From: Clostridiaceae bacterium
GTDB taxonomy: Bacteria > Bacillota > Clostridia > UBA1212 > DUPL01
DNA: 64,000 nucleotides
Reading direction: 5' to 3'
Assembly (NCBI GenBank): GCA_012838385.1
Contig: DUPL01000121.1
Coordinates: 1-64,000 of the forward strand
Shown one piece after another: positions 1 through 64,000 of this stretch; position 1 is the first letter of the stretch, and each line of letters opens with the position of its first letter. The position numbers and the translations under genes were made by a program. The notes under the pieces were generated by a model. The model ran no database searches and was not told the origin of the DNA. It was given only the letters and a program-made list of their open reading frames with translations.

Positions 1-825
1 GAAAGCAACAATCTTTCCAACCTCTGAAACACCTGCATTTACTCTAAAGGCTCCCAACAATATTACTCCCACAAGACCGCCCTGAAGGAGAAAGTTCATG
101 GCAGGCTTTATTGTATTGAGAACCATGTTTGCCTTGTTCTCATCATTCATTACCTTTTTATTCACCTTGTCAAACCTATCTTTTTCATAATCCGACTTGG
201 ATAATGCTTTAATAACGCGTACACCGGTAATGTTTTCTCTAAGAACCCTTATCATATCCTCCGTGGATTCCTGCACAGTTCTAAACAGAGGAATGCCCTT
301 GGAAGACACTGTGTATGTAATAAAAACTAGAAATACAAGTACAACCACCAATACAAGGGTAAGAACCGGATCAAGAGTTAACGTGACCAAAAGGCCCCCT
401 ATTAATAAAATTGGAGCCCTTATGCCAATTCTCTGCATCATTCCCACCATTCGATGCACGTTGTATGTATCCGATGTCATTCTGGATATCAATGATGGAA
501 TGGTGAACTTATCCACATAATCATTTGAAAGATACATGATTTTAGTAAAAAGATCATGCCTGATTCTTTGGGTTGTGTACCTTGCCACCAAGGAAGCCAT
601 TCTGTTGGCTATAATATTTGTAAGCATGGCAATAATGGAGCAGACTACCATAAGACCGCCCCAGGCAAGTATTTCCTTAAGATTCTCTTTAGCTATTACA
701 TTATCTATTATATATGCCAATATCCATGGCAGTAACAAATCCATTATGGTTCCAGTAAATTTGATTAGAAACCCAATCGACATTCTGAAATAATATGGTT
801 TTAAATATCTAAAAACAGTGCGCAT
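1..825 (-). CDS. ABC exporter, membrane-domain half (truncated by window edge)
   Basis: The minus strand reads 275 codons from an ATG at 825 (AAGGCGAG just upstream) to the window edge without a stop. The protein has several hydrophobic segments (around residues 15-40, 55-75, 135-175, 245-265) and the type I exporter signatures LLPWILAYIIDNVI near residue 31, FDKVNKK-like coupling-helix text and LRENITGVRVIKAL near residue 195. This is the fused TMD-NBD subunit of a half-size exporter; the nucleotide-binding domain lies beyond the left edge. It is last in the minus-strand run that contains polysaccharide genes, so export of a lipid-linked or surface product is possible, but substrate cannot be read from the sequence. 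Confidence 0.85.
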   Translation of the reverse strand, partial: MRTVFRYLKPYYFRMSIGFLIKFTGTIMDLLLPWILAYIIDNVIAKENLKEILAWGGLMVVCSIIAMLTNIIANRMASLVARYTTQRIRHDLFTKIMYLSNDYVDKFTIPSLISRMTSDTYNVHRMVGMMQRIGIRAPILLIGGLLVTLTLDPVLTLVLVVVLVFLVFITYTVSSKGIPLFRTVQESTEDMIRVLRENITGVRVIKALSKSDYEKDRFDKVNKKVMNDENKANMVLNTIKPAMNFLLQGGLVGVILLGAFRVNAGVSEVGKIVAF

Positions 826-873
826 ATCATCTCGCCTTCAAAGTGAAGACCCTCAAAAATCACCGCCCTTTCC

Positions 874-1998
874 CTATTTTCTCCAAACAAACTCATTTAT
901 TATCTTTGAATAACCCTGTATTATCTTTACTACCTTGATGGAAACATTGTCATCTTCGTAATCCAACGGCTCTGAGAAAACATCTCCATTTTCCCAAATC
1001 CCCCTTACAAGTTCAATGGACTGAAGGACATCCCTTTCAGTTATTCCACCAATTACAATGCTTCCCTTGTCGACAACCTCAGGTCTTTCAGTTGAAGTCC
1101 TTATAAGTACTGCAGGGAACTTAAGCATCGAAGATTCTTCCGACAGTGTTCCACTGTCGGAAAGGACACAGAAAGACTCCTTCTGAAGCTTGTTGTAATC
1201 AAAGAATCCAAAAGGTCTTAGCTGCTTGACCAATGGATGGAACTTGAATTCCCTTTTCTCGATCATCTTCTGACTTCTTGGGTGAATGGAATAAACAACA
1301 GGCATGTTATAAGTTTCCGCCACCTCGTTTATTGCATTCATCAGCGAGAAAAAGTGTTCCTCATTATCTATATTCTCTTCCCTGTGGGCAGATATCACGA
1401 AATATCTATTTTTCTCCAAAGATAACTCCTCAAGAACATTGCTTTTTTCAATCTTCTCCATATTCTTGACAATTACTTCTTTCATGGGCGAGCCGGTTAC
1501 AAAAATATGCTCTTTTCTTATGCCCTCACTCAAAAGATACCTTCTGCTGTGCTCAGTATACGGAAGATTAATATCACTTATATGGTCTACAATCTTCCTG
1601 TTTATTTCCTCAGGAACATTCTGGTCGAAACAGCGATTTCCCGCCTCCATGTGGAAAATGGGTATCTTGAGCCTCTTTGCCGGAATTGCACTTAAAGCAG
1701 AATTGGTGTCTCCAAGTATCAATAGCGCCTCAGGCCTTTCCTTTTCAAGAACTTCATACGCCTTTGCTACAATATTGCCTATGGTTTCACCCAGATTACT
1801 GCCTGCAGCATTTAGATAATAGTCAGGCTCTCTTAATCCAAGATCTTCAAAAAACACCTGGTTCAAAGTATAATCCCAGTTCTGGCCCGTGTGTACAAGT
1901 ATGTGATTGAAATATTTGTCACAAGCCTTTATACATTCCGACAACCTAATAATCTCCGGTCTTGTTCCAATAATAGTCATTACCTTCAGCTTTTCCAT
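874..1998 (-). CDS. capG: UDP-GlcNAc 2-epimerase-like enzyme, CapG/FnlC type
   Basis: A 374-residue non-hydrolysing UDP-sugar 2-epimerase. Visible family motifs are GTRPEIIRLS near the N-terminus, HTGQN, GDTNS, HMEAGNRCFD, the EEINRKIVDHISD helix and SDSGTLSEESS near residue 295. The EAGNRCFD version, rather than EAGLRT of WecB, is what CapG/WbjD/FnlC proteins carry; these make UDP-N-acetyl-L-fucosamine by C2 epimerisation in the last step of the CapE-CapF-CapG pathway. The start at 1998 is chosen because GTAGGAGAGAG lies just upstream; a longer frame would overlap the previous gene. It follows the CapF-like gene by 10 bp, which supports a common operon and pathway. Exact substrate is inferred from context. 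Confidence 0.85.
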   Translation of the reverse strand: MEKLKVMTIIGTRPEIIRLSECIKACDKYFNHILVHTGQNWDYTLNQVFFEDLGLREPDYYLNAAGSNLGETIGNIVAKAYEVLEKERPEALLILGDTNSALSAIPAKRLKIPIFHMEAGNRCFDQNVPEEINRKIVDHISDINLPYTEHSRRYLLSEGIRKEHIFVTGSPMKEVIVKNMEKIEKSNVLEELSLEKNRYFVISAHREENIDNEEHFFSLMNAINEVAETYNMPVVYSIHPRSQKMIEKREFKFHPLVKQLRPFGFFDYNKLQKESFCVLSDSGTLSEESSMLKFPAVLIRTSTERPEVVDKGSIVIGGITERDVLQSIELVRGIWENGDVFSEPLDYEDDNVSIKVVKIIQGYSKIINEFVWRK

Positions 1999-2008
1999 AT
2001 TCTCTCTC

Positions 2009-3124
2009 CTACACCTCTTCATAATATGTATCCGGTCTTTCCGGGTCAAAACACTCATTCGCCCACATTATAGTTACCAGATCCGTCTGTCCCACGTTCT
2101 CAATTGAATGGGTGTATCCTGGTGGTATGTCTACAACTCTTAGCTCCTTGTCCGACACACGCACCTCGATAATATCCTTTTCCCCAATTTTTCTGAACCT
2201 GATTACTGCCTCTCCGCTGACAACCAGAAATTTCTCATTCTTGGTGTGATGCCAGTGATTTCCCTTTACAATGCCTGGTTTTGATACGTTTACCGACACC
2301 TGTCCTCTTTCAGGCGTTTTAAGGAACTCGGTAAAAGCTCCTCTGTGATCCACATTCATCTTAAGAGGATAACTAAAATCATCTTCCTTGAGATAGCTAA
2401 GATATGTGCTGTAGAGTTTCTTGCACAATTCATCGTCCATGTTGGGAACAAGCAGATTCTTTCTCGACTCCTTGAAGGATTGTATAAGTATTGCAATTTC
2501 ACCCAACGCTCTTGTATATGTTATGGGTACATAACAAAATCCGTCTTCCTTGATATTTGCCCTTCCCTCAATGGCATTTATGAATTCATCCACCACATCG
2601 TCAATGTAGGCAACATTCATGACATAATTAGGATCATTTACAGTTATGGGCAAATCCCTCGCAATATTATGACAGAAGGTTGCAATAACGCTGTTGTAGT
2701 TGGGTCTGCAGCACTTTCCAAACAAGTTTGGAAGCCTGTACACAAAAACTTCTGCGTTGTTTCTTCTGCCATAATCAAAAATGACCTGTTCCGCATTTCT
2801 CTTGCTTGTTCCATAAGGATTGTCCTTTTCAGCGTGAATGGATGACGAGAAGATTATGCTTGTCCTTTTATCACGCTTCTCAAGCATATCAATTATCTGG
2901 CTTGTAAAGCCGTGATTGCCTGTTTCAAACTCCTTATCCTCCTTGGGTCTGTTCACGCCTGCCAAATGAACGAGAAAGTCAGCCTGCATGATAAATTCTT
3001 CAAGCAAGCTTTCTTCCGTATCCACATCATATTCCATAACTTCATACTTTTCACTGTTTTTCAGAGAAAGACACAAATTCTTTCCAACGAAACCTTTTGC
3101 TCCAGTAACCAGAATCTTCTTCAA
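2009..3124 (-). CDS. capF: CapF-like bifunctional reductase/cupin of UDP-L-FucNAc synthesis
   Basis: A 371-residue protein starting at TTG with AAGGTGG seven bases upstream. Residues 1-245 are an SDR-fold nucleotide-sugar domain with the NADP-binding glycine motif GAKGFVGKN, a serine run SSSIHA and the catalytic YGTSK. Residues 260-371 are a cupin with HWHHTKNEKFLVVSG and an EVR..DKELRVVDIPPGYTHSIEN barrel strand. This two-domain order is specific to CapF/FnlB/WbjC, which epimerises at C3 and reduces C4 in UDP-L-FucNAc formation. It lies between the glycosyltransferase and capG. The partner dehydratase CapE is not seen in this window. Confidence 0.88.
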   Translation of the reverse strand: MKKILVTGAKGFVGKNLCLSLKNSEKYEVMEYDVDTEESLLEEFIMQADFLVHLAGVNRPKEDKEFETGNHGFTSQIIDMLEKRDKRTSIIFSSSIHAEKDNPYGTSKRNAEQVIFDYGRRNNAEVFVYRLPNLFGKCCRPNYNSVIATFCHNIARDLPITVNDPNYVMNVAYIDDVVDEFINAIEGRANIKEDGFCYVPITYTRALGEIAILIQSFKESRKNLLVPNMDDELCKKLYSTYLSYLKEDDFSYPLKMNVDHRGAFTEFLKTPERGQVSVNVSKPGIVKGNHWHHTKNEKFLVVSGEAVIRFRKIGEKDIIEVRVSDKELRVVDIPPGYTHSIENVGQTDLVTIMWANECFDPERPDTYYEEV

Positions 3125-3161
3125 AAAACCGCCACCTTTTCCAAAACACTACTTAAATATA

Positions 3162-4385
3162 TTAACGCAGCGATTCCTGCAAGTCAACAAATATGTCAAA
3201 AAGACTGTCAAAAAAACTGTCTTTTGTAAAATTATCAAGATAATATTTTCTTCCGTTATGACCTTTTTCCTTGTATGTTTCAAAATCCAACATGATTTGA
3301 GCCATGATGGAAGCCAGTCCTTCATGATCGCTTCCTCTTACACACAAACCACAGTCTGCCTCATTTATAACTTCCATGGCAGCCCCATCTATTGCTCCTG
3401 CAATGGGTTTGCCCACACTTAAATAACTCTGGGCCTTGCCAGGCAGTGTCATGCTTATGAAATCTCCGCCACGCATTGTCAGGAGAAAGCAATCCGCCAT
3501 TTCGTAAAACCTCTTCATTTCAGAAAGAGGGTGTCTTCCATGGAAAACCACTTGATTAACAACATCAAGTTCTTTTGTGAGATTTTTGCAGTTCTCTAGA
3601 TTTATCCCATCCCCAACAATATGGACCTTGTATTCCTTTCCATTGTTCAAATTATTATCTTCAATATGTTTTACCGCTTTAATAATGCACTCAATATCCT
3701 GTACGGAACCTATATTGCCTGCAAATAAAAAATCAACAACTCCGTTTTCAAGATATTTTCCTGCAATATTTTCGTACAAATCCTCCGCATACTGAGGCAG
3801 ATAAACAATCCTTTCATCATCCACTCCGATTACTTTGGTCAGATACTCCCTAAAAGGCTTTGATGATATAAGTATCAGATCACATTTTCTGTACAGTTTC
3901 TTACTCAAAGCCATGGCACATCTGAAAAAAAGAGAACTCTCTTTAATATCCCAGGCTTTCAAAACTTCGGGCCATATATCCATGCAGTAAAGAACCACAG
4001 GTTTTTTTATTCTCTTTCCCAGCGACAGGGCAGGTATGGCCTGCAGTATGGGGGTAATCTGATTTACGAATATTACATCACAGGATGGTTTCCTGCAAAG
4101 CTTTGTATGAATAAAACCATTGAATGCAAAAGACGAGTACGTAAGAATTCTGAAAAAAGCGCCTGTTCTTCTTGAAACGGTAGATACTCTGACAACCTTT
4201 GCTCCATCAACTGTTTCTTTTCTCCTTCTAAAAAACCTGTACTCTTTCCTTACAGTACCGGTCTCGTAATCAGGAAGGCCTGCCAGTGTGGTTACATTGT
4301 GACCTCTTTGAACGAACTCCCTTACCATATCGTTAACCTTGAAGTTGTCCGGGTAATAGTATTCAGAAACCACATAAATGTCCAT
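3162..4385 (-). CDS. Glycosyltransferase family 4, WbuB-like
   Basis: A 407-residue GT-B glycosyltransferase. The N-terminal half carries YYYPDNFKVNDMVREF and GLPDYETG, typical of WbuB-type GT4 enzymes; the C-terminal half has FLFAGNIGSVQDIE, VHIVGDG, VVFHGRHP and the donor-site stretch LPGKAQSYLSVGKPI. WbuB-type enzymes transfer FucNAc-like residues onto lipid-linked acceptors at the cytoplasmic face. The start codon directly abuts the stop of the sugar-phosphate transferase gene (TAG then ATG), so the two are probably translated together. Placement beside capF and capG makes an L-FucNAc donor likely, by inference only. Confidence 0.85.
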   Translation of the reverse strand: MDIYVVSEYYYPDNFKVNDMVREFVQRGHNVTTLAGLPDYETGTVRKEYRFFRRRKETVDGAKVVRVSTVSRRTGAFFRILTYSSFAFNGFIHTKLCRKPSCDVIFVNQITPILQAIPALSLGKRIKKPVVLYCMDIWPEVLKAWDIKESSLFFRCAMALSKKLYRKCDLILISSKPFREYLTKVIGVDDERIVYLPQYAEDLYENIAGKYLENGVVDFLFAGNIGSVQDIECIIKAVKHIEDNNLNNGKEYKVHIVGDGINLENCKNLTKELDVVNQVVFHGRHPLSEMKRFYEMADCFLLTMRGGDFISMTLPGKAQSYLSVGKPIAGAIDGAAMEVINEADCGLCVRGSDHEGLASIMAQIMLDFETYKEKGHNGRKYYLDNFTKDSFFDSLFDIFVDLQESLR

Positions 4386-5753
4386 CTACCGTTTCTCATC
4401 TCCTTTGTTGAATCCTTCAGTACTCTCGGGTTTAAATAGTATCTTTATCGTAGTCAGCATAAGCTTCAGGTCCAGAAGAAGCGAATAGTTCTCAATGTAA
4501 ATCAGGTCAAGTCTCAGTTTGTCATATGGGCTTGTATTGTACTTGCCAAGAACCTGGGCATATCCTGTAAGTCCGCCCTTTACCTTCAGTCTGTATCTGA
4601 ACTCTGGAATCTGCTCGCTGTACATATCCACATGTTCAACCCTCTCCGGCCTTGGCCCCACAACACTCATGTCTCCTTTCAGGATATTGAAAAGCTGCGG
4701 AAGCTCGTCCATGCGAATCTTTCTTATAACCTTTCCAACTGGTGTAATCCTGGGGTCGTTGTCTTCGGCCGGTATTACCTCTCCATCTTTTTCTGCATCC
4801 ACAATCATACTCCTGAACTTCAGTATGTTGAACACCTTTCCATCTTTGGTATATCTTTTTTGTTTGAAAAGAACAGGGCCCTTGTCATGCAATTTTATCG
4901 CAGCAGCAATAACTATCATGACAGGTGAAAACAGTATGATCAGTACAAGGGATAAAATCATGTCCATCAGTCTTTTAATTATCCTCTGCCCTATTGTCAG
5001 GCCTTTGTTGCTGCAGTAATATATGGGAGAATCGAAAAGCTCCAATCGTGACGCTCCTCTTATCATCAAATCTGACAACTTTGGAGATATATATACGCTT
5101 ATCCCTTTTTCAAAGCAGTACTTAAGTATGTTCTCCCTCAAAGGTTCTTTTTCACTGGCAAGAGCAACCACACCGCATTCATCCAAGGCCTTCTTAACTG
5201 CCTCAAAATCTTCATCGGAGCTTAATACCACTTTTAAGTTGAACTTGTCCTTCCTCATATTGAGTTTGTCCTCAACCTCTATCAGGTCAAAAGGGTTGTC
5301 GTATATTAGAGCAATGTCCCTTGGGGGATACATTTTCTTGTACACTGCATCCGCAATGTACGCCCATACAATAATTATAACTATATCCGCCAGAGTAAGA
5401 ATAACAATGGGCAGTGCTTTTGAAATTACAAGAGTCCTTTCCATCAAGCTGATTTGCAGATACGTAATAGCATTTACAAACAAAATGGAGATTATCTGTG
5501 AATTAATCACATCAAGTCTTTTGAGCTGCCCTATTTGATAGCCACCGTACAAGCTTGTAAAGGTATACAGAAGTATTGCATACACGCCTAGTACGGTAAA
5601 GTTTCCACCAAAAGGAAATGGTATGGACAGCTTTTCTGAAAACCATGCAAAACCGTATGCAAGGGTAAGAAGGGTCAGGTTTACTAATGTAAACAAACCC
5701 TCCACAACACCGTACATGTTGTCCATATGCTTTTGGCCATTTCCTTTTTTCAT
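4386..5753 (-). CDS. Polyprenyl-phosphate sugar-1-phosphate transferase
   Basis: A 455-residue membrane enzyme with about five N-terminal hydrophobic helices (residues 15-135), a central nucleotide-binding-like region (150-235), and a C-terminal bacterial sugar transferase domain. That domain shows KRLMDMILSLVLIILFSP, the acidic DELPQL pair and GPRP, and a GLTGYAQV segment. Such WbaP/WcaJ-type enzymes start glycan synthesis by moving a hexose-1-phosphate from UDP-sugar to undecaprenyl phosphate. AGGGGATAGT precedes the ATG. It is the first polysaccharide gene in this run, one base from the preceding phosphodiesterase gene, which suggests cotranscription with housekeeping genes upstream. Confidence 0.9.
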   Translation of the reverse strand: MKKGNGQKHMDNMYGVVEGLFTLVNLTLLTLAYGFAWFSEKLSIPFPFGGNFTVLGVYAILLYTFTSLYGGYQIGQLKRLDVINSQIISILFVNAITYLQISLMERTLVISKALPIVILTLADIVIIIVWAYIADAVYKKMYPPRDIALIYDNPFDLIEVEDKLNMRKDKFNLKVVLSSDEDFEAVKKALDECGVVALASEKEPLRENILKYCFEKGISVYISPKLSDLMIRGASRLELFDSPIYYCSNKGLTIGQRIIKRLMDMILSLVLIILFSPVMIVIAAAIKLHDKGPVLFKQKRYTKDGKVFNILKFRSMIVDAEKDGEVIPAEDNDPRITPVGKVIRKIRMDELPQLFNILKGDMSVVGPRPERVEHVDMYSEQIPEFRYRLKVKGGLTGYAQVLGKYNTSPYDKLRLDLIYIENYSLLLDLKLMLTTIKILFKPESTEGFNKGDEKR

Positions 5754-5754
5754 A

Positions 5755-6489
5755 CTATCCCCTACCCAGCGCTTTCAAAACCCTGTCGGGCACATTGGTA
5801 ATTATACCCGTAGGTTCCATCTCTATTGCTTTCTGTATGTCTTCAGGACTGTCAACAGTCCACACATTACATCCTATTCCATGTCTCTTGCACTCATCCA
5901 CTATAGCCTTGTTCACACAAGATAATGCCGGATGAATGAAGTCTGCATTGTTTGTCCTAACCATTGCCACCGTCTCTTCAGGACTTAAAACATGTCCATA
6001 CAGTAGAGAGGTTTTAAGTTTTGGGAACAACTCCTTCAGTTCTTTGAGAATATTGTGATCGAAGCTTGAAATCATGGATTTCTCAAGACACTTGTATGAG
6101 ACTATAGTGTCATAAAGGATTGTGAAAGCCTTTTTTCTGTCTTGTGGGTTGAAAGGCGTTTTTAACTCAATGTTTATGACATCCATATCCTTCACAGTCT
6201 CCATAAACTCCTCCAACAGAGGAATTTTCGTTCCCTCATATTCTTTCCCAAACTTTGTTCCGTAATCAAAACGGTTTAAATATTCATATGTATTTTCCGA
6301 GATCTTTCCTGTGCCTGTTGAGGTTCTTGCAATCTCATCATCGTGACAAACCACATATCTGTAATCATTAGTCAGATGAATATCGTTCTCAACACCGTCC
6401 GCCTTCATTCTGACTGCCAGTTCAAAAGCAGGCAATGTATTTTCAGGCGCATATGCGGAAGCTCCCCTGTGTGCCTGTACCTGTATCAT
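5755..6489 (-). CDS. ugpQ: Glycerophosphodiester phosphodiesterase
   Basis: A 244-residue GDPD-family TIM barrel. It begins QAHRGASAYAPENT with the catalytic HRG, followed by ADGVENDIHLTND with metal-binding Glu/Asp and CHDDEIARTS with the second catalytic His. ISSFD and CNVWTVDSPEDI are also conserved. These enzymes hydrolyse glycerophosphodiesters to glycerol-3-phosphate and an alcohol. No signal peptide is visible, so it is cytoplasmic. The start overlaps a GGAGGAC site at the end of the upstream U32 gene (3-bp gap). Its position between trhP and the sugar transferase looks like operon filler; a direct role in the glycan pathway is not evident. Confidence 0.92.
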   Translation of the reverse strand: MIQVQAHRGASAYAPENTLPAFELAVRMKADGVENDIHLTNDYRYVVCHDDEIARTSTGTGKISENTYEYLNRFDYGTKFGKEYEGTKIPLLEEFMETVKDMDVINIELKTPFNPQDRKKAFTILYDTIVSYKCLEKSMISSFDHNILKELKELFPKLKTSLLYGHVLSPEETVAMVRTNNADFIHPALSCVNKAIVDECKRHGIGCNVWTVDSPEDIQKAIEMEPTGIITNVPDRVLKALGRG

Positions 6490-6492
6490 AGA

Positions 6493-7752
6493 TTAGTCCT
6501 CCTGTGCTTTTCTCTTTCTTATTACACTACCCGGTGCAACAAAAATTGGCACCCTTAATCTTGTCACCATCATGGCCTTTGCAGCCCTGTCAATTGCGTT
6601 ATCTTCCTCATCATACATTTCATTTATTGTTACCTTAAAAACTCCGTCTCCAGGAGCTACAAATTCCAACGTATCTCCCCTGTTAAAATCTCCCCTTAAA
6701 TAAAACATGATTTCGTACATATTATCGGCTATTTTATCACACTTTTCAATAGTTCCAATAAATTGTGTGTCACGAATATATGAGGCGCTGGCATAAATCT
6801 GGCTGCCCCTCTCTCCCAGATAGAATCCGGTGGAGTAATTCCTGTGACTTACACTGGAGAGTTCCCCAAGAAGCTCCTTGTGAAGTTCCACATTATTCTT
6901 GTAACCAGTAGGATTCTTGTAATATTCGTCAATCGCAATCCTGTAAGCCCTTACAACCACAGCGGTATAAAATTCACTTTTCATCCTTCCCTCAATCTTA
7001 AGAGAAGATATTCCACTTTCTATCATCTTGTCTATATGCTCAACCATGCACAAATCCTTTGAGTTGAATATGAAGGTTCCATGCTCAGTTTCCTCAACAG
7101 GCATATACTCCCCAGGTCTTTTTTCTTCAACCAGACTGTACTTCCAACGGCAAGGCTGGGCGCAGTCTCCCCTGTTTGAAGGCCTGTCCGCAAGGAAGTC
7201 GCTAATCAAACATCTTCCAGAGTAAGCCATGCACATGCTTCCATGAACAAATGCTTCTAGTTCGCAGTCAATGCCGTCCTTTAACAGAGTTGAGTTTATC
7301 TTCCCAATCTCTGATAACGACAGCTCCCTTGCCAGATTTACTCTTGTCGCCCCATTCTTTGCCCAAAACTTTATGGTCTGAGAATTAAGATTGTTTGCCT
7401 GCGTGCTTACATGTATATCAAGTTCCGGTATTTCTTCTCTTACCAGATTGAAAAAACCAATATCACTGATTATGACGGCATGTACTCCAACTCCATGCAG
7501 CTTTCTTACATAATTCAGCATCTGTGACATATCGTCATCTCTTGGTAGTATATTTACCGTCACATATATTTTCTTATTCAACCTGTTTGCAATTTCCACC
7601 GCTTCCTTCATTTCTTCCAAAGTGAAGTTGTCGGCTTTTGCTCTTAAACCAAACTGGCTGCCACCAAGGTAGCAAGCATCAGCACCAAACAAAAATGCCG
7701 TTTTCAGTTTTGTCATATTGCCTGCAGGAGCAAGCAATTCAACTTTTTCCAT
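6493..7752 (-). CDS. trhP: U32 protein, tRNA U34 hydroxylation factor TrhP-like
   Basis: A 419-residue U32-family protein beginning VELLAPAGNMTKLKTAF, with the family signature ELEAFVHGSMCMAYSGRC at about residue 168 and four-cysteine pattern continuing DCAQPCRW. B. subtilis TrhP1/TrhP2 (YrrN/YrrO) work in prephenate-dependent 5-hydroxylation of U34 in tRNA, and U32 proteins of this branch hold an Fe-S cluster. The preceding gene is the matching methyltransferase TrmR and the one before is MltG, the same order as yrrL-yrrM-yrrN-yrrO. A good Shine-Dalgarno (GAAGGAG) supports the ATG. Peptidase function is not implied for this branch. Confidence 0.87.
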   Translation of the reverse strand: MEKVELLAPAGNMTKLKTAFLFGADACYLGGSQFGLRAKADNFTLEEMKEAVEIANRLNKKIYVTVNILPRDDDMSQMLNYVRKLHGVGVHAVIISDIGFFNLVREEIPELDIHVSTQANNLNSQTIKFWAKNGATRVNLARELSLSEIGKINSTLLKDGIDCELEAFVHGSMCMAYSGRCLISDFLADRPSNRGDCAQPCRWKYSLVEEKRPGEYMPVEETEHGTFIFNSKDLCMVEHIDKMIESGISSLKIEGRMKSEFYTAVVVRAYRIAIDEYYKNPTGYKNNVELHKELLGELSSVSHRNYSTGFYLGERGSQIYASASYIRDTQFIGTIEKCDKIADNMYEIMFYLRGDFNRGDTLEFVAPGDGVFKVTINEMYDEEDNAIDRAAKAMMVTRLRVPIFVAPGSVIRKRKAQED

Positions 7753-7764
7753 CTTTATCTCCTT

Positions 7765-8391
7765 CTATTTAATCCTTGTAGATATTGCTATTCCATCCCC
7801 TGTTTCCAAAATGCTTGTAACAAATCTGTCATCTGATGTAAGTCTCTCCAGAAAACTGCGCAGATTTGCCACAATAGTTCTATGTTTTCTATCAACAAAC
7901 TTTGGTTCGTCATATATTTTTCCATGGTAGGATATGTTGTCACAAAGCAAAACCCCGCCAACCTTCAGCAGCCTCAGAATATCATCATACACGTCTATAT
8001 ACCTGCTTTTTGCTCCATCTAGGAAAATCATGTCGTACTTTATGTCAAGGCATGCAAACACATCCTGCATGTCGCCCGCAATTACATGAATCCTTTCTTC
8101 CAGGTTTGCCCGCTTAATATTCTCTCTAGCAACAACCACTAGGTCAGGATCAATCTCAACAGTGTCGATAATACAGTCCGAGCTGGATGCCTCTGCCATA
8201 AGGATGGAAGAGTATCCAATGGCAGTGCCTGCCTCAAGTATCCTGCCAGGCTTCATCATGTGAACAATAACCTTGAGAAGGCTTGCCATATCCTCCCTTA
8301 CTATGGGTATGTGATTTTTTACTGCCTCATCATATATCTTATTCAAACAGTCTGATCTGTCTGTTATCAATCCAATCAAATAATCGTTCAT
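7765..8391 (-). CDS. trmR: tRNA 5-hydroxyuridine O-methyltransferase TrmR-like
   Basis: A 208-residue SAM-dependent O-methyltransferase of the class with LEAGTAIGYSSILMAE (motif I, residues 57-72), TVEIDPDLV, FLDGAKSRYIDVYD and LLCDNISYHG. In B. subtilis the orthologue YrrM/TrmR methylates ho5U34 to mo5U34 in tRNA; placement between mltG and trhP supports that role over a catechol methyltransferase. Its ATG overlaps the TGA of mltG (TGATG), so translation is probably coupled. Confidence 0.88.
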   Translation of the reverse strand: MNDYLIGLITDRSDCLNKIYDEAVKNHIPIVREDMASLLKVIVHMMKPGRILEAGTAIGYSSILMAEASSSDCIIDTVEIDPDLVVVARENIKRANLEERIHVIAGDMQDVFACLDIKYDMIFLDGAKSRYIDVYDDILRLLKVGGVLLCDNISYHGKIYDEPKFVDRKHRTIVANLRSFLERLTSDDRFVTSILETGDGIAISTRIK

Positions 8392-9668
8392 CAGCTGTTC
8401 TTCGCCTTCAAATGTTCTTCGTAAGTTCTTGAGAATATATGTCCTCCGGAACCGTCTTTCCTTAGAACGAAGTAATAGTAGTCGTGCTGCTCTGGTTTTA
8501 GAGCAGCTTCAATGGATGCAAGACCAGGATTGCAAATCGGTCCTGGAGGAAGTCCCTTTGCAACGTATGTGTTGTATGGATCCTGAATCTTTTCGTGTTC
8601 TTCTGTAATGTCTCCATCCAGAGTTTCATTATATATCTTTTTATACGCATATCTGACGGTCGCACAGGACTGGAGATATGCCATGTCAGGATCCGAGCTT
8701 TTCAACCTGTTGTGAAATACTCCGGATACCGTTATTCTCTCTGAAGGAACTTTTACTTCCTTCTCAATAATTGACGCCAGCTTTATAATATCATCCACCG
8801 TGTATCCAAGATTTCCCGCCATGTCATAGTATGCTGGCTTGAATACCTCGTTGAACCTGTTAAGCATCTTGTATATTACAGAGTTTACATTCGCATCCAC
8901 GTCAAACTCGTAAGTATCAGGGAAAAGATACCCGTCAAGTCGGTAATCCCTTCCGTTGGCGTCTGGTATGAAGGGATACGAGGATAAGTCGATAGTCTGT
9001 ACCGCCTTGAGAAACTCATCGGCGCTGCACACACCATTCGCCTGAAGCCTCTGGGCAATCTGCTCTGTGGTAAACCCTTCGGGAAATGTCACCTTTACAC
9101 TTTCGGGATAGCTTGTAAGGATTATCATAATCTCGTCATAGCTAAGCCCTTTACTCAATGTGTAGGTTCCAGCTTTGTATCTTCCGTCATAGCCGTTGAA
9201 CTTTGATAAAAAGCGGTACACTTCCGTGTTTCTAATAAGGCCCATTTCCTTGAGATTGTTGGCAATATCCTTTGTAGTTGCTCCTCTTTCTATCTTGAAC
9301 TTGACCTCGGTTTCAGGGTCAATGTAAATACTTTCTATACTTGTTGGATTGTTGTATTTGTCAACAAGATAGGTGTAGGACAAAAAGCTTGAAAAAAACA
9401 CCACACAAACGCAGAATACAACAAACAGAAGCAGGTAAGGCAGATTACTCCTGTTTTTGAGTTTCTTTTTATGTGAAACTTTCCTTATTTTAACTTTCTG
9501 TCTTTTTTCGCCTGTCGCTGCTTTGGGTATTCTTGTCTGTTTAAGTGCAGTAGATGAAGTTGCATTCGACTGCGTCCTTCTTGCTGCACCAGGTTTTCTG
9601 ATACCCTTCGTTTGCGGCAATACGCCTTTTGTGTTGGCTCTTTGAGATCCAAGCTTGTTGTCAGGCAT
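8391..9668 (-). CDS. mltG: Endolytic transglycosylase MltG (YceG family)
   Basis: A 425-residue membrane-anchored protein. A basic, Lys/Thr-rich cytoplasmic tail of about 75 residues precedes one transmembrane helix (YLLLFVVFCVCVVFFSSFL), then a LysM-like region (IERGATTKDIANNLKEMG) and the YceG catalytic domain with LASIIEKEV (catalytic Glu), VFHNRL, YNTYVAKGLPPGPICNPG and a terminal YYYFV. MltG cleaves nascent glycan strands and helps terminate peptidoglycan chains. The ATG at 9668 is preferred because AGAGGTG lies nine bases upstream; a GTG four codons earlier has no site. A TTGACC-17-TATAAT promoter is upstream. The long basic tail is much larger than in E. coli. Confidence 0.92.
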   Translation of the reverse strand: MPDNKLGSQRANTKGVLPQTKGIRKPGAARRTQSNATSSTALKQTRIPKAATGEKRQKVKIRKVSHKKKLKNRSNLPYLLLFVVFCVCVVFFSSFLSYTYLVDKYNNPTSIESIYIDPETEVKFKIERGATTKDIANNLKEMGLIRNTEVYRFLSKFNGYDGRYKAGTYTLSKGLSYDEIMIILTSYPESVKVTFPEGFTTEQIAQRLQANGVCSADEFLKAVQTIDLSSYPFIPDANGRDYRLDGYLFPDTYEFDVDANVNSVIYKMLNRFNEVFKPAYYDMAGNLGYTVDDIIKLASIIEKEVKVPSERITVSGVFHNRLKSSDPDMAYLQSCATVRYAYKKIYNETLDGDITEEHEKIQDPYNTYVAKGLPPGPICNPGLASIEAALKPEQHDYYYFVLRKDGSGGHIFSRTYEEHLKAKNS

Positions 9669-9757
9669 ATCCTTTTTCACCTCTATACATCAGCTCTTGC
9701 AATCCTCTTTGAAAAATATCTTTTTCGTATGTATCATACCCATCAAAGATACGATTC

Positions 9758-9786
9758 ATTATACCATTACACATAATATCGGTCAA
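9758..9786 (-). promoter_or_regulatory. Sigma-A promoter of the mltG operon
   Basis: On the minus strand TTGACC at 9781-9786 is followed after 17 bp by TATAAT at 9758-9763, preceded by TGG (extended -10). The expected start of transcription is about 80 bp upstream of mltG. No other obvious promoter is seen before the polysaccharide genes, so this may drive a message of more than 9 kb. Confidence 0.8.
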
Positions 9787-9836
9787 GAATTCCCACAATC
9801 AGGCAATTATCCTACGTAATAGAAATATAAAAAGTC

Positions 9837-9865
9837 TGTACAAATTATACAAATAATGTTATCAT
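9837..9865 (+). promoter_or_regulatory. Probable promoter of zapA operon
   Basis: TGTACA at 9837-9842 and TATCAT at 9860-9865 are separated by 17 bp, about 40 bp before the zapA start. The -35 matches the consensus at four of six positions. It diverges from the mltG promoter about 50 bp away. Confidence 0.5.
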
Positions 9866-9904
9866 AATGTGAAAGGTTCAATATAAGTGCAAGGAGTTGG
9901 CAAC

Positions 9905-10300
9905 ATGGGGGAAAAAAAGAGAATAACTGTAACCATTAACGGCAGAAATTACACACTACGTCACGACGAAACAGACGAATACGTGCATAGAATCGTCCAA
10001 TATTTGAATAATAAGATTGCGGACGTTTCCCGCGGCGGACTTCAGCTTGGCGAACACATTGCGCTTGTTATGGCAGCCATAAACATAACGGATGAGCTTT
10101 TTAAAACCCAGAAGAACTTCAATACGCTTAAGAACGAAATAAAGCGCATGATGGATGAGTACGACAAGCTGAAACTTGAAAAGCAAGAGCTAGAAAAGCA
10201 GTACATGCAGCTTTCCGAGGAATACGACGAAGTCAATAAAAAACTACTTATTAAGCAGATTGAATTCAATGAATACAGAAAATCTGTTGAGGGAAGATGA
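9905..10300 (+). CDS. zapA: Cell division protein ZapA
   Basis: A 131-residue protein with the ZapA N-terminal fold (ITVTINGRNYTLRHDETDEYVHRIVQYLN) and a long C-terminal coiled coil from about residue 55 to the end, rich in Lys/Glu heptads. ZapA binds FtsZ and promotes protofilament bundling at the Z ring. The ATG at 9905 is chosen because AAGGAG lies eight bases upstream; a GTG 18 bases earlier is not preceded by a site. The stop overlaps the start of the following U32 gene (ATGA). Confidence 0.9.
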   Translation: MGEKKRITVTINGRNYTLRHDETDEYVHRIVQYLNNKIADVSRGGLQLGEHIALVMAAINITDELFKTQKNFNTLKNEIKRMMDEYDKLKLEKQELEKQYMQLSEEYDEVNKKLLIKQIEFNEYRKSVEGR

Positions 10301-11865
10301 AAAGAATAGAATTATTGTCCCCTGCCGGTAATTTCGAAAGCCTTAAGTTCGCAGTACAAAACGGCGCAGATGCCGTTTATCTTGGACTTAATAAATTTAG
10401 TGCAAGGGCATCCAGTGATAACTTTGACATTGAAAAACTTAAACAGGCAATATCATACGCACATCCAAGAGGTGTGCTCGTTTATGTCGCCATAAACACG
10501 CTTCTTGATGACAATGATCTTGAAAATGCCATTGAACTTGCTAAAATGGCGGACATGCTGCATGCGGACGCATTCATCGTCCAGGATCTTGGTTTGGCTA
10601 GGATGTTGAAAAAACATGTAAAGGCTCCATTGCACGCCAGCACCCAGATGACTGTATACAACGAGGAGGGAGCAAGACTCCTTAAGGATTTGGGGTTTTC
10701 AAGATGCATTCTGTCAAGAGAACTTTCTCTTGACGAAATAGTCACTATTTGCTCAAAAAACATAATGGAAATGGAAGTATTCTGCCACGGTGCAATCTGC
10801 ATAAGCTATTCCGGTCAGTGTCTGTTGAGCAGCGCCATAGGTGGAAGAAGCGGCAACAAGGGACAGTGCGCACAGCCCTGCAGACTTATGTATTCGGTTC
10901 TAAGAAACGGAAAGGAAGTTTCCAAAAGAGCCTACAGAATAAGTCCTGGCGATTTAATGACACTTCCCTATCTTGCACAACTTGTCAATACAGGCATAAC
11001 TTCCTTGAAAATTGAGGGAAGACTTAAAAGCCCTCAGTATACAGGCATTGTTACCGCAAAGTACAGAAAAGCCCTCGATATTATTCAAAACAGGGAAATC
11101 GAAGAATACCCTACACAAAAAGACATGGAAGATCTCTCCGTGATTTTCTCAAGAGGCAGATTTACGTCATACCATCATTTTGAGAAGATGCCTTTTGTCG
11201 ATATAACATTTAGTTCATCAGGCCATATAGGGCTTGAATGTGGTGAGATTTTAAAAGTAAAAATCTTCAAGACAAAAGGTAAAAGGAACTCTCCAGACAT
11301 ATTCGAGCTGAAGGTAAAACTTTCATCCCCTGTCAGTAAAGGTGATGGTATTGCCATAGAAAATACTGAAGATGGCGGAAAGGTAAATTCAATAAAAACA
11401 GAAAGCCATAAAACAATCCTTTCTGCGGACGCAGGGGATACAGTCATACTGAACCTTGCAGGCAGATTGAAAAACAACGTCCGCTCGGGCATGCATATAT
11501 ACAAGACACATGACGAGCAGTTGTCAAGTGAAATCAATCAGAAAATGCAGAAGGAAAACAGAAAGGTGCCTGTTAGTGTTCATGCTGGTATAAAACAAGG
11601 TTCCCCGGTTATAATTACTATGAGTGACGGAAAATACGAAGTATCAGCCTCTGGAAACCTTGTTGTTGAGAAAGCCTTGAACAGGGCTGTCAATGCAGAC
11701 GATGTAACGAGGCAGATGTCAAAACTTGGCGGTACAGTGTTTGAGCTGGATTATATTACTGTCGATATTGATGAAAACATATTTGTGCCTATGTCGGAGC
11801 TGGCAAATATCAGACGAGAACTTGTCGAAAAACTGATGGAAAAGAGAACGGAAGGTGCCATTTGA
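10297..11865 (+). CDS. U32 family protein, N-terminal part of a two-gene split
   Basis: A 522-residue U32 protein: IELLSPAGNFESLKFAVQNGADAVYLGL at the start, the signature EMEVFCHGAICISYSGQC near residue 155 and GQCAQPCRLMYSVL after it, then a C-terminal DUF3656-like region (residues 300-490) and an ending PMSELANIRRELVEKLMEKR that matches the point where longer clostridial U32 proteins continue into another domain. Here that next domain is a separate overlapping gene. Function may be in RNA base modification, as for TrhP/RlhA, but is not established for this subgroup. It begins with an ATGA overlap from zapA. Confidence 0.85.
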   Translation: MKRIELLSPAGNFESLKFAVQNGADAVYLGLNKFSARASSDNFDIEKLKQAISYAHPRGVLVYVAINTLLDDNDLENAIELAKMADMLHADAFIVQDLGLARMLKKHVKAPLHASTQMTVYNEEGARLLKDLGFSRCILSRELSLDEIVTICSKNIMEMEVFCHGAICISYSGQCLLSSAIGGRSGNKGQCAQPCRLMYSVLRNGKEVSKRAYRISPGDLMTLPYLAQLVNTGITSLKIEGRLKSPQYTGIVTAKYRKALDIIQNREIEEYPTQKDMEDLSVIFSRGRFTSYHHFEKMPFVDITFSSSGHIGLECGEILKVKIFKTKGKRNSPDIFELKVKLSSPVSKGDGIAIENTEDGGKVNSIKTESHKTILSADAGDTVILNLAGRLKNNVRSGMHIYKTHDEQLSSEINQKMQKENRKVPVSVHAGIKQGSPVIITMSDGKYEVSASGNLVVEKALNRAVNADDVTRQMSKLGGTVFELDYITVDIDENIFVPMSELANIRRELVEKLMEKRTEGAI

Positions 11866-12746
11866 TGAAAATCTCTTTGTACTTCTATACAATCTCCCAA
11901 TATCTGAAATGCCTTTCCGTTATACAGGAAGCGGACTTTGTATACCTTCCCTATGAGTACTTTTTGTCAGGAAGTACAAAATCCAAGGGAAAAACAGTCT
12001 ATGTGGCTGGACCCGACAGTACAATTAGCTACAATGCGGAAGACCTGTCCAGGGAAAAATACTTCATGACTTTCCCATATATTCTAAAAGGAAAAACGAA
12101 AACCAGATTCATAAACGACTTTGGTGCAAACACTCTTTGCAGGCACAGCTATTTATTGCAGAACCTTGGCGACATAACCGCACTGCAGGATTTGTGTAAA
12201 AGTCATGATTACAACATCCATGCGGACTACAGCTTCAATGTACAGAATACAAAAACCATGGATGTATTGTATGACATGGGTTTCAAGTCAGTTACCCTAT
12301 CCCCCGAACTTGCAACTGATAAACTTTTGAATCTTTCAACACATGCAGAATCCGACTTTCTGGTTAATGAGAAATATACCGAAACAGTGTGCTATGGTAG
12401 AATAATACTAATGAGAAGCGAGCACTGCTATCTATCCGATGAGAAAGGCTACAAATGTGGAAAGTGCATAACTGACGACGAGTACAGTCTGAAGGATGAC
12501 AATGGAAATGTATATCCGGTTCTGTCCAATCCAACAGATTGCAGAAGCATCCTTCTTGACAGGGCGCCCTACATGATAAAGAACACTGATTTTCTTGAAA
12601 AAATGAGAAACATGAGGTCCACTATTCTAAGACTTAACATATATGATGAGGATGCCAGTACAATCTCAGCATTAATAAAATATTTCAAATACGGTCTGTC
12701 CAGCAGTGAAACTGACAGAATAAAACCTTATTGCGGAAGAAATTAG
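11865..12746 (+). CDS. C-terminal U32-associated domain encoded as a separate gene
   Basis: A 293-residue protein whose first base overlaps the TGA of the preceding U32 gene (TGATG); GAAGGTG lies upstream of the ATG. It contains the text seen in the second half of long clostridial U32 proteins: YSFNVQNTKTMDVLYDMG, SVTLSPELATDK, then YGRIILMRSEHCYLSDE, a CGKC pair and VLSNPTDCRSILLDRAPYMI. The cysteines at EHC, CGKC and DCRS could bind a metal or Fe-S cluster. It lies in a different frame from its neighbour, so it is either a natural gene fission at a domain border or an old or artefactual frameshift. It probably acts with the U32 partner. Confidence 0.7.
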   Translation: MKISLYFYTISQYLKCLSVIQEADFVYLPYEYFLSGSTKSKGKTVYVAGPDSTISYNAEDLSREKYFMTFPYILKGKTKTRFINDFGANTLCRHSYLLQNLGDITALQDLCKSHDYNIHADYSFNVQNTKTMDVLYDMGFKSVTLSPELATDKLLNLSTHAESDFLVNEKYTETVCYGRIILMRSEHCYLSDEKGYKCGKCITDDEYSLKDDNGNVYPVLSNPTDCRSILLDRAPYMIKNTDFLEKMRNMRSTILRLNIYDEDASTISALIKYFKYGLSSSETDRIKPYCGRN

Positions 12747-12755
12747 GAGGTACCA

Positions 12756-13205
12756 ATGAGAGAAAAAATTGAAGTTTATGTGGAAAGATGCAGAGACGAC
12801 GTCATTCTGCCTACATATGCAAACAAATATGATGCTGGCATGGATATTCGTAGCTGTGTAGATATTACTATAAAGCCAAATGAAACGGTAATTGTTCCTA
12901 CCGGTCTCAAGTTTGCCATACCTGAAGGGTACGAAATACAGGTGCGTCCCCGCTCCGGTTTGTCGTACAAAACTCCACTCAGAATTTCAAACGCACCCGG
13001 TACAATTGATGCAGGCTATAGGGATGAAGTTGGCATTATTGTCACAAACATATCGCAAACAGAAACTATTGAAATAAAAAAGAACGACAGGATTGCCCAA
13101 ATCGTTCTTCAAAGAGTTCCTGAAATTGTTTTCAGGGAAGTTGATGATGTTTCAAAAATCGGCTTCAACAGGGGCGGAGGCTTTGGCTCAACAGGTAAAG
13201 AATAG
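12756..13205 (+). CDS. dut: Deoxyuridine 5'-triphosphate nucleotidohydrolase
   Basis: A 149-residue trimeric dUTPase with all five motifs in order: DAGMDIRS (26-33), RPRSGLSYKTPLR, NAPGTIDAGYRDEVGIIVTN with catalytic Asp and Tyr, RIAQIVLQRV and the flexible C-terminal RGGGFGSTG. It converts dUTP to dUMP and pyrophosphate, preventing uracil incorporation and feeding thymidylate synthesis. GGAGG is placed seven bases before the ATG. It lies ten bases after the split U32 gene and eleven before ispF, so all are probably cotranscribed. Confidence 0.96.
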   Translation: MREKIEVYVERCRDDVILPTYANKYDAGMDIRSCVDITIKPNETVIVPTGLKFAIPEGYEIQVRPRSGLSYKTPLRISNAPGTIDAGYRDEVGIIVTNISQTETIEIKKNDRIAQIVLQRVPEIVFREVDDVSKIGFNRGGGFGSTGKE

Positions 13206-13216
13206 GAGGAATTTTA

Positions 13217-13693
13217 ATGGAATTCAGATGTGCCATAGGACAGGATTCTCATAGATTTTCTGATAAAAAAAACAAGCCTCTTGTTCTGGGAGGCATAGAA
13301 TTTGAAGGAAAACCTCTTCTTGCCAACAGTGACGGCGATGTGGTCCTGCATGCAGTTACAAACGCAATCTCAGGCATAACAGGTGTTAATATTCTGGGAG
13401 ATATTGCTGATAGCATGTGCCAGCAAGGTATAACCGATTCAAAGGAGTATTTGAAAGAAGCTTTGAAATATCTTGATTGGGAGATTGTAAACCTTTCAAT
13501 CTCCATTGAGTGCAAAATTCCTAAAATATCGCCAAGAATCAAGGAAATGAAATTATCAATTGCTAGTCTTTTAAATATATCTGAAAACAGAATAGGAATA
13601 ACAGCTACAACTGGAGAAGGCCTTACCGCATTCGGGCAAGGCCTTGGTATTCAGGTTTTCTGTATACTTACCGTAAAACGATCATTGTCTTGA
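13217..13693 (+). CDS. ispF: 2-C-methyl-D-erythritol 2,4-cyclodiphosphate synthase
   Basis: A 158-residue IspF with the zinc ligands GQDSH (Asp10, His12) and LH (His45) in NSDGDVVLHAVTNAI, plus TTGEGLTAFGQGLGI near the C-terminus. It makes the cyclic diphosphate intermediate of the MEP isoprenoid pathway in the cytoplasm. GGAGGAATTTTA precedes the ATG. Its last 12 bases overlap the 3' end of the convergent membrane-protein gene. No ispD is adjacent, unlike many genomes. Confidence 0.95.
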   Translation: MEFRCAIGQDSHRFSDKKNKPLVLGGIEFEGKPLLANSDGDVVLHAVTNAISGITGVNILGDIADSMCQQGITDSKEYLKEALKYLDWEIVNLSISIECKIPKISPRIKEMKLSIASLLNISENRIGITATTGEGLTAFGQGLGIQVFCILTVKRSLS

Positions 13694-14554
13694 CGGGAAC
13701 ATATCCTCTTTCATTTCTATGAATACGCTAAACACAAAGTTTATATACGGGAAGATGATAGCGAGTTTCATTATCCAGTTCAAGAACAGTGCGAATATTG
13801 CATAACCGGCAGAACCTCTACCATAATTCAAAGCCAGCATTATCACTTCAGAAATGCCTATTGCAAATATGAAAAGTGTTGCACGCGGCATTAGATACCA
13901 GCAGTATCCGTTAACCATCCTTAAGGCAACAAGCACTCCTCCTCGCTTGAATCCAATGATTCCAGGCACTGAAAACGACCAGTACATTACATAGAAAACG
14001 AGGGCAAAATACAATAGCATTACTGTAAGGATAATCAAAAGCATCATCTGGAAAAATATTCTTGAATCACCCGCAAAGAATATTTTTATGGACATGATTG
14101 CAGGAACCACCGTATATGCCATTAATACGATGAATATAATCGTAAAGAGTACAAAAAAGATAAACAGTAGACTCATTTTAATAAAGTGTCTGTTAATTCC
14201 GCTTTTGAAATCTCCTTTTTTAGGCTTATACCCAAGTACGGATAAATACAGAACCTGTGCATATCCGGAGAAAAACACTGCAAATATGCTGGCACATGCA
14301 CTTATAAGCAATATGAAAACAATTATGCTGGTAACCATTATACCTGGGGTCGCTGCACTCGCTTTTACATCCTGTGCAAACTTTGCAAGGTTCTCCATGT
14401 AATCCAATGTTATCAAAGTTTTAAGCGAACCATACTTCTCTACAAAAGGGTTGAACTGCTCGATTATGCACAACAAAAGTGTTGCAATTGCTGGAAATAT
14501 TAATATTAAAGGTCTGTTCCTTACCCTTGCGAAGGCCTCCCTTAGTGTCTTCAT
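13682..14554 (-). CDS. Six-helix integral membrane protein of unknown function
   Basis: A 290-residue protein with about six hydrophobic helices (near 15-33, 70-95, 105-120, 140-165, 180-205 and 220-275). It begins MKTLREAFARVRNRPLILIF, a pattern seen in clostridial membrane proteins related to glycerophosphoryl diester phosphodiesterase membrane domains, but no catalytic motif is visible and I do not recognise a function. The ATG at 14554 follows GGAGG by five bases. A TTGCCA-17-TATAAT promoter lies across the stop codon of pyrH, so it can be transcribed independently of the translation-factor operon. Confidence 0.75.
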   Translation of the reverse strand: MKTLREAFARVRNRPLILIFPAIATLLLCIIEQFNPFVEKYGSLKTLITLDYMENLAKFAQDVKASAATPGIMVTSIIVFILLISACASIFAVFFSGYAQVLYLSVLGYKPKKGDFKSGINRHFIKMSLLFIFFVLFTIIFIVLMAYTVVPAIMSIKIFFAGDSRIFFQMMLLIILTVMLLYFALVFYVMYWSFSVPGIIGFKRGGVLVALRMVNGYCWYLMPRATLFIFAIGISEVIMLALNYGRGSAGYAIFALFLNWIMKLAIIFPYINFVFSVFIEMKEDMFPSRQ

Positions 14555-14614
14555 AAAAACCTCCATTCATGCCCTGGCGGGCACATAATATTATTACAAT
14601 GCAGACCGTAAAAT

Positions 14615-14643
14615 ATTATACCACTTGCGCAAATTATTGGCAA
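14615..14643 (-). promoter_or_regulatory. Sigma-A promoter of the downstream membrane-protein gene
   Basis: Minus-strand TTGCCA at 14638-14643 and TATAAT at 14615-14620 are 17 bp apart, with a TGG extended -10. The -35 box overlaps the last codons of pyrH, whose stop is at 14634-14636. Confidence 0.75.
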
Positions 14644-15362
14644 CTGTCAGCGGACCAGGAAACTATGGTTCCTATTTTTTCTCCACATACCGCCCTTACC
14701 ATGTTGTATGGGTCCTTTATCGCAAATACATGGATTACTATGTTGTTATCCATGCACAGGGAAGTTGCAGTGGAATCCATTACTCCCAATCCCTTGTTCA
14801 AAACGTCCGTGTAATTTATATGCTCATACTTCACAGCATTGTCATTCATGTTCGGATCGCAGTTGTAAACGCCATCCACATTCTTTGCAAGGAGTATCAC
14901 GTCGGCGTCAATTTCCACAGCTCTCAAAGCTGCAGCTGTATCTGTAGTAAAGAAAGGATTTCCAGTACCGCATCCGAAGATAACGACTCTTCCCTTCTCC
15001 AAATGTCTTGTTGCTCTGTTTCTGATATATGGCTCTGCAATCTGTTTCATTTCGATTGCTGTCTGTACTCTTACGGTAACACCCAATTTTTCTAGATTGT
15101 CAGCCAGAGCCAGTGAATTTATTACCGTAGCAAGCATTCCCATATGATCCGCACGGGTTCTGTCCATTTTCTTGCTTTTAGCACCTCTCCAGAAGTTTCC
15201 TCCTCCCACCACCAGTGCAACATCCACGCCCATATCCTGTATCCTCTTTATATTCAAGCAGACCTCATTTAAAGTATCCTCATTTATCCCAAACTTGTCT
15301 GGTCCTGCCAATGCTTCTCCACTGATTTTAATCAGCACTCTTTTGTAAATCGGTTCCTGCAT
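14634..15362 (-). CDS. pyrH: Uridylate kinase
   Basis: A 242-residue UMP kinase of the amino-acid-kinase fold: [15 protein letters not shown] at the N-terminus, [13 protein letters not shown] for phosphate binding, the [15 protein letters not shown] helix, and a nucleotide site with [40 protein letters not shown]. It phosphorylates UMP to UDP and is a hexamer regulated by nucleotides. The ATG at 15362 is preceded by AAGGAGG; an upstream frame extension has no support. It follows tsf, the usual rpsB-tsf-pyrH order; frr does not follow. Confidence 0.96.
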
Positions 15363-15387
15363 GAAATATTCCTCCTTGTTTACATAT

Positions 15388-15411
15388 AAAAAAAGGGGAA
15401 CAAAAGTCCCC
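15388..15411 (-). terminator. Weak hairpin and T-run between tsf and pyrH
   Basis: On the minus strand GGGGA (complement of 15407-15411) pairs with TCCCC (15395-15399) around a seven-base loop, followed at once by seven T. The stem is only five GC-rich pairs, so partial termination between tsf and pyrH is more likely than a full stop. Confidence 0.5.
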
Positions 15412-15418
15412 AATATTT

Positions 15419-16066
15419 TTATTGTATTTGCTTCATTACTTCCTCAGCAAAGTTCTCTTCCTTCTTCTCAAGCCCTTCGCCTCTTTCATATCTTGCAAAA
15501 CGCCTTATTGAAATTTTTTCTCCAATTGTTGCAATCATTTCTGTTACAACGTCTTTTACCTTTTTGTCAGGATCCTTTACGAAAGCCTGCTCAAGCAAGC
15601 ATATTTCCTCAAAATATTTGGAAATTCTGCCGTCAACAATCTTGTCAACGATTTTTTCAGGTTTGCCTTCATTGATGGCCTGTGCTTTAAGAATAGCTTT
15701 TTCCTTTTCTACTACTTCGGCAGGTACATCCTCAACAGATACATATTGTGGATTTGAAGCAGCTATGTGCATAGCGATATCTCTTACAAAATCCTTGAAC
15801 ATGTCGTTCCTGGCTACAAAGTCAGTCTCGCAGTTGACTTCAACCAGAACACCTATTCTTCCTCCACCATGAATGTATGCATCAACAAGACCTTCTGTTG
15901 CTGTTCTACCTTGTTTCTTTGCAGCAGTTGCAAGACCCTTTTCTCTTAAAATCTCAACCGCCTTGTCCATATCTCCGTTTGCCTCAACCAAGGCATTCTT
16001 GCAATCCATCATGCCTGCCTGAGTGCGCTCGCGCAACTCCTTAACCATTGCAGCAGTTATTGTCAT
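15419..16066 (-). CDS. tsf: Elongation factor Ts
   Basis: A 215-residue EF-Ts. The N-terminal UBA-like region has [22 protein letters not shown]; the core has [14 protein letters not shown] with the TDFV motif that inserts into EF-Tu. It is the nucleotide exchange factor of EF-Tu. The length is that of the short form lacking the second core subdomain insertion of E. coli (about 283 residues). It lies 18 bases after rpsB in the classical order. Confidence 0.97.
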
Positions 16067-16084
16067 TCCTATACCCCCTTAGTA

Positions 16085-16912
16085 TTATTCTTCCGACTTA
16101 GCTGTATCTTCTTCAGCTTCGTCTGCAACTTCTATCTCATCCTGAGGTTCTTCAACATCTGCAACCTCTTCAACTTCAGTATGTTCCAAAGAGTCGTCTT
16201 CTTCAACTTCAGCGTCTTTAGCAAAAGATACCCCTTGTCTTCCTTCCAAAACAGCATCGGCCATTGTTGAAGCAATCAATTTTACCGCTCTAATAGCATC
16301 GTCATTGCCTGGGATTACATAATCCACTTCGTCAGGATCGCAGTTTGTGTCAACGATTGCCACTACTGGTATACCCAGTTTTCTAGCTTCCAATACTGCA
16401 TTTTTCTCAACTCTTGGGTCAACTACAAAAATAGCTGATGGGAGTTTGTCCAGTCCCTTGATACCACCTAGGTTCTTCTCGAGCTTGTCTCTCTCTTGTT
16501 TCAGTTTGACAACTTCTTTCTTTGGAAGACGTTCAAAAAGCCCCTTCTCTTCCATTTCGTTAAGCTGATGCAATTTTTCAATTCTTTTTCTGATTGTTTT
16601 GAAGTTTGTAAGTGTACCACCAAGCCATCTGTTGTTTACATAGTACATGTCGCATCTTGTAGCTTCCTCATATATGGAATCTCTTGCCTGCTTCTTGGTA
16701 CCTACGAAAAGAACTGTTCCGCCATTTCTGGCTACATCAACAAGGAAATAATAGGCTTCATCAATCATCTTCACAGTCTTCTGCAAATCTATGATATAGA
16801 TTCCGTTTCTTTCTGTAAAAATGTACTCAGCCATTTTGGGGTTCCATCTCCTGGTCTGATGACCAAAATGAACACCCGCTTCAAGTAATTGTTTCATTGA
16901 AATAACTGACAT
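16085..16912 (-). CDS. rpsB: 30S ribosomal protein S2 with acidic tail
   Basis: A 275-residue S2: [52 protein letters not shown] and [12 protein letters not shown] are all conserved. The last 40 residues or so (after SFAKDAE) are almost entirely acidic, an extension common in clostridial S2. It begins with AGGAGGATAAAT before the ATG and is preceded by a strong promoter and a folded leader of about 115 nt that may serve autoregulation. Confidence 0.97.
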
Positions 16913-17027
16913 AAATAATTTATCCTCCTTTTGTTTTAACTTCCGGCATCTTCAACTCGCTCAAGAGATCCATGTGTCCAGGATCCAACCTTAGCGAATC
17001 AGACAACCGTGATTATTTTTTTATAAC
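16913..17027 (-). promoter_or_regulatory. Structured 5' leader of rpsB
   Basis: Between the predicted transcription start and rpsB the RNA can form a two-tier stem: TCGCT (complement of 16993-16997) with AGCGA (complement of 16957-16961) outside, and GGATC with GATCC (16981-16985 and 16967-16971) inside, separated by an internal loop. The Shine-Dalgarno lies about 35 nt downstream. An S2-binding autoregulatory element is plausible; I cannot match it to a named RNA family by eye. The rest of 17063-17237 holds nothing I recognise. Confidence 0.5.
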
Positions 17028-17033
17028 TATCGC

Positions 17034-17062
17034 ATTATACCAGATATCGTTTAGCATTGCAA
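17034..17062 (-). promoter_or_regulatory. Strong sigma-A promoter of rpsB-tsf-pyrH
   Basis: Minus-strand TTGCAA at 17057-17062, a 17-bp spacer and TATAAT at 17034-17039, with TGG as extended -10. Confidence 0.85.
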
Positions 17063-17237
17063 CATCATTTTTACCCTATACAACGGATAATGCATTGCAA
17101 ATATATATCAATAAGAAGATAAACAGTTAGCATTATACTCAAAATATCAAAACTCAAATTGTAATGCTTTCTGTTTTTTGCCTTTTACTACTTCCAAAAA
17201 TATATTTAATATTGCAAAACCCCTAATAATCGCTCTT

Positions 17238-17621
17238 TTACTTAACCCTAAATATTGAACCCTCTCTAATATAACCCAGTTTCTCATAATATGAATCGAC
17301 ATCGCTCATAACATAGACCGGCTGATCAGGAAAGTCTTGGCATACCCGCTCCATTATGCATTTCCCAATCTTTCTTCCCCGATACGTTTTTCTGACCAGC
17401 AAATCATATATATAAACGCCAAATCCATCATCTTCACGACAGCGTGCATAACCGCACACAACATTCTCATCACAAGCAATATATGTGATGCTTGATTCAA
17501 GCGCCTTGATGTATTTGCTGCGGCCATTTTTGCCGTGATAATCTATCCATTCGTCACCCTCATCCATGAGCAAGTCAAAAAGCGCTTCTTCATCGGTTTT
17601 ACTGTAGTGCCTGATTTTCAT
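17238..17621 (-). CDS. GNAT-family N-acetyltransferase
   Basis: A 127-residue single-domain GNAT protein: IRHYSKTDEEALFDLL at the N-terminus, VCGYARCREDDG (strands 2-4), IYDLLVRKTYRGRKIGKCIMERV with the acetyl-CoA pyrophosphate loop R-G-R-K-I-G, and YYEKLGYIREGSIF at the end. The substrate is unknown. GGAGGAG precedes the ATG. It stands alone between the rpsB promoter region and the GH127-like gene. Confidence 0.88.
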   Translation of the reverse strand: MKIRHYSKTDEEALFDLLMDEGDEWIDYHGKNGRSKYIKALESSITYIACDENVVCGYARCREDDGFGVYIYDLLVRKTYRGRKIGKCIMERVCQDFPDQPVYVMSDVDSYYEKLGYIREGSIFRVK

Positions 17622-17711
17622 GGCGAAAACTCCTCCAGATGTGCAACATTAAAACACTATGTACCCATATTATACTATTTTTTTCATTGTGTTAATATTG
17701 TTTTGGTCAAA

Positions 17712-20390
17712 TCATTGCCAAGGCACATATACCGCATCTATTTCAGCAAACCCCGTGGACAAGTTGGTTTTTTGTATTGAAATTGCATGGGTACCTTCTG
17801 TTAGTGGAACAAAAACTTCAACATAAGTCTCATCATCAAAAACTCCCCATCCCAAATCCGTCTTCTTGTAATTGACAACTGCTGCCTTCTTTCCATTAAC
17901 AAACAAATCATGACTTGCATCTCCAAAAAATGCTGCATAGTATATTCTGAAACAATACATATTATTCTCAGAAACATGAATCTTAAAAGCTATTCCATCT
18001 CCAGCTTTATCAATTCCACCTACATGGCTTCCTCTATTATTGGCGTTTCCCAATACAATTGAATGTTCAGCCTCCCATCTGTATGCGAAAACTTCACTTT
18101 TTCCATCAAACTCAAGACTTTTTATCTTTACCGAAGACACATCTCCTTTAAACTCCACTCTGTTGTACATGTTTTGCATTATTGGAAGCGGCAGCGAGAA
18201 ATATTCCTCACCCTTGTATAAGGAAACACTATCAACAATTTCCCCATTTACAAGAACATCAATACTTGAATCCTTCTCCACATCGCACCTTATCAATCCT
18301 GTATATTTGCCAAGAGGCAATGCACCAAGCCTTGCATTTTCGTCATTTTTGTCAACAGGTGCAACCACAGTGTCAAAAACATTAAAATCGGGCTCATACA
18401 AAACCTTTTCTTTACCGTACCAGGGCATTAGTGAAGCCCTTAACCTGGCAAAACCATAAGGTATTAGTCTAATTTTAACCTCTTTGCCATGTTCCGAAAC
18501 AGGACTTATCGGCAATGTGGATGCACCCTTTATCCTGTCATCATATTCCCAGGACTCCACAATTGCTCCCTTTGCCTCAATTTCAATCGGAACACTGACT
18601 GATTTAAACACAAGATTGTCATAGTCATATCGTTTTTTTCTCTTTACCTTAAAACCTTCACTTAAATTCAGTGCATAGTTCCAATTGCTTTTTGGCGTTA
18701 TGTTGTAGGAAGAATACTTTTCAGGAATCTTCCAGTCGGTTGACACATAAGAAATCTTTTCCCAGTTTTCCTCGATAAACAAGCAGAAAACAAGAGGTCC
18801 GTATGTAACCCCAACACTGTTATTCTGCATGAACTTTGTCCTTATCTTCATCGGCAGTACGATCTTAACCTCGTCCCCGGACTTCCACTCTGCCTCAAGC
18901 CTTACAAATGAACCCTCTTTACAACTACCCTTGAAGTCTCCATTTACATATATTTTAGCTTCATCACACCATGAGGGAATCCTAATGTACAGAGGCCATG
19001 TCTCCTCGTTATCCGCCTCGATTTTTAATAATATGCTGTCTTCAAAAGGATAATTGGTTTTCTGCGTTATCATCACATTTGTATTATTACCAACCTGGGC
19101 TTTTACAGCATTTGGAGCATATGCAAACGCTAAAAGCCCGCTATCACTTGTTCTGAACCACAAGTTGGATGCAAAAAGCGGCCAACCCATATGGAAGTTG
19201 TGTATGCAGCAGGGATACCCGCCAGGTGTTCCATACACAGATCTGTCTCCACCGTCTGAAGAAAAGCCATGATACCCCAAGGTTGCTTCTATCTGATTCT
19301 GCATGGTGAAATATACCTGCCCAGTTATTTCTGGTGTAAGCTGTGACGGCAGTGCATTGAAGCAAACCTTTTCAAGGCTGTCGCCTATCCTTGGGTCTTT
19401 CAAATATCTGAATGCTACAATGTCGCTGAACATCTGCTCAACAACAGCACAGGTTTCCGTTCCTCTTGTCGCCTCAATATCTCCTGACATTTCATCACCA
19501 TTTGACATTCCATCTATTCTACCGCTAGTCCTGAACAGATTCCGAACTCCTGAATAATATGTATCCACATAAGTTTTATCTCCTGTCATTCCAAACATAA
19601 GCGGAAACAATTTAAAGCTTTGATGGGTGTTGACTATGTGTCCCCAATTCCCCTTTTCGTAGGCAGACTTCCAATTATCAGCCTGGTTATACAAAAGGTT
19701 GCACAAATCGACAAGGTACGATTCCTTCGTTTTATCATACAGCCATTTAGCCGCATATATGTTGTCACCAGCTCTAGCCTTTCCCCAATCCCTCAATGGA
19801 TCTTTCTTCAATGCATCCAGCTGGAATCTGAAATATGCATCCAAAAAGCCAATTACCCTTTCATCTTCTGTGGCATCATAATATTCTGTTAATGCTATAA
19901 GCATGGGCATCATTGCCCAGTAGTCAAAATCCGGCATGCCTGCCTTGGGTCCTGCCTGTCCATTATCAATCTGACTTTCTATCACCCAGTCTATCCACTT
20001 TTGCACTTTTTCTTTAAGTGAGTCATCATCAAGGGCGTATGCAAGATAAACAAGACCTCTTACGTAATACGGGCCTCTTTCCCAGCTTTCCCCACTACCT
20101 CCAAGCCAACCAGAACGATCATCTCCGGTGGTTTTCACATCCGGAGATATGTCCTCAAACTCTCCAGTAATATTCTTCTTCTGCAAAAGGAGCTGGTTTA
20201 AAAGCCAGCCCTTTGCCTCAATATCGCCCAAAGGAATGGGCGAAAGCACTATACTATCCAAATTATGCATGGAAAAACTAACCTCTCTATTGTCTTTATT
20301 TATAAACAAGACCAAAATCAAGGATACACTTAAAACACAGATTATCAAAACTAAAAGAGTTTTAGTTTTTATGCCCTTTTTTTTTAACAA
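17712..20390 (-). CDS. Membrane-anchored GH127-like glycosidase with C-terminal CBM
   Basis: An 892-residue protein starting at TTG. Residues 11-31 are a signal anchor, 45 to about 620 an (alpha/alpha)6 domain of the DUF1680/GH127 type, and 765-892 a CBM6/35-like beta-sandwich (EAEHSIVLGN, FRIYYAAFFGDASHDLFVNG, GFAEIDAVYV). E312 and C314 in GTETC and the pair C394-C395 in YPCC correspond in spacing to the Glu-Cys-Cys-Cys zinc site of GH127 beta-L-arabinofuranosidases, where one cysteine is the nucleophile. Activity on arabinan-like plant glycans outside the cell is likely. There is no clear Shine-Dalgarno; the start overlaps the preceding CBM gene by 29 bp around an A9 run. A fused product is possible. 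Confidence 0.8.
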   Translation of the reverse strand: MLKKKGIKTKTLLVLIICVLSVSLILVLFINKDNREVSFSMHNLDSIVLSPIPLGDIEAKGWLLNQLLLQKKNITGEFEDISPDVKTTGDDRSGWLGGSGESWERGPYYVRGLVYLAYALDDDSLKEKVQKWIDWVIESQIDNGQAGPKAGMPDFDYWAMMPMLIALTEYYDATEDERVIGFLDAYFRFQLDALKKDPLRDWGKARAGDNIYAAKWLYDKTKESYLVDLCNLLYNQADNWKSAYEKGNWGHIVNTHQSFKLFPLMFGMTGDKTYVDTYYSGVRNLFRTSGRIDGMSNGDEMSGDIEATRGTETCAVVEQMFSDIVAFRYLKDPRIGDSLEKVCFNALPSQLTPEITGQVYFTMQNQIEATLGYHGFSSDGGDRSVYGTPGGYPCCIHNFHMGWPLFASNLWFRTSDSGLLAFAYAPNAVKAQVGNNTNVMITQKTNYPFEDSILLKIEADNEETWPLYIRIPSWCDEAKIYVNGDFKGSCKEGSFVRLEAEWKSGDEVKIVLPMKIRTKFMQNNSVGVTYGPLVFCLFIEENWEKISYVSTDWKIPEKYSSYNITPKSNWNYALNLSEGFKVKRKKRYDYDNLVFKSVSVPIEIEAKGAIVESWEYDDRIKGASTLPISPVSEHGKEVKIRLIPYGFARLRASLMPWYGKEKVLYEPDFNVFDTVVAPVDKNDENARLGALPLGKYTGLIRCDVEKDSSIDVLVNGEIVDSVSLYKGEEYFSLPLPIMQNMYNRVEFKGDVSSVKIKSLEFDGKSEVFAYRWEAEHSIVLGNANNRGSHVGGIDKAGDGIAFKIHVSENNMYCFRIYYAAFFGDASHDLFVNGKKAAVVNYKKTDLGWGVFDDETYVEVFVPLTEGTHAISIQKTNLSTGFAEIDAVYVPWQ

Positions 20391-21012
20391 TAAGGACTAT
20401 CACGAGAGCAGCCAAAACAACAACTGCAGCAGGAACTACAACGAACAAAGTATTGAAGGAATCTTTTTCCTCAGTAGTGGTTTCCTGTGTTTTTGTAGGT
20501 TTGGGCGCTTCTGTTTTAGTTGGAATTGGCGTTTCTGTTGGTTCCGGTGTAGGCTCCGGAGTGTACAAAGTAACGGGAATAAGTCTGATTGCGTCCAGTT
20601 CTGCAAACCCTTCATCCTCTTCCGTTTTTTCAAGCCTTAATGTACATACACCTGTCGGAAGTGTAACTTCTGTTTCCACATATACATCTTCTGAAAAGGT
20701 AGACCAACCCAGTTCAGACTGAGGATACATTATCCTTTCAATCTCCTCATCGTCAATAAATAGTGTGTGGGAATTGTTTCCCTCAAGGGCCGCCGCATAG
20801 TAGATTCTCAGCTTGTAAACACCCGGAGCGGTTGTCTCATCAAGAATAAATTCAACATATGCACCTGCATTGTCTATCTGCGCTACATGATCACCAGCAT
20901 TGTTGCACATATAAATAGAAGCCAGTTCCGCCTCATACCTGTCTCCTTCTTCTGCATGGGCCAGAATTGAAAACATAAGGATTGCAATAATAAGTACAAC
21001 TATCCTTTTCAT
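20362..21012 (-). CDS. Cell-surface carbohydrate-binding protein with C-terminal anchor
   Basis: A 216-residue protein: signal peptide (1-20), a CBM6/35-like domain (24-148), a Pro/Thr/Glu linker of TPEPTPEP type (150-180), one transmembrane helix (about 188-208) and a KKKGHKN tail. Its CBM is clearly paralogous to the C-terminal domain of the downstream GH127-like enzyme; both share the RIYYAA, LGW and GFAE(L/I)DA motifs. No catalytic domain is present. It probably holds plant polysaccharide at the surface for the neighbouring enzyme. GGAGGTGTT precedes the ATG. The last codons read through nine consecutive A before GGG, and the downstream gene uses the same bases in another frame. Confidence 0.82.
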   Translation of the reverse strand: MKRIVVLIIAILMFSILAHAEEGDRYEAELASIYMCNNAGDHVAQIDNAGAYVEFILDETTAPGVYKLRIYYAAALEGNNSHTLFIDDEEIERIMYPQSELGWSTFSEDVYVETEVTLPTGVCTLRLEKTEEDEGFAELDAIRLIPVTLYTPEPTPEPTETPIPTKTEAPKPTKTQETTTEEKDSFNTLFVVVPAAVVVLAALVIVLIVKKKGHKN

Positions 21013-21074
21013 TTATCAACACCTCCATCAACTTATGTTAATTCTAGCATTAATTCATTCTTCATGAAACTGCA

Positions 21075-21100
21075 GAAATTGGGAAAAATCGTGCAATTTC
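21075..21100. repeat. Inverted repeat upstream of the CBM gene
   Basis: GAAATTG at 21075-21081 and CAATTTC at 21094-21100 form a perfect 7-bp inverted repeat with 12-bp spacing, about 65-90 bp before the CBM gene. The gene's likely -10 (minus-strand TAGAAT, near 21037) lacks a good -35, which fits an activator-dependent promoter. The adjacent AraC-type regulator is the natural candidate to bind here; this is inference. Confidence 0.4.
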
Positions 21101-21107
21101 CGAACAG

Positions 21108-21905
21108 TTACATGTTTCTTGACATGCTTCTCCACTTGGAAGGCGCCATATTAAATGCCTTAACAAAATTCCTGTAAAATACTGAAACGTCCCCAAATCC
21201 CACATCGTAAGCTATTTTCTCAATGGAATAGTCCGTAGTACATAGTAATTTGCATGCCATCTCAAGTCTGATTTTTGCAAGATACTCAAGAGGTGCTATA
21301 CCATATCTTTTTTTGAATATGCTTCTTGTGTAATCCTCGGAGAAGTTGACAAGCTCTGACAAAGTTTTGAGAGTTATGTGTGATTGATAATTCTTTCTCA
21401 TGTAATCGAGCAAAACCGTACCTGCATTGCATTTGGGCTGTTCTATCTCATTTTCATAAAAGAACTGCAAGAAATCAAGAAACAGAGACTGCACTTCCAA
21501 AATGTCACTTGCACTGTCTAGATGAGCATAAGCAATTCTATCAAGATAGTTTCTATATACATGAACTTTACACTTTCCTCTTGTTGGCAGTATCAAGGTC
21601 TTTGCAGGAAAATATCCGGTATAATCAGAAACTTCCTGGGTGAAGTGGATGTAATAATATTTGGGGGTTTTACTGGGCCTCAAAGCGCTTTGATAGATGT
21701 TTGGTCTTTGTATGTAGAATTCGTCCTTGTTAAGTTCCACCTCTCTGCCGTTTTCAGTAAAATACAATTTTCCTTCCACCATTATTATTAAAATATACTC
21801 CATGTTTTTTCTTGTAATGTGCCACTCTCCCTCTTCAAACTCCCGAAAGGCAGATATCCTGAACATGGGATATGGGGGAATCTCAAGTTGTATAATATTT
21901 TCCAT
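21108..21905 (-). CDS. AraC-family transcriptional regulator
   Basis: A 265-residue regulator. Residues 1-160 are a cupin-like effector domain (WHITRKNMEYILIIMVEGKLYFTENGREVELNKDEF), 165-265 the double helix-turn-helix domain (HITLKTLSELVNFSEDYTRSIFKKRYG and YSIEKIAYDVGFGDVSVFYRNFVKAF). Such proteins sense sugars and activate neighbouring catabolic genes. The ATG at 21905 follows GGAGGAAATGT. It lies directly upstream of the CBM and GH127-like genes and divergent from the CBM9-like gene, so it probably controls both. Confidence 0.9.
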   Translation of the reverse strand: MENIIQLEIPPYPMFRISAFREFEEGEWHITRKNMEYILIIMVEGKLYFTENGREVELNKDEFYIQRPNIYQSALRPSKTPKYYYIHFTQEVSDYTGYFPAKTLILPTRGKCKVHVYRNYLDRIAYAHLDSASDILEVQSLFLDFLQFFYENEIEQPKCNAGTVLLDYMRKNYQSHITLKTLSELVNFSEDYTRSIFKKRYGIAPLEYLAKIRLEMACKLLCTTDYSIEKIAYDVGFGDVSVFYRNFVKAFNMAPSKWRSMSRNM

Positions 21906-21986
21906 ACATTTCCTCCAATGTTCCGAATTATATACATTTCTTTTTAATATTATACCATATTCTTTCATATTTTTTGTCATAGCATG

Positions 21987-22015
21987 TTTACATTTCCATC
22001 ATTATAACATATAAT
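21987..22015 (+). promoter_or_regulatory. Promoter of the CBM9-like surface protein gene
   Basis: TTTACA at 21987-21992, a 17-bp spacer and TATAAT at 22010-22015. On the opposite strand extended -10 boxes (TGGTATAAT) serve the AraC gene. Confidence 0.7.
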
Positions 22016-22048
22016 CTAACTGTTAATACCGATATGGAAGAGATACAT

Positions 22049-22915
22049 ATGAAAAGAGCTGTTGTATTTCTTGTAATCTTGCTGGTCCTTGTGCAGTTTG
22101 CTATTGCAGTAAATGCAAATGAAATTCTGCCAGCAACAGTGAACGCTCTTAAGTTTGACGCAGAACCTACCTTTGACGGTGTCATCACCGAAGAGGAATG
22201 GGGAGAGCCTACACTGAAGGATGTTGTCAATGGTAATCCTGAGCAGGTATTTTTAACCGCAGGCGCTCCAGAACTTACTTGGACAGCCTGGCTCAGATGG
22301 GACTCCAACTATTTCTATCTGGCACTGCAAACACCTGACACCAAACACTCCAACAGACAGGAAGGTGCAAATCTTTGGGGTGGAGACTGTGTTCAGCTAA
22401 AGCTTGATCCTTTAGGAAATTGGCAGAGCCAGGGACAATCCGACAAAACGTACAAATCCGACAAGGCTGTAGACGTTGTTTTTGCTCTCAACAGCAAAAT
22501 CAATCAAAGCGTGAGCCATTGCTGGAACGAAGGCAAAAATGTTATAGAAGGCGCAAAAGTCGCCGTAAAACATGAAAACAACATGACCTCCTACGAGATT
22601 GCAATTCCATGGGCTTTTCTGGAGGTCGAGGTCGAAGCTGGCGATGATATAGGACTTGCCATAGGGCGTCTGTCTGCTTCAAACGACTCCGATGATCCAA
22701 ACCAGGCTTATGACGGATGCCTTGAATGGGGCTCCGGCACTATATTGAACCGTACCGATCCAGCCGCCTGCGGAACCAACAAGGTAGTCCTGTCAAGCGA
22801 CAAGGCAGTTGAACCAAATGTTCCAACCGGCGATTCTGCAGCATTCGCTCAAGCCATCATATTCTTCGTGTTGGCAAGCGTCCTTTTTATTGCAAAGAGA
22901 AAAGTAAAGGTATAA
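22049..22915 (+). CDS. Surface protein with CBM9-like domain and possible sortase signal
   Basis: A 288-residue secreted protein: signal peptide (1-24), a CBM9-like/DOMON-type sandwich (about 33-240; FDGVITEEEWGEP, NYFYLALQTPD, DCVQLKLDPLG, YEIAIPWAFLEVE, EWGSG), and a C-terminal NVPTGDSA followed by a hydrophobic stretch and KRKVKV. CBM9 domains bind ends of cellulose/xylan chains and occur fused to GH10 enzymes; here the domain is alone. The tail has the plan of a cell-wall sorting signal. GGAAGAG lies six bases before the ATG. It diverges from the AraC gene and probably belongs to the same regulon. Confidence 0.8.
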   Translation: MKRAVVFLVILLVLVQFAIAVNANEILPATVNALKFDAEPTFDGVITEEEWGEPTLKDVVNGNPEQVFLTAGAPELTWTAWLRWDSNYFYLALQTPDTKHSNRQEGANLWGGDCVQLKLDPLGNWQSQGQSDKTYKSDKAVDVVFALNSKINQSVSHCWNEGKNVIEGAKVAVKHENNMTSYEIAIPWAFLEVEVEAGDDIGLAIGRLSASNDSDDPNQAYDGCLEWGSGTILNRTDPAACGTNKVVLSSDKAVEPNVPTGDSAAFAQAIIFFVLASVLFIAKRKVKV

Positions 22916-22923
22916 CTTCTTTT

Positions 22924-22950
22924 AAGAGCTGTTAAAAACAGCTCTTTTTC
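22924..22950 (+). terminator. Intrinsic terminator after the CBM9-like gene
   Basis: A perfect 10-bp stem (AAGAGCTGTT at 22924-22933 with AACAGCTCTT at 22937-22946), a three-base loop and a T-run on the plus strand. Confidence 0.88.
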
Positions 22951-22953
22951 TTG

Positions 22954-23673
22954 TTATTTATTCTTCTTGCCATATATGTAAAACACAATACCCAGCACCA
23001 ACAAACAGACAACGGATACAACAAACAAGGGAGAGTCCGGCGTCCTTACAGCAGACCCTGCCAAGGTTATTAATATGGCTTTTGGAAGAAGTCCCGCCAT
23101 TGAATAAATCAAATACTTTTTGAATTCCAGACCCATGGCAGACAAATACACACTCGTTATACCTATTGGAGGCACTCCAATAAACCGCATTAGAAATATG
23201 TTCATTCGACTGTTGTGAATGTTTTTAAGCCTTTCCAACAACCTACCCTCGTCATCAATGCGCAGTACAAGCCTTTCAACATATACCCTGCCTAAAAACT
23301 TACCCATTATGAAATTTATTGAAAGTTCCAAAAACAACCCGGCAACAAGTACAATCATCGCAACAGGCATGCTGAACAGCAAACCTACAAACCCATAAAT
23401 CAATACTGGTGAGATAACAAACAAAGTCAGCGCTTTGAATGCATAGAATCCAAGCGTAATTATTATCGTATCAATATAACTTTCGTTGAACTCTGCGAAG
23501 GATTCAGAATCAAACCTCATGCTCAATGTATGGATGAACACACCCGCAAGGATAAGAGTAATAAAAAGTGGAATTAAACCCACAAGCTCCCGCTTCTTTA
23601 TTCTTCTTCTCATCCTTTTCAGTTTCTTGTACATCCTGTCCATATCTTTCATGAAGTCGTCTTTGTCCTGCAT
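22954..23673 (-). CDS. VTT-domain (TVP38/TMEM64) membrane protein
   Basis: About 239 residues with a charged N-terminal tail (KKLKRMRRRIKKRE) and five or six membrane helices. The VTT/DedA-like core is seen in LVISPVLIYGFVGLLFSMPVAMIVLVAGLFL, SINFIMGKFLGRVYVERL and the motif FLMRFIGVPPIGITSVYLSAMG (residues about 162-185). The family may move lipids across the membrane; in this branch function is unknown. The start could be ATG 23673 or the GTG two codons earlier; AAGGAC suits either. Confidence 0.8.
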   Translation of the reverse strand: MQDKDDFMKDMDRMYKKLKRMRRRIKKRELVGLIPLFITLILAGVFIHTLSMRFDSESFAEFNESYIDTIIITLGFYAFKALTLFVISPVLIYGFVGLLFSMPVAMIVLVAGLFLELSINFIMGKFLGRVYVERLVLRIDDEGRLLERLKNIHNSRMNIFLMRFIGVPPIGITSVYLSAMGLEFKKYLIYSMAGLLPKAILITLAGSAVRTPDSPLFVVSVVCLLVLGIVFYIYGKKNK

Positions 23674-23732
23674 TCGCACACCCGTCCTTGAAAGTAATCA
23701 ATAACTAATATATGACAGGACAAGAATTATAT

Positions 23733-23763
23733 GATAAAAGCCACAGACATTGTCTGTGGCTTT
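23733..23763 (-). terminator. Intrinsic terminator of pckG
   Basis: AAAGCCACAGACA (23737-23749) and TGTCTGTGGCTTT (23751-23763) form a long perfect hairpin; on the minus strand it ends in TTTTATC, 17 bases past the pckG stop codon. Confidence 0.85.
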
Positions 23764-23779
23764 AAAACTTAATTTATTG

Positions 23780-25537
23780 TTACAGGTTGTTGATTCTTTC
23801 TTTTTGAGCTTCAAATTGATTTCTAACTTCAACAGGAAGCTTGTCGAACTTGCCAAGATGCTCTTCCTGACTCTTGAGCTCCTCTATCCAGTCTTCCTTG
23901 TTGACGTCAAGAATGCTCTTAAGTGTATCAAGATCAACATCAGTGCCTTCCAGATCGATATCTCCTGGGTTTGGCAGATATCCTATAGGAGTCTTGACAG
24001 CGTCCGCCTTGTCATTGCATCTGTCCAGTATCCAGAGTAGTACTCTGAGGTTGTCACCGAATCCAGGCCAGATGAACTTGCCTTCGTCATCAAGTCTAAA
24101 CCAGTTAACATTGAAAATCTTTGGCGGATTTGGAATCTTCCTGCCCATTTCAATCCAATGCTGGAAGTACTCGCCCATATTGTATCCGCAGAATGGCAGC
24201 ATTGCCATAGGATCTCTTCTAACAACTCCAACCTTGCCTGTTGCAGCAGCGGTTGTCTCGGATGCCATGGTTGCACCTACGTATACACCATGCTCCCAAT
24301 CAAAGGACTGGTATACGAGCGGAGCAAGTTTTGCACGACGTCCGCCAAATACGATAGCCGAAATGGGCACACCGTTTGGATCCTCGAACTTGTCAGAAAT
24401 GCACGGGCACTGTTTTGCAGGTGCTGTAAATCTTGAGTTTGGATGTGCAGCTTTGGCATCCATGTCCGGCGTCCATGGATTGCCTCTCCAATCAAGCGCT
24501 TTTTCTGGTGCGGGAACACCCATGCCTTCCCACCATACTTCCTTGTTTTCCGTCAATGCAACGTTTGTAAATATTGTATTCTTTTTTGTGGTCAGAAGCG
24601 CATTTGGATTGGACTTCATGCTGGTTCCAGGAGCAACGCCAAAGAAACCTGCTTCCGGGTTGATTGCCCAGAGTCTTCCGTCCTTGCCAATTCTGAGCCA
24701 CGCAATATCGTCACCTACTGTCCAGACTTTGTAACCTGCCTTCTTGTACTTCTCAGGTGGAATCAACATCGCAAGGTTTGTTTTACCGCATGCGCTTGGG
24801 AAAGCAGCTGCAATATACTCTACCTTTCCATTTGGATCCTCTATTCCAAGAATAAGCATGTGCTCTGCCATCCATCCTTCTCTTCTGCCCAGAGCGCTGG
24901 CTATACGAAGTGCAAAGCACTTCTTACCCAGGAGAACATTTCCGCCGTAGCCGGAACCTATGGACCAGATTGCATTATCCTCTGGGAAGTGGCATATGAA
25001 TCTCTTCTCTGGATCCAACTCTCCCTTGGAATGGAGTCCTTTAACAAAATCATTGGAATCGCCAAGGAAATCCATTGCAATTTTTCCTATGCGAGTCATT
25101 ATTCTCATATTCAAAACAACATAAATACTGTCTGTAATCTCGATACCAACTTTGCTGAATTCAGAACCTGGAGGTCCCATCAAGTATGGGATAACATACA
25201 TTGTCCTACCCTTCATTGAACCATTGAACAAATTGCCTAGTCTTGCATAAGCGTAGCTTTTCTCCATCCAATTGTTAGTAGGACCTGCATTTTCCTTTTT
25301 TGAGGTACAAATGAAAGTAAGATGTTCCACGCGGGCAACATCATTTTCCGCAGTTCTATGATAATAGCATCCGGGATATGTTTCTTGGTTAAGTTCGACA
25401 AGCTCTCCTGTAGACAAAGCCTGTTTTGTAAGTCTGTCTTTTTCTTCTTCGGAGCCATCGATCCACACAATTTCATCGGGTTGTGTCAATTGAGCCATCT
25501 GCTCTACCCATTCATTTACATATTTGTTGTTATACAT
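23780..25537 (-). CDS. pckG: Phosphoenolpyruvate carboxykinase (GTP)
   Basis: A 585-residue GTP-dependent PEPCK. The P-loop is in AAFPSACGKTNLAMLIPP (about residues 262-279); WTVGDDIAWLR, EAGFFGVAPGT, NVALT, IVFGGRRA and GYNMGEYFQHWIEMG are all typical of the GTP class rather than the ATP class. It interconverts oxaloacetate and PEP with GTP/GDP; in cellulolytic clostridia it contributes to the glycolytic malate shunt. AGAGGTAG precedes the ATG. It is monocistronic, with a TTGTAT-16-TATAAT promoter and a terminator. Confidence 0.97.
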   Translation of the reverse strand: MYNNKYVNEWVEQMAQLTQPDEIVWIDGSEEEKDRLTKQALSTGELVELNQETYPGCYYHRTAENDVARVEHLTFICTSKKENAGPTNNWMEKSYAYARLGNLFNGSMKGRTMYVIPYLMGPPGSEFSKVGIEITDSIYVVLNMRIMTRIGKIAMDFLGDSNDFVKGLHSKGELDPEKRFICHFPEDNAIWSIGSGYGGNVLLGKKCFALRIASALGRREGWMAEHMLILGIEDPNGKVEYIAAAFPSACGKTNLAMLIPPEKYKKAGYKVWTVGDDIAWLRIGKDGRLWAINPEAGFFGVAPGTSMKSNPNALLTTKKNTIFTNVALTENKEVWWEGMGVPAPEKALDWRGNPWTPDMDAKAAHPNSRFTAPAKQCPCISDKFEDPNGVPISAIVFGGRRAKLAPLVYQSFDWEHGVYVGATMASETTAAATGKVGVVRRDPMAMLPFCGYNMGEYFQHWIEMGRKIPNPPKIFNVNWFRLDDEGKFIWPGFGDNLRVLLWILDRCNDKADAVKTPIGYLPNPGDIDLEGTDVDLDTLKSILDVNKEDWIEELKSQEEHLGKFDKLPVEVRNQFEAQKERINNL

Positions 25538-25589
25538 ATTTCTACCTCTTTCTGAGCATTAAAATTTTATAAATAAAAATGCCTATTTT

Positions 25590-25617
25590 ATTATATCTTA
25601 TTAGCAATAAAATACAA
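25590..25617 (-). promoter_or_regulatory. Probable promoter of pckG
   Basis: Minus-strand TTGTAT at 25612-25617 and TATAAT at 25590-25595, 16 bp apart, about 50 bp before the pckG start. Confidence 0.5.
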
Positions 25618-25659
25618 TAATAAGGAATTAAAATAACTTATAACATTTTATTAACTTTT

Positions 25660-26535
25660 TTATTTTGTGTGAATATCGTACAAAATATTCGAAAGAGTAC
25701 CAAATTCTTCACCCGAAAGAACCTCTCCCCTTATGGAAATACCCTTGCCCATCTCTTCCAAAGCCTTGCAAACGTCTTCTCTTGTAACATTTAAATAGGG
25801 AGCATTGGAAAGACTGTTTGCAAGGGTTTTCCTTCTCTGGGCAAAAGAAGCCTTCAGCACCTTGAAGAAGAAATCCTGGTCCTTGAGGTGAAATGGTCTT
25901 TCTTTCCTTACGTCAAACCGTATCACGCTTGAATCCACATTGGGTTTTGGTATGAAAACAGACGGTGAAACTTTAAAAAGACTTTTGGGATAGGCAAAGT
26001 AGTTGACAGCAACAGTAAGCATGCCGTATTCCTTCCCTCCGGGTTTTGCACAAATTCTCTCCGCCACTTCCTTTTGAACCAAAAACGTCATGGACTCAAG
26101 ATTCATTACATTCTCCTCAAGAAATTTCATGATTATTGGTGTTGTAATATAATATGGAAGGTTGGCAACAACCTTTACATTTTTATCAGAGCAATACTTT
26201 TCAATAATTTCCTTGTTTATGTCAAGCTTCAAAACATCCTCGTTGACAATCTCAATGTTTTCATAGTCCTCCTTGAGATGCTCCAGCACCGGGATGAGCT
26301 TTTTGTCAATTTCCACGGCAATAACCTTATTTGCCCTCTCGGCAAGATACGATGTCATAACGCCAAGACCCGGTCCTATTTCGATAACACAGTCATCCTT
26401 GTCTATATCCGCAGATAAAACAATTTTCTCCACAATGTTATAATCGTGGAGAAAATTCTGTCCAAGTTTTTTTACAGGTTCAATGTTGTAAACCTTCATC
26501 AATTCTTTTGTATTGATTTTCTTTCCTCTTTCCAA
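25660..26535 (-). CDS. rsmA: 16S rRNA (adenine1518/1519-N6)-dimethyltransferase
   Basis: A 291-residue KsgA/RsmA: KKLGQNFLHDYNIVEKI, EIGPGLGVMTSYLAE (SAM motif I), AVEIDKKLI, VVANLPYYITTPIIMKFLEE (NLPY catalytic motif IV), FLVQKEVAERICAKPG and SFAQRRKTLANSL. It dimethylates two adenines in helix 45 of 16S rRNA. Translation appears to begin at TTG with GGAAG upstream. It follows the 3D/G5 gene and tatD as in B. subtilis, but the RNase M5 gene usually between is missing. Confidence 0.95.
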   Translation of the reverse strand: MERGKKINTKELMKVYNIEPVKKLGQNFLHDYNIVEKIVLSADIDKDDCVIEIGPGLGVMTSYLAERANKVIAVEIDKKLIPVLEHLKEDYENIEIVNEDVLKLDINKEIIEKYCSDKNVKVVANLPYYITTPIIMKFLEENVMNLESMTFLVQKEVAERICAKPGGKEYGMLTVAVNYFAYPKSLFKVSPSVFIPKPNVDSSVIRFDVRKERPFHLKDQDFFFKVLKASFAQRRKTLANSLSNAPYLNVTREDVCKALEEMGKGISIRGEVLSGEEFGTLSNILYDIHTK

Positions 26536-26593
26536 ATTGATCCAATCTTCCTTTCAGGGATAACTCAATTAGTGTATTTAGCTGATATATATT

Positions 26594-27649
26594 TTATCCC
26601 CTTAACGAAAAAACATCAATAGATTGGTCATGCAAAACATAAACTTTTACTTTCTTTATGCCCCATCTGAAGCATTCTTCCTCGGTGTCCATGAACAAAT
26701 CAATCTTGTGACCCTTGATTGCACCACCGGTATCCCATGCCACGCAAAAACCGTAATCCCATACTCCATACATACCTTCGACATAAAGTTTTGTACCAAG
26801 CGGAATCACAGTTGGATCCACTGCCACAACACCGACTCTTGCCCTCTTGCCAGGCATATGTACTGCATAACCCCACTTTTCGCAGGCTGTGTACGCAGTT
26901 GCAGTCATTTCATACGCTTGCGTATAGCTGACTGTCTGACCTCTCGAGTTGACAAAGTTTGCAATGGTTCCGTAAGCAATTATTTCCTTGATCGGATTCA
27001 CTGTTATCTTGTCAGATACGAGAGTGCGTGAAATTTCCACATTTTCTTCTTTGATTACACGGTATACCAAGGTTCTTACACCTTCCCTACCCGGGGTAAG
27101 TACCTTAGTCTGACCCTTCAGCAGATAGTTTGACGGAACGTATTCCGTCTCATATTCAATTGTTATGTTCTCAATATCATATTCTTCCTGTATCCTTACG
27201 ATGGATAGATTCATCCCATTTTCGGTTATCTCATCCAGCTCCGCTCCTATTACCAAATCCCGGGCAGTAAGCTCTATATCGTTCTGTTCCAACACTTCTG
27301 AAACTGTTGACTGTCGGGATTTAATCATTACTTCCCTGCCTTCAACATTTACAGTAAGTGTAATTGGGGTTTCGATCTCAATGAAATCGACTCCGGAAAG
27401 GGATGTATCTATATCATGATTTATGTAGTCGTCTTCTGTAAGATTAATACCTGCTACCGATAAGGCCTCCTTTACGGTTCTACCGGTGGTCGTAACATCA
27501 ATAAGTGTTCCGTTGTAACATATGGTAACCGTGTTTATGTTGCTGGCGAAGATCCCGGACGCCAAAGCTATGGACATTACTGTCACGCCAATAAGCATTA
27601 CAGGATATCTAACCAACGCAAACAGTTTAGCATATTTACCTTTCTTCAA
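26594..27649 (-). CDS. YabE-like G5 and 3D domain cell-wall protein
   Basis: A 351-residue secreted protein: signal/anchor helix (residues 10-35), two ubiquitin-like DUF348 repeats (about 40-150; ICYNGTLIDVTTTGRTVKEALSVAG-type), a G5 domain (about 160-235; VLTPGREGVRTLVYRV) and a C-terminal 3D domain (250-345) with TATAYTACEKWG, VDPTVIPLGTKLYVEG and DTGGAIKGHKIDLF, whose aspartates give the name. Such proteins are cortex- or wall-lytic transglycosylases related to resuscitation factors. It starts at TTG with AGGAG eight bases upstream. A near-consensus promoter with two upstream palindromes controls it. Confidence 0.88.
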   Translation of the reverse strand: MKKGKYAKLFALVRYPVMLIGVTVMSIALASGIFASNINTVTICYNGTLIDVTTTGRTVKEALSVAGINLTEDDYINHDIDTSLSGVDFIEIETPITLTVNVEGREVMIKSRQSTVSEVLEQNDIELTARDLVIGAELDEITENGMNLSIVRIQEEYDIENITIEYETEYVPSNYLLKGQTKVLTPGREGVRTLVYRVIKEENVEISRTLVSDKITVNPIKEIIAYGTIANFVNSRGQTVSYTQAYEMTATAYTACEKWGYAVHMPGKRARVGVVAVDPTVIPLGTKLYVEGMYGVWDYGFCVAWDTGGAIKGHKIDLFMDTEEECFRWGIKKVKVYVLHDQSIDVFSLRG

Positions 27650-27694
27650 AGTATCAACTCCTGTTAAGTATGTTTACAGCTAAACACCTGTCAG

Positions 27695-27723
27695 ATTCTA
27701 TTATATCTTATGCAAAGTGTCAA
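27695..27723 (-). promoter_or_regulatory. Strong sigma-A promoter of the 3D/G5 gene
   Basis: Minus-strand TTGACA at 27718-27723, a 17-bp spacer and TAGAAT at 27695-27700; predicted start near 27688. Confidence 0.82.
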
Positions 27724-27739
27724 CTTTTTAGTAAAAACT

Positions 27740-27756
27740 TTGTGCACTGTGCACAA
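27740..27756. promoter_or_regulatory. Perfect 17-bp palindrome, candidate operator
   Basis: TTGTGCACTGTGCACAA is an 8+1+8 perfect palindrome. Its centre lies about 60 bp upstream of the predicted transcription start of the 3D/G5 gene, the class I position for CRP/FNR-type activators. It is not followed by a T-run suitable for termination. Confidence 0.6.
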
Positions 27757-27782
27757 CATTTCATAAAATATTCCAGTTACGC

Positions 27783-27799
27783 TTGTGCACTATACACAA
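27783..27799. promoter_or_regulatory. Second, imperfect copy of the palindrome
   Basis: TTGTGCACTATACACAA shares 15 of 17 bases with the first copy. Its centre is 43 bp from that of the first, close to four helical turns, so both face the same side of the DNA. It overlaps the stop codon of tatD (27790-27792). Confidence 0.55.
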
Positions 27800-28551
27800 A
27801 AAAAACGCTTTGCATTGATATTTGTCAGTTCAACAAGTTCTTCGTAATCCATTCCTTTTATCTCAGCAATTTTTCTTGCAACATATGAAAGGTACATGGA
27901 CTCGTTTCTTCTTCCTCTGTACGGTACGGGAGTCATATATGGTGCGTCCGTTTCCAGCATAAGCCTGTCATTTGGTATGGCATCCAATGCCTTTACAATC
28001 TTTTTGGCATTCTTGAACGTAACAACTCCACCTATCGAATAGTATAAATCAAGCTTGTTTGCCTCAAGTGCAGTCTCGAAACTTCCGGTAAAGCAGTGCA
28101 GAACCCCTCCAATATCATTGACTCTTTCTTCCTTGAGAATTCTGAGAGTCTCTTCAGTTGCTTCCCTGGAATGGATAACAACCGGCTTTTTAACTTCCCT
28201 GGCCAGATTGATATTTGCCCTAAAACTCTTAACCTGAATTTCTCTCGGGGAAAAATCATAGTGGAAATCAAGGCCTGTCTCCCCGATTGCCACCACATTA
28301 TCATCAAGCGCCCTTTTGTAAAGCTGCTCCATAACCTCCTCCGAGAAGCTGTTTGCATTATGCGGATGAATGCCGCAGGTTGCATATACGAAGTTGTACG
28401 TATTTGCAAGCTCTATGCATGCATCCGTAGTCTTCAAATCCTGGGCTGCATTTACGATAAAATGGACGTACTCCTTATTACGCATTAAAGTTTCATGCCG
28501 GTCCTCGTCAAAAGCGCTGTCATCATAATGTGCGTGAGTGTCTACAAACAT
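27790..28551 (-). CDS. tatD: TatD family metal-dependent hydrolase/DNase
   Basis: A 253-residue TIM-barrel hydrolase with DTHAHYDD (metal HxH), GIHPHNAN, AIGETGLDFHYD, VVIHSREATEE, GGVLHCFTGS and LETDAPYMTPVPYRGRRNES. TatD proteins are Mg-dependent 3'-5' exonucleases of DNA and RNA. The gene lies just upstream of the 3D/G5 gene and rsmA, as yabD does in B. subtilis; metS is not upstream here, where a YitT membrane gene is found. Confidence 0.95.
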   Translation of the reverse strand: MFVDTHAHYDDSAFDEDRHETLMRNKEYVHFIVNAAQDLKTTDACIELANTYNFVYATCGIHPHNANSFSEEVMEQLYKRALDDNVVAIGETGLDFHYDFSPREIQVKSFRANINLAREVKKPVVIHSREATEETLRILKEERVNDIGGVLHCFTGSFETALEANKLDLYYSIGGVVTFKNAKKIVKALDAIPNDRLMLETDAPYMTPVPYRGRRNESMYLSYVARKIAEIKGMDYEELVELTNINAKRFFCV

Positions 28552-28563
28552 TTTTACATCCTT

Positions 28564-29430
28564 TCACAGATCCGAGTATAATCCTTCAACTTCCCTTACA
28601 TCCTTGATTATAATGAATGCATCCGGGTCATGTCGGTCTATTATCCTTCTCAAAGCCGTAAGCTGCCGGTTATATATCACGCAAATCAATATATCGATAT
28701 GCGCACCTGTATACATGCCGGTTCCAGCCATCTTTGTAGTCCCCCTATCAAGCTCCGTCATTACGTCTTTTGCAATGTCTTCCGCCTTGTTTGTCATCAC
28801 ATATACTTCTTTCGCATAGTGGAGACCTGCTTCCACCACATCAATAAGTTTTGAAGTTAGGAAGATGGTTATTCCCGCATAAAGGGCAAAAACAGGTTTT
28901 TCATACGTTATGGCCACCAGTGTAAGGATTAATATGTCCATTGCAAGAAGCAGCTGTCCCAATGACAGCCATGAAAACTTTCTCTGCAGAAGTCTTGCTG
29001 CAATGTCGGTTCCTCCTGTCGTAAAACCTGCTCTGAAGATGAGACCAAGTCCCATGCCGTACAAAACACCACCCCAAATACTCGAAAGGATAAAATCATT
29101 TACGACACCATCGGTGGTTAATCCGATTTTGTCTGAAATGCCTATCCAGTTTATTACGGAAAGTACGTCTATCATGATGGAAAAAAGAATCGTTCCAACA
29201 AAACTTCTGAATATGAATGATTTTCCTAGAACCTTGTACCCTGCAATGAACAAGGGGATGTTAAGAATGGCGGTCAACGTACCTACTGGAATCAGACCCT
29301 TTGTAAGCATGTTTATAATTACTGCAATTCCGGAAACACCGCCGGGGGCGATGTCTCCAGGTATCAGTATCAAATTAAAGCTTATTCCGGCTATGATTGC
29401 GCCTAATAACAATAAAAGTATTTTCTTCAA
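28564..29430 (-). CDS. YitT family membrane protein (DUF161/DUF2179)
   Basis: A 288-residue protein with five or six membrane helices (GAIIAGISFNLILIP, GLIPVGTLTAILNIPLFIAG, FVGTILFSIMIDVLS, GMGLGLIFRAGFTTGGTDIAARLL) and a C-terminal cytoplasmic DUF2179 domain (VYVMTNKAEDIAKDVMTELDRGTTKMAGTGMYTG). Function is unknown across the family. It starts at TTG with GGAGGG seven bases upstream. It is 12 bases before tatD and may be cotranscribed. Confidence 0.88.
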   Translation of the reverse strand: MKKILLLLLGAIIAGISFNLILIPGDIAPGGVSGIAVIINMLTKGLIPVGTLTAILNIPLFIAGYKVLGKSFIFRSFVGTILFSIMIDVLSVINWIGISDKIGLTTDGVVNDFILSSIWGGVLYGMGLGLIFRAGFTTGGTDIAARLLQRKFSWLSLGQLLLAMDILILTLVAITYEKPVFALYAGITIFLTSKLIDVVEAGLHYAKEVYVMTNKAEDIAKDVMTELDRGTTKMAGTGMYTGAHIDILICVIYNRQLTALRRIIDRHDPDAFIIIKDVREVEGLYSDL

Positions 29431-29472
29431 ACTACAGCCCTCCGATATAAATTATTCCTAATTGTATAAGAA

Positions 29473-30201
29473 CTATTCCTCGCTGTAGTTGTGATATACC
29501 TCTATTACATCATCATTATCTTCCAGGGCATCTATAAGTTTTGCAAACTTTTCCCTGTCCTCTTCATTTTCAAGCTTCACGTAGGACTGGGGAACCATTG
29601 TAATTGAAGCTTCTGCAAATTTGTATCCCTTTTTCTCCAAAACATCCCTTACACTTGAAAAGGAAGAAGGAGCAGTGGCAATCTCATAAGCACCATCAAT
29701 ATTTGAAAAATCTTCAGCTTCCGTTTCAAGCACATCCATCATCAATGTATCTTCTTCAAAACTTCCATCGTCTTCAATAACAATAATACCCTTTCTATCA
29801 AACATAAAGGACACACAGTTGGTTGCTCCAAGATTTCCACCATATTTGTCGAAATAGTGTCTCATTTCACCAGCTGTTCTGTTACGGTTGTCTGTAACAG
29901 CCTCAACTATGACTGCAACTCCTGAAGGACCGTAACCTTCATAGGTAATTTCCTCCATGTTGTCACTCATGCCCTCGCCTGAAGCCCTTTTAATACTTCT
30001 TTGTATGTTATCATTGGGCATGTTGTTGGCCTTGGCTTTTGCAATAACATCCTTAAGTCTTGAGTTTGTTTCAGGGTCCGGACCGCCTTCGCGTACGGCA
30101 ACCTGAATCTCCCTGCCAAGCTTTGTAAATATTTTTGCTCTCTGAGCGTCAGTTTTGCTCTTTTTATGCTTTATATTAGCCCACTTAGAATGACCAGCCA
30201 T
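29473..30201 (-). CDS. yebC: YebC/PmpR family regulatory protein
   Basis: A 242-residue Yeb[80 protein letters not shown] and [18 protein letters not shown]. The family was described as DNA-binding regulators; recent work also links the TACO1/YebC fold to relief of ribosome stalling at prolines. Cytoplasmic, full length. Confidence 0.95.
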
Positions 30202-30261
30202 AAAATTCCTCCAAATTATATAAATTTATCACATCAATTATATTCGAATTTCACCAAACCT

Positions 30262-30888
30262 TCAAGTAACAGGGTAATATTCCTTTTCCCCTAAACTTAA
30301 ATAATTCTTGCCATTCGTAACCTCATTGACAATGTTGACCACCTTGTCAACTTCATCCTCCTCCACAATATATGTAACAGTGACATTTTCACCAAACACG
30401 GGAGCTTGCGCCATTTTGTCCGCAAGAGCGTTCTGCAGCTTTCCATAAAAAGTATACTCCACTGTGACACTAACAGGCTGACACAGAACCATTCTGCAAA
30501 GTCCTGCGTCGGCAACCGCCAATGAAGCAGCTTTTCCATATGCCCTTACAAGACCTGCTGCACCAAGCAAGACCCCTCCAAAGTATCTGGTAACTACAAT
30601 CACCGCATTCGTGATATCCTGTTTTCGCAAAACATCCAATACAGGAATACCACCAGTTCCCTGCGGCTCGCCATCGTCAGAATATCTGGAAACGACTTGT
30701 CCGTCCTCATTTACAATGTACGCATAGACATTGTGCCTCGCTCCTTTGTTCATACCCTTAATCTTTTCAATATAATCAATGCACTCCTGTTCAGTTGAAA
30801 CAGGCTTTGCATATCCTATGAACTCGGACCGTTTTTCAACATATGTTCCGCTGCCCTCTTTTGATAAAGTAATATATGACCTGCTCAT
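30262..30888 (-). CDS. yigZ: YigZ/IMPACT family protein
   Basis: A 208-residue two-domain protein: an N-terminal IMPACT domain ([79 protein letters not shown]) and a C-terminal DUF1949 ferredoxin-like domain (about 140-205). Eukaryotic IMPACT regulates GCN2; the bacterial role is unclear, perhaps translation related. Its start overlaps the stop of hflX by four bases. Confidence 0.92.
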
Positions 30889-32687
30889 ACATTCCCTCTT
30901 TCAAATTCTCGTATTTTATGCATGTACTGGTTTGGAAGAGTGCCTGTAACTTTTATCCCATCCTCCGTATACTGTTCATCTTTCACCACTCCCTTTTCAT
31001 GCAAAAAAGGAAGCACCCAAGCCTCTTTGTAAGGCACCAATATATCAAATTCTTCAAAAAACCTTGTAAAGAAGTCAAAAATACCCTTTTTAAGTTCATC
31101 AAGGCCTTCTCCAGTCCTGGCAGAAACGTAAAAAGTCTTGGCAAACACCCTGCCAGGCTTTACAACACCTCCATCACTGACGATATCCATCTTGTTCACC
31201 ACAAGATACTTGGGTTTGTTTGCAGCACCGATGTCCTTTAATATAGACTCTACCACTTCAATTCTTTCATCCAGATCAGGACTTGTGGCATCCACCACAT
31301 GAAGAAGCAAATCCGCCTGGGTTGCCTCTTCCAATGTAGACTTGAAGGCCTCCACAAGATGAGTTGGCAGCTTTTTAATAAAGCCAACAGTATCAACAAG
31401 AAGATAGGTGCTGTTGTCTTCGGTAATCATTTTCCTAACTGTTGAATCCAAAGTCGCAAACAGCTTGTCCTCTACAAAAACCCCCGCCTCACAAAGGCAG
31501 TTCATAAGAGACGACTTTCCTGCATTCGTGTAACCCACCAATGAAATAACAGGAACTTCATTTTTTATTCTTTCTTTCCTCAGAACTTCCCTTTTAGATG
31601 CTATCTCCTTCAATCTGCGCTGCAGATAGTTAATTTTTCTGTTTATCGCCCGCCTGTCGGTTTCAAGCTTGGTCTCACCGGGGCCTCTTGTTCCGATACC
31701 GCCTCCGAGTCTTGACAGAATCTGACCCATTCCCGTAAGTCTTGGCAGCCTGTATTGAAGCTGCGCCAGTTCCACCTGCAATTTACCTTCCAGGCTTGTT
31801 GCCCTCTTGGCAAAAATGTCAAGAATGAGAGCGGTTCTGTCAATTATCTTTACACCGGTAATCTCCTCCAAATTTCTTATCTGGGCGTAGCTGAGTTCAT
31901 CGTCGAATATTACCAAATCAGCATTCAACGATTGCCTGTGAAAGGCCAGCTCCTCCGCCAAACCTTTACCGATGTAATATCTTGCATCAATGGATGCTCT
32001 TTTCTGGACAAACCTGCCCACTACCAAAGCTCCCGCCGTTCTTGCCAGCTCGGCAAGCTCGTCAAGGTAAGCTTCGTCCTCTCTTGTGGATACCCCCACC
32101 AATATGGCTCTTTCCTGCTCTTCCTGAGTCACTTCCCCTATTGTATAAGTTATAACGTCTGTTTCCTCAACAATTTCAAACAACTCATCAAACTTGTCCA
32201 GCTCTTTCATGCTGTATGGACCGTACAACTTCGTATTTGAAAGCCTCTCTTCCTCATCTCTTTCCAGCATTGTGACGGATACACCCGTAACATGAGGCTT
32301 GTCATTGTAATTAACAACGCCAATGACAATCATGCCGTCCAGTCTTAGAGTCTTGAGGGAATTCAAGTCCACATCCGAAGGCAGGCTTGAACCACCGGGA
32401 TGGGTGTGTAAAAACCTTATGCCGGACAACCTGTTTGTTCCCCTTCTGTTATCCATAAATGGAAGGGAAACAGACCTGTCGTCCCCTATTACGATGGCTT
32501 CAACCCTGTTTCTTCTATTAATATATATACCAATTTCCTTGCCAGTCTCTCCCGTAATGTAAGCCATTATATTAACAAGTTCAATCGGCACAAAACTTTC
32601 AGGCGATTGCACTGAATCTATAAATGTTTCAAGATAATCCAGATGAGCTTGTTTTACAGCTTGTGTGTTTCCAAGAACTTTTCCCAT
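30885..32687 (-). CDS. hflX: GTPase HflX with extra N-terminal JAMM-like domain
   Basis: A 600-residue HflX, against about 420 in B. subtilis or E. coli. Residues 190-600 are canonical: [16 protein letters not shown], the [18 protein letters not shown] loop and a G domain with GYTNAGKS (385-392), DTVGF and NKMD. Residues 1-185 are additional and contain FLHTHPGG (His94, His96) followed by S104 and D107, the HxHPx6SxxD spacing of JAMM/RadC metalloproteins, with Glu47/Glu51 possible upstream acids. HflX splits stalled or hibernating 70S ribosomes. The start at 32687 follows GGAGGG; a longer frame overlaps the flippase gene and is unsupported. Confidence 0.9.
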
Positions 32688-32745
32688 ATACCCTCCAAAA
32701 CATGTACTTATTCTATTGTACCCCAAATTTAATAAGTTTGGCAAA

Positions 32746-34260
32746 TCATATCTTTTGTATTGGACGTTGGGGAAATTTGTTAAGATAGAAAAGCGATGCA
32801 ACCAGAAAGCCGCAAATGCATGACAGTCCTCCAGCCAACATCCATCCATAATGATATTTTTTTAAATACTCTAAAAAGAAGGTGCCAGCCGAGAATATGA
32901 CAATTGCAGGCAGCATGGGTTTAAGCAGCCACTCTCTCAGATCAAGAAACATCCGGGTTTGATAAACGAGATATAGAATATCTATGGTTGTCATTATCAG
33001 CATGCTTGCAAAGGATCCGACAATATATCCGTTAACACCATATATGGGCACTACAAACCATACAAAACTAATCCTGACTATATATCCCACTGTTGTGCTG
33101 AAAAGAGCATATCCCTGTTTCCCAAGGCCGTTCAGAATTCCCATCATTGTCTGCTGAAGATAAAGGAGTATGCATAGCCAGGACATGTTTTTCAATATGC
33201 TTCCCACATCCTGACCTTTGTATAAAAAATCTCCAATATAATCTCCGAAGGTGTAGAACAGGGAAAAACATGCAAATCCAAGGAGGAAACTTAATTTTAT
33301 GCACCTGGATATCCTGAGATTTGCCAGCTTGTGTCTTTTCAAGGACAAAGCCTGGGATATGGCAGGTACCAATTGGGTTGCAAGAGCTGAGGTGATTACT
33401 GTTGGAAAGTATATTAAAGGACTTGCCATGCCGGAAAGTCTTCCCAACGCTTCAATACTTGACTTGTAGTCAAGTCCGCCTGCCAGAAACCTTGCAGGCA
33501 AAAGGATGGCCTCCACCGCCCCCATAATTGAAGTAAGCAGCCTGTTTATTGATACGGGGATCGATCTTTTTGCAATAACGATTGCTGTCTTTCTTCTTGA
33601 AAGGGTTGCTGATTTTAAATATGGCTTTTTTGTTTCCTTGTAGAAAACACAACCTACCACCAATAGGTTGGCCATTTCCCCAATGGCTGCCGATACCGTT
33701 GCAAGAGCGCAGGCATAGGCCAGATCCTGCCCTGCAATCTTTACAGCCAAAACAAAAATAACCCCAATCCTCACAATTTGTTCAACCACTTGGGATATGG
33801 CAGTGGGGGTTACATGCATGGAGCCGTAAAAATATCCTCTAATACTTGAAGCTGCTGCCACAATAGGTATGCAGGGAGCCAGAAGGACCAGGGAAAGATA
33901 AGTTCTTTCATCCCCCAATATGTTCACTGCAATATATTTTGCAAACAAAACTAGAAGACCGCTTATTAACAAACCAAGACTAAGAAGAAAGGCAAATCCT
34001 GTTTTTGCGATTCTAAGAGCGTTTTTCTCATTGCCTCTCGCCCTTTCCTGCGCTGTCATGCTGGATACGGATATAGATACACCTGACGTAAGCGTAAGAA
34101 TAATGAGACTGTAGACAGGGGATGTCAGTTGAAAAAGCCCCATACCTTCTGCCCCAATCAGGTTTGACATGAATATTCTGTTTGCAAATCCCATCAACCT
34201 GACAATAAAGCCTGCGATAATCAGCTTGACGGCTCCGGTTTTGTATGTTTCCTTGCGCAT
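32746..34260 (-). CDS. SpoVB-type polysaccharide/lipid flippase (MOP superfamily)
   Basis: A 504-residue protein with about 14 membrane helices. The N-terminal [37 protein letters not shown] and [28 protein letters not shown] are characteristic of SpoVB/YabM/Wzx-like flippases. SpoVB itself acts in spore cortex lipid II transport; YabM sits near yabPQ in B. subtilis, and this gene is near yabQP too. The Shine-Dalgarno is weak at both the ATG (34260) and a TTG seven codons upstream. Confidence 0.85.
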
Positions 34261-34296
34261 GTGACCAATCCATAAAAACAAGATTCTCTATAATTC

Positions 34297-35406
34297 TTAT
34301 GCACTGGTCTTCTCTTTATTACTCCTTGAATAAATCCAAGCTATAACCAATCCTGCAAAGAAACCTCCGAAATGGCCGTAGTTGTCTATACCTTCAACGA
34401 ACAATCCGTATAACAGATTGAAGGCAATCATGTATGCAAAAATGAAATAGTTCCCTCTTCTTCTAAAGAGATATCCCTTCTTTGAAAAGAACATCGCATA
34501 TATTAAAAATCCTCCTAGCCCCATTATGCAGCCTGATGCGCCCAATGAAAGGTAGGTTGTAAAGAAATATGACAATATATTGCCTGAAAGTCCTGAAACA
34601 AAGTACAGAACAAGAAACTTCTTCTTGGGCAAATGAGGTAAAATTATATTGCCAAAATAGTAAAGAGACAGCATGTTTCCTGCCAAATGTGCAATATCCG
34701 CATGCAGGAACATGGAGGTAACAAGCCTCCACGTCTCTCCATTCCTTATTAATTCATTATTCTGTATGCCCAATTCTGTTAGAGGCATCACACCTGATTT
34801 AAAGTAGATGTAGCCGTCAACAAGAAAAATGAATAAATTTACGAGAATCAGGACAAATGCAACATTAAACAGACCGACTTTCGCAAGCGGCCTTAATTCA
34901 CTCTGCATTTGGACATATTCTCTTTTCTGCTTGTCCAGCGTATCATCAATGCTGGAGGTTTTAAGATTATCCAGACTTCTTTCAAGAGCTTTTCTTAATT
35001 TTCTGTCCATGGGTTTTCTGCCCGTCATTGTGGAGTAGGACAGATTGTCCGAATCTACAAAGATTGCTTCACACAGAAGACCCCGTTCATAACATTCGTC
35101 AAATTTGTCTGACAAAGCATGTTTGAATTCTTCGACAAGCATCTTTTCACCTGTGATCAGAAAATAAAAGAAAACATTTTTTGACTGCGGTGTATACATG
35201 ATACTGTCGATTAATCTGTCAAGATTAAAAATGACTAAATCAGATGTGATTTCTCTTGCATTTAAAGTATATACAATAGACTCCGCACCCAATTCCCTTT
35301 TATATAACATCGGGTTTCCCGATTTGTCATCTATATAGCCAGCATTATTTATTAGCGACAGCGAAACAAGCTTTAAAATGTTTGCAGACTTATCCGCGTC
35401 GTACAT
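34297..35406 (-). CDS. Rhomboid family intramembrane serine protease
   Basis: A 369-residue protein. Residues 1-170 form a soluble domain, probably cytoplasmic, with a Lys/Arg-rich end; 180-360 hold six or seven membrane helices. The catalytic pair is Ser291 in LGASGCIMG and His345 in YGHFGGFFAG, and HADIAHLAGNML gives the conserved loop His/Asn. It cuts single-pass membrane proteins within the membrane; GlpG/YqgP-type substrates are not predictable here. The start overlaps the end of yabR by 17 bp. The large N-terminal domain resembles that of YqgP-like clostridial rhomboids. Confidence 0.88.
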   Translation of the reverse strand: MYDADKSANILKLVSLSLINNAGYIDDKSGNPMLYKRELGAESIVYTLNAREITSDLVIFNLDRLIDSIMYTPQSKNVFFYFLITGEKMLVEEFKHALSDKFDECYERGLLCEAIFVDSDNLSYSTMTGRKPMDRKLRKALERSLDNLKTSSIDDTLDKQKREYVQMQSELRPLAKVGLFNVAFVLILVNLFIFLVDGYIYFKSGVMPLTELGIQNNELIRNGETWRLVTSMFLHADIAHLAGNMLSLYYFGNIILPHLPKKKFLVLYFVSGLSGNILSYFFTTYLSLGASGCIMGLGGFLIYAMFFSKKGYLFRRRGNYFIFAYMIAFNLLYGLFVEGIDNYGHFGGFFAGLVIAWIYSRSNKEKTSA

Positions 35407-35872
35407 AACCTCCGCCTCTTTTGCTTTCTGTGCTTTTTCTTAGAGCGCTTAGTTTCTCATCGCTGTCTTTCATGAATTTGTTCAACTTGTCTTCAAAGGA
35501 ACTGCTGTCTTTGGAAGACTCGTACACAGGAGGCTGAGAATAAAGCAAGTTTCCTTTGCTCTGAAAATTGCCTTTGTTTTGCTTTCTTTCCTGTTTCTTG
35601 TACTCCCTCTTGATACTCTTTGGTATCTCTCCCTGTTCCAGTTCAAGATAACGTTTCAAAGACAAACTCAATTTTCCGTCCTTTTCAACTGAAAGGGCAA
35701 CAGCTTTCACTGTCTGTCCCACTTTTAAGTAATCATTAATGTCACTTACGTAACCTGTTGAAATTTCAGATATGTGTATCAGACCTGTAGTTCCATCCTG
35801 GATTTGAACAAAGGCACCAAATGCTGTGATACCCGTAACTTTCCCTTCTACAATGTCATTGACATTTACCAT
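35390..35872 (-). CDS. yabR: S1-domain RNA-binding protein, YabR-like
   Basis: A 160-residue protein with one S1 domain (residues 1-75: VNDIVEGKVTGITAFGAFVQI, GLIHISEIS, VGQTVKAVALSVEKDGKLSLSLKR) followed by a basic, disordered Ser/Lys/Gln-rich tail ending RGGGYVRRG. Similar proteins bind ribosomes or RNA. Gene order yabP-yabQ-divIC-yabR matches B. subtilis. Confidence 0.9.
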   Translation of the reverse strand: MVNVNDIVEGKVTGITAFGAFVQIQDGTTGLIHISEISTGYVSDINDYLKVGQTVKAVALSVEKDGKLSLSLKRYLELEQGEIPKSIKREYKKQERKQNKGNFQSKGNLLYSQPPVYESSKDSSSFEDKLNKFMKDSDEKLSALRKSTESKRGGGYVRRG

Positions 35873-35892
35873 AAAATAAATAAGACCTCCTG

Positions 35893-36162
35893 CTATTTTT
35901 CATTAATAAAAACTATTTCGTCTTTTTTTACATAGCCCAGCTTTTCTCTGGCTTTCCTTTCAATATATTCATAGGTGCCTATCATCTCCTGCTCTTCCTT
36001 CAGCTTGTCGTTGTATTCAGTTTCAGCCTGGATTTGCTCCTGCATGTCATGATAGTTCTTCATGTTCCTATCCAAAATGCTTTGCTGGCTAAGCAGTATC
36101 ACTATTAGATTGACAATTATGCCTATAAATATAATGTTTCTGAGATTAAACAGTTTTTTCAT
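35893..36162 (-). CDS. divIC: Septum formation initiator DivIC/FtsB-like
   Basis: An 89-residue bitopic protein: short cytoplasmic MKKLFNLR, one membrane helix (about 8-26), an extracellular coiled coil (QSILDRNMKNYHDMQEQIQ) and the family C-terminus YIERKAREKLGYVKKDEIVFI. It acts with FtsL and DivIB in the divisome. The ATG at 36162 follows GAGG by eight bases. Its own vegetative promoter lies just upstream, separating it from the sporulation genes yabP and yabQ. Confidence 0.9.
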   Translation of the reverse strand: MKKLFNLRNIIFIGIIVNLIVILLSQQSILDRNMKNYHDMQEQIQAETEYNDKLKEEQEMIGTYEYIERKAREKLGYVKKDEIVFINEK

Positions 36163-36196
36163 AACCATTACCTCATCTTTTCTTTGGTATACCGGT

Positions 36197-36225
36197 ATTA
36201 TATATTGTTTTATTATCAAGGTCTA
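36197..36225 (-). promoter_or_regulatory. Probable vegetative promoter of divIC
   Basis: Minus-strand TAGACC at 36220-36225 (three of six -35 matches), 17-bp spacer and perfect TATAAT at 36197-36202. It sits in the 135-bp gap between yabQ and divIC. Confidence 0.55.
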
Positions 36226-36297
36226 GTACCTTTTTTATTAATTCAACAACTTTATGGACATATTAGCACAACAGGATATAATTGGCAACACCTGTTA

Positions 36298-36747
36298 TTA
36301 TTTTTCTTTTGAATTCTTTCTTTTTTCAAACATCTTTTTTATCTTTGCTACCAGCCTAACAGGTGCTGACAATATTTTAAACAAAAGATAAATTATCCAA
36401 AACAGTATTTTATTAATAATCTGAGATATCAATGCCCAATATATTAGAATGCCACACACCAGACCAAGTATCATAAAGCCTCTTATTTCGCCGTCGTTGA
36501 ATACCACCACGACAAAAATGAAAATGGCAAACGCCAAAAGCGCAAACAACACATCCTCTATATGGACAGCATAAGTTACCTCTTTGTAAGCTGTTTTGGT
36601 TGCTTTGCGGACTGCCCTGAAAAAATCAAAAAGAAGCGCAATAACACCTCCGGCAGCCATCATGATTAAAAACAGCTCAAGAGATCTGCCAATCATCAAA
36701 CCTTCATTCAAAGCGTTTCCTGCACTCACCAGAAAAATAGTATTCAT
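36298..36747 (-). CDS. yabQ: Spore cortex biosynthesis protein YabQ
   Basis: A 149-residue membrane protein with four or five helices (residues 14-38, 62-85, 88-105, 108-130), the GGVIALLFDFFRAVRKATK motif with the Asp-Phe-Phe-Arg stretch typical of YabQ, and a basic C-terminal tail. In B. subtilis YabQ is needed for spore cortex formation and lies in the forespore outer membrane. It overlaps the stop of yabP by four bases (ATGA). Confidence 0.88.
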   Translation of the reverse strand: MNTIFLVSAGNALNEGLMIGRSLELFLIMMAAGGVIALLFDFFRAVRKATKTAYKEVTYAVHIEDVLFALLAFAIFIFVVVVFNDGEIRGFMILGLVCGILIYWALISQIINKILFWIIYLLFKILSAPVRLVAKIKKMFEKRKNSKEK

Positions 36748-37034
36748 CTGAACATGGAGGCAAATACGCCTTTACCCTTTCCTTTCTTTTTGTCGTCATA
36801 CTCAAGACTGTAAACAAAGCCGGTAACCACCAGATCATGATGCTCAAGACTAAGCTTGCCTATCTTTAACCCCTCTCCTCTTACAAGCATCTTTCCAAGC
36901 TCGGTTTCCAATGCCACATATGTATCATCAAAACCGTAAACGTCAAGAACTCCTGATATTCTGAGACGTTCCCTGTTATCCATAGAAACATTGTGTCCCG
37001 TTGTATTTGCCAGGATTTTTCTCTCCTCTGCCAT
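36744..37034 (-). CDS. yabP: Sporulation protein YabP
   Basis: A 96-residue protein with the YabP/YqfC beta fold: HNVSMDNRERLRISGVLDVYGFDDTYVALETELG, LVRGEGLKIGKLSLEHHDLVVTGFVYSLEY. The start at 37034 is preceded by GAGGTGAGG. A possible sigma-E-like -10 (CATATTATT, minus strand, 37051-37059) lies just upstream, but the leader would be very short. Expected to be expressed in the mother cell together with yabQ. Confidence 0.9.
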   Translation of the reverse strand: MAEERKILANTTGHNVSMDNRERLRISGVLDVYGFDDTYVALETELGKMLVRGEGLKIGKLSLEHHDLVVTGFVYSLEYDDKKKGKGKGVFASMFR

Positions 37035-37142
37035 ATGCCTCACCTCAACCAATAATATGCTTGAAATTTGTCCTTTATTCTTTTATTCTTTTGTGTTATA
37101 CTTCTTTTTGCATGTGGAGAATAATACGAGAGGTGTATATAG

Positions 37143-38927
37143 ATGGCTCGTAAAACGCGAATTGAGCTGAATGATTTTGATGAAATTATAAATGACGAAA
37201 GATATATTATAGATAAAGAAGCCAAGAAAGAAAAAAGAAGAGAAAAAAGGGAGAAAAGAAGGCTTATCGCCGAATACGACAAGGATGATTTGATTGGCAA
37301 AGCAGAACGCAAGCACAAGGCGACTATAATTAGTTTGATAGCAGCAGGTAGTCTTGTTATCATCTTCTTTATAACCACTATAATAATCTCAGCCACTCTT
37401 AACAAGGGAGAGGTTTATGCAGGCGTATATTTCAACAACTACAGCCTTTATGGAATGACAAAGAAAGAAATTGAAGACTATATTAACAAAACATATATAG
37501 ATCCATTTAAAAACAAAAAGCTCATAATCTCTTACGAAGACAAGGAAATTGTAACAACACTTTACGATGTTACCAAAACACCGGACCCTAAAAAGGTTGC
37601 TGATGACGCATATAAGGTAGCTAGAAACGGAAACATCTATTCACGATTGTTCAAAGTCATGAACTTGAAGTCGGAACCGGTCAAAATGAAATTTACTCTT
37701 TCTTTGGACAAGGAGATACTGGAACAGCTCATAAACAATCTGAAAGACGAACTGTATGAGGCAAAAGAAGACCCCAGCTACAAGATACTGCCAAACTCAG
37801 TAGTTTTCAGGGGTGGAAAAAACGGCAGTGAAATGAATCAGTTGAAACTTGAAAACGACATAAACGATGCGATTTACGAACTATTGGAAACAAAAAACGG
37901 CACCAGTGTTGAAAAGGTTGTTGTGGAAATATCAACAATCAAATTCAAACCATTGAATGTTGATGAAATATTCAACGAGGTTTATGTTAAACCTGTTGAT
38001 TCCACTTATGACAGAATATCACCAAAAGAAATACTTATAACTGATTCCACACCTGGTAAAAAACTGGACAGAGATGCTCTTAATAATATAGTAAGCAGAA
38101 TAAACAAGGGCGAAAACGTCATATTTGAAGAGTTGCCAATACTGGATGTTGAACCTGAAATAACGAGGGAATTCCTTGAAAGCACTCTGGTAAACTACAC
38201 TATCGCCACCTCTTCCAACAAGAATAATAACAATGACGACATGACCGACCCTGCTAGAATGGAAGACAGAGCTACTAATATTCAAAAATGTGTGGATGCA
38301 CTGAATCGCTACATCCTTTTCCCTGGCGAAGAGTTCAACTTCTGGGAAGCTTTGGGCACCTTCAACGAAAGCACAGGTTACGTATATGCTTTCGACAACT
38401 CCGCAGCTGCGGAACAAAAGGTCTTGGGCGGTGGCATTTCCCAAGTTGCTTCCGCACTTTACCTGGCAGCCTTTACAAGCGAGCTTGAAATAGTGGAGCA
38501 CCACAACTATCCGTATACAGTAAACTATGGTCCTCTTGGTTTTGACGCACATGTTGTAAAAGGATCAAAGAACCTGATATTTAAAAACACACTGGAGTTT
38601 CCAATAAGGATTGTTTGCTCCTATGAGGATGAAACGATAAAGGTAGAGATACTCGGAACCGATACAAACAGCAATGTACGCATAAGAACAAGCTCTACAA
38701 CAAAGGCAATAAGCTATGATACGGAATACATTGATGATCCAAACCTGCCTGAAGGTACTGAGTTTATCACAAAAGGCGGCATAATGGGCTACGAGGTTCA
38801 GCTGTTCAAGAGAATAATTATGAATGGAGTGGAACTCCTAAGCGAGCATATTGGAACTGTCGTATACCAGCCAAGAAATCAGGTAATCACAAGAGGAACA
38901 GGACAAATCGAAGATATTGAAGAATAG
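37143..38927 (+). CDS. VanW family protein with PG-binding-4 repeats
   Basis: A 594-residue protein: highly charged cytoplasmic N-terminus (KKEKRREKREKRR), membrane helix (about 62-83), two peptidoglycan-binding type 4 domains (about 90-330; GVYFNNYSLYGMTKKEIEDYI, ITDSTPGKKLDRDALNNI) and a VanW domain (about 365-500) with RATNIQKCVDALNRYILFPGEEFNFWEALG, VLGGGISQVASALYLAAFTSELEIVEHHNY and FKNTLEFPIRI, then a G5-like tail. VanW occurs in some vancomycin-resistance clusters but is common in clostridia with unknown wall function; there is no van operon here. It diverges from yabP. Confidence 0.88.
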   Translation: MARKTRIELNDFDEIINDERYIIDKEAKKEKRREKREKRRLIAEYDKDDLIGKAERKHKATIISLIAAGSLVIIFFITTIIISATLNKGEVYAGVYFNNYSLYGMTKKEIEDYINKTYIDPFKNKKLIISYEDKEIVTTLYDVTKTPDPKKVADDAYKVARNGNIYSRLFKVMNLKSEPVKMKFTLSLDKEILEQLINNLKDELYEAKEDPSYKILPNSVVFRGGKNGSEMNQLKLENDINDAIYELLETKNGTSVEKVVVEISTIKFKPLNVDEIFNEVYVKPVDSTYDRISPKEILITDSTPGKKLDRDALNNIVSRINKGENVIFEELPILDVEPEITREFLESTLVNYTIATSSNKNNNNDDMTDPARMEDRATNIQKCVDALNRYILFPGEEFNFWEALGTFNESTGYVYAFDNSAAAEQKVLGGGISQVASALYLAAFTSELEIVEHHNYPYTVNYGPLGFDAHVVKGSKNLIFKNTLEFPIRIVCSYEDETIKVEILGTDTNSNVRIRTSSTTKAISYDTEYIDDPNLPEGTEFITKGGIMGYEVQLFKRIIMNGVELLSEHIGTVVYQPRNQVITRGTGQIEDIEE

Positions 38928-38953
38928 GAGCCTAATTCGGCTCCTTTACTTTT
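38926..38953 (+). terminator. Intrinsic terminator of the VanW gene
   Basis: AGGAGCC/GGCTCCT hairpin with a six-base loop starting inside the stop codon, followed by TTACTTTT. Confidence 0.8.
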
Positions 38954-38959
38954 GACATA

Positions 38960-38985
38960 TAAAAAAGCCCACTTGCTGTGAGCTT
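38960..38985 (-). terminator. Intrinsic terminator of rpmE
   Basis: On the minus strand AAGCTCAC and GTGGGCTT pair (one G-U) around AGCAA, followed by TTTTTT, 11 bases past the rpmE stop. It faces the VanW terminator. Confidence 0.85.
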
Positions 38986-38996
38986 GATTATATCTC

Positions 38997-39194
38997 TTAG
39001 AATCCATATCTCTTGTTGAATTTTTCAACACGTCCACCAGTATCCACCAGTTTCGCCTTACCCGTATAGAAAGGATGGCACTTTGAGCATATCTCAACGC
39101 TAATATTTTCTCTAGTTGATAAAGTGGAAAAGGATTCTCCACATGCACATTTCGCAACTGTCTCTATTAGATTAGGATGAATGTTCTTTTTCAT
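38997..39194 (-). CDS. rpmE: 50S ribosomal protein L31, zinc-binding form
   Basis: A 65-residue L31: [22 protein letters not shown] with Cys16 and Cys18, and [26 protein letters not shown] with the second CxxC (near 37/40). Having the cysteines it is the zinc-containing RpmE, not the YtiA-type paralogue. The ATG at 39194 follows AAGGTG; a GTG three codons upstream is less likely. It lies downstream of rho, a common clostridial pair, with its own promoter. Confidence 0.96.
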
Positions 39195-39252
39195 TTTTGT
39201 CACCTTCCTTCATACTCATTGCTGCATGCCATATTTTTGGACAACATAGTGT

Positions 39253-39281
39253 ATTATACCATGTTGCAATGTTATGTGCAA
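39253..39281 (-). promoter_or_regulatory. Sigma-A promoter of rpmE
   Basis: Minus-strand TTGCAC at 39276-39281, 17-bp spacer, TATAAT at 39253-39258 with extended TGG, about 60 bp before rpmE. Confidence 0.8.
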
Positions 39282-39320
39282 TACTTGATATTTAAATAAT
39301 TTCAGCAAAAATGGAATTTC

Positions 39321-41021
39321 TTAATACTTGTAACTGTCATTGAATGATGTATTTATCATCTTTATAAACTCAACATTGGTCTTTGTTTGCATAAGTTTGT
39401 TTATCAACATCTCGGTAACATCGGCCGTGCCCAGGTTGGCCATTGCCTTCCTTACCGTATAAATTGCGTTGAGTTCACTCTCTGATAACAGAAGTTCTTC
39501 CCTTCGTGTACCTGACTTGTTTATATCAATGGCAGGGAAAATACGTTTTTCAGAAAGTTTTCTATCCAAGTGCAGCTCCATGTTTCCTGTTCCCTTGAAC
39601 TCCTCGAAAATCACATCGTCAAGACGGCTGCCCGTTTCAATCAAGGCAGTAGCTACTATGGTCAGACTTCCTCCTTCACGCAGGTTCCTCGCAGAACCAA
39701 AAAACTTCTTTGGTTTGAACAATGCTCCAGGATCCAATCCACCTGACAGGGACCTACCCGTAGGTGTAATTGTCAGGTTGTATGCCCTTGATAGCCTTGT
39801 CAGGCTGTCAAGAAGAACAATTACATCCTTGCCGTGTTCAACAAGCCTTTGAGCGCGTTCCAAAACCATTTCCGCCACTTTTATGTGTCTTTCAGGCATT
39901 TCGTCAAATGTAGAGGAAATAACCTCACCCTTTACAGACTCTTTCATATCCGTAACTTCTTCAGGTCTTTCGTCTATAAGCAGCACAATAAGTTCCATCT
40001 CGGGATAATTGACAGAAACCGCATTGGCAATCTTCTTGAGCAGAACAGTTTTTCCCGCCTTGGGCGGTGAAACAATTATTCCCCTCTGCCCTTTGCCTAT
40101 TGGCGCTATTAAGTCGATTAGACGTGTGGACAATTCGTTCGAATCTGTTTCCAATACAATTTTTGAATCCGGATATATGGGAGTAAGCTTGTCAAAAGAT
40201 TTTCTTTTTGACATCGATTCAGGTGGAAATCCATTTATCGAATTGATATAGTACAAAGCCTGATATTTTTCGTTATCCTTCTGGAATCTGCTCTTCCCTA
40301 TAATCCTGTCTCCTGTTCTCAGATTAAATCTTTTGATGTAAACAGGGGAAACGTATACGTCCTTGCTACCGGATACATAACTGCCGATTCTTAGGAATCC
40401 GTAATTGTCAGGCAAAATGTCAAGAATACCATCAACATCATTGTCTGAATGTGGATCATATTTCGTTTTGTTGTTTTCCTGTCTTCCGTTTACAGGTTCA
40501 TTAGTTGATTCCTGCGTGTCTTCAACGATTTGTGTAGATTTTTCTTCTTCCTTTGATTCTTCTTTTTCCACGGCTTCGGTTACTACCTTCTCAGTTTCTT
40601 CAGTTTTCTTGGATTCATCCTCTTTAATGGTGTCGGCACTTTGTGCAGCACCATTTCTTCTGAAAACTACAGCAGGCTCAAACTTTTTGAAGGTTATCTC
40701 CGGTTCTTTTGTATCATCATCGCTGTTGACAATCTGTCTAGCCAATATCAAAGGAGCTCTCTCTGGTTTCTTCTCCTTTGGAGGTCTGCCTCTTCTTCTT
40801 GGTTTGGCAGTCTCATCTGCTGCAGCTTCAGTCTTCTCCGCTTCTTCTTCAGGAGGCATGTTTTCCAAAGCAGCAGCTATTTTGCTTTTATAATCCGGAA
40901 TCTCTTTAATAGCTTCAATGAGACCCGTTTTATTGTATGTTGTGGGTGATTTCACACCAATTTTTTTCGCAATAATGCGAAGATCCTTTATGTTTTTTTG
41001 ATGAAGTTCTATATCTTCCAT
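39321..41021 (-). CDS. rho: Transcription termination factor Rho with N-terminal insertion
   Basis: A 566-residue Rho (E. coli 419). Residues 1-45 are the Rho N-terminal SAP-like helix bundle; 50-195 a charged, low-complexity insertion with TAKPRRRGRPPKEKK, an AT-hook-like GRP core; 200-270 the cold-shock RNA-binding domain (GILDILPDNYGFLRIGSYVSGSKD); the rest the ATPase, with SPPKAGKTVLLKKIA (P-loop), LLIDERPEEVTDM and SLTRLSRAYN (R-loop region). Rho unwinds RNA to terminate transcription. Insertions of this kind occur in many Firmicutes and Bacteroidetes. The start ATG at 41021 follows AAGGTGG. Confidence 0.96.
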   Translation of the reverse strand: MEDIELHQKNIKDLRIIAKKIGVKSPTTYNKTGLIEAIKEIPDYKSKIAAALENMPPEEEAEKTEAAADETAKPRRRGRPPKEKKPERAPLILARQIVNSDDDTKEPEITFKKFEPAVVFRRNGAAQSADTIKEDESKKTEETEKVVTEAVEKEESKEEEKSTQIVEDTQESTNEPVNGRQENNKTKYDPHSDNDVDGILDILPDNYGFLRIGSYVSGSKDVYVSPVYIKRFNLRTGDRIIGKSRFQKDNEKYQALYYINSINGFPPESMSKRKSFDKLTPIYPDSKIVLETDSNELSTRLIDLIAPIGKGQRGIIVSPPKAGKTVLLKKIANAVSVNYPEMELIVLLIDERPEEVTDMKESVKGEVISSTFDEMPERHIKVAEMVLERAQRLVEHGKDVIVLLDSLTRLSRAYNLTITPTGRSLSGGLDPGALFKPKKFFGSARNLREGGSLTIVATALIETGSRLDDVIFEEFKGTGNMELHLDRKLSEKRIFPAIDINKSGTRREELLLSESELNAIYTVRKAMANLGTADVTEMLINKLMQTKTNVEFIKMINTSFNDSYKY

Positions 41022-41146
41022 CAATACACCACCTTATTACATATTTTTTACCATATATTTTCCATACTACCATAATAATCAATTTAGGGGGGATAACAAG
41101 TCTAACAGATGAAGACCAATTTGAACTGAGCGAATTGCTCATGAAT

Positions 41147-41175
41147 ATAATACACAATAATGTAAAAAATGTCAA
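41147..41175 (-). promoter_or_regulatory. Strong promoter of rho
   Basis: Minus-strand TTGACA at 41170-41175, 17-bp spacer and TATTAT at 41147-41152. The -35 overlaps the stop codon of the dnaC-like gene. The leader of about 120 nt contains a small GAGC/GCTC hairpin; Rho autoregulation through it is possible. Confidence 0.8.
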
Positions 41176-42185
41176 CACGAAAGGTTTCTATGCTTTATAC
41201 GTATATCATCACCTACAAACTCCAAAAGTTCGAATCCTCCTATTATCCGGGATGCAACCCTTTCACCATAAGCGGAGAATATATTCTTTAGACTGAGATT
41301 AGTTGAAATTATGGTTTTGCAAATTCTTTTCCTGGACATTAGTTCCCTTGAATTTAAAATGTCCAAGAGTTCGGCATATCTCGAACCAGTCTGCCTCTCC
41401 GTTCCCAAATCATCTATAATCAGAAGTTCCGCATTTGTCAAAAGTTCATCCAGCTCAATTGCCTTTTCACGTTCTTCCTCATCCTGCGAGTACTTGGAAG
41501 CTATGTTGTCAAACAAATCCGGAGCACTCATGTATACCACTGGAATTCCCTTTTCAATAAGTGCTATTGCAATGCAGTTGCACATAAAAGTCTTTCCAAG
41601 ACCTGCTTTCCCTACAAATATAAGATTGTCTGCTTGTTTTGTATGAAAGTTCCTTACAAATTCCTTGCATCTTGCAAGATTTTTTGCCTGGATTTCACGC
41701 GGAGACTCTTTCGCTTTATACCTTTCCACATCTGGTTCGGCAGGATACAAATCAAGGTCATAATCTTTAAAAGTTCCACCTGCACGGGTGACATTTGAAT
41801 CCTTCAAAAGACTTTTTATAAGAAGGCTCTTGAAACAAGAACACCTTGAAGAACCGGAATCACTCTTAATATATCCTGTATCCTTACAATACATGCATGT
41901 ATGAACATTGTCAAGATAATCCGCAGGATAACCACATCTGGAAATTAAAGCTCTCTTTCTACCTATGGTTTCATTGAGTTTTTGCTTGATTTCGTCTTTT
42001 CTGTAATCTCCGTTTATTGCACTCAAACCAAGTCTTATTCCCAGTTTGCGAATTTCATCATCAAGGACTGCAATCTGTGGAACCTTGGAAAATATCTCTT
42101 CTTTTCTCTTATCAGCAAGGAGCATTGCATTAAATCTTCTTTTCTCGAGTTCGTCATTGACCTCTTTGTAGATTCTCTTCCTCAT
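41172..42185 (-). CDS. DnaC/DnaI-like helicase loader ATPase
   Basis: A 337-residue AAA+ protein. An N-terminal helical region (1-90) is followed by four cysteines (CMYCKDTGYI...CSCF, residues 97-120) as in DnaI zinc domains, then the ATPase with FVGKAGLGKTFMCNCIA (Walker A, near 195), LLIIDDLGTE (Walker B) and IISTNLSLKNI (sensor 1). Such loaders place the replicative helicase on DNA. It overlaps the preceding DnaD-domain gene by four bases, a frequent clostridial pair. Confidence 0.9.
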   Translation of the reverse strand: MRKRIYKEVNDELEKRRFNAMLLADKRKEEIFSKVPQIAVLDDEIRKLGIRLGLSAINGDYRKDEIKQKLNETIGRKRALISRCGYPADYLDNVHTCMYCKDTGYIKSDSGSSRCSCFKSLLIKSLLKDSNVTRAGGTFKDYDLDLYPAEPDVERYKAKESPREIQAKNLARCKEFVRNFHTKQADNLIFVGKAGLGKTFMCNCIAIALIEKGIPVVYMSAPDLFDNIASKYSQDEEEREKAIELDELLTNAELLIIDDLGTERQTGSRYAELLDILNSRELMSRKRICKTIISTNLSLKNIFSAYGERVASRIIGGFELLEFVGDDIRIKHRNLSC

Positions 42186-43198
42186 TTAGTCTCCTTTCTT
42201 TTGTACAGGTTTTCAAAAAACTCATCGTCATACTGTCTTTCCTCGTAATTTCTCATTTGAGGAACATCATCCCTATAGCTTGCAGGCTTTGTCTTCCTGC
42301 CTTTATCCTGAGCATATTTCTTTCTGCGTTCTTCCTCATAGACATTTATCATGTCAACCGTATTCAGTCCGTTCTTGAACCACTCTGTTATCATTGCATC
42401 GAATATACGAATTGAAAACTTGGGTCTGCTCGTTGACTTCTTTAAAGCAATCTCAATTATATCAAAATCATACTTGTATGTATAGAACCACTTGGCTACA
42501 ATTTCTTCCTCGTACTCGGTAAGATTTCTGCCAAGCCTCAGCTTGTTCGTTATCTTCCTTACAAGCTCTCTAAACTTCTCATAGCGCAAGAGGTATTCTT
42601 CCACATCCTGCACCGATTTAATGTTTCTCTTTGCCCACTCCTGGGCAACTTTTCTTATGTACGGCTTTGTCATGACACCATTTGTCTGACAATGCTGGAA
42701 CAGCATATACATTGCATCAGGACTGAAGCCGTATTGATGAAACCAAAGCTCTATTTCAGAATACCAGCTTCCGGGCATCATGCCGCCAAAAAACCTGTCG
42801 CTAATCAGCTTTACAACCTGGTTTCTAGCCTGATTTTCATTTAAATCCTCAATCTCCACATCATCAGGCATAATGGAAGTTATTTTCCTGTAAAACCTGT
42901 TAAGCTCCTTTTGATTTATGTCGCAAACGGCAATGATTCCTCCTTGAACGCTCATAAGTCCGATTGCTTCTAGTTCAATTAATTTCTCCATCAACACACT
43001 TTTGTCTATGCCTAAGGTTTTTGCTATCGCATCTTCCGTATACTCCTGGTTAAGTTTGGACAAGTAAACGCAGTAAACATATATCTTGACGCCCAAAGGA
43101 TCAAGACCCGGCAAGTAGTCTGAAAAGAACAAATCGCTTATTGGCGTTTGTTCGAACATGGGATTGTACGTTTTTTCAATTCTTTTAGGTTTGTCCAA
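42182..43198 (-). CDS. DnaD/DnaB-like primosome protein
   Basis: A 338-residue protein with an N-terminal winged helix (residues 35-115; ISDLFFSDYLPGLDPLGVKIYVYCVYLSK) and a C-terminal DnaD domain (about 200-290; YEKFRELVRKITNKLRLGRNLTEYEEEIVAKWFYTYKYDFDIIEIALKKS with the YxxxIxxxW-like FDAMITEWFKNGLNTV). It is expected to prepare DNA for helicase loading by the overlapping dnaC-like gene product. AAGGAGAATT precedes the ATG. Confidence 0.88.
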   Translation of the reverse strand: MDKPKRIEKTYNPMFEQTPISDLFFSDYLPGLDPLGVKIYVYCVYLSKLNQEYTEDAIAKTLGIDKSVLMEKLIELEAIGLMSVQGGIIAVCDINQKELNRFYRKITSIMPDDVEIEDLNENQARNQVVKLISDRFFGGMMPGSWYSEIELWFHQYGFSPDAMYMLFQHCQTNGVMTKPYIRKVAQEWAKRNIKSVQDVEEYLLRYEKFRELVRKITNKLRLGRNLTEYEEEIVAKWFYTYKYDFDIIEIALKKSTSRPKFSIRIFDAMITEWFKNGLNTVDMINVYEEERRKKYAQDKGRKTKPASYRDDVPQMRNYEERQYDDEFFENLYKRKETK

Positions 43199-43215
43199 AA
43201 CAATTCTCCTTTATG

Positions 43216-44418
43216 TTAATTAATTGGTGCAGTTCCAACCTTTACCGCATGCACAACGAAACGTCCGTCATTGTAATTGTACCTGTGACAGGTGGAAAGA
43301 GTCAGTATGTCGTCCCTTGAAGACAGAACAATGTCGGTTTTTACCACTGATTTCTTCTGCAATCCTCTGGCAAATTTAAGAAAAGCCTCAGGGGTTGAAA
43401 AATATGTTTGGATGTAATAATCATCCGTGGTGGTTTCGTAAGCAGAAAATATTTTCCAAACGGTGACACCTTCTTTTGTATAGGTGTAAAGGTACTGGTG
43501 CTTGAAAAATACTTCCTCTTTCTGATAATACTTGAGCTTGCCAAACATGTTTCCGTTTCTCATGTTGTGCCCATATATTATATTATTACTCCCAATTTTA
43601 TTGTCCTTGCCTGAACTTGATATCCTTTCAGGCCTGTTTCTGTAGTCAAGGAACAGCGAACCTGATGATCTATGCTCCTTGTCTATGTCTCTCTTCAGAT
43701 AAAACTCGTTGTCATTGGCTTGAAGGACATAGTAATCTATCTCTGCCCCTTCACCATAAAGCCACATTACAAAATCACTGTTTCTTGCTTCATTCTCCAG
43801 CAAGGACTGCAAAGTGGCCACCTGTGGATATGTAATTCTTGGGGGAGTCGCCATTGGATACTCAGGGATCTCCCTGTCAGGAGTAACTTCTATCAAGCTG
43901 CCCTTACCTATATTATACTGCTCCCTTATCCTGATCATATGTTCATGGTCCGCCACATATCCATAAATCTGCTCACCAATCATTCCAAGAGCAAAAAGCA
44001 TTACCGCAAGTGCAACGGATCTGCCAAACTTGTAAAACAAGAGATTCAGTTTTCTTCTCTCTCTTTCCTTGGCAGACAATTTCCTTTTCTTTTTCTTGGG
44101 AGTTATTACTTTTACGGCAATATTTTCATTAAAATCTACAAGATTTCCTCTGTCAGGCACTAAAAAATGAGGAGGAAAATCAAACATGAGGTTTTGTCCT
44201 TCCTTCAGCCTGAAAACCTTTGATTTACTGATGGAAGTTCCCTCTTCAAGTTGCTTGTTCAAAACTTCCTCGTGTTTAAGGACATCACGAATCTCTATCT
44301 CGACTTCATCTGCCAGCTTGTCGAAATATGAATCTCCCTCGTGTATCTTCTCTATCTTTGCCATCTTATTTATATCATCCAACGTCTTCTCAACATCTTC
44401 ATTATTCATATCGTGCAT
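43216..44418 (-). CDS. Class B sortase with long cytoplasmic extension
   Basis: A 400-residue protein, against about 240 for typical SrtB. Residues 1-130 are hydrophilic with a basic KKKKRK stretch, 133-154 the membrane anchor, and 215-397 the sortase domain: His284 in IIYGHNMRNGNMFGKL, Cys377 in LTLSTC and Arg386 in NDGRFVVHAVKV. HNM and the long helix before the active-site strand mark class B. It joins proteins to peptidoglycan outside the membrane. GGGGAGATATTC precedes the ATG. No substrate gene adjoins it; the CBM9-like protein at 22 kb carries a possible signal. A decayed copy lies upstream. Confidence 0.9.
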   Translation of the reverse strand: MHDMNNEDVEKTLDDINKMAKIEKIHEGDSYFDKLADEVEIEIRDVLKHEEVLNKQLEEGTSISKSKVFRLKEGQNLMFDFPPHFLVPDRGNLVDFNENIAVKVITPKKKKRKLSAKERERRKLNLLFYKFGRSVALAVMLFALGMIGEQIYGYVADHEHMIRIREQYNIGKGSLIEVTPDREIPEYPMATPPRITYPQVATLQSLLENEARNSDFVMWLYGEGAEIDYYVLQANDNEFYLKRDIDKEHRSSGSLFLDYRNRPERISSSGKDNKIGSNNIIYGHNMRNGNMFGKLKYYQKEEVFFKHQYLYTYTKEGVTVWKIFSAYETTTDDYYIQTYFSTPEAFLKFARGLQKKSVVKTDIVLSSRDDILTLSTCHRYNYNDGRFVVHAVKVGTAPIN

Positions 44419-44488
44419 GAATATCTCCCCAATATAGATTCGATATATATAATATACAAAACGAGGCAAAAAATCAAACAGAATAAAG

Positions 44489-44742
44489 TTACCAAAACGT
44501 GCTGTAGGTATACAGATACTGGTTTTGTAAGAAAATTTCCTCTTTCCGGTACATCTTGAGCCTGAAGAACATGATAATTCAGCTCTGTGCCTTCCTCCTC
44601 CAATGTTTCAACGCCATCATGTGTTCATGGTCAGCACATACCCATATATCTGCTCACTTATCATTGCAAGAGAAAAATTTGTAGAACATCATGTTTAAAA
44701 AATAATATTCTGTCCTTCCTTAAGTCTGAAAACTTTCACCAT
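44489..44742 (-). pseudogene. Decayed partial duplicate of the class B sortase gene
   Basis: In the 394-bp gap upstream of the sortase, the minus strand encodes in broken frames four pieces matching it in order: VKVFRLKEGQN (sortase residues 67-76), FYKF then SEQIYGYV (128-154), EEGTELNYHVLQAQD (223-237) and KEEIFLQNQYLYTY (300-314). Stop codons and deletions, including the catalytic end, separate them. The order and orientation point to a tandem duplication followed by decay. A short open frame at 44406-44603 crosses the remnant but mixes frames. The rest of 44419-44488 and 44743-44812 shows nothing else. Confidence 0.85.
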
Positions 44743-44812
44743 ATCACTCCAACTTATTAACTGAATATCATGATACACTATGAACCAGGAAAAATCAAAC
44801 TATTGAGCACAA

Positions 44813-45520
44813 CTAAATATGGAACTTCTTCCTCATTTCATCCTTTACCCTCTTTTTCCTTTCAACTACAAGCATAACCAAAGATACAAGGACAAGAGGC
44901 ACGAACACTATCAGTGACCACTGAAGTTGAACATTGTCGTCCATATACATGTCTGTAACAATTTCAATAACCACCACCATGAGAGCAGTAAAGCTGAAGA
45001 AAAACGCCATCATTTTCAATACCCCAAACACCACATACTTTGCAGCCAGTATAATGATTAGTATGAAAAACGATGCACAGATAACAATCGGCAGCGCAAG
45101 AGACATAAACCATCCCTTTACCGGCACTATTTTCTCTATAAGCCAGAGGCCTAAACTCAGCGAAATTGTTCCTATTAAAAGGGATATTACATCTCTGTGC
45201 TTCCTCACCACAATAGGCGGCAGTACAAATGACCATAGAACACCCATTGCAATTGCCACATACAAGGACCAGGTTGCCTTTTCACTGATGACGTAATCGA
45301 CAATCACACAGGTTAAAGCAGGAAGAAAAGACAAAATGGTCGCAAGAAGGGCAGTCATCATCCTGTTTTCTGCCGGCAGGACGATATCATATCTTCTTGG
45401 GTAAGCCCTCTCCGCATTCTCATTGTAAGGCTTTCTGGGATTGACAACCTTCGTGTCACATAATGGACAATGGCTTTCTGATTCTCTTAATTCAACACCA
45501 CAATTGACACAGTATGACAT
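44813..45520 (-). CDS. Zinc-ribbon membrane protein, DUF6320-like
   Basis: A 235-residue protein: an N-terminal zinc ribbon with CVNCG and CPLC (residues 4-22), a linker with ENAERAYPRRYDIVLPAENR, then six membrane helices (about 55-210) and a basic KKRVKDEMRKKF tail. No enzyme motif is visible. Proteins of this shape are found in clostridia next to the acyltransferase-like and esterase-like genes that precede it here, so they probably act together at the membrane. Confidence 0.78.
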   Translation of the reverse strand: MSYCVNCGVELRESESHCPLCDTKVVNPRKPYNENAERAYPRRYDIVLPAENRMMTALLATILSFLPALTCVIVDYVISEKATWSLYVAIAMGVLWSFVLPPIVVRKHRDVISLLIGTISLSLGLWLIEKIVPVKGWFMSLALPIVICASFFILIIILAAKYVVFGVLKMMAFFFSFTALMVVVIEIVTDMYMDDNVQLQWSLIVFVPLVLVSLVMLVVERKKRVKDEMRKKFHI

Positions 45521-45522
45521 GT

Positions 45523-46797
45523 TTATTCACCCTCATAATTTTTATTGCTTTCAATTTTTACAGGTATGCCCATTTTGACAAGAGAGGTAAAAAAGTCCCT
45601 CTCCACATCACTGTCAATCAGCTTGCTGGTAAATGTAATGTTCAACTTATCTTTGAACCCCACTGCAGAAACAGCATGGGCATTGTTTCTCTGCCTGTTA
45701 AGTATGAAGTCAAACCTTTCCACATAAGGCATCATTTCATCGGGAAGGTTCATCTTTCCGATGTTGCTGAAAGTACATGTGGTAAGGGATTCTCCATACA
45801 TTCTGTAGGCCATAAGCATTCCAAAATTCTTTATAAACAAAGGCAGAATCTTCAAGAAAGGATTCCTTTCGCTTGAAATGTTTGTACTCATCATTGCATT
45901 CATGTTCTTCTCATTTATGTTTAATCCCATGAAATGATGCACCTGCGTTACTATCTCCTCAAAGGTATAGTTTCCGTAGGCCGGATCCACCCCGGGATTC
46001 GCATACAATACAAAATTTCTAAATGTCTTGCTTGGATAAAAAGCTCTTAAGTTCACAGGAATGCATATCTTTACAGGTTTCTTTTTTCTTGCACCTTCCC
46101 TTTCCTGCCTGTCCAAAAAGCATTTAATAAGCAATGCACACAAAAACTCTGTTATTGTAACCTTGTACTCTTTTGTCTTTTCGGAAAGCTTTCTAAGATT
46201 TATCTGTCCCGTAATTATCTTTATCTCGTTGTACTTAAGCTCGACACCTTTAGGATGATATGCTTTCCTTTCCTTCCTCGGCTTGTTTACCCTGAAGGAA
46301 GCATATTTTTGATATGAATCCTCCATTTCATCATCCGAAGGCTTCTCATTTATATCCAGAACTCCATGAGCATTTGGTATTTCAACTCCGCCCAATTTGA
46401 GATAATTGGCAGCAAGAGTTTTAAGAAACAGCATGGAGCTGTTTCCATCCGCAATAACATGGAACATCTCAACTGCTATTCGTCTTTCATAATATCTGAC
46501 CCTGAACAGAAAGCGGTTCTTGTTCGTTCTAAACCTTCTTAAAGGATTTGCAGAATCCTCTGAGACCTGAGGGCAGCCCTCCCTGTGCTCCAGGTAGTAC
46601 CAGAAAAGTCCCTTTTTCATGGCAAGGGAGAAATTGGGAAACCTGGGCAGCGTCATCTCAAGAGCTTTCTGCAGCCTGTCAGGATCAATTTCCTCATTCA
46701 GGGTAATTGATACTCTGAAATTGTTGGACCACATTGAATTTTTTGTAACAGGAAAAATTTTTGCAGCGTTATCAAGTCTATACCATTTCTTCTCCAT
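45523..46797 (-). CDS. Condensation-fold acyltransferase (alcohol acetyltransferase-like)
   Basis: A 424-residue protein of the CoA-dependent acyltransferase/condensation fold. The catalytic HxxxDG is present as FHVIADGNSS (His113, Asp117, Gly118), and a second part has VKICIPVNLRAFYPSKTFRNFVLYANPG, as in the DFGWG-side half. It probably forms an ester or acyl product with unknown substrates. The ATG at 46797 is preceded by GGAAGGG and overlaps the end of the esterase gene by 20 bp, so the two are coupled. Confidence 0.8.
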   Translation of the reverse strand: MEKKWYRLDNAAKIFPVTKNSMWSNNFRVSITLNEEIDPDRLQKALEMTLPRFPNFSLAMKKGLFWYYLEHREGCPQVSEDSANPLRRFRTNKNRFLFRVRYYERRIAVEMFHVIADGNSSMLFLKTLAANYLKLGGVEIPNAHGVLDINEKPSDDEMEDSYQKYASFRVNKPRKERKAYHPKGVELKYNEIKIITGQINLRKLSEKTKEYKVTITEFLCALLIKCFLDRQEREGARKKKPVKICIPVNLRAFYPSKTFRNFVLYANPGVDPAYGNYTFEEIVTQVHHFMGLNINEKNMNAMMSTNISSERNPFLKILPLFIKNFGMLMAYRMYGESLTTCTFSNIGKMNLPDEMMPYVERFDFILNRQRNNAHAVSAVGFKDKLNITFTSKLIDSDVERDFFTSLVKMGIPVKIESNKNYEGE

Positions 46798-47674
46798 CGG
46801 ACAACCCTTCCATAAACTCCTTGATTTCATTCAATGCTTCTATTGATTCGGGCACTTCAAAACCGTGCCATACATGCCACATTCCCTCAAATATGCTGAG
46901 CTTTGCTTCCACATTCGCCTCTTTAAGCCTTTCATACAAAATTTTCGAATCATCAAGCAGCACTTCATCGGAACCTACATGAACAAGAACAGGACAGAAT
47001 CCTGTAAAATCACCATATACGGGTGATATGTATGGATTTTTCAAGTACTCTCCATGACTGTACTTGAGCGCTGCAATTCTGAGCTCGTCGCTGGAAAGAA
47101 TCGGGTCTTTTTTATCCAAGGTTTTGTGGGATTCATTCGTTATGGTTAGATCCGCCCAGGCGGACAATGTAACCATGCCTATAGGGAGTTCCATGTTGTT
47201 ATCCTTTAGATAAAGCCCAAGAGCAAGGGCAAGACCCCCTCCTGCGCTTTCTCCCACAACCACAATGTTTTTAGGATTATAATCTTTTGTCAAATGCTTC
47301 CACACCTTCACCGCATCTTCAAGAGCTCTGGGAAAGGGGTTTTCAGGAGCGAGTCCGTACTCAAAAGTTAAAACACGGCTTTCAGTAACCTGGCATAGGA
47401 GACCTGCAACAGGTCTTGAGCTTATAATCGAACCGCTCAAATACGCCCCTCCGTGTACAAATAAAATGATTTTAGCGGAGTTCTCCTCCTTGGGAATAAT
47501 CCATTCAGCTTGACATGGGAAATCCGGAGCCGGAGATAGTCCTACTTCCTTTGGCACACCTTTTATAACTCCCAAAAGATTGTGTCCTTTTCTCCTCTTG
47601 TTCAAGCCAAGGCTGTTTATTATTGGTTTTACAGCTTTCATGCCTATTCCTAAAAATTTTCCTGATTTGCTCAC
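46778..47674 (-). CDS. HSL-family alpha/beta-hydrolase (esterase/lipase)
   Basis: A 298-residue carboxylesterase of the hormone-sensitive lipase family: oxyanion HGGAYLSG (His74-Gly76), nucleophile Ser143 in VVGESAGGGLALALG, Asp in VHVGSDEVLLDDS and His in MWHVWHGFE. No signal peptide is evident. It starts at GTG with AGGGGATT upstream. It is the first gene of a three-gene operon with the acyltransferase and the zinc-ribbon membrane protein; a linked ester-forming and ester-cleaving role is an inference. Confidence 0.9.
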   Translation of the reverse strand: MSKSGKFLGIGMKAVKPIINSLGLNKRRKGHNLLGVIKGVPKEVGLSPAPDFPCQAEWIIPKEENSAKIILFVHGGAYLSGSIISSRPVAGLLCQVTESRVLTFEYGLAPENPFPRALEDAVKVWKHLTKDYNPKNIVVVGESAGGGLALALGLYLKDNNMELPIGMVTLSAWADLTITNESHKTLDKKDPILSSDELRIAALKYSHGEYLKNPYISPVYGDFTGFCPVLVHVGSDEVLLDDSKILYERLKEANVEAKLSIFEGMWHVWHGFEVPESIEALNEIKEFMEGLSDGEEMV

Positions 47675-47734
47675 TTTCTTAATCCCCTTTCAACTCCTCA
47701 CTATATTATACCATACAAACTAAATTCATACATA

Positions 47735-47763
47735 TTGTATTTGCCTTAATCAGAGTATATAAT
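47735..47763 (+). promoter_or_regulatory. Promoter of the helicase-like gene
   Basis: TTGTAT at 47735-47740, 17-bp spacer and TATAAT at 47758-47763. An extended -10 on the other strand (near 47704) serves the divergent esterase operon. Confidence 0.65.
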
Positions 47764-47794
47764 GTTTATACAAATATTTTCGGAGGTATGAAAA

Positions 47795-49369
47795 ATGCTG
47801 GACAGATCTCTTCAAAACTGCGAGATTGTTTCAAATATCAATATGGAAAGAAAGGAAGACTTTGAATTTCTTTGCAACCATATTGTCCTGTGCATAAGAA
47901 CCAACAACAAGCCAAACAGGCTGTATACAAACTTTGTAAACACCCATACGGGGAATATAAAGCAAAAGGAGAAGGTGGACGAAAGGGAAGCCCCATTGAG
48001 GCATGCAGGTTTCCCAGAAAAGGAAGGTCATCTTGCAAACGGACAAAGGGATGCCATAAACAATTTGAACTTTATGAAAAGCGGAGAGTTTTTCTCTGTT
48101 AAATATGCAAATACCGATATAAAACTTTCCACCATCAAATCCATGGTGTTTAACAACTTGATTCAATCCGCTCTGGGAAGCGGTCCTGCCCCTATCACAG
48201 TCTATGCAGGCAATGATGAAACCATAAAAGATTTACTGGCATATATGAACATGCAGGACGAGGGAAACACGCTGTGCAAAAGATGGTTGGAAGGAATAAA
48301 TACTATTGCCACATACGTAAACGACAAGTACGATGCTCGTGAATTCCAGGCGATTACAAAAGACGGAAAAGGCTTCATTACTAAAAAGGACGAAATGGTC
48401 GCCATTGATGATATGAAGCAGAAGTTCATGTACAACTGTTTCCTGCTTTTTGACAGGAACTTTACCGATCTGACCACATGCCGCGACCTGCTTCAGACAA
48501 GGCTTGTCCTTCTGGAGGATGCAAAGAAAAGAATAATCGAAGCTTCCCAAAATTTGAACTTTGACAAATCACCACAGGAACTTAAACGGAAACTTGATGA
48601 AGATATTTCAAAGTTCACTGACAGGCAAAACAAGTTGAATGCCAGACTAAATGAATGGAAGGAATATTTCAACTCTCTTCCAAAAGGACTTAAATTCCTT
48701 GTGAAGAAAAAGATTCAGGAGAAATTTGAAGGTTTCGTACAGGATGAAGAAAAAGATATCTTTTCATCCGACTCAACCTATGAAGATGTAGAAAAACATT
48801 ACAATGACAAGATACAGACTGTAAAGAATGGGCTTGATGACTACAAGAAAGACAAAAAGTATGCTTTCGATGTGTTAGATGCACTTGATGCCTTGAAAAA
48901 CCTTGGAATTGACATTGAAAATAAGCTGACAAGTCTAACACTGGATGAAGTAAATGAGATTCTTGACAGCACAGTCCGCTATCATCAGGTATGGTATGCC
49001 CTCCATTATTACGAATGCAGGTGGCTTATGGGAGAATACTCCCTCAAAGACGTTTACAAGCATTTGGTTACAAAAGATGTTATAGAAAGAAGATATCGCC
49101 GTCTTTCCATGATTACACCACTTCTTGTAATGAATTTTGAGGATGTTCCCTACAACTTCTTTGCCTATGTATCGGAGGACAAACCCATCTCCCCCATTAC
49201 CGACTTCATGGATCTGTTGATTCTGGATAATGCGGATACAATTCCTGCAGGAGTTGGCGCAAATGTCTTTTTCCTTGCCAAACAGGCAGTTGTCTTTGGA
49301 AAAGAAGAAAAATTGAACGACAGCGTGTTTGACGTATCAAGCAAAAGCTGCATTGTGAATATTGATTAG
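47795..49369 (+). CDS. Degenerate, truncated SF1 helicase-like protein
   Basis: A 524-residue protein resembling the first RecA domain of Dna2/Upf1-type helicases. GQRDAINNL (83-91) matches the Q motif; the next loop, VKYANTDIKLSTIKSMVF (102-119), stands where GxxxxGK[ST] should be but keeps only the lysine; LLILDNADTI (474-483) replaces the DEA(D/S) Walker B; and VVFGKEEKL (500-507) replaces GDxxQL. The middle (about 235-370) is a coiled coil. The protein ends there, lacking the second RecA domain. ATP hydrolysis is unlikely. The long open frame, good Shine-Dalgarno (GGAGGT) and promoter suggest a retained protein, perhaps structural or regulatory. Its end overlaps the next gene by four bases. 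Confidence 0.65.
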   Translation: MLDRSLQNCEIVSNINMERKEDFEFLCNHIVLCIRTNNKPNRLYTNFVNTHTGNIKQKEKVDEREAPLRHAGFPEKEGHLANGQRDAINNLNFMKSGEFFSVKYANTDIKLSTIKSMVFNNLIQSALGSGPAPITVYAGNDETIKDLLAYMNMQDEGNTLCKRWLEGINTIATYVNDKYDAREFQAITKDGKGFITKKDEMVAIDDMKQKFMYNCFLLFDRNFTDLTTCRDLLQTRLVLLEDAKKRIIEASQNLNFDKSPQELKRKLDEDISKFTDRQNKLNARLNEWKEYFNSLPKGLKFLVKKKIQEKFEGFVQDEEKDIFSSDSTYEDVEKHYNDKIQTVKNGLDDYKKDKKYAFDVLDALDALKNLGIDIENKLTSLTLDEVNEILDSTVRYHQVWYALHYYECRWLMGEYSLKDVYKHLVTKDVIERRYRRLSMITPLLVMNFEDVPYNFFAYVSEDKPISPITDFMDLLILDNADTIPAGVGANVFFLAKQAVVFGKEEKLNDSVFDVSSKSCIVNID

Positions 49370-50193
49370 ACTACTGCAAAAGTGGCTTCATATTCTTTTA
49401 GTTTCCAGAAAATATCGTATACGCTGCTTCCAATTTTCTCAAGAGCGGCCAAATCAATTGAATAAGGCTCGTCCTTATTCAATTGATTTACAATTAATTT
49501 TAACAGTACTGCCAATTCCTTGTGCAGTTTCTTGCCCACATACCATCTTTTATCCACGGGAAAGGAGTATTTGTCCGCATCGATATTCCTTGCCCTCAAT
49601 CTGCTCTGGACAACACATATTGCATAAAGGTCTGCAAGCAAAACGCATCCAAGATGTCTCTTTCTAATATCCACGTCAATGAATTGAATATTCTCACTTA
49701 TCAATGTCTTTCTCTGGCATATCTTTTTTACCTCAGGATATTCCTTGCTCATAAGCTCGTATGCAATCATCCGCGATGCAAATGCGTTCCAGAAAGCATA
49801 ACCCATCATGGAGTCAATTTCAAACTCATCCTCCCCTATTCTATTCCTGTCATACTCTCCCTTGTGTATTGCATACACTTTCGCAAGTTCCGAATACAGG
49901 GCAAAGGTAAAGTATTTTTCCGTTGAGTACGGTCTGTTGGTAACCAGCACATAAGCACAGTCCTCATACACCAAAGAAACGCTCCTCAAAAATGTAGTAC
50001 GCTCATTAAGTTCTTCAAGGGACAACTTGTCCTCTCCTTTAACCTGGCTTATCTCTTTTATCCTGTCCTGTATCTGCTCATTGTGACAAAACTCCACGTA
50101 TATTTCATATTTCGAAAAGTCAACATTGCAATACTCATCAAAGAACCTTTCCTTTTTGACATTCAACAGCTCAATAACTTCACGTTTGACCAT
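49366..50193 (-). CDS. Unknown protein, paralogue A of a tandem pair
   Basis: A 275-residue soluble protein with no signal peptide. It is paralogous to the gene upstream: YEDCAYVLVTNRP, ALYSELAKVYAIH, MMGYAFWNAFASRMIAYEL and LADLYAICVVQSRLRARNI align with matching text in the partner, as does PYSIDLAALEKIG near the end. The ALYSELAKVY and FWNAFASRMIA helices recall the active-site helix and following E-containing helix of zincin-like (ImmA/IrrE) folds, but no HExxH is present. I do not recognise a function. It converges on the helicase-like gene. Confidence 0.6.
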   Translation of the reverse strand: MVKREVIELLNVKKERFFDEYCNVDFSKYEIYVEFCHNEQIQDRIKEISQVKGEDKLSLEELNERTTFLRSVSLVYEDCAYVLVTNRPYSTEKYFTFALYSELAKVYAIHKGEYDRNRIGEDEFEIDSMMGYAFWNAFASRMIAYELMSKEYPEVKKICQRKTLISENIQFIDVDIRKRHLGCVLLADLYAICVVQSRLRARNIDADKYSFPVDKRWYVGKKLHKELAVLLKLIVNQLNKDEPYSIDLAALEKIGSSVYDIFWKLKEYEATFAVV

Positions 50194-50214
50194 AATTCTT
50201 CACTCCCTTCATAA

Positions 50215-51012
50215 TCAAGAACCTGTCAGACCCTTGTAATCGAACATGGCATCATCAAATTTTCTCAGCTCAACTCCAAGTTTTATTAATATCTTCTCAG
50301 AGATGATATATGGTTCTTCCTTGAGACTTTGTTCGAGCAGTATCTCATGGATGTTGTCCGCATGCATTTTGACTCGTGCACCAAGTATAAAGGTGTCATC
50401 TATGGGAAAAGAGATATTCCTTGCACCAAGTTTCTTTCTCAACATAAGAACGGAAAACAAATCCGCCAAAGGATAAAAACCTGTAAGCTGGTTTATTCCC
50501 ACATAAGGCAGTTTGGCAAAACCTGAACTTATGTATCTGATATCGGTACAAAGCTCCCTAATTCTGGAATACTCTTCTGAAAGCAGTTTGTTGGCTATAA
50601 ATTTGGTGGCGTATTCAATCCAGAATCCGTACCCGATAAGGCAGTTTGCAATAAAGGAAAATTGCAGTATGTCGCTTCTTTTTACACAGCAGCTTCTTGT
50701 TACATAAATTCTCGCCATTTCAGTATACACAGCACCGGTTACGTAAAAATCCGTCAGTTTTGGCACATCCTTTATCAATACATATGCCTTGTCCTGATAT
50801 ATAAGTGTGGTGGCATTTGACAGTTCGCCCTGTTCATTCAGGGACATTAATGTGAACAAGTCCCTGCCGTTCCTTTCAAATATGCCTTCTATCCTTTCAA
50901 GCAGCTTGTCCTCCCTGGCAATTTCAATATCTACCGGGTATTCCTTCAGGATATTGCAGGGAAACTTGGAAAGGAAGCGCTCTTTTGCACTTAGAATAGA
51001 GATGGTTTTCAT
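50215..51012 (-). CDS. Unknown protein, paralogue B of a tandem pair
   Basis: A 265-residue soluble protein. Shared motifs with paralogue A are YQDKAYVLIKDVP, AVYTEMARIYVTR, LIGYGFWIEYATKFIANKL and LADLFSVLMLRKKLGARNI. As in A, a zincin-like layout is suggested without the metal-binding histidines. The ATG at 51012 follows AAGGAGG by nine bases; a longer frame is not supported. A terminator for glpK lies just upstream, so the pair is probably transcribed from a weak promoter or by readthrough. Confidence 0.6.
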   Translation of the reverse strand: MKTISILSAKERFLSKFPCNILKEYPVDIEIAREDKLLERIEGIFERNGRDLFTLMSLNEQGELSNATTLIYQDKAYVLIKDVPKLTDFYVTGAVYTEMARIYVTRSCCVKRSDILQFSFIANCLIGYGFWIEYATKFIANKLLSEEYSRIRELCTDIRYISSGFAKLPYVGINQLTGFYPLADLFSVLMLRKKLGARNISFPIDDTFILGARVKMHADNIHEILLEQSLKEEPYIISEKILIKLGVELRKFDDAMFDYKGLTGS

Positions 51013-51043
51013 TCGGGGGAACCTCCTTGAGGGGGTAATATAC

Positions 51044-51101
51044 AAAAAAGCTCCTCACAAAAATTAACGCAGACTTTTATTCGTTAATTCGTATAAGGAG
51101 C
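51044..51101 (-). terminator. Long bipartite terminator of glpK
   Basis: On the minus strand GCTCCT and AGGAGC close a long hairpin whose interior also pairs ATTAACG with CGTTAAT (51082-51088 and 51063-51069). It is followed by TTTTTTG. Confidence 0.75.
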
Positions 51102-51171
51102 ATTCATTACTACGTATCTATTCAGTTTAACCTTATTCTAATATGTCCAATTCCATTTGTCAAATATTACT

Positions 51172-52647
51172 TCATTTTTGTGTAACAAGGCCTACTGCCC
51201 ATTTCCATCTGTCAATTATTTTACGTCTTTCATCCTTCGTCATTTCCGGCACAAACTTTCTGTCTACCTTGTATTTCTGTCTTATCTCATCCTTTGATTC
51301 AAAGAACCCAACCGTAAGACCCGCAAGCAAAGCAGCACCAAAACCGGTGGATTCCGTCATCTTCGGCCTTACAATCTCCATATTTGTTATATCTGCCTGG
51401 AACTGCATGAGGAAGTTGTTGCTTGTAGCTCCTCCGTCCACCTTGAGACTTGATATGTCCACCTTGGCATCCTGTTTAATGACTTCAATAACATCCCTAC
51501 ACTGGAATGCTATGGATTCAAGAGCGGCTCTTGCAATATGATACTTGTTCGTCCCCCTGGTTATGCCAAACATGGAGCCTCTTACATCCATGTTCCAATA
51601 AGGTGCACCCAGACCTGTAAATGCAGGAACAAAAACAACGCCCAAACTGTCCTTCACCTTTAAGGCAAACTCTTCCGACTGGGCTGAACTCTCAAGTATT
51701 CCAAGTTCGTCCCTAAGCCACTGGATTACAGAACCTCCTGTAAACACGCTGCCTTCAACAGCATACTTCCTCATGACGCCCACATCCGATGCAAGAGTTG
51801 TTATCATGCCGCTGTCGCTTTGTATAAACTCATCGCCTGTATTTACCAGCAAAAAGCATCCGGTTCCATAGGTGTTCTTCATATCGCCTTTTTCAAAACA
51901 ATTCTGCCCAAACAAGGAGGATTGCTGGTCTCCGCTTAAGGCTGCAATAGGTATCGTATGGCCAAAACAAGTCGTTTCTCCAAATACATGCCCTGAAGGG
52001 CAAACCTCCGGAAGCATGCTTTTTGGAATATCAAACTCTGAAAGAAGCCTTTCATCCCACTTCATGTCCCTTATATTAAAAAGCATTGTCCTCGAGGCAT
52101 TTGTACTATCTGTCATGTGCTTTTTTGTGAAATTGTACAAAAGCCAGGAATCTACAGTACCAAAAAGCAAATCTCCGTTTTTGGCCCTGTCATACGCACC
52201 TTCCACATTGTCAAGAATCCACTTAACCTTTGTGGCGGAGAAATATGCGTCAACTATCAAACCTGTATTCTCTTTTATATAACCAAAAAGCTCCTTGCGT
52301 CTCTTAATCTCGTCACACATGGAGGCACTTCGCCTGCACTGCCATACAATGGCATTGTAGACAGGCTCTCCAGTGTATCTGTCCCAGACGATTGCAGTCT
52401 CCCTTTGGTTCGTAATGCCAATTGCACAAATTTCCGCAGCAGAAATTCCCGCCTCTTTTATAACATCATTAATTACACTGAAGGACGACTCATATACTTC
52501 CTTAGGATCATGCTCAACCCATCCCGCATTCGGATATATTTGAGTCAGCTCTTTCTGCTTCTTGTGAATCAGATTCAAGTCTCTATCAAAAAGAAGCGCC
52601 TTTGACGATGTGGTACCCTGGTCAAGACTAATGACATACTTTTTCAA
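51172..52647 (-). CDS. glpK: Glycerol kinase
   Basis: A 491-residue FGGY kinase: ISLDQGTTSSKALLFDRD, WVEHDPKEVYESS, TNQRETAIVWDRYTGEPVYNAIVWQCRR, NASRTMLFNI, ALSGDQQSSLFGQ, NTYGTGCFLLVNTG and DGGATSNNFLMQFQADI with MTESTGFGAALLAGL. It phosphorylates glycerol to glycerol-3-phosphate. No glpF or glpD is adjacent; instead it overlaps by four bases a lipase-like gene that could release glycerol. AGGAGGCAGTAA precedes the ATG. Confidence 0.96.
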   Translation of the reverse strand: MKKYVISLDQGTTSSKALLFDRDLNLIHKKQKELTQIYPNAGWVEHDPKEVYESSFSVINDVIKEAGISAAEICAIGITNQRETAIVWDRYTGEPVYNAIVWQCRRSASMCDEIKRRKELFGYIKENTGLIVDAYFSATKVKWILDNVEGAYDRAKNGDLLFGTVDSWLLYNFTKKHMTDSTNASRTMLFNIRDMKWDERLLSEFDIPKSMLPEVCPSGHVFGETTCFGHTIPIAALSGDQQSSLFGQNCFEKGDMKNTYGTGCFLLVNTGDEFIQSDSGMITTLASDVGVMRKYAVEGSVFTGGSVIQWLRDELGILESSAQSEEFALKVKDSLGVVFVPAFTGLGAPYWNMDVRGSMFGITRGTNKYHIARAALESIAFQCRDVIEVIKQDAKVDISSLKVDGGATSNNFLMQFQADITNMEIVRPKMTESTGFGAALLAGLTVGFFESKDEIRQKYKVDRKFVPEMTKDERRKIIDRWKWAVGLVTQK

Positions 52648-53519
52648 CTTACTGCCTCCTCGATAAAATCAAGAATATCCTTAAAAACCATTTCCCTGTT
52701 CAGCTCATTCAGAAGCTCGTGCCTGCAGTCTTCGTACAGTTTCACCCTTACATCCTTGACATTTGCCTTCTTCATCCTCTCGACAAGCTTCAAAACACCT
52801 TTTCCGTTGTTTGAAACCGGATCCCTGTCCCCTGATACAAACAAATATTTTAAATCCTTGTCTAGGCTTTTTGCCCATTTTGAGCTATTTACTTCTTTCA
52901 AAACCTTGAACATCTCAAAATATGCTTTAGATGTAAAAGTAAAACCGCACAAATCATCTTTCACATAATCCACAACTCTTTCGTGGTCTCTTGTCAGCCA
53001 GTCAAAATCCGTCCTGGTTGGCTTGAAAGCTTTGTTGTACATGCCGAAACTTAAACGAGACAGCAGTTTGCTCTCATGTTTTTCGCCTCTAAACAAAACT
53101 TCAATACCAGCAATAAATTTGGCAAGAGGAATAATTCCATTTACCCCCTGGGTTCCGCTAAAAACATATGCATCGAATTCACCTTTGTGTTTTGATGCGA
53201 TGTATTCTGCAAAAAACGAACCCATGGAATGTCCAAAGCAAATGATCCTCATGCCATTATACATTTCCCTAATACTCTTGTTTAACTCCAAAACAGCCTT
53301 CACAACATCCTCATGGCTTTTGAAATACCCCTTTTTTTCACCCACAGACCTGCCGTGTCCAGGCAGGTCTGTACCGCAAACCACATACCCATGATCATTC
53401 AAAAATGACGCAAACTCTCTGTATCGATCAAAATGTTCCGCCATGCCGTGTATGACATGCACGACACCTTTGATATTATTCACAGGAGTAAAGATATATG
53501 TTCCGCCTACTCGATTCAT
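52644..53519 (-). CDS. Monoacylglycerol lipase-like alpha/beta-hydrolase
   Basis: A 291-residue hydrolase of the serine aminopeptidase S33/MGL branch: VIHGMAEHFDRYREFASFLNDHGY, GTDLPGHGRSVGEKKG, catalytic Ser in CFGHSMGSFFAEY, Asp in SGDRDPVSNNGKG and His in EDCRHELLNE. Likely products are glycerol and fatty acid from monoacylglycerol or lysolipids. The downstream overlapping glycerol kinase fits that reading. Its start overlaps the previous gene's stop by four bases. Confidence 0.88.
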   Translation of the reverse strand: MNRVGGTYIFTPVNNIKGVVHVIHGMAEHFDRYREFASFLNDHGYVVCGTDLPGHGRSVGEKKGYFKSHEDVVKAVLELNKSIREMYNGMRIICFGHSMGSFFAEYIASKHKGEFDAYVFSGTQGVNGIIPLAKFIAGIEVLFRGEKHESKLLSRLSFGMYNKAFKPTRTDFDWLTRDHERVVDYVKDDLCGFTFTSKAYFEMFKVLKEVNSSKWAKSLDKDLKYLFVSGDRDPVSNNGKGVLKLVERMKKANVKDVRVKLYEDCRHELLNELNREMVFKDILDFIEEAVS

Positions 53520-55444
53520 TTTTCAATATACTCCTTTATGATATTGAAATTTTCAGCAAACTCAATCAAGGCTTTTATGTTTATGGCACTCTCCCAGGGT
53601 CTGTACTGGGTTCCGGAACTCTTGAGGTCGTTGTAGTATTCGCACCAGGTGTATGTTCTGTCAACCAGATTGAGAGTATCCTCATAAATGCGCATTATTG
53701 CCCTTAAGAACACATCAAACCTTTCATCCTCCTTGTCGATAACTTTCATAACCTCGTTCAAACTGCCAAGAAGGAAACCAAAGTCATATCCTAGGTTTCT
53801 GTCCATGCCTGATGCAGAGGGTATTCTACCCGTTTCAAGATATTTCAAAGATATCTCATAAATCTCATTCATTATGTCATTAATGGTGATAACGGTTGAA
53901 TTGATAAAAATCGGAAGAAGCAGAACACTTTTCAGCTTATGCACTTTCTTGTGGTTCCTGAACTCCCTTTCTCCAAGGACTTCCTTTTCAAGACAATCCA
54001 CACACAGATAAAGCGCTTCCTTGCTCTTTTCAATCCAGCCAAAATATCCGCAGTAGCCTTCACAAACACCATGTCTGTACATTGGCTTTTCATCGTCCGT
54101 TATTCTGTCGGGATTGTTGGTTATGAGTTTTCCGTCAACAAAGAAATTCCTTGCATAAAGCTTCCTACACTCATCCACTTTCTCCTTTATGTGGCTTACA
54201 TCAAAGTCAATTCCCAATCGTTTAACTTCATTCATGAATTTGAGAGCCGAATCAATAAACATGAGTGTTGCTTCGGAGGATCCGTCGAAAATCGCATTCC
54301 TTGGCAGTATTCCGCCAGCAATGTATGTTTCATCACCATTGAATGGCAGCATGCCGTTTACTACCTGACTGATTTGTGCCTCCAGAGCCCACTTCAAAAG
54401 TGGCAAAAACTCGTCAAAAAGCCTTCTCCTCTCGCCCTCGTCCTCCACGAAACCCAGGTAGTCAAAGAACATAAGGACTATATATCCGGTTATTTCTACA
54501 TCATCATTTTCATGTATGTGCATGACACCCCTCAGACCCATGCCGTGAGCGTTGTTTATCCTTCCCTCTCGCTTGAACTCATTGAGGAAGAAATACAAAA
54601 CACCAAGAGCTTCTTCCTTCATGCCCAGCTTAAGCATCCCCCTTACAACACCATACTGGTCTCTTACATAACCCAGATGATAAGGATATCCTGCAATAAC
54701 TCCGCCTTCCTCATGCTGCTGTGTCTTAATATTAATCACGTTGGATTCTATCGCCTTTAGGAGTGTATCCCTCATCGGCATATCCAGAGGAATCATGGAT
54801 TCAAAATCGGGAAGGTTGTTAAAATACTCTGCGTATCTATCTCTTGCCTTTTTCTTTTCATCTTCCACATTCAATTCAAAATACTTTTTCGTTTCCTCTA
54901 CCGTATCTGGATAATGCCCACCGGCTACAAAGGCGATCCTTCCGCCGCCCTCAAGATAAATATTCCTTCCATCAAAAGTAATGTTTTCTCCATTTGCATT
55001 CGAAATCACGATGGATGCGTACATGTGTCCAACCAAAGGGTATGAAAAGTAGATGTATGTACCTGAGATGATTTTAAGCTCAAAAACTTTAACATCACTC
55101 TTTCCATACCTGAAGGATACATCCTTTACCATTACATAATCATGAACCGATATGGTATGGACAATATCATCGCCTTCAATATCCCTTACAAAAACAGGAG
55201 CCTCACTAAAACAAAAATCCTTTATTACAGCGCCCTTTACATTGTATGTGTAAAAGTTAGTATTTGGCTCCTTTTCAACAGCCATATCATTAAATGTTTT
55301 TTTGTATTTGTCTGTTACTCGTATTTCGCCAAAGGAAGGCAGACTGTAAAACGGACCAAAGAATTGAAACACATCTGCATTATGATGATAGGTAAGTACT
55401 TTACCATTGCCGCATGCATGTACGGAAAAACTATTTATCTGCAT
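53516..55444 (-). CDS. GH15-like (alpha/alpha)6 glycosidase family protein
   Basis: A 642-residue cytoplasmic protein: an N-terminal beta-rich region (1-225) followed by an (alpha/alpha)6 barrel (about 240-630). GYVRDQYGVVRGMLKLGMKEEAL matches the VRD helix of GH15 glucoamylases and related enzymes, and GMLPFNGDETYIAGG and YRPWESAINIKALIEF have catalytic-type acids. The exact substrate is not clear. There is no signal peptide. The start at 55444 follows GGAGG; an extended -10 TGATATAAT (55476-55481) precedes it. It leads the operon with the lipase-like gene and glpK. Confidence 0.72.
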   Translation of the reverse strand: MQINSFSVHACGNGKVLTYHHNADVFQFFGPFYSLPSFGEIRVTDKYKKTFNDMAVEKEPNTNFYTYNVKGAVIKDFCFSEAPVFVRDIEGDDIVHTISVHDYVMVKDVSFRYGKSDVKVFELKIISGTYIYFSYPLVGHMYASIVISNANGENITFDGRNIYLEGGGRIAFVAGGHYPDTVEETKKYFELNVEDEKKKARDRYAEYFNNLPDFESMIPLDMPMRDTLLKAIESNVINIKTQQHEEGGVIAGYPYHLGYVRDQYGVVRGMLKLGMKEEALGVLYFFLNEFKREGRINNAHGMGLRGVMHIHENDDVEITGYIVLMFFDYLGFVEDEGERRRLFDEFLPLLKWALEAQISQVVNGMLPFNGDETYIAGGILPRNAIFDGSSEATLMFIDSALKFMNEVKRLGIDFDVSHIKEKVDECRKLYARNFFVDGKLITNNPDRITDDEKPMYRHGVCEGYCGYFGWIEKSKEALYLCVDCLEKEVLGEREFRNHKKVHKLKSVLLLPIFINSTVITINDIMNEIYEISLKYLETGRIPSASGMDRNLGYDFGFLLGSLNEVMKVIDKEDERFDVFLRAIMRIYEDTLNLVDRTYTWCEYYNDLKSSGTQYRPWESAINIKALIEFAENFNIIKEYIEK

Positions 55445-55491
55445 ATTATCCTCCAACTTTATATTATTTTCACCCATTATATCACAAAACC

Positions 55492-55520
55492 TGATACAGT
55501 TTTCATTTTTGTGCTATAAT
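55492..55520 (+). promoter_or_regulatory. Promoter of tex
   Basis: TGATAC at 55492-55497, 17-bp spacer, TATAAT at 55515-55520 with a TGC extended -10. The start is about 25 bp before the AAAGGAG site. It overlaps the divergent promoter of the glycosidase operon. Confidence 0.65.
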
Positions 55521-55552
55521 TATCATGAAAATTTATATCAAAGGAGTTTCAC

Positions 55553-57706
55553 ATGAACATCGTAAGAAAAATAGCAAAAGAACTTGATATTAAAGAGTAT
55601 CAGGTGGAAAACACCATCAAGCTTATCGATGAAGGAAACACCATCCCCTTCATAGCAAGATACAGAAAAGAAGCCCACGGCTCATTAGACGACACAACCT
55701 TGAGAGAACTGGAAAAAAAACTAAATTACCTAAGAAATCTTGAAAGCAAAAAAGAAGAAGTAAAAAATCTGCTTGAAAAACAAGGCGTTCTGGATGAAAA
55801 ATTGACTCAGGAAATCAACAAGGCGGACACTTTGTCTGAAATTGAAGACATCTACAGACCCTATAGACCAAAAAGAAGAACAAGAGCCACTATAGCAAAG
55901 GAAAAAGGTCTTAATCCATTGGCAGAAACAATTTATCAGCAGATAAGAATAGGCATGCCCTTGGAAGAATATATTCAGAAATTCATAGACGACAACAAGG
56001 ATACCGTTACAGTAGAGTCTCTTGAAGAAGCAATAAACGGAGTCAGCGATATAATTGCTGAATTTGTCAGCGATGATGCTGAAATCAGAAAAAGAGTAAG
56101 AGGCCACTTTATCCTAAACAGCCAGATAGTATCAAAGGCTACCGACCCGGAAACGGATTCAGTTTACTCAAACTACTACGACTATACGGAATCAACAATA
56201 AAAATTGCAGACCACAGAATACTTGCAGTCAACAGGGGTGAAAAGGAAGGCTTTTTAAAAGTCACAATCCAGGTTAACAAGGAAAATGTACTTAGACTAA
56301 TAAACAACTATGTAATGAAAGAAGATTGCCAGTACCGTAACTTTATAGAAAGAGCCATTGAAGACTCCTATACCCGCCTCATAGAGCCCTCCATTGAAAG
56401 AGAGATAAGAAACTCCCTTACAGAAAGGGCTGTTGAAGGCGCTATAAAAAACTTTTCCAAAAACCTCAAACAACTTCTTATGCAGAGGCCGCTGAAAGGT
56501 AAAGTTGTAATGGGAATAGACCCTGCATACAGGACCGGATGCAAATTTGCTGTTTGTGATGACACAGGCAAAGTTCTGGATACAGGAGTCATCTATCCCA
56601 CTCCACCCCACAACAAGGTTGAAGAAGCTGCAAAAATGCTCAAAGCAGCAATCGAAAAACATAATGTAGATGTAATATCAATAGGAAACGGTACCGCTTC
56701 CGGTGAAACGGAGATGTTTGTTGCATCACTGTTAAAGGATATTAAAAGAAACATCGGATACATCGTAGTAAACGAAGCCGGCGCCAGTGTTTACTCAGCC
56801 TCCGAACTTGCTGCAGAAGAATTCCCCGATTTCGATGTTGCATTAAGAAGTGCCGTATCCATTGCAAGAAGACTGCAGGACCCGCTGGCAGAGCTTGTAA
56901 AGATTGATCCAAAGGCTATTGGTGTAGGACAGTATCAGCACGACATGCCCACCAATCTTTTGGACTCCGCCCTGAAGGGTGTGGTGGAAGACAGCGTCAA
57001 TACAGTCGGAGTTGACTTGAATACCGCCTCCTTCTCCATCCTCTCCTATGTTTCCGGCATAAACACATCAGTTGCAAGGGAGATAGTAAAGTATAGGGAA
57101 GAAAACGGCAAGTTTAAAAACAGGAAAGAACTTCTCAAGGTTCCCAAACTTGGTGCTAAGACCTTTGAAATGTGCGCAGGTTTCTTAAGAATTCCAGAAA
57201 GCGAGGATTTTCTAGACAACACTGCAGTTCACCCCGAATCCTACGGACCTGCAAGGAAACTACTGGATATGTGCGGAATAGAGTCCACAAAGGACTTGAA
57301 ACTGGTTGAGGAAAGAGCGAAAAAAATTGGAGTTGATAAAATAGCCAGGACCATTGAAGTGGGAGTCCCAACCCTTTCCGACATAATTGAGGAAATAAAG
57401 AAGCCAGGAAGAGATATAAGGGATACATTGCCCTCTCCAATTGTTCGCACCGAAATTCTCACCCTTGAAAACCTGAAGGAAGGCATGATTCTGACCGGAA
57501 CTGTAAGGAATGTAATAGACTTTGGAGCCTTTGTAGACATTGGCGTTCACCAGGACGGTCTTGTGCACATATCTGAAATCTGCGATAAGTACATCAAACA
57601 TCCCTCTGAAGTTCTAGGAGTGGGAGATATAATCAAAGTCAAGGTTATAGGTGTTGACATTGACAGAAAAAGAATATCTCTCAGCATGAAAAACATTCCA
57701 CAATAG
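55553..57706 (+). CDS. tex: RNA-binding transcriptional accessory protein Tex
   Basis: A 717-residue Tex: N-terminal helical domain (NTIPFIARYRKEAHGSLDD, DIYRPYRPKRRTRATIAKEKGL), YqgF/RuvC-like domain (VVMGIDPAYRTGCKFAVCD, residues about 321-345), helix-hairpin-helix (YVSGINTSVAREIVKYREENGKFKNRKELLKVPKLG) and a C-terminal S1 domain (EGMILTGTVRNVIDFGAFVDIGVHQDGLVHISEI). Tex, the bacterial Spt6-like protein, binds RNA and affects transcription. AAAGGAG precedes the ATG. The next gene follows after eight bases. Confidence 0.96.
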   Translation: MNIVRKIAKELDIKEYQVENTIKLIDEGNTIPFIARYRKEAHGSLDDTTLRELEKKLNYLRNLESKKEEVKNLLEKQGVLDEKLTQEINKADTLSEIEDIYRPYRPKRRTRATIAKEKGLNPLAETIYQQIRIGMPLEEYIQKFIDDNKDTVTVESLEEAINGVSDIIAEFVSDDAEIRKRVRGHFILNSQIVSKATDPETDSVYSNYYDYTESTIKIADHRILAVNRGEKEGFLKVTIQVNKENVLRLINNYVMKEDCQYRNFIERAIEDSYTRLIEPSIEREIRNSLTERAVEGAIKNFSKNLKQLLMQRPLKGKVVMGIDPAYRTGCKFAVCDDTGKVLDTGVIYPTPPHNKVEEAAKMLKAAIEKHNVDVISIGNGTASGETEMFVASLLKDIKRNIGYIVVNEAGASVYSASELAAEEFPDFDVALRSAVSIARRLQDPLAELVKIDPKAIGVGQYQHDMPTNLLDSALKGVVEDSVNTVGVDLNTASFSILSYVSGINTSVAREIVKYREENGKFKNRKELLKVPKLGAKTFEMCAGFLRIPESEDFLDNTAVHPESYGPARKLLDMCGIESTKDLKLVEERAKKIGVDKIARTIEVGVPTLSDIIEEIKKPGRDIRDTLPSPIVRTEILTLENLKEGMILTGTVRNVIDFGAFVDIGVHQDGLVHISEICDKYIKHPSEVLGVGDIIKVKVIGVDIDRKRISLSMKNIPQ

Positions 57707-57714
57707 GTGATATC

Positions 57715-60351
57715 ATGAGGTTTTCCACGGAAAGGTTGCTTTCTCTGACTTTCGTAATTGTTTTAGTTGTAATCATGCTTGTGTCCATCAGGCATGATTA
57801 CGACAAAAAACCACCCACAGGTCATTTGGAACTGACTGTGGGAGAGGTTTGCATATTTTCACTCATGGATAATAAATACATAAAATATAATCTTGAAAAG
57901 GACACTGAATACGAAATCTATCTTGACATGGATGCAAAAACCTTCACGGATACATACATAGGCCTTTCTATAGACAAAGGAAATATCCAAATTGACGGAA
58001 AAGACACAAACAATACCTTGGTTCCAATATCAAACAGCAAACCAATAACCATAAAATCAGACAGTGATGCAAACCTTACCGTCTCCGTCTTTACATACAA
58101 CAAAAGCATAAACAAGGAAATACTATATACCAGCAACTTTAATTTCCTAAGCAGTATCAATGACTTCTCCAACGAGAAAGAGGATTTGATTCTGGTTCTG
58201 ACAGGAGATATCAAAACGACTGAAACGTTGATTATTAAAAGACCCTGCGAATTCTTCTTGAATGGATTCAACTTTGAATCCACACAAGACTTCATTGTGG
58301 ATTTTGAATCCACCAAACCATTTATAATTCACATGAGAGATAAAAAACAGATCAGGGTTAATGCCTTCTATGCCAATACTCCAAACAGCGACATAACTAT
58401 TGACAAGATCTTTTTCAAGGATGAGCCCGAATACGCAGTAAGAGCAAAGACCTTGAACGGAAAATCCATCGGCACAAAAACAACTGTAAAAAGTGCTGAA
58501 AAGTTCCTTCAGCTTTTAGATGACAATCACTACCCTTATCTTTATCCGGATACAACAATTTCAGTTGGCAATTTTATTCTCGATAACAAGGCTGTTGAAT
58601 CCTTTTACAACACTTTCAAGAAGGAAATAACAGTTACAAAGCCTGTCAGGCTCGTTATTAATAAAGGGTTTGAAATAAAGGATGTCGTGTTAAATATCCA
58701 AACGGATGAAAAAGGCACCTTGGTAGTTAATGTGGATGAAAATGCAAACTTCAGCTATCACCATATTTCAATAGATGCCCCAAACTGCTCCCTTTTATGG
58801 ACAAATTCCGCTCCTAAAGAAGATTATGTGGCAAAATACATGAATGTTCAAACATATCAGGGAAAGCCTGTAAACAGCTTTCTTGGCGGCAATGGAAAAG
58901 GAAGAATTATAGAATTTGCCAGCAATGACTCTCTGGGTCTGGAGTGGGTGGTGAAGGGAAATGTAATTGAAGCACAAATCCCCTTTGATACCAGCGACAT
59001 ACAGCTTGCCGATATTGAAATAAGTTTTATGACAAGTGAAGGCACAGCTGAAATAGATAAGAAATATGTAAAAGATAATAATTTGGTAGATCTGCATGAA
59101 TCCCCCTTGATTGTCGTTACCGATGAAAAAGGCAAAACAAGAACTTACATGGTATCAGTAAAGAGAAAAGCAAACTCTCTTCCAATAATCTACATATACA
59201 CCGATGACTATAGAACAATCGATTCAAAGGAAGAATACATACCAGGTTCCTTCATGATGGATGCGGACCATGTAGATGGGAACTATACAATTCCAACTAC
59301 AAGTATGAATATTAGGGGGAGAGGCAATTCCACCTGGAGACTTTTTGACAAGAAACCATATAGAATCAAATTTGATGAAAAGGTATCTTTGTTTGGCCTT
59401 GCACCTAACAGGGACTGGGTGCTCCTTGCAAACTATGCAGACCACTCCCTGCTAAGAAATTACGTTGCCATGGAAATGGGCAAGAAACTTACAAACCTTG
59501 AATTCACACCTTCTTCCTACCCTGTTGACTTGTTTGTTAACGGTGAATACATGGGTGTGTATTCAATTGGCGAACAGATAGAAGTTGCAAAAAGCCGTGT
59601 TGATATTGACGAGGACTATGACGATCCTGACACCGGATATCTCCTTGAGGTAGGAGGAACTGACAATGTCCTTGAACTGGGTGTCGACTTTTTCCACTCC
59701 ATGCTTCTTAAGTGGGTCGCCATAAAGAGTCCGGACACAAGGGCAATGTCAAAAGAACACTTTGACTTCATATCGCAATTTACAAAGGATGCAGACAATG
59801 CCATAGTCAGAAATCTGGATTATGAAAACTATGTAGACATTGACTCGGTAATTGATTGGGTTATTCTACATGAATTTACCTGCAACCTCGATTCAGGATT
59901 TAGAAGAAGCTGTTTTCTTTACAAGGATAAAGGCGGAAAACTCCGCATGGGACCCATATGGGACTTCGACCTTGCCTTTGGCAACTACTTCAGAGACAAC
60001 TCTTATGACACATGGTTTACCTGCGGTGGAGAAACTTTGGGAAGCACCTGGACTACTTTCCTTTACCAGTATCCTAAGTTTAACGAGAAATACAAAACGA
60101 GATGGAACGAGGTTAAGGATGTACTAAAAGATACCGCCCTTTCTGCAGTCACCAACGGTAAAAACATGGTTTACAAGTCTGCAATGTACAACTTTGAAAA
60201 ATGGAATAAGTTGCTTGGCAACAAAACTTCCCTGCAGCCTGAGCATATTAGGGAGATGAAAACCTATGACGACCATATCAACTATCTCCTAAATTTCATA
60301 AATACCCGTTTCGAGTGGCTTGACAACGCTATAAACAACCTGCCCTCGTAG
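57715..60351 (+). CDS. Membrane-anchored CotH-like kinase family protein
   Basis: An 878-residue protein with an N-terminal signal anchor (about 8-25), a long beta-rich region (30-480) including a bacterial Ig-like segment (YMVSVKRKAN), and a CotH domain (about 490-800). That domain shows MNIRGRGNSTW, KKPYRIKFDEK, LAPNRDWVLLANYADHSLLRNYVAMEM, NGEYMGVYSIGEQIEVAKSRVDI and the metal-binding GPIWDFDLAFGN. CotH of Bacillus phosphorylates spore coat proteins. Here the domain is predicted outside the membrane, so access to ATP is unclear and a spore-surface or other role is open. It follows tex. Confidence 0.82.
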   Translation: MRFSTERLLSLTFVIVLVVIMLVSIRHDYDKKPPTGHLELTVGEVCIFSLMDNKYIKYNLEKDTEYEIYLDMDAKTFTDTYIGLSIDKGNIQIDGKDTNNTLVPISNSKPITIKSDSDANLTVSVFTYNKSINKEILYTSNFNFLSSINDFSNEKEDLILVLTGDIKTTETLIIKRPCEFFLNGFNFESTQDFIVDFESTKPFIIHMRDKKQIRVNAFYANTPNSDITIDKIFFKDEPEYAVRAKTLNGKSIGTKTTVKSAEKFLQLLDDNHYPYLYPDTTISVGNFILDNKAVESFYNTFKKEITVTKPVRLVINKGFEIKDVVLNIQTDEKGTLVVNVDENANFSYHHISIDAPNCSLLWTNSAPKEDYVAKYMNVQTYQGKPVNSFLGGNGKGRIIEFASNDSLGLEWVVKGNVIEAQIPFDTSDIQLADIEISFMTSEGTAEIDKKYVKDNNLVDLHESPLIVVTDEKGKTRTYMVSVKRKANSLPIIYIYTDDYRTIDSKEEYIPGSFMMDADHVDGNYTIPTTSMNIRGRGNSTWRLFDKKPYRIKFDEKVSLFGLAPNRDWVLLANYADHSLLRNYVAMEMGKKLTNLEFTPSSYPVDLFVNGEYMGVYSIGEQIEVAKSRVDIDEDYDDPDTGYLLEVGGTDNVLELGVDFFHSMLLKWVAIKSPDTRAMSKEHFDFISQFTKDADNAIVRNLDYENYVDIDSVIDWVILHEFTCNLDSGFRRSCFLYKDKGGKLRMGPIWDFDLAFGNYFRDNSYDTWFTCGGETLGSTWTTFLYQYPKFNEKYKTRWNEVKDVLKDTALSAVTNGKNMVYKSAMYNFEKWNKLLGNKTSLQPEHIREMKTYDDHINYLLNFINTRFEWLDNAINNLPS

Positions 60352-60414
60352 AAAAAGTAATATTTGCGAAAGCTTGTCATATAATTTACCATAACTATTT
60401 AGTGAGGGATATGT

Positions 60415-61494
60415 ATGAGCTTTAACAATGGATATTACTTTTTCGAGCATAGTGACAAAAGCGTAAGCGGGTATATCATGTTCAGAAAGTCAAACGGCTC
60501 TGTACGCGTTCAAGTTTTGGTTGAAGGACTTAACGTACCTGCTGACAAAGGACAAGTGTATCTATCAAATGCGCAGGGTGACAAGCTGCATTTGGCGGAT
60601 GTGCCTTTGAGAAAGATGAAAAACGGAAGAAGGAGCGTAAACTGCGACGTACGCTTCAATGAAAACAGGAAATCATTAAACAGTTTTGACTGCGCCCACA
60701 TAGTTGTCAGGAACAAATCCGTCATTGAAGCTTTTTCTGGGAAAGTTAGAAACTTTGACAGGGACATGTTCAACGACAATTACCAAAAGAAGCCTGAAAA
60801 AACTGCTGCTCCTGAGAAAAAGGAGTTGGACAAGATCGAAGAAAAACCAAAACCAGAACTCAAACCCATGCCAGAACCAAAACCGCTTGTTGATATTGAA
60901 ACCAAACCCGAGATAAAAGAGGAAAAACCTCCCGAGCCGCAGAAAACTGCAAACGACACAACAAACGGCCGTACAATTGCGCCTTCAAAAACAGAGCAAT
61001 TTACAAAACCGCAGAACATGGAAAAACCCAGCTTTGACTGGGATGAATTCCTGAACAAGGAGCTAAAGGCAGCCGACATAAACAAGGAAGTCAAGAAGGA
61101 AGAGAAATATCCTGACGACACCTTCAATGAAATGCTCCTTCCCTTTGATCCATTCAATACTACCAACAAGGCTTACAACTGGTGGGTTGCAGACAACTAT
61201 CAGCAGGCATCCGACGCCTTCAAGGCAATAAATGTACTTATGCCCACAATAATAACAAAGTTTCTGTACAACAATATTGAAAACCACAAACATGCACTGA
61301 TTGGCAGATACGAGCAGGACGGACGGAAATTCGTAATACTGGGCATACCCTCTGCCAATGTCATAACCAACTCCGTTGCCCGCTGGATGAAGTGTTCCGT
61401 CTTTTATACGGATACAGAATATGTTGGGTATCTCCTCTACTACATAGACGCAAAAACATCTTCATTGGTAAAGGCGGTGCCCCAGGAAGACTAA
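60415..61494 (+). CDS. Unknown two-domain protein with Pro/Lys/Glu linker
   Basis: A 359-residue soluble protein that I do not recognise. Residues 1-115 are a beta-rich domain (FFEHSDKSVSGYIMFRKSNGSVRVQVLVEGL, LHLADVPLRKM), 125-205 a low-complexity linker rich in KPKPE repeats, and 215-355 a C-terminal domain (FDPFNTTNKAYNWWVADNYQQASDAF, HALIGRYEQDGRKFVILGIPSAN, YLLYYIDAKTSSLVKAVP). There is no signal peptide. A GTGAGGGAT site precedes the ATG. It lies between a CotH-like gene and convergent spmB, so a sporulation role is only possible. Confidence 0.6.
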   Translation: MSFNNGYYFFEHSDKSVSGYIMFRKSNGSVRVQVLVEGLNVPADKGQVYLSNAQGDKLHLADVPLRKMKNGRRSVNCDVRFNENRKSLNSFDCAHIVVRNKSVIEAFSGKVRNFDRDMFNDNYQKKPEKTAAPEKKELDKIEEKPKPELKPMPEPKPLVDIETKPEIKEEKPPEPQKTANDTTNGRTIAPSKTEQFTKPQNMEKPSFDWDEFLNKELKAADINKEVKKEEKYPDDTFNEMLLPFDPFNTTNKAYNWWVADNYQQASDAFKAINVLMPTIITKFLYNNIENHKHALIGRYEQDGRKFVILGIPSANVITNSVARWMKCSVFYTDTEYVGYLLYYIDAKTSSLVKAVPQED

Positions 61495-61496
61495 AA

Positions 61497-62021
61497 TCAA
61501 ATACCAAAAATCAAGGATATGAAAACCCCTGCATAGAAGGCGGAAACAAAACTTGCTACAAGAGCCGCTGTCAAAACATTGGGGGTTTTCCTTATTCTTG
61601 TATTCTGGGTGTATACAGTCAATGTATAAAGTATGGTTTCAGTAGAACCCATCATTACAGACGCAATCATGCCGGCTTTTGAATCCGCACCGTAAGTCTT
61701 GAATATGTCTGCAAGAAGTGCCAATGAGCCGCTGCCAGACACTGGTCTCATTATCAAAAAAGGAACAAGGGCGTCATCAAGGCCAAGAAAGCTGGTAACA
61801 GGGTGTAAAAAAGAAACCAGAATATCCAATGCTCCGGATGCCCTGAAAACGCTGATTGCTACAATCAGACCTACAAGGGAAGGAAGAAGCTTTACAATGG
61901 TGGTTGCTCCTTCCTTTGCTCCCACTATAAAAGAATCAAAACATTTCACCTTTCTGAACACTCCGGAAACGAGAATTAAAAGCACCATTACCGGTATTAC
62001 ATAGGAGATGAATTGAGTCAT
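61497..62021 (-). CDS. spmB: Spore maturation protein B
   Basis: A 174-residue membrane protein with a nucleoside-transporter gate domain: VPVMVLLILVSGVFRKVKCFDSFIVGAKEGATTIVKLLPSLVGLIVAISVFRASGALD, LIMRPVSGSGSLALLADIFKTYGADSKAGMIASVMMGSTETILYTLTVY. SpmA and SpmB are needed for spore core dehydration in Bacillus and Clostridium. Its start overlaps the stop of spmA. dacB, the usual partner, is absent. Confidence 0.93.
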   Translation of the reverse strand: MTQFISYVIPVMVLLILVSGVFRKVKCFDSFIVGAKEGATTIVKLLPSLVGLIVAISVFRASGALDILVSFLHPVTSFLGLDDALVPFLIMRPVSGSGSLALLADIFKTYGADSKAGMIASVMMGSTETILYTLTVYTQNTRIRKTPNVLTAALVASFVSAFYAGVFISLIFGI

Positions 62022-62599
62022 TACCGCTTCCTCCTTCCATCAAGGATAAAAAAAACAAGAAGAGCGGTTATAAGGGTAAGAACTGATGTGATCCATATAG
62101 GCACCAAAACATCTGCAGGATTCTTCGCTCCGAATGAATTTCTCAAGGCAATAATGGTTGTAGGTACAAGTTGAAGGCATGCGGAATTTACAACGAGAAA
62201 CAAACATGTGCTTTTTCTGGCAGTGGTGTTTGGATTTGTCCTTTCAAGTTCATGGACTGCAGCAATTCCTGATGGAGTGGCTCCATTACCCAAACCTAGA
62301 AAGTTCGCTGTCAGGTTTGTGACAATATGCTTTTCTGCTTCCTTGTTGTACCTTGTTTCAGGAAACAGTTTCCTAATAACGGGACTGATTAGTTTTGATA
62401 TGAAGTTAATGCCTCCCGCATCCTGAAATATGCGCATCAAGCCACACCAAAGGGAAACCACTCCCAAAAGACCTATGCAGAAAGTAACCGCATCATTTGA
62501 CGCATCCAACAAGGTTTTGCCAACGGCATCAATTTTTCCGTTGGCAATACCAACGACCAGACCAACAATCAACAAAGCAACCCAGATATAATTTAGCAT
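62021..62599 (-). CDS. spmA: Spore maturation protein A
   Basis: A 192-residue membrane protein: LNYIWVALLIVGLVVGIANGKIDAVGKTLLDAS, FCIGLLGVVSLWCGLMRI, LTANFLGLGNGATPSGIAAVHELE and SACLQLVPTTIIALRNSFGAKNPADVLVPIW. It works with SpmB. GGGTAGG precedes the ATG. A sequence resembling a sigma-E promoter (AATAT-like -35 near 62651-62657, CATATATAT -10 at 62628-62636, minus strand) lies upstream, as expected for a mother-cell gene. Confidence 0.93.
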   Translation of the reverse strand: MLNYIWVALLIVGLVVGIANGKIDAVGKTLLDASNDAVTFCIGLLGVVSLWCGLMRIFQDAGGINFISKLISPVIRKLFPETRYNKEAEKHIVTNLTANFLGLGNGATPSGIAAVHELERTNPNTTARKSTCLFLVVNSACLQLVPTTIIALRNSFGAKNPADVLVPIWITSVLTLITALLVFFILDGRRKR

Positions 62600-62627
62600 A
62601 TTACCTACCCATTGGGATTCCTTTTTA

Positions 62628-62657
62628 ATATATATGCCTGGACAATTCCAAATATTT
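62628..62657 (-). promoter_or_regulatory. Candidate sigma-E-type promoter of spmAB
   Basis: Minus-strand ATATT-containing -35 and CATATATAT -10 with about 14-bp spacing. This resembles the sigma-E/K pattern but is AT-rich, so chance is possible. Confidence 0.35.
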
Positions 62658-62685
62658 GTTTAAATATTAATTTATCCTATTTCTA

Positions 62686-62714
62686 TTGACTTTAATTTAC
62701 ATCTAGGGTATGAT
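62686..62714 (+). promoter_or_regulatory. Sigma-A promoter of abrB
   Basis: TTGACT at 62686-62691, 17-bp spacer, TATGAT at 62709-62714, about 40 bp before the start. Confidence 0.78.
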
Positions 62715-62753
62715 GATAGGTGTAAATATTTTTGTAAAGGGGAGGAGAATAAT

Positions 62754-62996
62754 ATGATGAAATCAACGGGTATAGTTAGACGAGTTGACGAGCTAGGTAG
62801 AGTTGTACTTCCCATTGAGCTTAGAAGAACACTCGACATCCAAGAAAAAGACGCTCTCGAGATCTACGTGGATGCCAATTCAATCATATTGAAGAAATAT
62901 GAACCATCCTGTGTATTCTGCGGGAATGCCAGAGATGTGATTCAATACAAGGGAAAGAATATTTGCCCGGATTGCATTTATGACCTTAAGAAATAA
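62754..62996 (+). CDS. abrB: Transition-state regulator AbrB with C-terminal Cys pairs
   Basis: An 80-residue protein. Residues 1-50 are the AbrB swapped-hairpin DNA-binding domain (KSTGIVRRVDELGRVVLPIELRRTL, DALEIYVDANSIILKKY). The C-terminal part has CVFCG and CPDC, a zinc-ribbon-like pattern usual in clostridial AbrB but not in the classic B. subtilis C-terminus. It is expected to be a global repressor of stationary-phase and sporulation genes. GGGGAGGAG precedes two ATG codons (62754 and 62757). It neighbours rsmI as in B. subtilis. Confidence 0.93.
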   Translation: MMKSTGIVRRVDELGRVVLPIELRRTLDIQEKDALEIYVDANSIILKKYEPSCVFCGNARDVIQYKGKNICPDCIYDLKK

Positions 62997-63007
62997 CATA
63001 ATATATA

Positions 63008-63037
63008 GGCGCTATCAAAGGGTAGTGCCTTTTTTTC
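63008..63037 (+). terminator. Terminator of abrB overlapping the rsmI end
   Basis: GGCGCTATC (63008-63016) pairs with GGTAGTGCC (63021-63029) with G-U pairs, followed by seven T on the plus strand. The downstream arm lies within the last codons of convergent rsmI. Confidence 0.8.
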
Positions 63038-63851
63038 TTTCATAAATTGCATAAACATCGTTTCTCGAAAGACCAGTTTCCTTTGCAACTTCTTTAATCG
63101 CATTGTTTCTCTTTAGACCACTTTCAATCTTTTCATTTACCATGTTGAATATTTCAACCTCTTCGTATTCTATTACTTCTTCTACTTCCCGATTCCCTTC
63201 AATAACGATAACGAACTCTCCTCTTGGATTGTTTTCTTCATAGAACCCAATCAAGCTGTCCACACTACCCCATTTCAATTCTTCAAACTTTTTCGTAAGT
63301 TCTCTGGCAAGGCAAATCTTCCTGTCTACTACATGTTCTTTCAATTCCTTAAGGGTGGAGAGTATGTTGTGTGGAGCCTCATAAAACACAAGTGTTCTTT
63401 TTTCATCAGAAATCCTTTTAAGGACTTCCCTTCTCTTTTTCTTATCCTGAGGTAGGAATCCTTCAAAAACAAAACTTCTTGTATTGAAACCAGATAAAAC
63501 AACACCCATTATCAAAGCGCAGGGACCGGGTATCAGAGTATATTCAATACCATTTTCAATTGCGAGTTTCACCAAATCCTCTCCCGGATCAGAAATACCG
63601 GGAGTACCCGCATCGGTAACATACGCAATGGATTCTCCGTTTTTCAGCTTCTCTATCAACTTTTCACCCAATGTATCCTTGTTGTGCTCATGGTAGCTTA
63701 CAAGAGGTTTTCTAATATCAAAACGCATAAGAAGCTTTGCGGTATGCCTTGTATCTTCCGCTGCAATCAAATCCACACTCCTTAATGTATCAAGTGCTCT
63801 TATGGATATGTCCTCAAGATTCCCTATTGGTGTTGCAATTAAATACAGCAT
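63015..63851 (-). CDS. rsmI: 16S rRNA (cytidine1402-2'-O)-methyltransferase
   Basis: A 278-residue tetrapyrrole-methylase-fold enzyme: LYLIATPIGNLEDISIRALDTL, AAEDTRHTAKLL, YHEHNKDTLGEKL, AYVTDAGTPGISDPGEDLVKLAIENGI, IPGPCALIMGVVLSGF and EGFLPQDKKKRREVLKR. It methylates C1402 of 16S rRNA with RsmH. A C-terminal helix-turn-helix-like NAIKEVAKETGLSRNDVYAIYER is the usual end. It follows nine bases after the truncated gene at the right edge. Confidence 0.95.
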   Translation of the reverse strand: MLYLIATPIGNLEDISIRALDTLRSVDLIAAEDTRHTAKLLMRFDIRKPLVSYHEHNKDTLGEKLIEKLKNGESIAYVTDAGTPGISDPGEDLVKLAIENGIEYTLIPGPCALIMGVVLSGFNTRSFVFEGFLPQDKKKRREVLKRISDEKRTLVFYEAPHNILSTLKELKEHVVDRKICLARELTKKFEELKWGSVDSLIGFYEENNPRGEFVIVIEGNREVEEVIEYEEVEIFNMVNEKIESGLKRNNAIKEVAKETGLSRNDVYAIYERKKGTTL

Positions 63852-63860
63852 TTTCTTCTC

Positions 63861-64000
63861 CTATAAATTAACTTTTTCCTCAATCATTTTGCACGACAGA
63901 TTAGGGTCCACAAGTACGGGAGTACCCACTTTCAAATTCTCACCACCATACAAGTTTGCCTTAAGCAAAAACAGTATGGGACTGCTTGAAAGCTTTGAAT
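63861..64000 (-). CDS. C-terminal end of a gene, possibly a TrmN6-type methyltransferase
   Basis: The minus strand is open from the right edge to a TAG at 63861-63863, giving 45 codons that contain SSSPILFLLKANLYGG, LKVGTPVLVDPN and MIEEKVNL. The PILxLL...GxENLKVGTPVLVD pattern loosely resembles the end of tRNA1(Val) adenine-N6 methyltransferases, whose gene precedes rsmI in B. subtilis. Only the last residues are visible, so the assignment is tentative. Confidence 0.4.
   Translation of the reverse strand, partial: SKLSSSPILFLLKANLYGGENLKVGTPVLVDPNLSCKMIEEKVNL

Follow-up and report, generated by a model that had tools for sequence, protein, structure and literature searches.

Among the closest described systems is IS1447, an IS3-family element of Clostridium thermocellum that uses +1 transcriptional slippage: an A9 run lies at the overlap of two ORFs, and the loss of one A joins their frames (PMC6211511). 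In that element ~16% of cDNA clones lacked one A and ~16% carried an additional one, and the genomic DNA was uniform (PMC6211511). Another A9 cassette showed 40% frameshifting (PMC3711429). A short and a long product, with near stops in the other frames, are known for dnaX of Thermus thermophilus (A9) and for the two-ORF dnaX of Chlorobi (A7–A10) (PMC1088944, PMC3711429), and a longer product arises in Shigella when slippage fuses two ORFs, as for mxiE and spa13 (PMC1088944, PMC5009743). The locus analyzed here resembles IS1447 in its A9 run at a two-ORF overlap, in the joining of frames by loss of one A and in its clostridial host. It differs in encoding membrane-anchored surface proteins with no significant stem-loop, whereas IS1447 encodes a transposase and has a stem-loop by the run. 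Likewise, dnaX is one housekeeping gene with established products, whereas here two genes with separate relatives are involved; and the Shigella examples are secretion-system genes in which slippage was shown experimentally.

We analyzed a window of 64,000 nucleotides from a Clostridiaceae bacterium (contig DUPL01000121.1). Below, G000 denotes the genome under study and G001 its sister species. The relevant features of the window are as follows.

21108..21980, minus strand: AraC-type regulator, upstream of the CBM gene on the same strand
20362..21012, minus strand: CBM protein, 216 aa, Shine-Dalgarno (SD) of -13.1 kcal/mol
17712..20390, minus strand: GH127-like enzyme, 892 aa counted from TTG; residues 770-888 form a CBM35-like module at the C-terminus
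20377..20385, minus strand: A9 run (T9 on the plus strand), A10 in G001

The minus-strand order is thus AraC-type regulator, CBM gene, GH127-like enzyme gene and an acetyltransferase-like ORF. The CBM protein comprises, in order, a signal peptide, a CBM6/35-like module, a PT-rich linker, a membrane helix and a KKKGHKN tail. In the enzyme, the GH127 catalytic and middle Pfam domains scored 59.7 and 74.1 bits, above their cut-offs of 24.9 and 24.2, and its TETC and PCC aligned with 4qjy, matching the Glu-x-Cys and Cys-Cys motifs of the metal site, as in HypBA1. By these domains and motifs the enzyme is GH127-like, and it is predicted to belong to the beta-L-arabinofuranosidase family. It shares the catalytic and middle domains and the aligned ETC and CC motifs with the GH127 beta-L-arabinofuranosidases 4qjy and 5mqo, whereas the N-terminal membrane segment and the C-terminal CBM occur only in the present enzyme, whose sequence is distant (57 bits to 4qjy). 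The CBM_6 score of the upstream protein (27.5, cut-off 28.9) and the CBM_35 score of the enzyme C-terminus (25.6, cut-off 28) fell narrowly under threshold, so both modules are termed CBM-like only. A first-pass annotation, made from the letters of the window, had called the two CBMs paralogues; their 38% identity over 119 aa agrees with this.

The two genes share 29 nt around the A9. At the run, the CBM frame reads ATT GTT AAA AAA AAA GGG CAT AAA AAC TAA, with its stop at 20362-20364, and the enzyme frame, +1 relative to it, reads TTG TTA AAA AAA AAG GGC ATA AAA; the nine A common to the end of one gene and the start of the other, the +1 relation and the TTG were all as the first-pass annotation had described. 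Its further proposal, that the frames are joined once one A is lost, was also borne out, as an A8 run encodes a single ORF of ~1,100 aa. Both at this locus and in G001, run lengths of A8 or A11 yield one ORF of 1,099 or 1,100 aa, and lengths of A7, A9, A10 or A12 lead to a stop inside five codons, giving products of 213-217 aa. No stem-loop stronger than in shuffled sequences followed the run. A recoded form of the run with all start codons intact is AAGAAAAAG. The run at 20377-20385 is the single A/T run of ≥9 in the window, and 13 occur genome-wide. A first-order Markov model derived from the window predicted ~5 such runs in the window and ~196 in the genome, such that A9+ runs are ~15-fold rarer than expected genome-wide (13 vs ~196). 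This scarcity is in line with the selection that acts against long runs of this sort in bacterial coding regions (PMC1088944).

G001 (contig JAAYLF010000233.1), in which the enzyme is 89% identical, is the sole close relative: no further genome with the gene pair was found among 391 of the class, and a contig search returned the G001 record alone. The positions at which the enzyme could begin, and its membrane segment, compare with G001 as follows.

20388..20390, minus strand: TTG at which the enzyme ORF is listed to begin, without an SD (-2.4 kcal/mol); TTA in G001
20370..20372, minus strand: ATA in the enzyme frame, kept in G001; a conceivable non-canonical start with no SD
20304..20348, minus strand: core of the enzyme N-terminal membrane segment, beginning at an in-frame TTG that is conserved; differs from G001 at 4/45 sites
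20268..20270, minus strand: in-frame ATG past the membrane segment; SD of -7.6 (-8.0 in G001)

Over 3.3 kb, the sole indel is the run itself, which is A9 here and A10 in the sister species. G001 has a frame relation of -1 instead of +1, and its enzyme frame is shut by a TAA directly ahead of the run. Ahead of its membrane segment G001 has no ATG, GTG or TTG; one TTG lies inside the segment. Across this one relative, and hence two genomes in total, the run was kept and its length and shift direction changed; a comparison of run length in orthologous loci had been proposed in the first-pass annotation. The chief alternative offered there, a coupled start at the TTG, was weakened by the same comparison, since the codon is not conserved and G001 has TTA plus a stop just before the run. 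Relative to G001, a third-position bias is evident in both the CBM and the enzyme ORFs; counted from ATG 20270, the first 1,069 nt of the enzyme gene hold 16/15/83 differences by codon position. The enzyme is under purifying selection. Because 11 of the 27 sites from the run to the inner TTG differ without third-position bias, this intervening stretch is free of sequence constraint.

Both genomes are draft assemblies, and the true run might be A8 or A11 with one ORF, or the pair might be decaying. This would need errors in two genomes, the frame continues through ~12 other coding A9/A10 runs of G001, and the purifying selection on the enzyme also argues against it, making the explanation very unlikely. 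Homopolymer sequencing error, raised in the first-pass annotation, accordingly lost ground, and error-prone assembly was rejected as the main cause because G001 reads through most of its coding A9 runs without a frame change. A different use of the run would be phase variation, in which replication slippage alters its genomic length and so switches a surface protein, which would be separate at A9/A10 and fused at A8/A11. The run being the sole indel in 3.3 kb between the two species fits such a locus, as do its surface-protein products, and phase variation at poly-A is an established class (PMC3711429). However, A9 is short for a contingency locus and neither genome holds the fused state, so we regard phase variation as unlikely.

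We then calculated SD strength for each candidate start; values for genes of the window lie mostly between -6 and -12 kcal/mol. The claim that TTG 20390 lacks a clear Shine-Dalgarno held at -2.4 kcal/mol, and TTG 20348 has no SD either. ATG 20270 is the only candidate start with an SD, although a comparable SD also precedes 5% of internal ATGs. Starting there would leave out the conserved membrane segment. An anchored enzyme therefore requires either an SD-less start or slippage from the CBM gene with its strong SD. The N-terminal membrane segment of the enzyme is real. An open and equally hydrophobic stretch arose in 0 of 5,000 dinucleotide shuffles of the region, and the chance of only 4/45 differences in the core, taking the third-position rates of both genes, is 0.01 to 0.0003. 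It is hardly credible, then, that the enzyme is solely a soluble cytoplasmic protein made from ATG 20270 with the hydrophobic stretch untranslated: the sole SD, conserved in G001, speaks for it, but the stretch far exceeds shuffles in hydrophobicity, its core is conserved and the relatives are exported. We rejected a cytoplasmic-only enzyme on the conservation of the membrane segment. ATG 20270 may yield a soluble enzyme as a second form.

Dozens of surface proteins on many contigs of G000 and G001 have a common C-terminal anchor consisting of a Pro/Thr linker, a helix, a K/R tail and a stop. Among 40 anchor regions taken from both genomes, ~36 had a clear helix, K/R tail and stop. These ~36 other anchors terminate as the CBM protein does, with no second domain, and this shared lysine-tail ending makes the CBM protein appear complete. 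The A-runs in the other tails are of 2 to 8 A, none of 9. A9 is uncommon, yet lysine coding by three AAA alone could explain the run. Enzyme orthologues at 47% identity are separate exported proteins, mostly with their own lipoprotein signal, and no CBM gene was seen upstream of them. On these orthologues, the ancestral arrangement was likely a separate exported enzyme.

These observations bear directly on the view that the locus simply encodes two separate proteins, with the enzyme starting by itself in or near the overlap through termination-reinitiation after the strongly translated CBM gene: at TTG 20390 here, and in G001 at the ATA or at the membrane segment's internal TTG. The run would then merely be AAA AAA AAA for the lysine tail, which needs no special reason given the sister anchors, and any slippage product would be noise. 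KKKGIKTKT followed by a helix resembles an ordinary signal anchor, the orthologues are separate exported proteins, and weak SDs also occur at several other genes of the window. Against this, G001 lacks TTG 20390 and has no standard start that would give a basic N-terminus, and the inner TTG common to both species would yield a helix without N-terminal charge. None of TTG 20390, ATA 20372 and TTG 20348 has an SD, and 0 of 36 other anchor tails has a run of more than 8 A. Separate proteins are a real possibility, though we would not expect this to be the answer.

The alternative that we propose is transcriptional slippage at the A9/A10 run, through which one operon would give two outputs. The majority of transcripts would yield the 216-aa CBM protein ending at the lysine tail, and an A8 or A11 minority would continue into the enzyme frame to give a protein of ~1,100 aa. 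The fusion would place, in order, a CBM outside, a helix, a basic loop inside, a second helix, and the GH127 domain with the second CBM outside, a hairpin topology suggested by the charges. Several points support the fusion: A8 or A11 joins the frames in both species though their genomic runs differ; a native clostridial A9, that of IS1447, is measured to undergo the loss of one A required here; the enzyme and its membrane segment are under selection; G001 has no conventional start before the conserved membrane segment; and A9+ runs are depleted 15-fold yet one is kept here in both species. The +1 versus -1 frame relation, the unconserved loop, the complete-looking CBM protein, the separate exported orthologues, the lack of a stem-loop beyond shuffles and the normal SD of ATG 20270 count against it, and no fused relative of the CBM–enzyme pair was found. 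For the fusion that the first-pass annotation had put forward, the geometry thus stands, but it is seen in two genomes only, with run length and shift direction differing and the loop not conserved. The fusion would take a single assumption, that slippage occurs at the rate found elsewhere, and would work in both species, whereas separate initiation takes an SD-less TTG here and, in G001, another start that is non-standard or internal. Slippage during transcription of the A9 is probably frequent enough for some joined protein to be produced, and the sister species and the FtsK run described below raise the likelihood of this. That slippage is the route actually used to anchor the enzyme has, in our estimation, slightly less than an even chance; we infer a useful slippage rate, stability of the fusion, hairpin insertion and function at this locus.

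We also considered other A-runs in the lineage. The genome has six coding A9 runs, and the frame switches at three: the CBM–GH127 junction, a lipoprotein and an FtsK/SpoIIIE paralogue. In the last, the A9 (G000:C125:14584-14592) lies in the linker and is conserved in G001. Linker runs of A9-A11 occur in this paralogue in 11 genomes of the order, from three families, with the motor domain after the run out of frame in 6/11 and in frame in 5/11. Every non-productive length of the run leads to a stop within 4-44 codons. In the class outside the order, FtsK homologues are nearly all single ORFs among the matches listed. In the text available, two large surveys of frame transitions say nothing of FtsK, and a literature search returned no paper on FtsK slippage. 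The paralogue looks like a dnaX-type two-product gene, and its slippery run is a stronger case than the CBM–GH127 junction. Since this run varies likewise in length and direction, we dropped the differing shift direction as a disproof of slippage. The FtsK run lends indirect support to slippage in the lineage, and none to function at the CBM–GH127 junction. Tentatively, and with some doubt, the order may use long A-runs as decoding switches, in which RNA polymerase slippage would set the ratios of membrane-only to full FtsK and, at the cell surface, of free anchored CBM to CBM–glycosidase hairpin fusion.

Several other runs were noted in passing. The lipoprotein gene (G000:C16:7843-7851) is split at A9C5, with its signal peptide in one frame and its body in the next; in G001:C22 the same gene has A8C6 and is otherwise identical in sequence. 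Two 510-nt stretches ~5 kb apart on these contigs (G000:C16, G001:C22) are essentially identical, while the species otherwise differ by 10-16%, which points to recent transfer or cross-binning. An RNase H gene runs in frame through an A9 into a NUDIX hydrolase gene (G000:C125:28118-28126; both identities assigned by eye), an arrangement conserved in G001:C186; slippage at this run would yield a separate RNase H. An IS110-like transposase, also identified by eye, changes frame at an A9 (G001:C194:907).

If slippage does act at the CBM–GH127 junction, RNA polymerase slippage would tether a surface polysaccharide-degrading enzyme to a second binding module, and the free-to-fused ratio would be set by one operon without a regulator. 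Gene callers would always list two separate proteins at such a locus. The cellular use of slippage would thereby extend past dnaX, IS elements and secretion systems.
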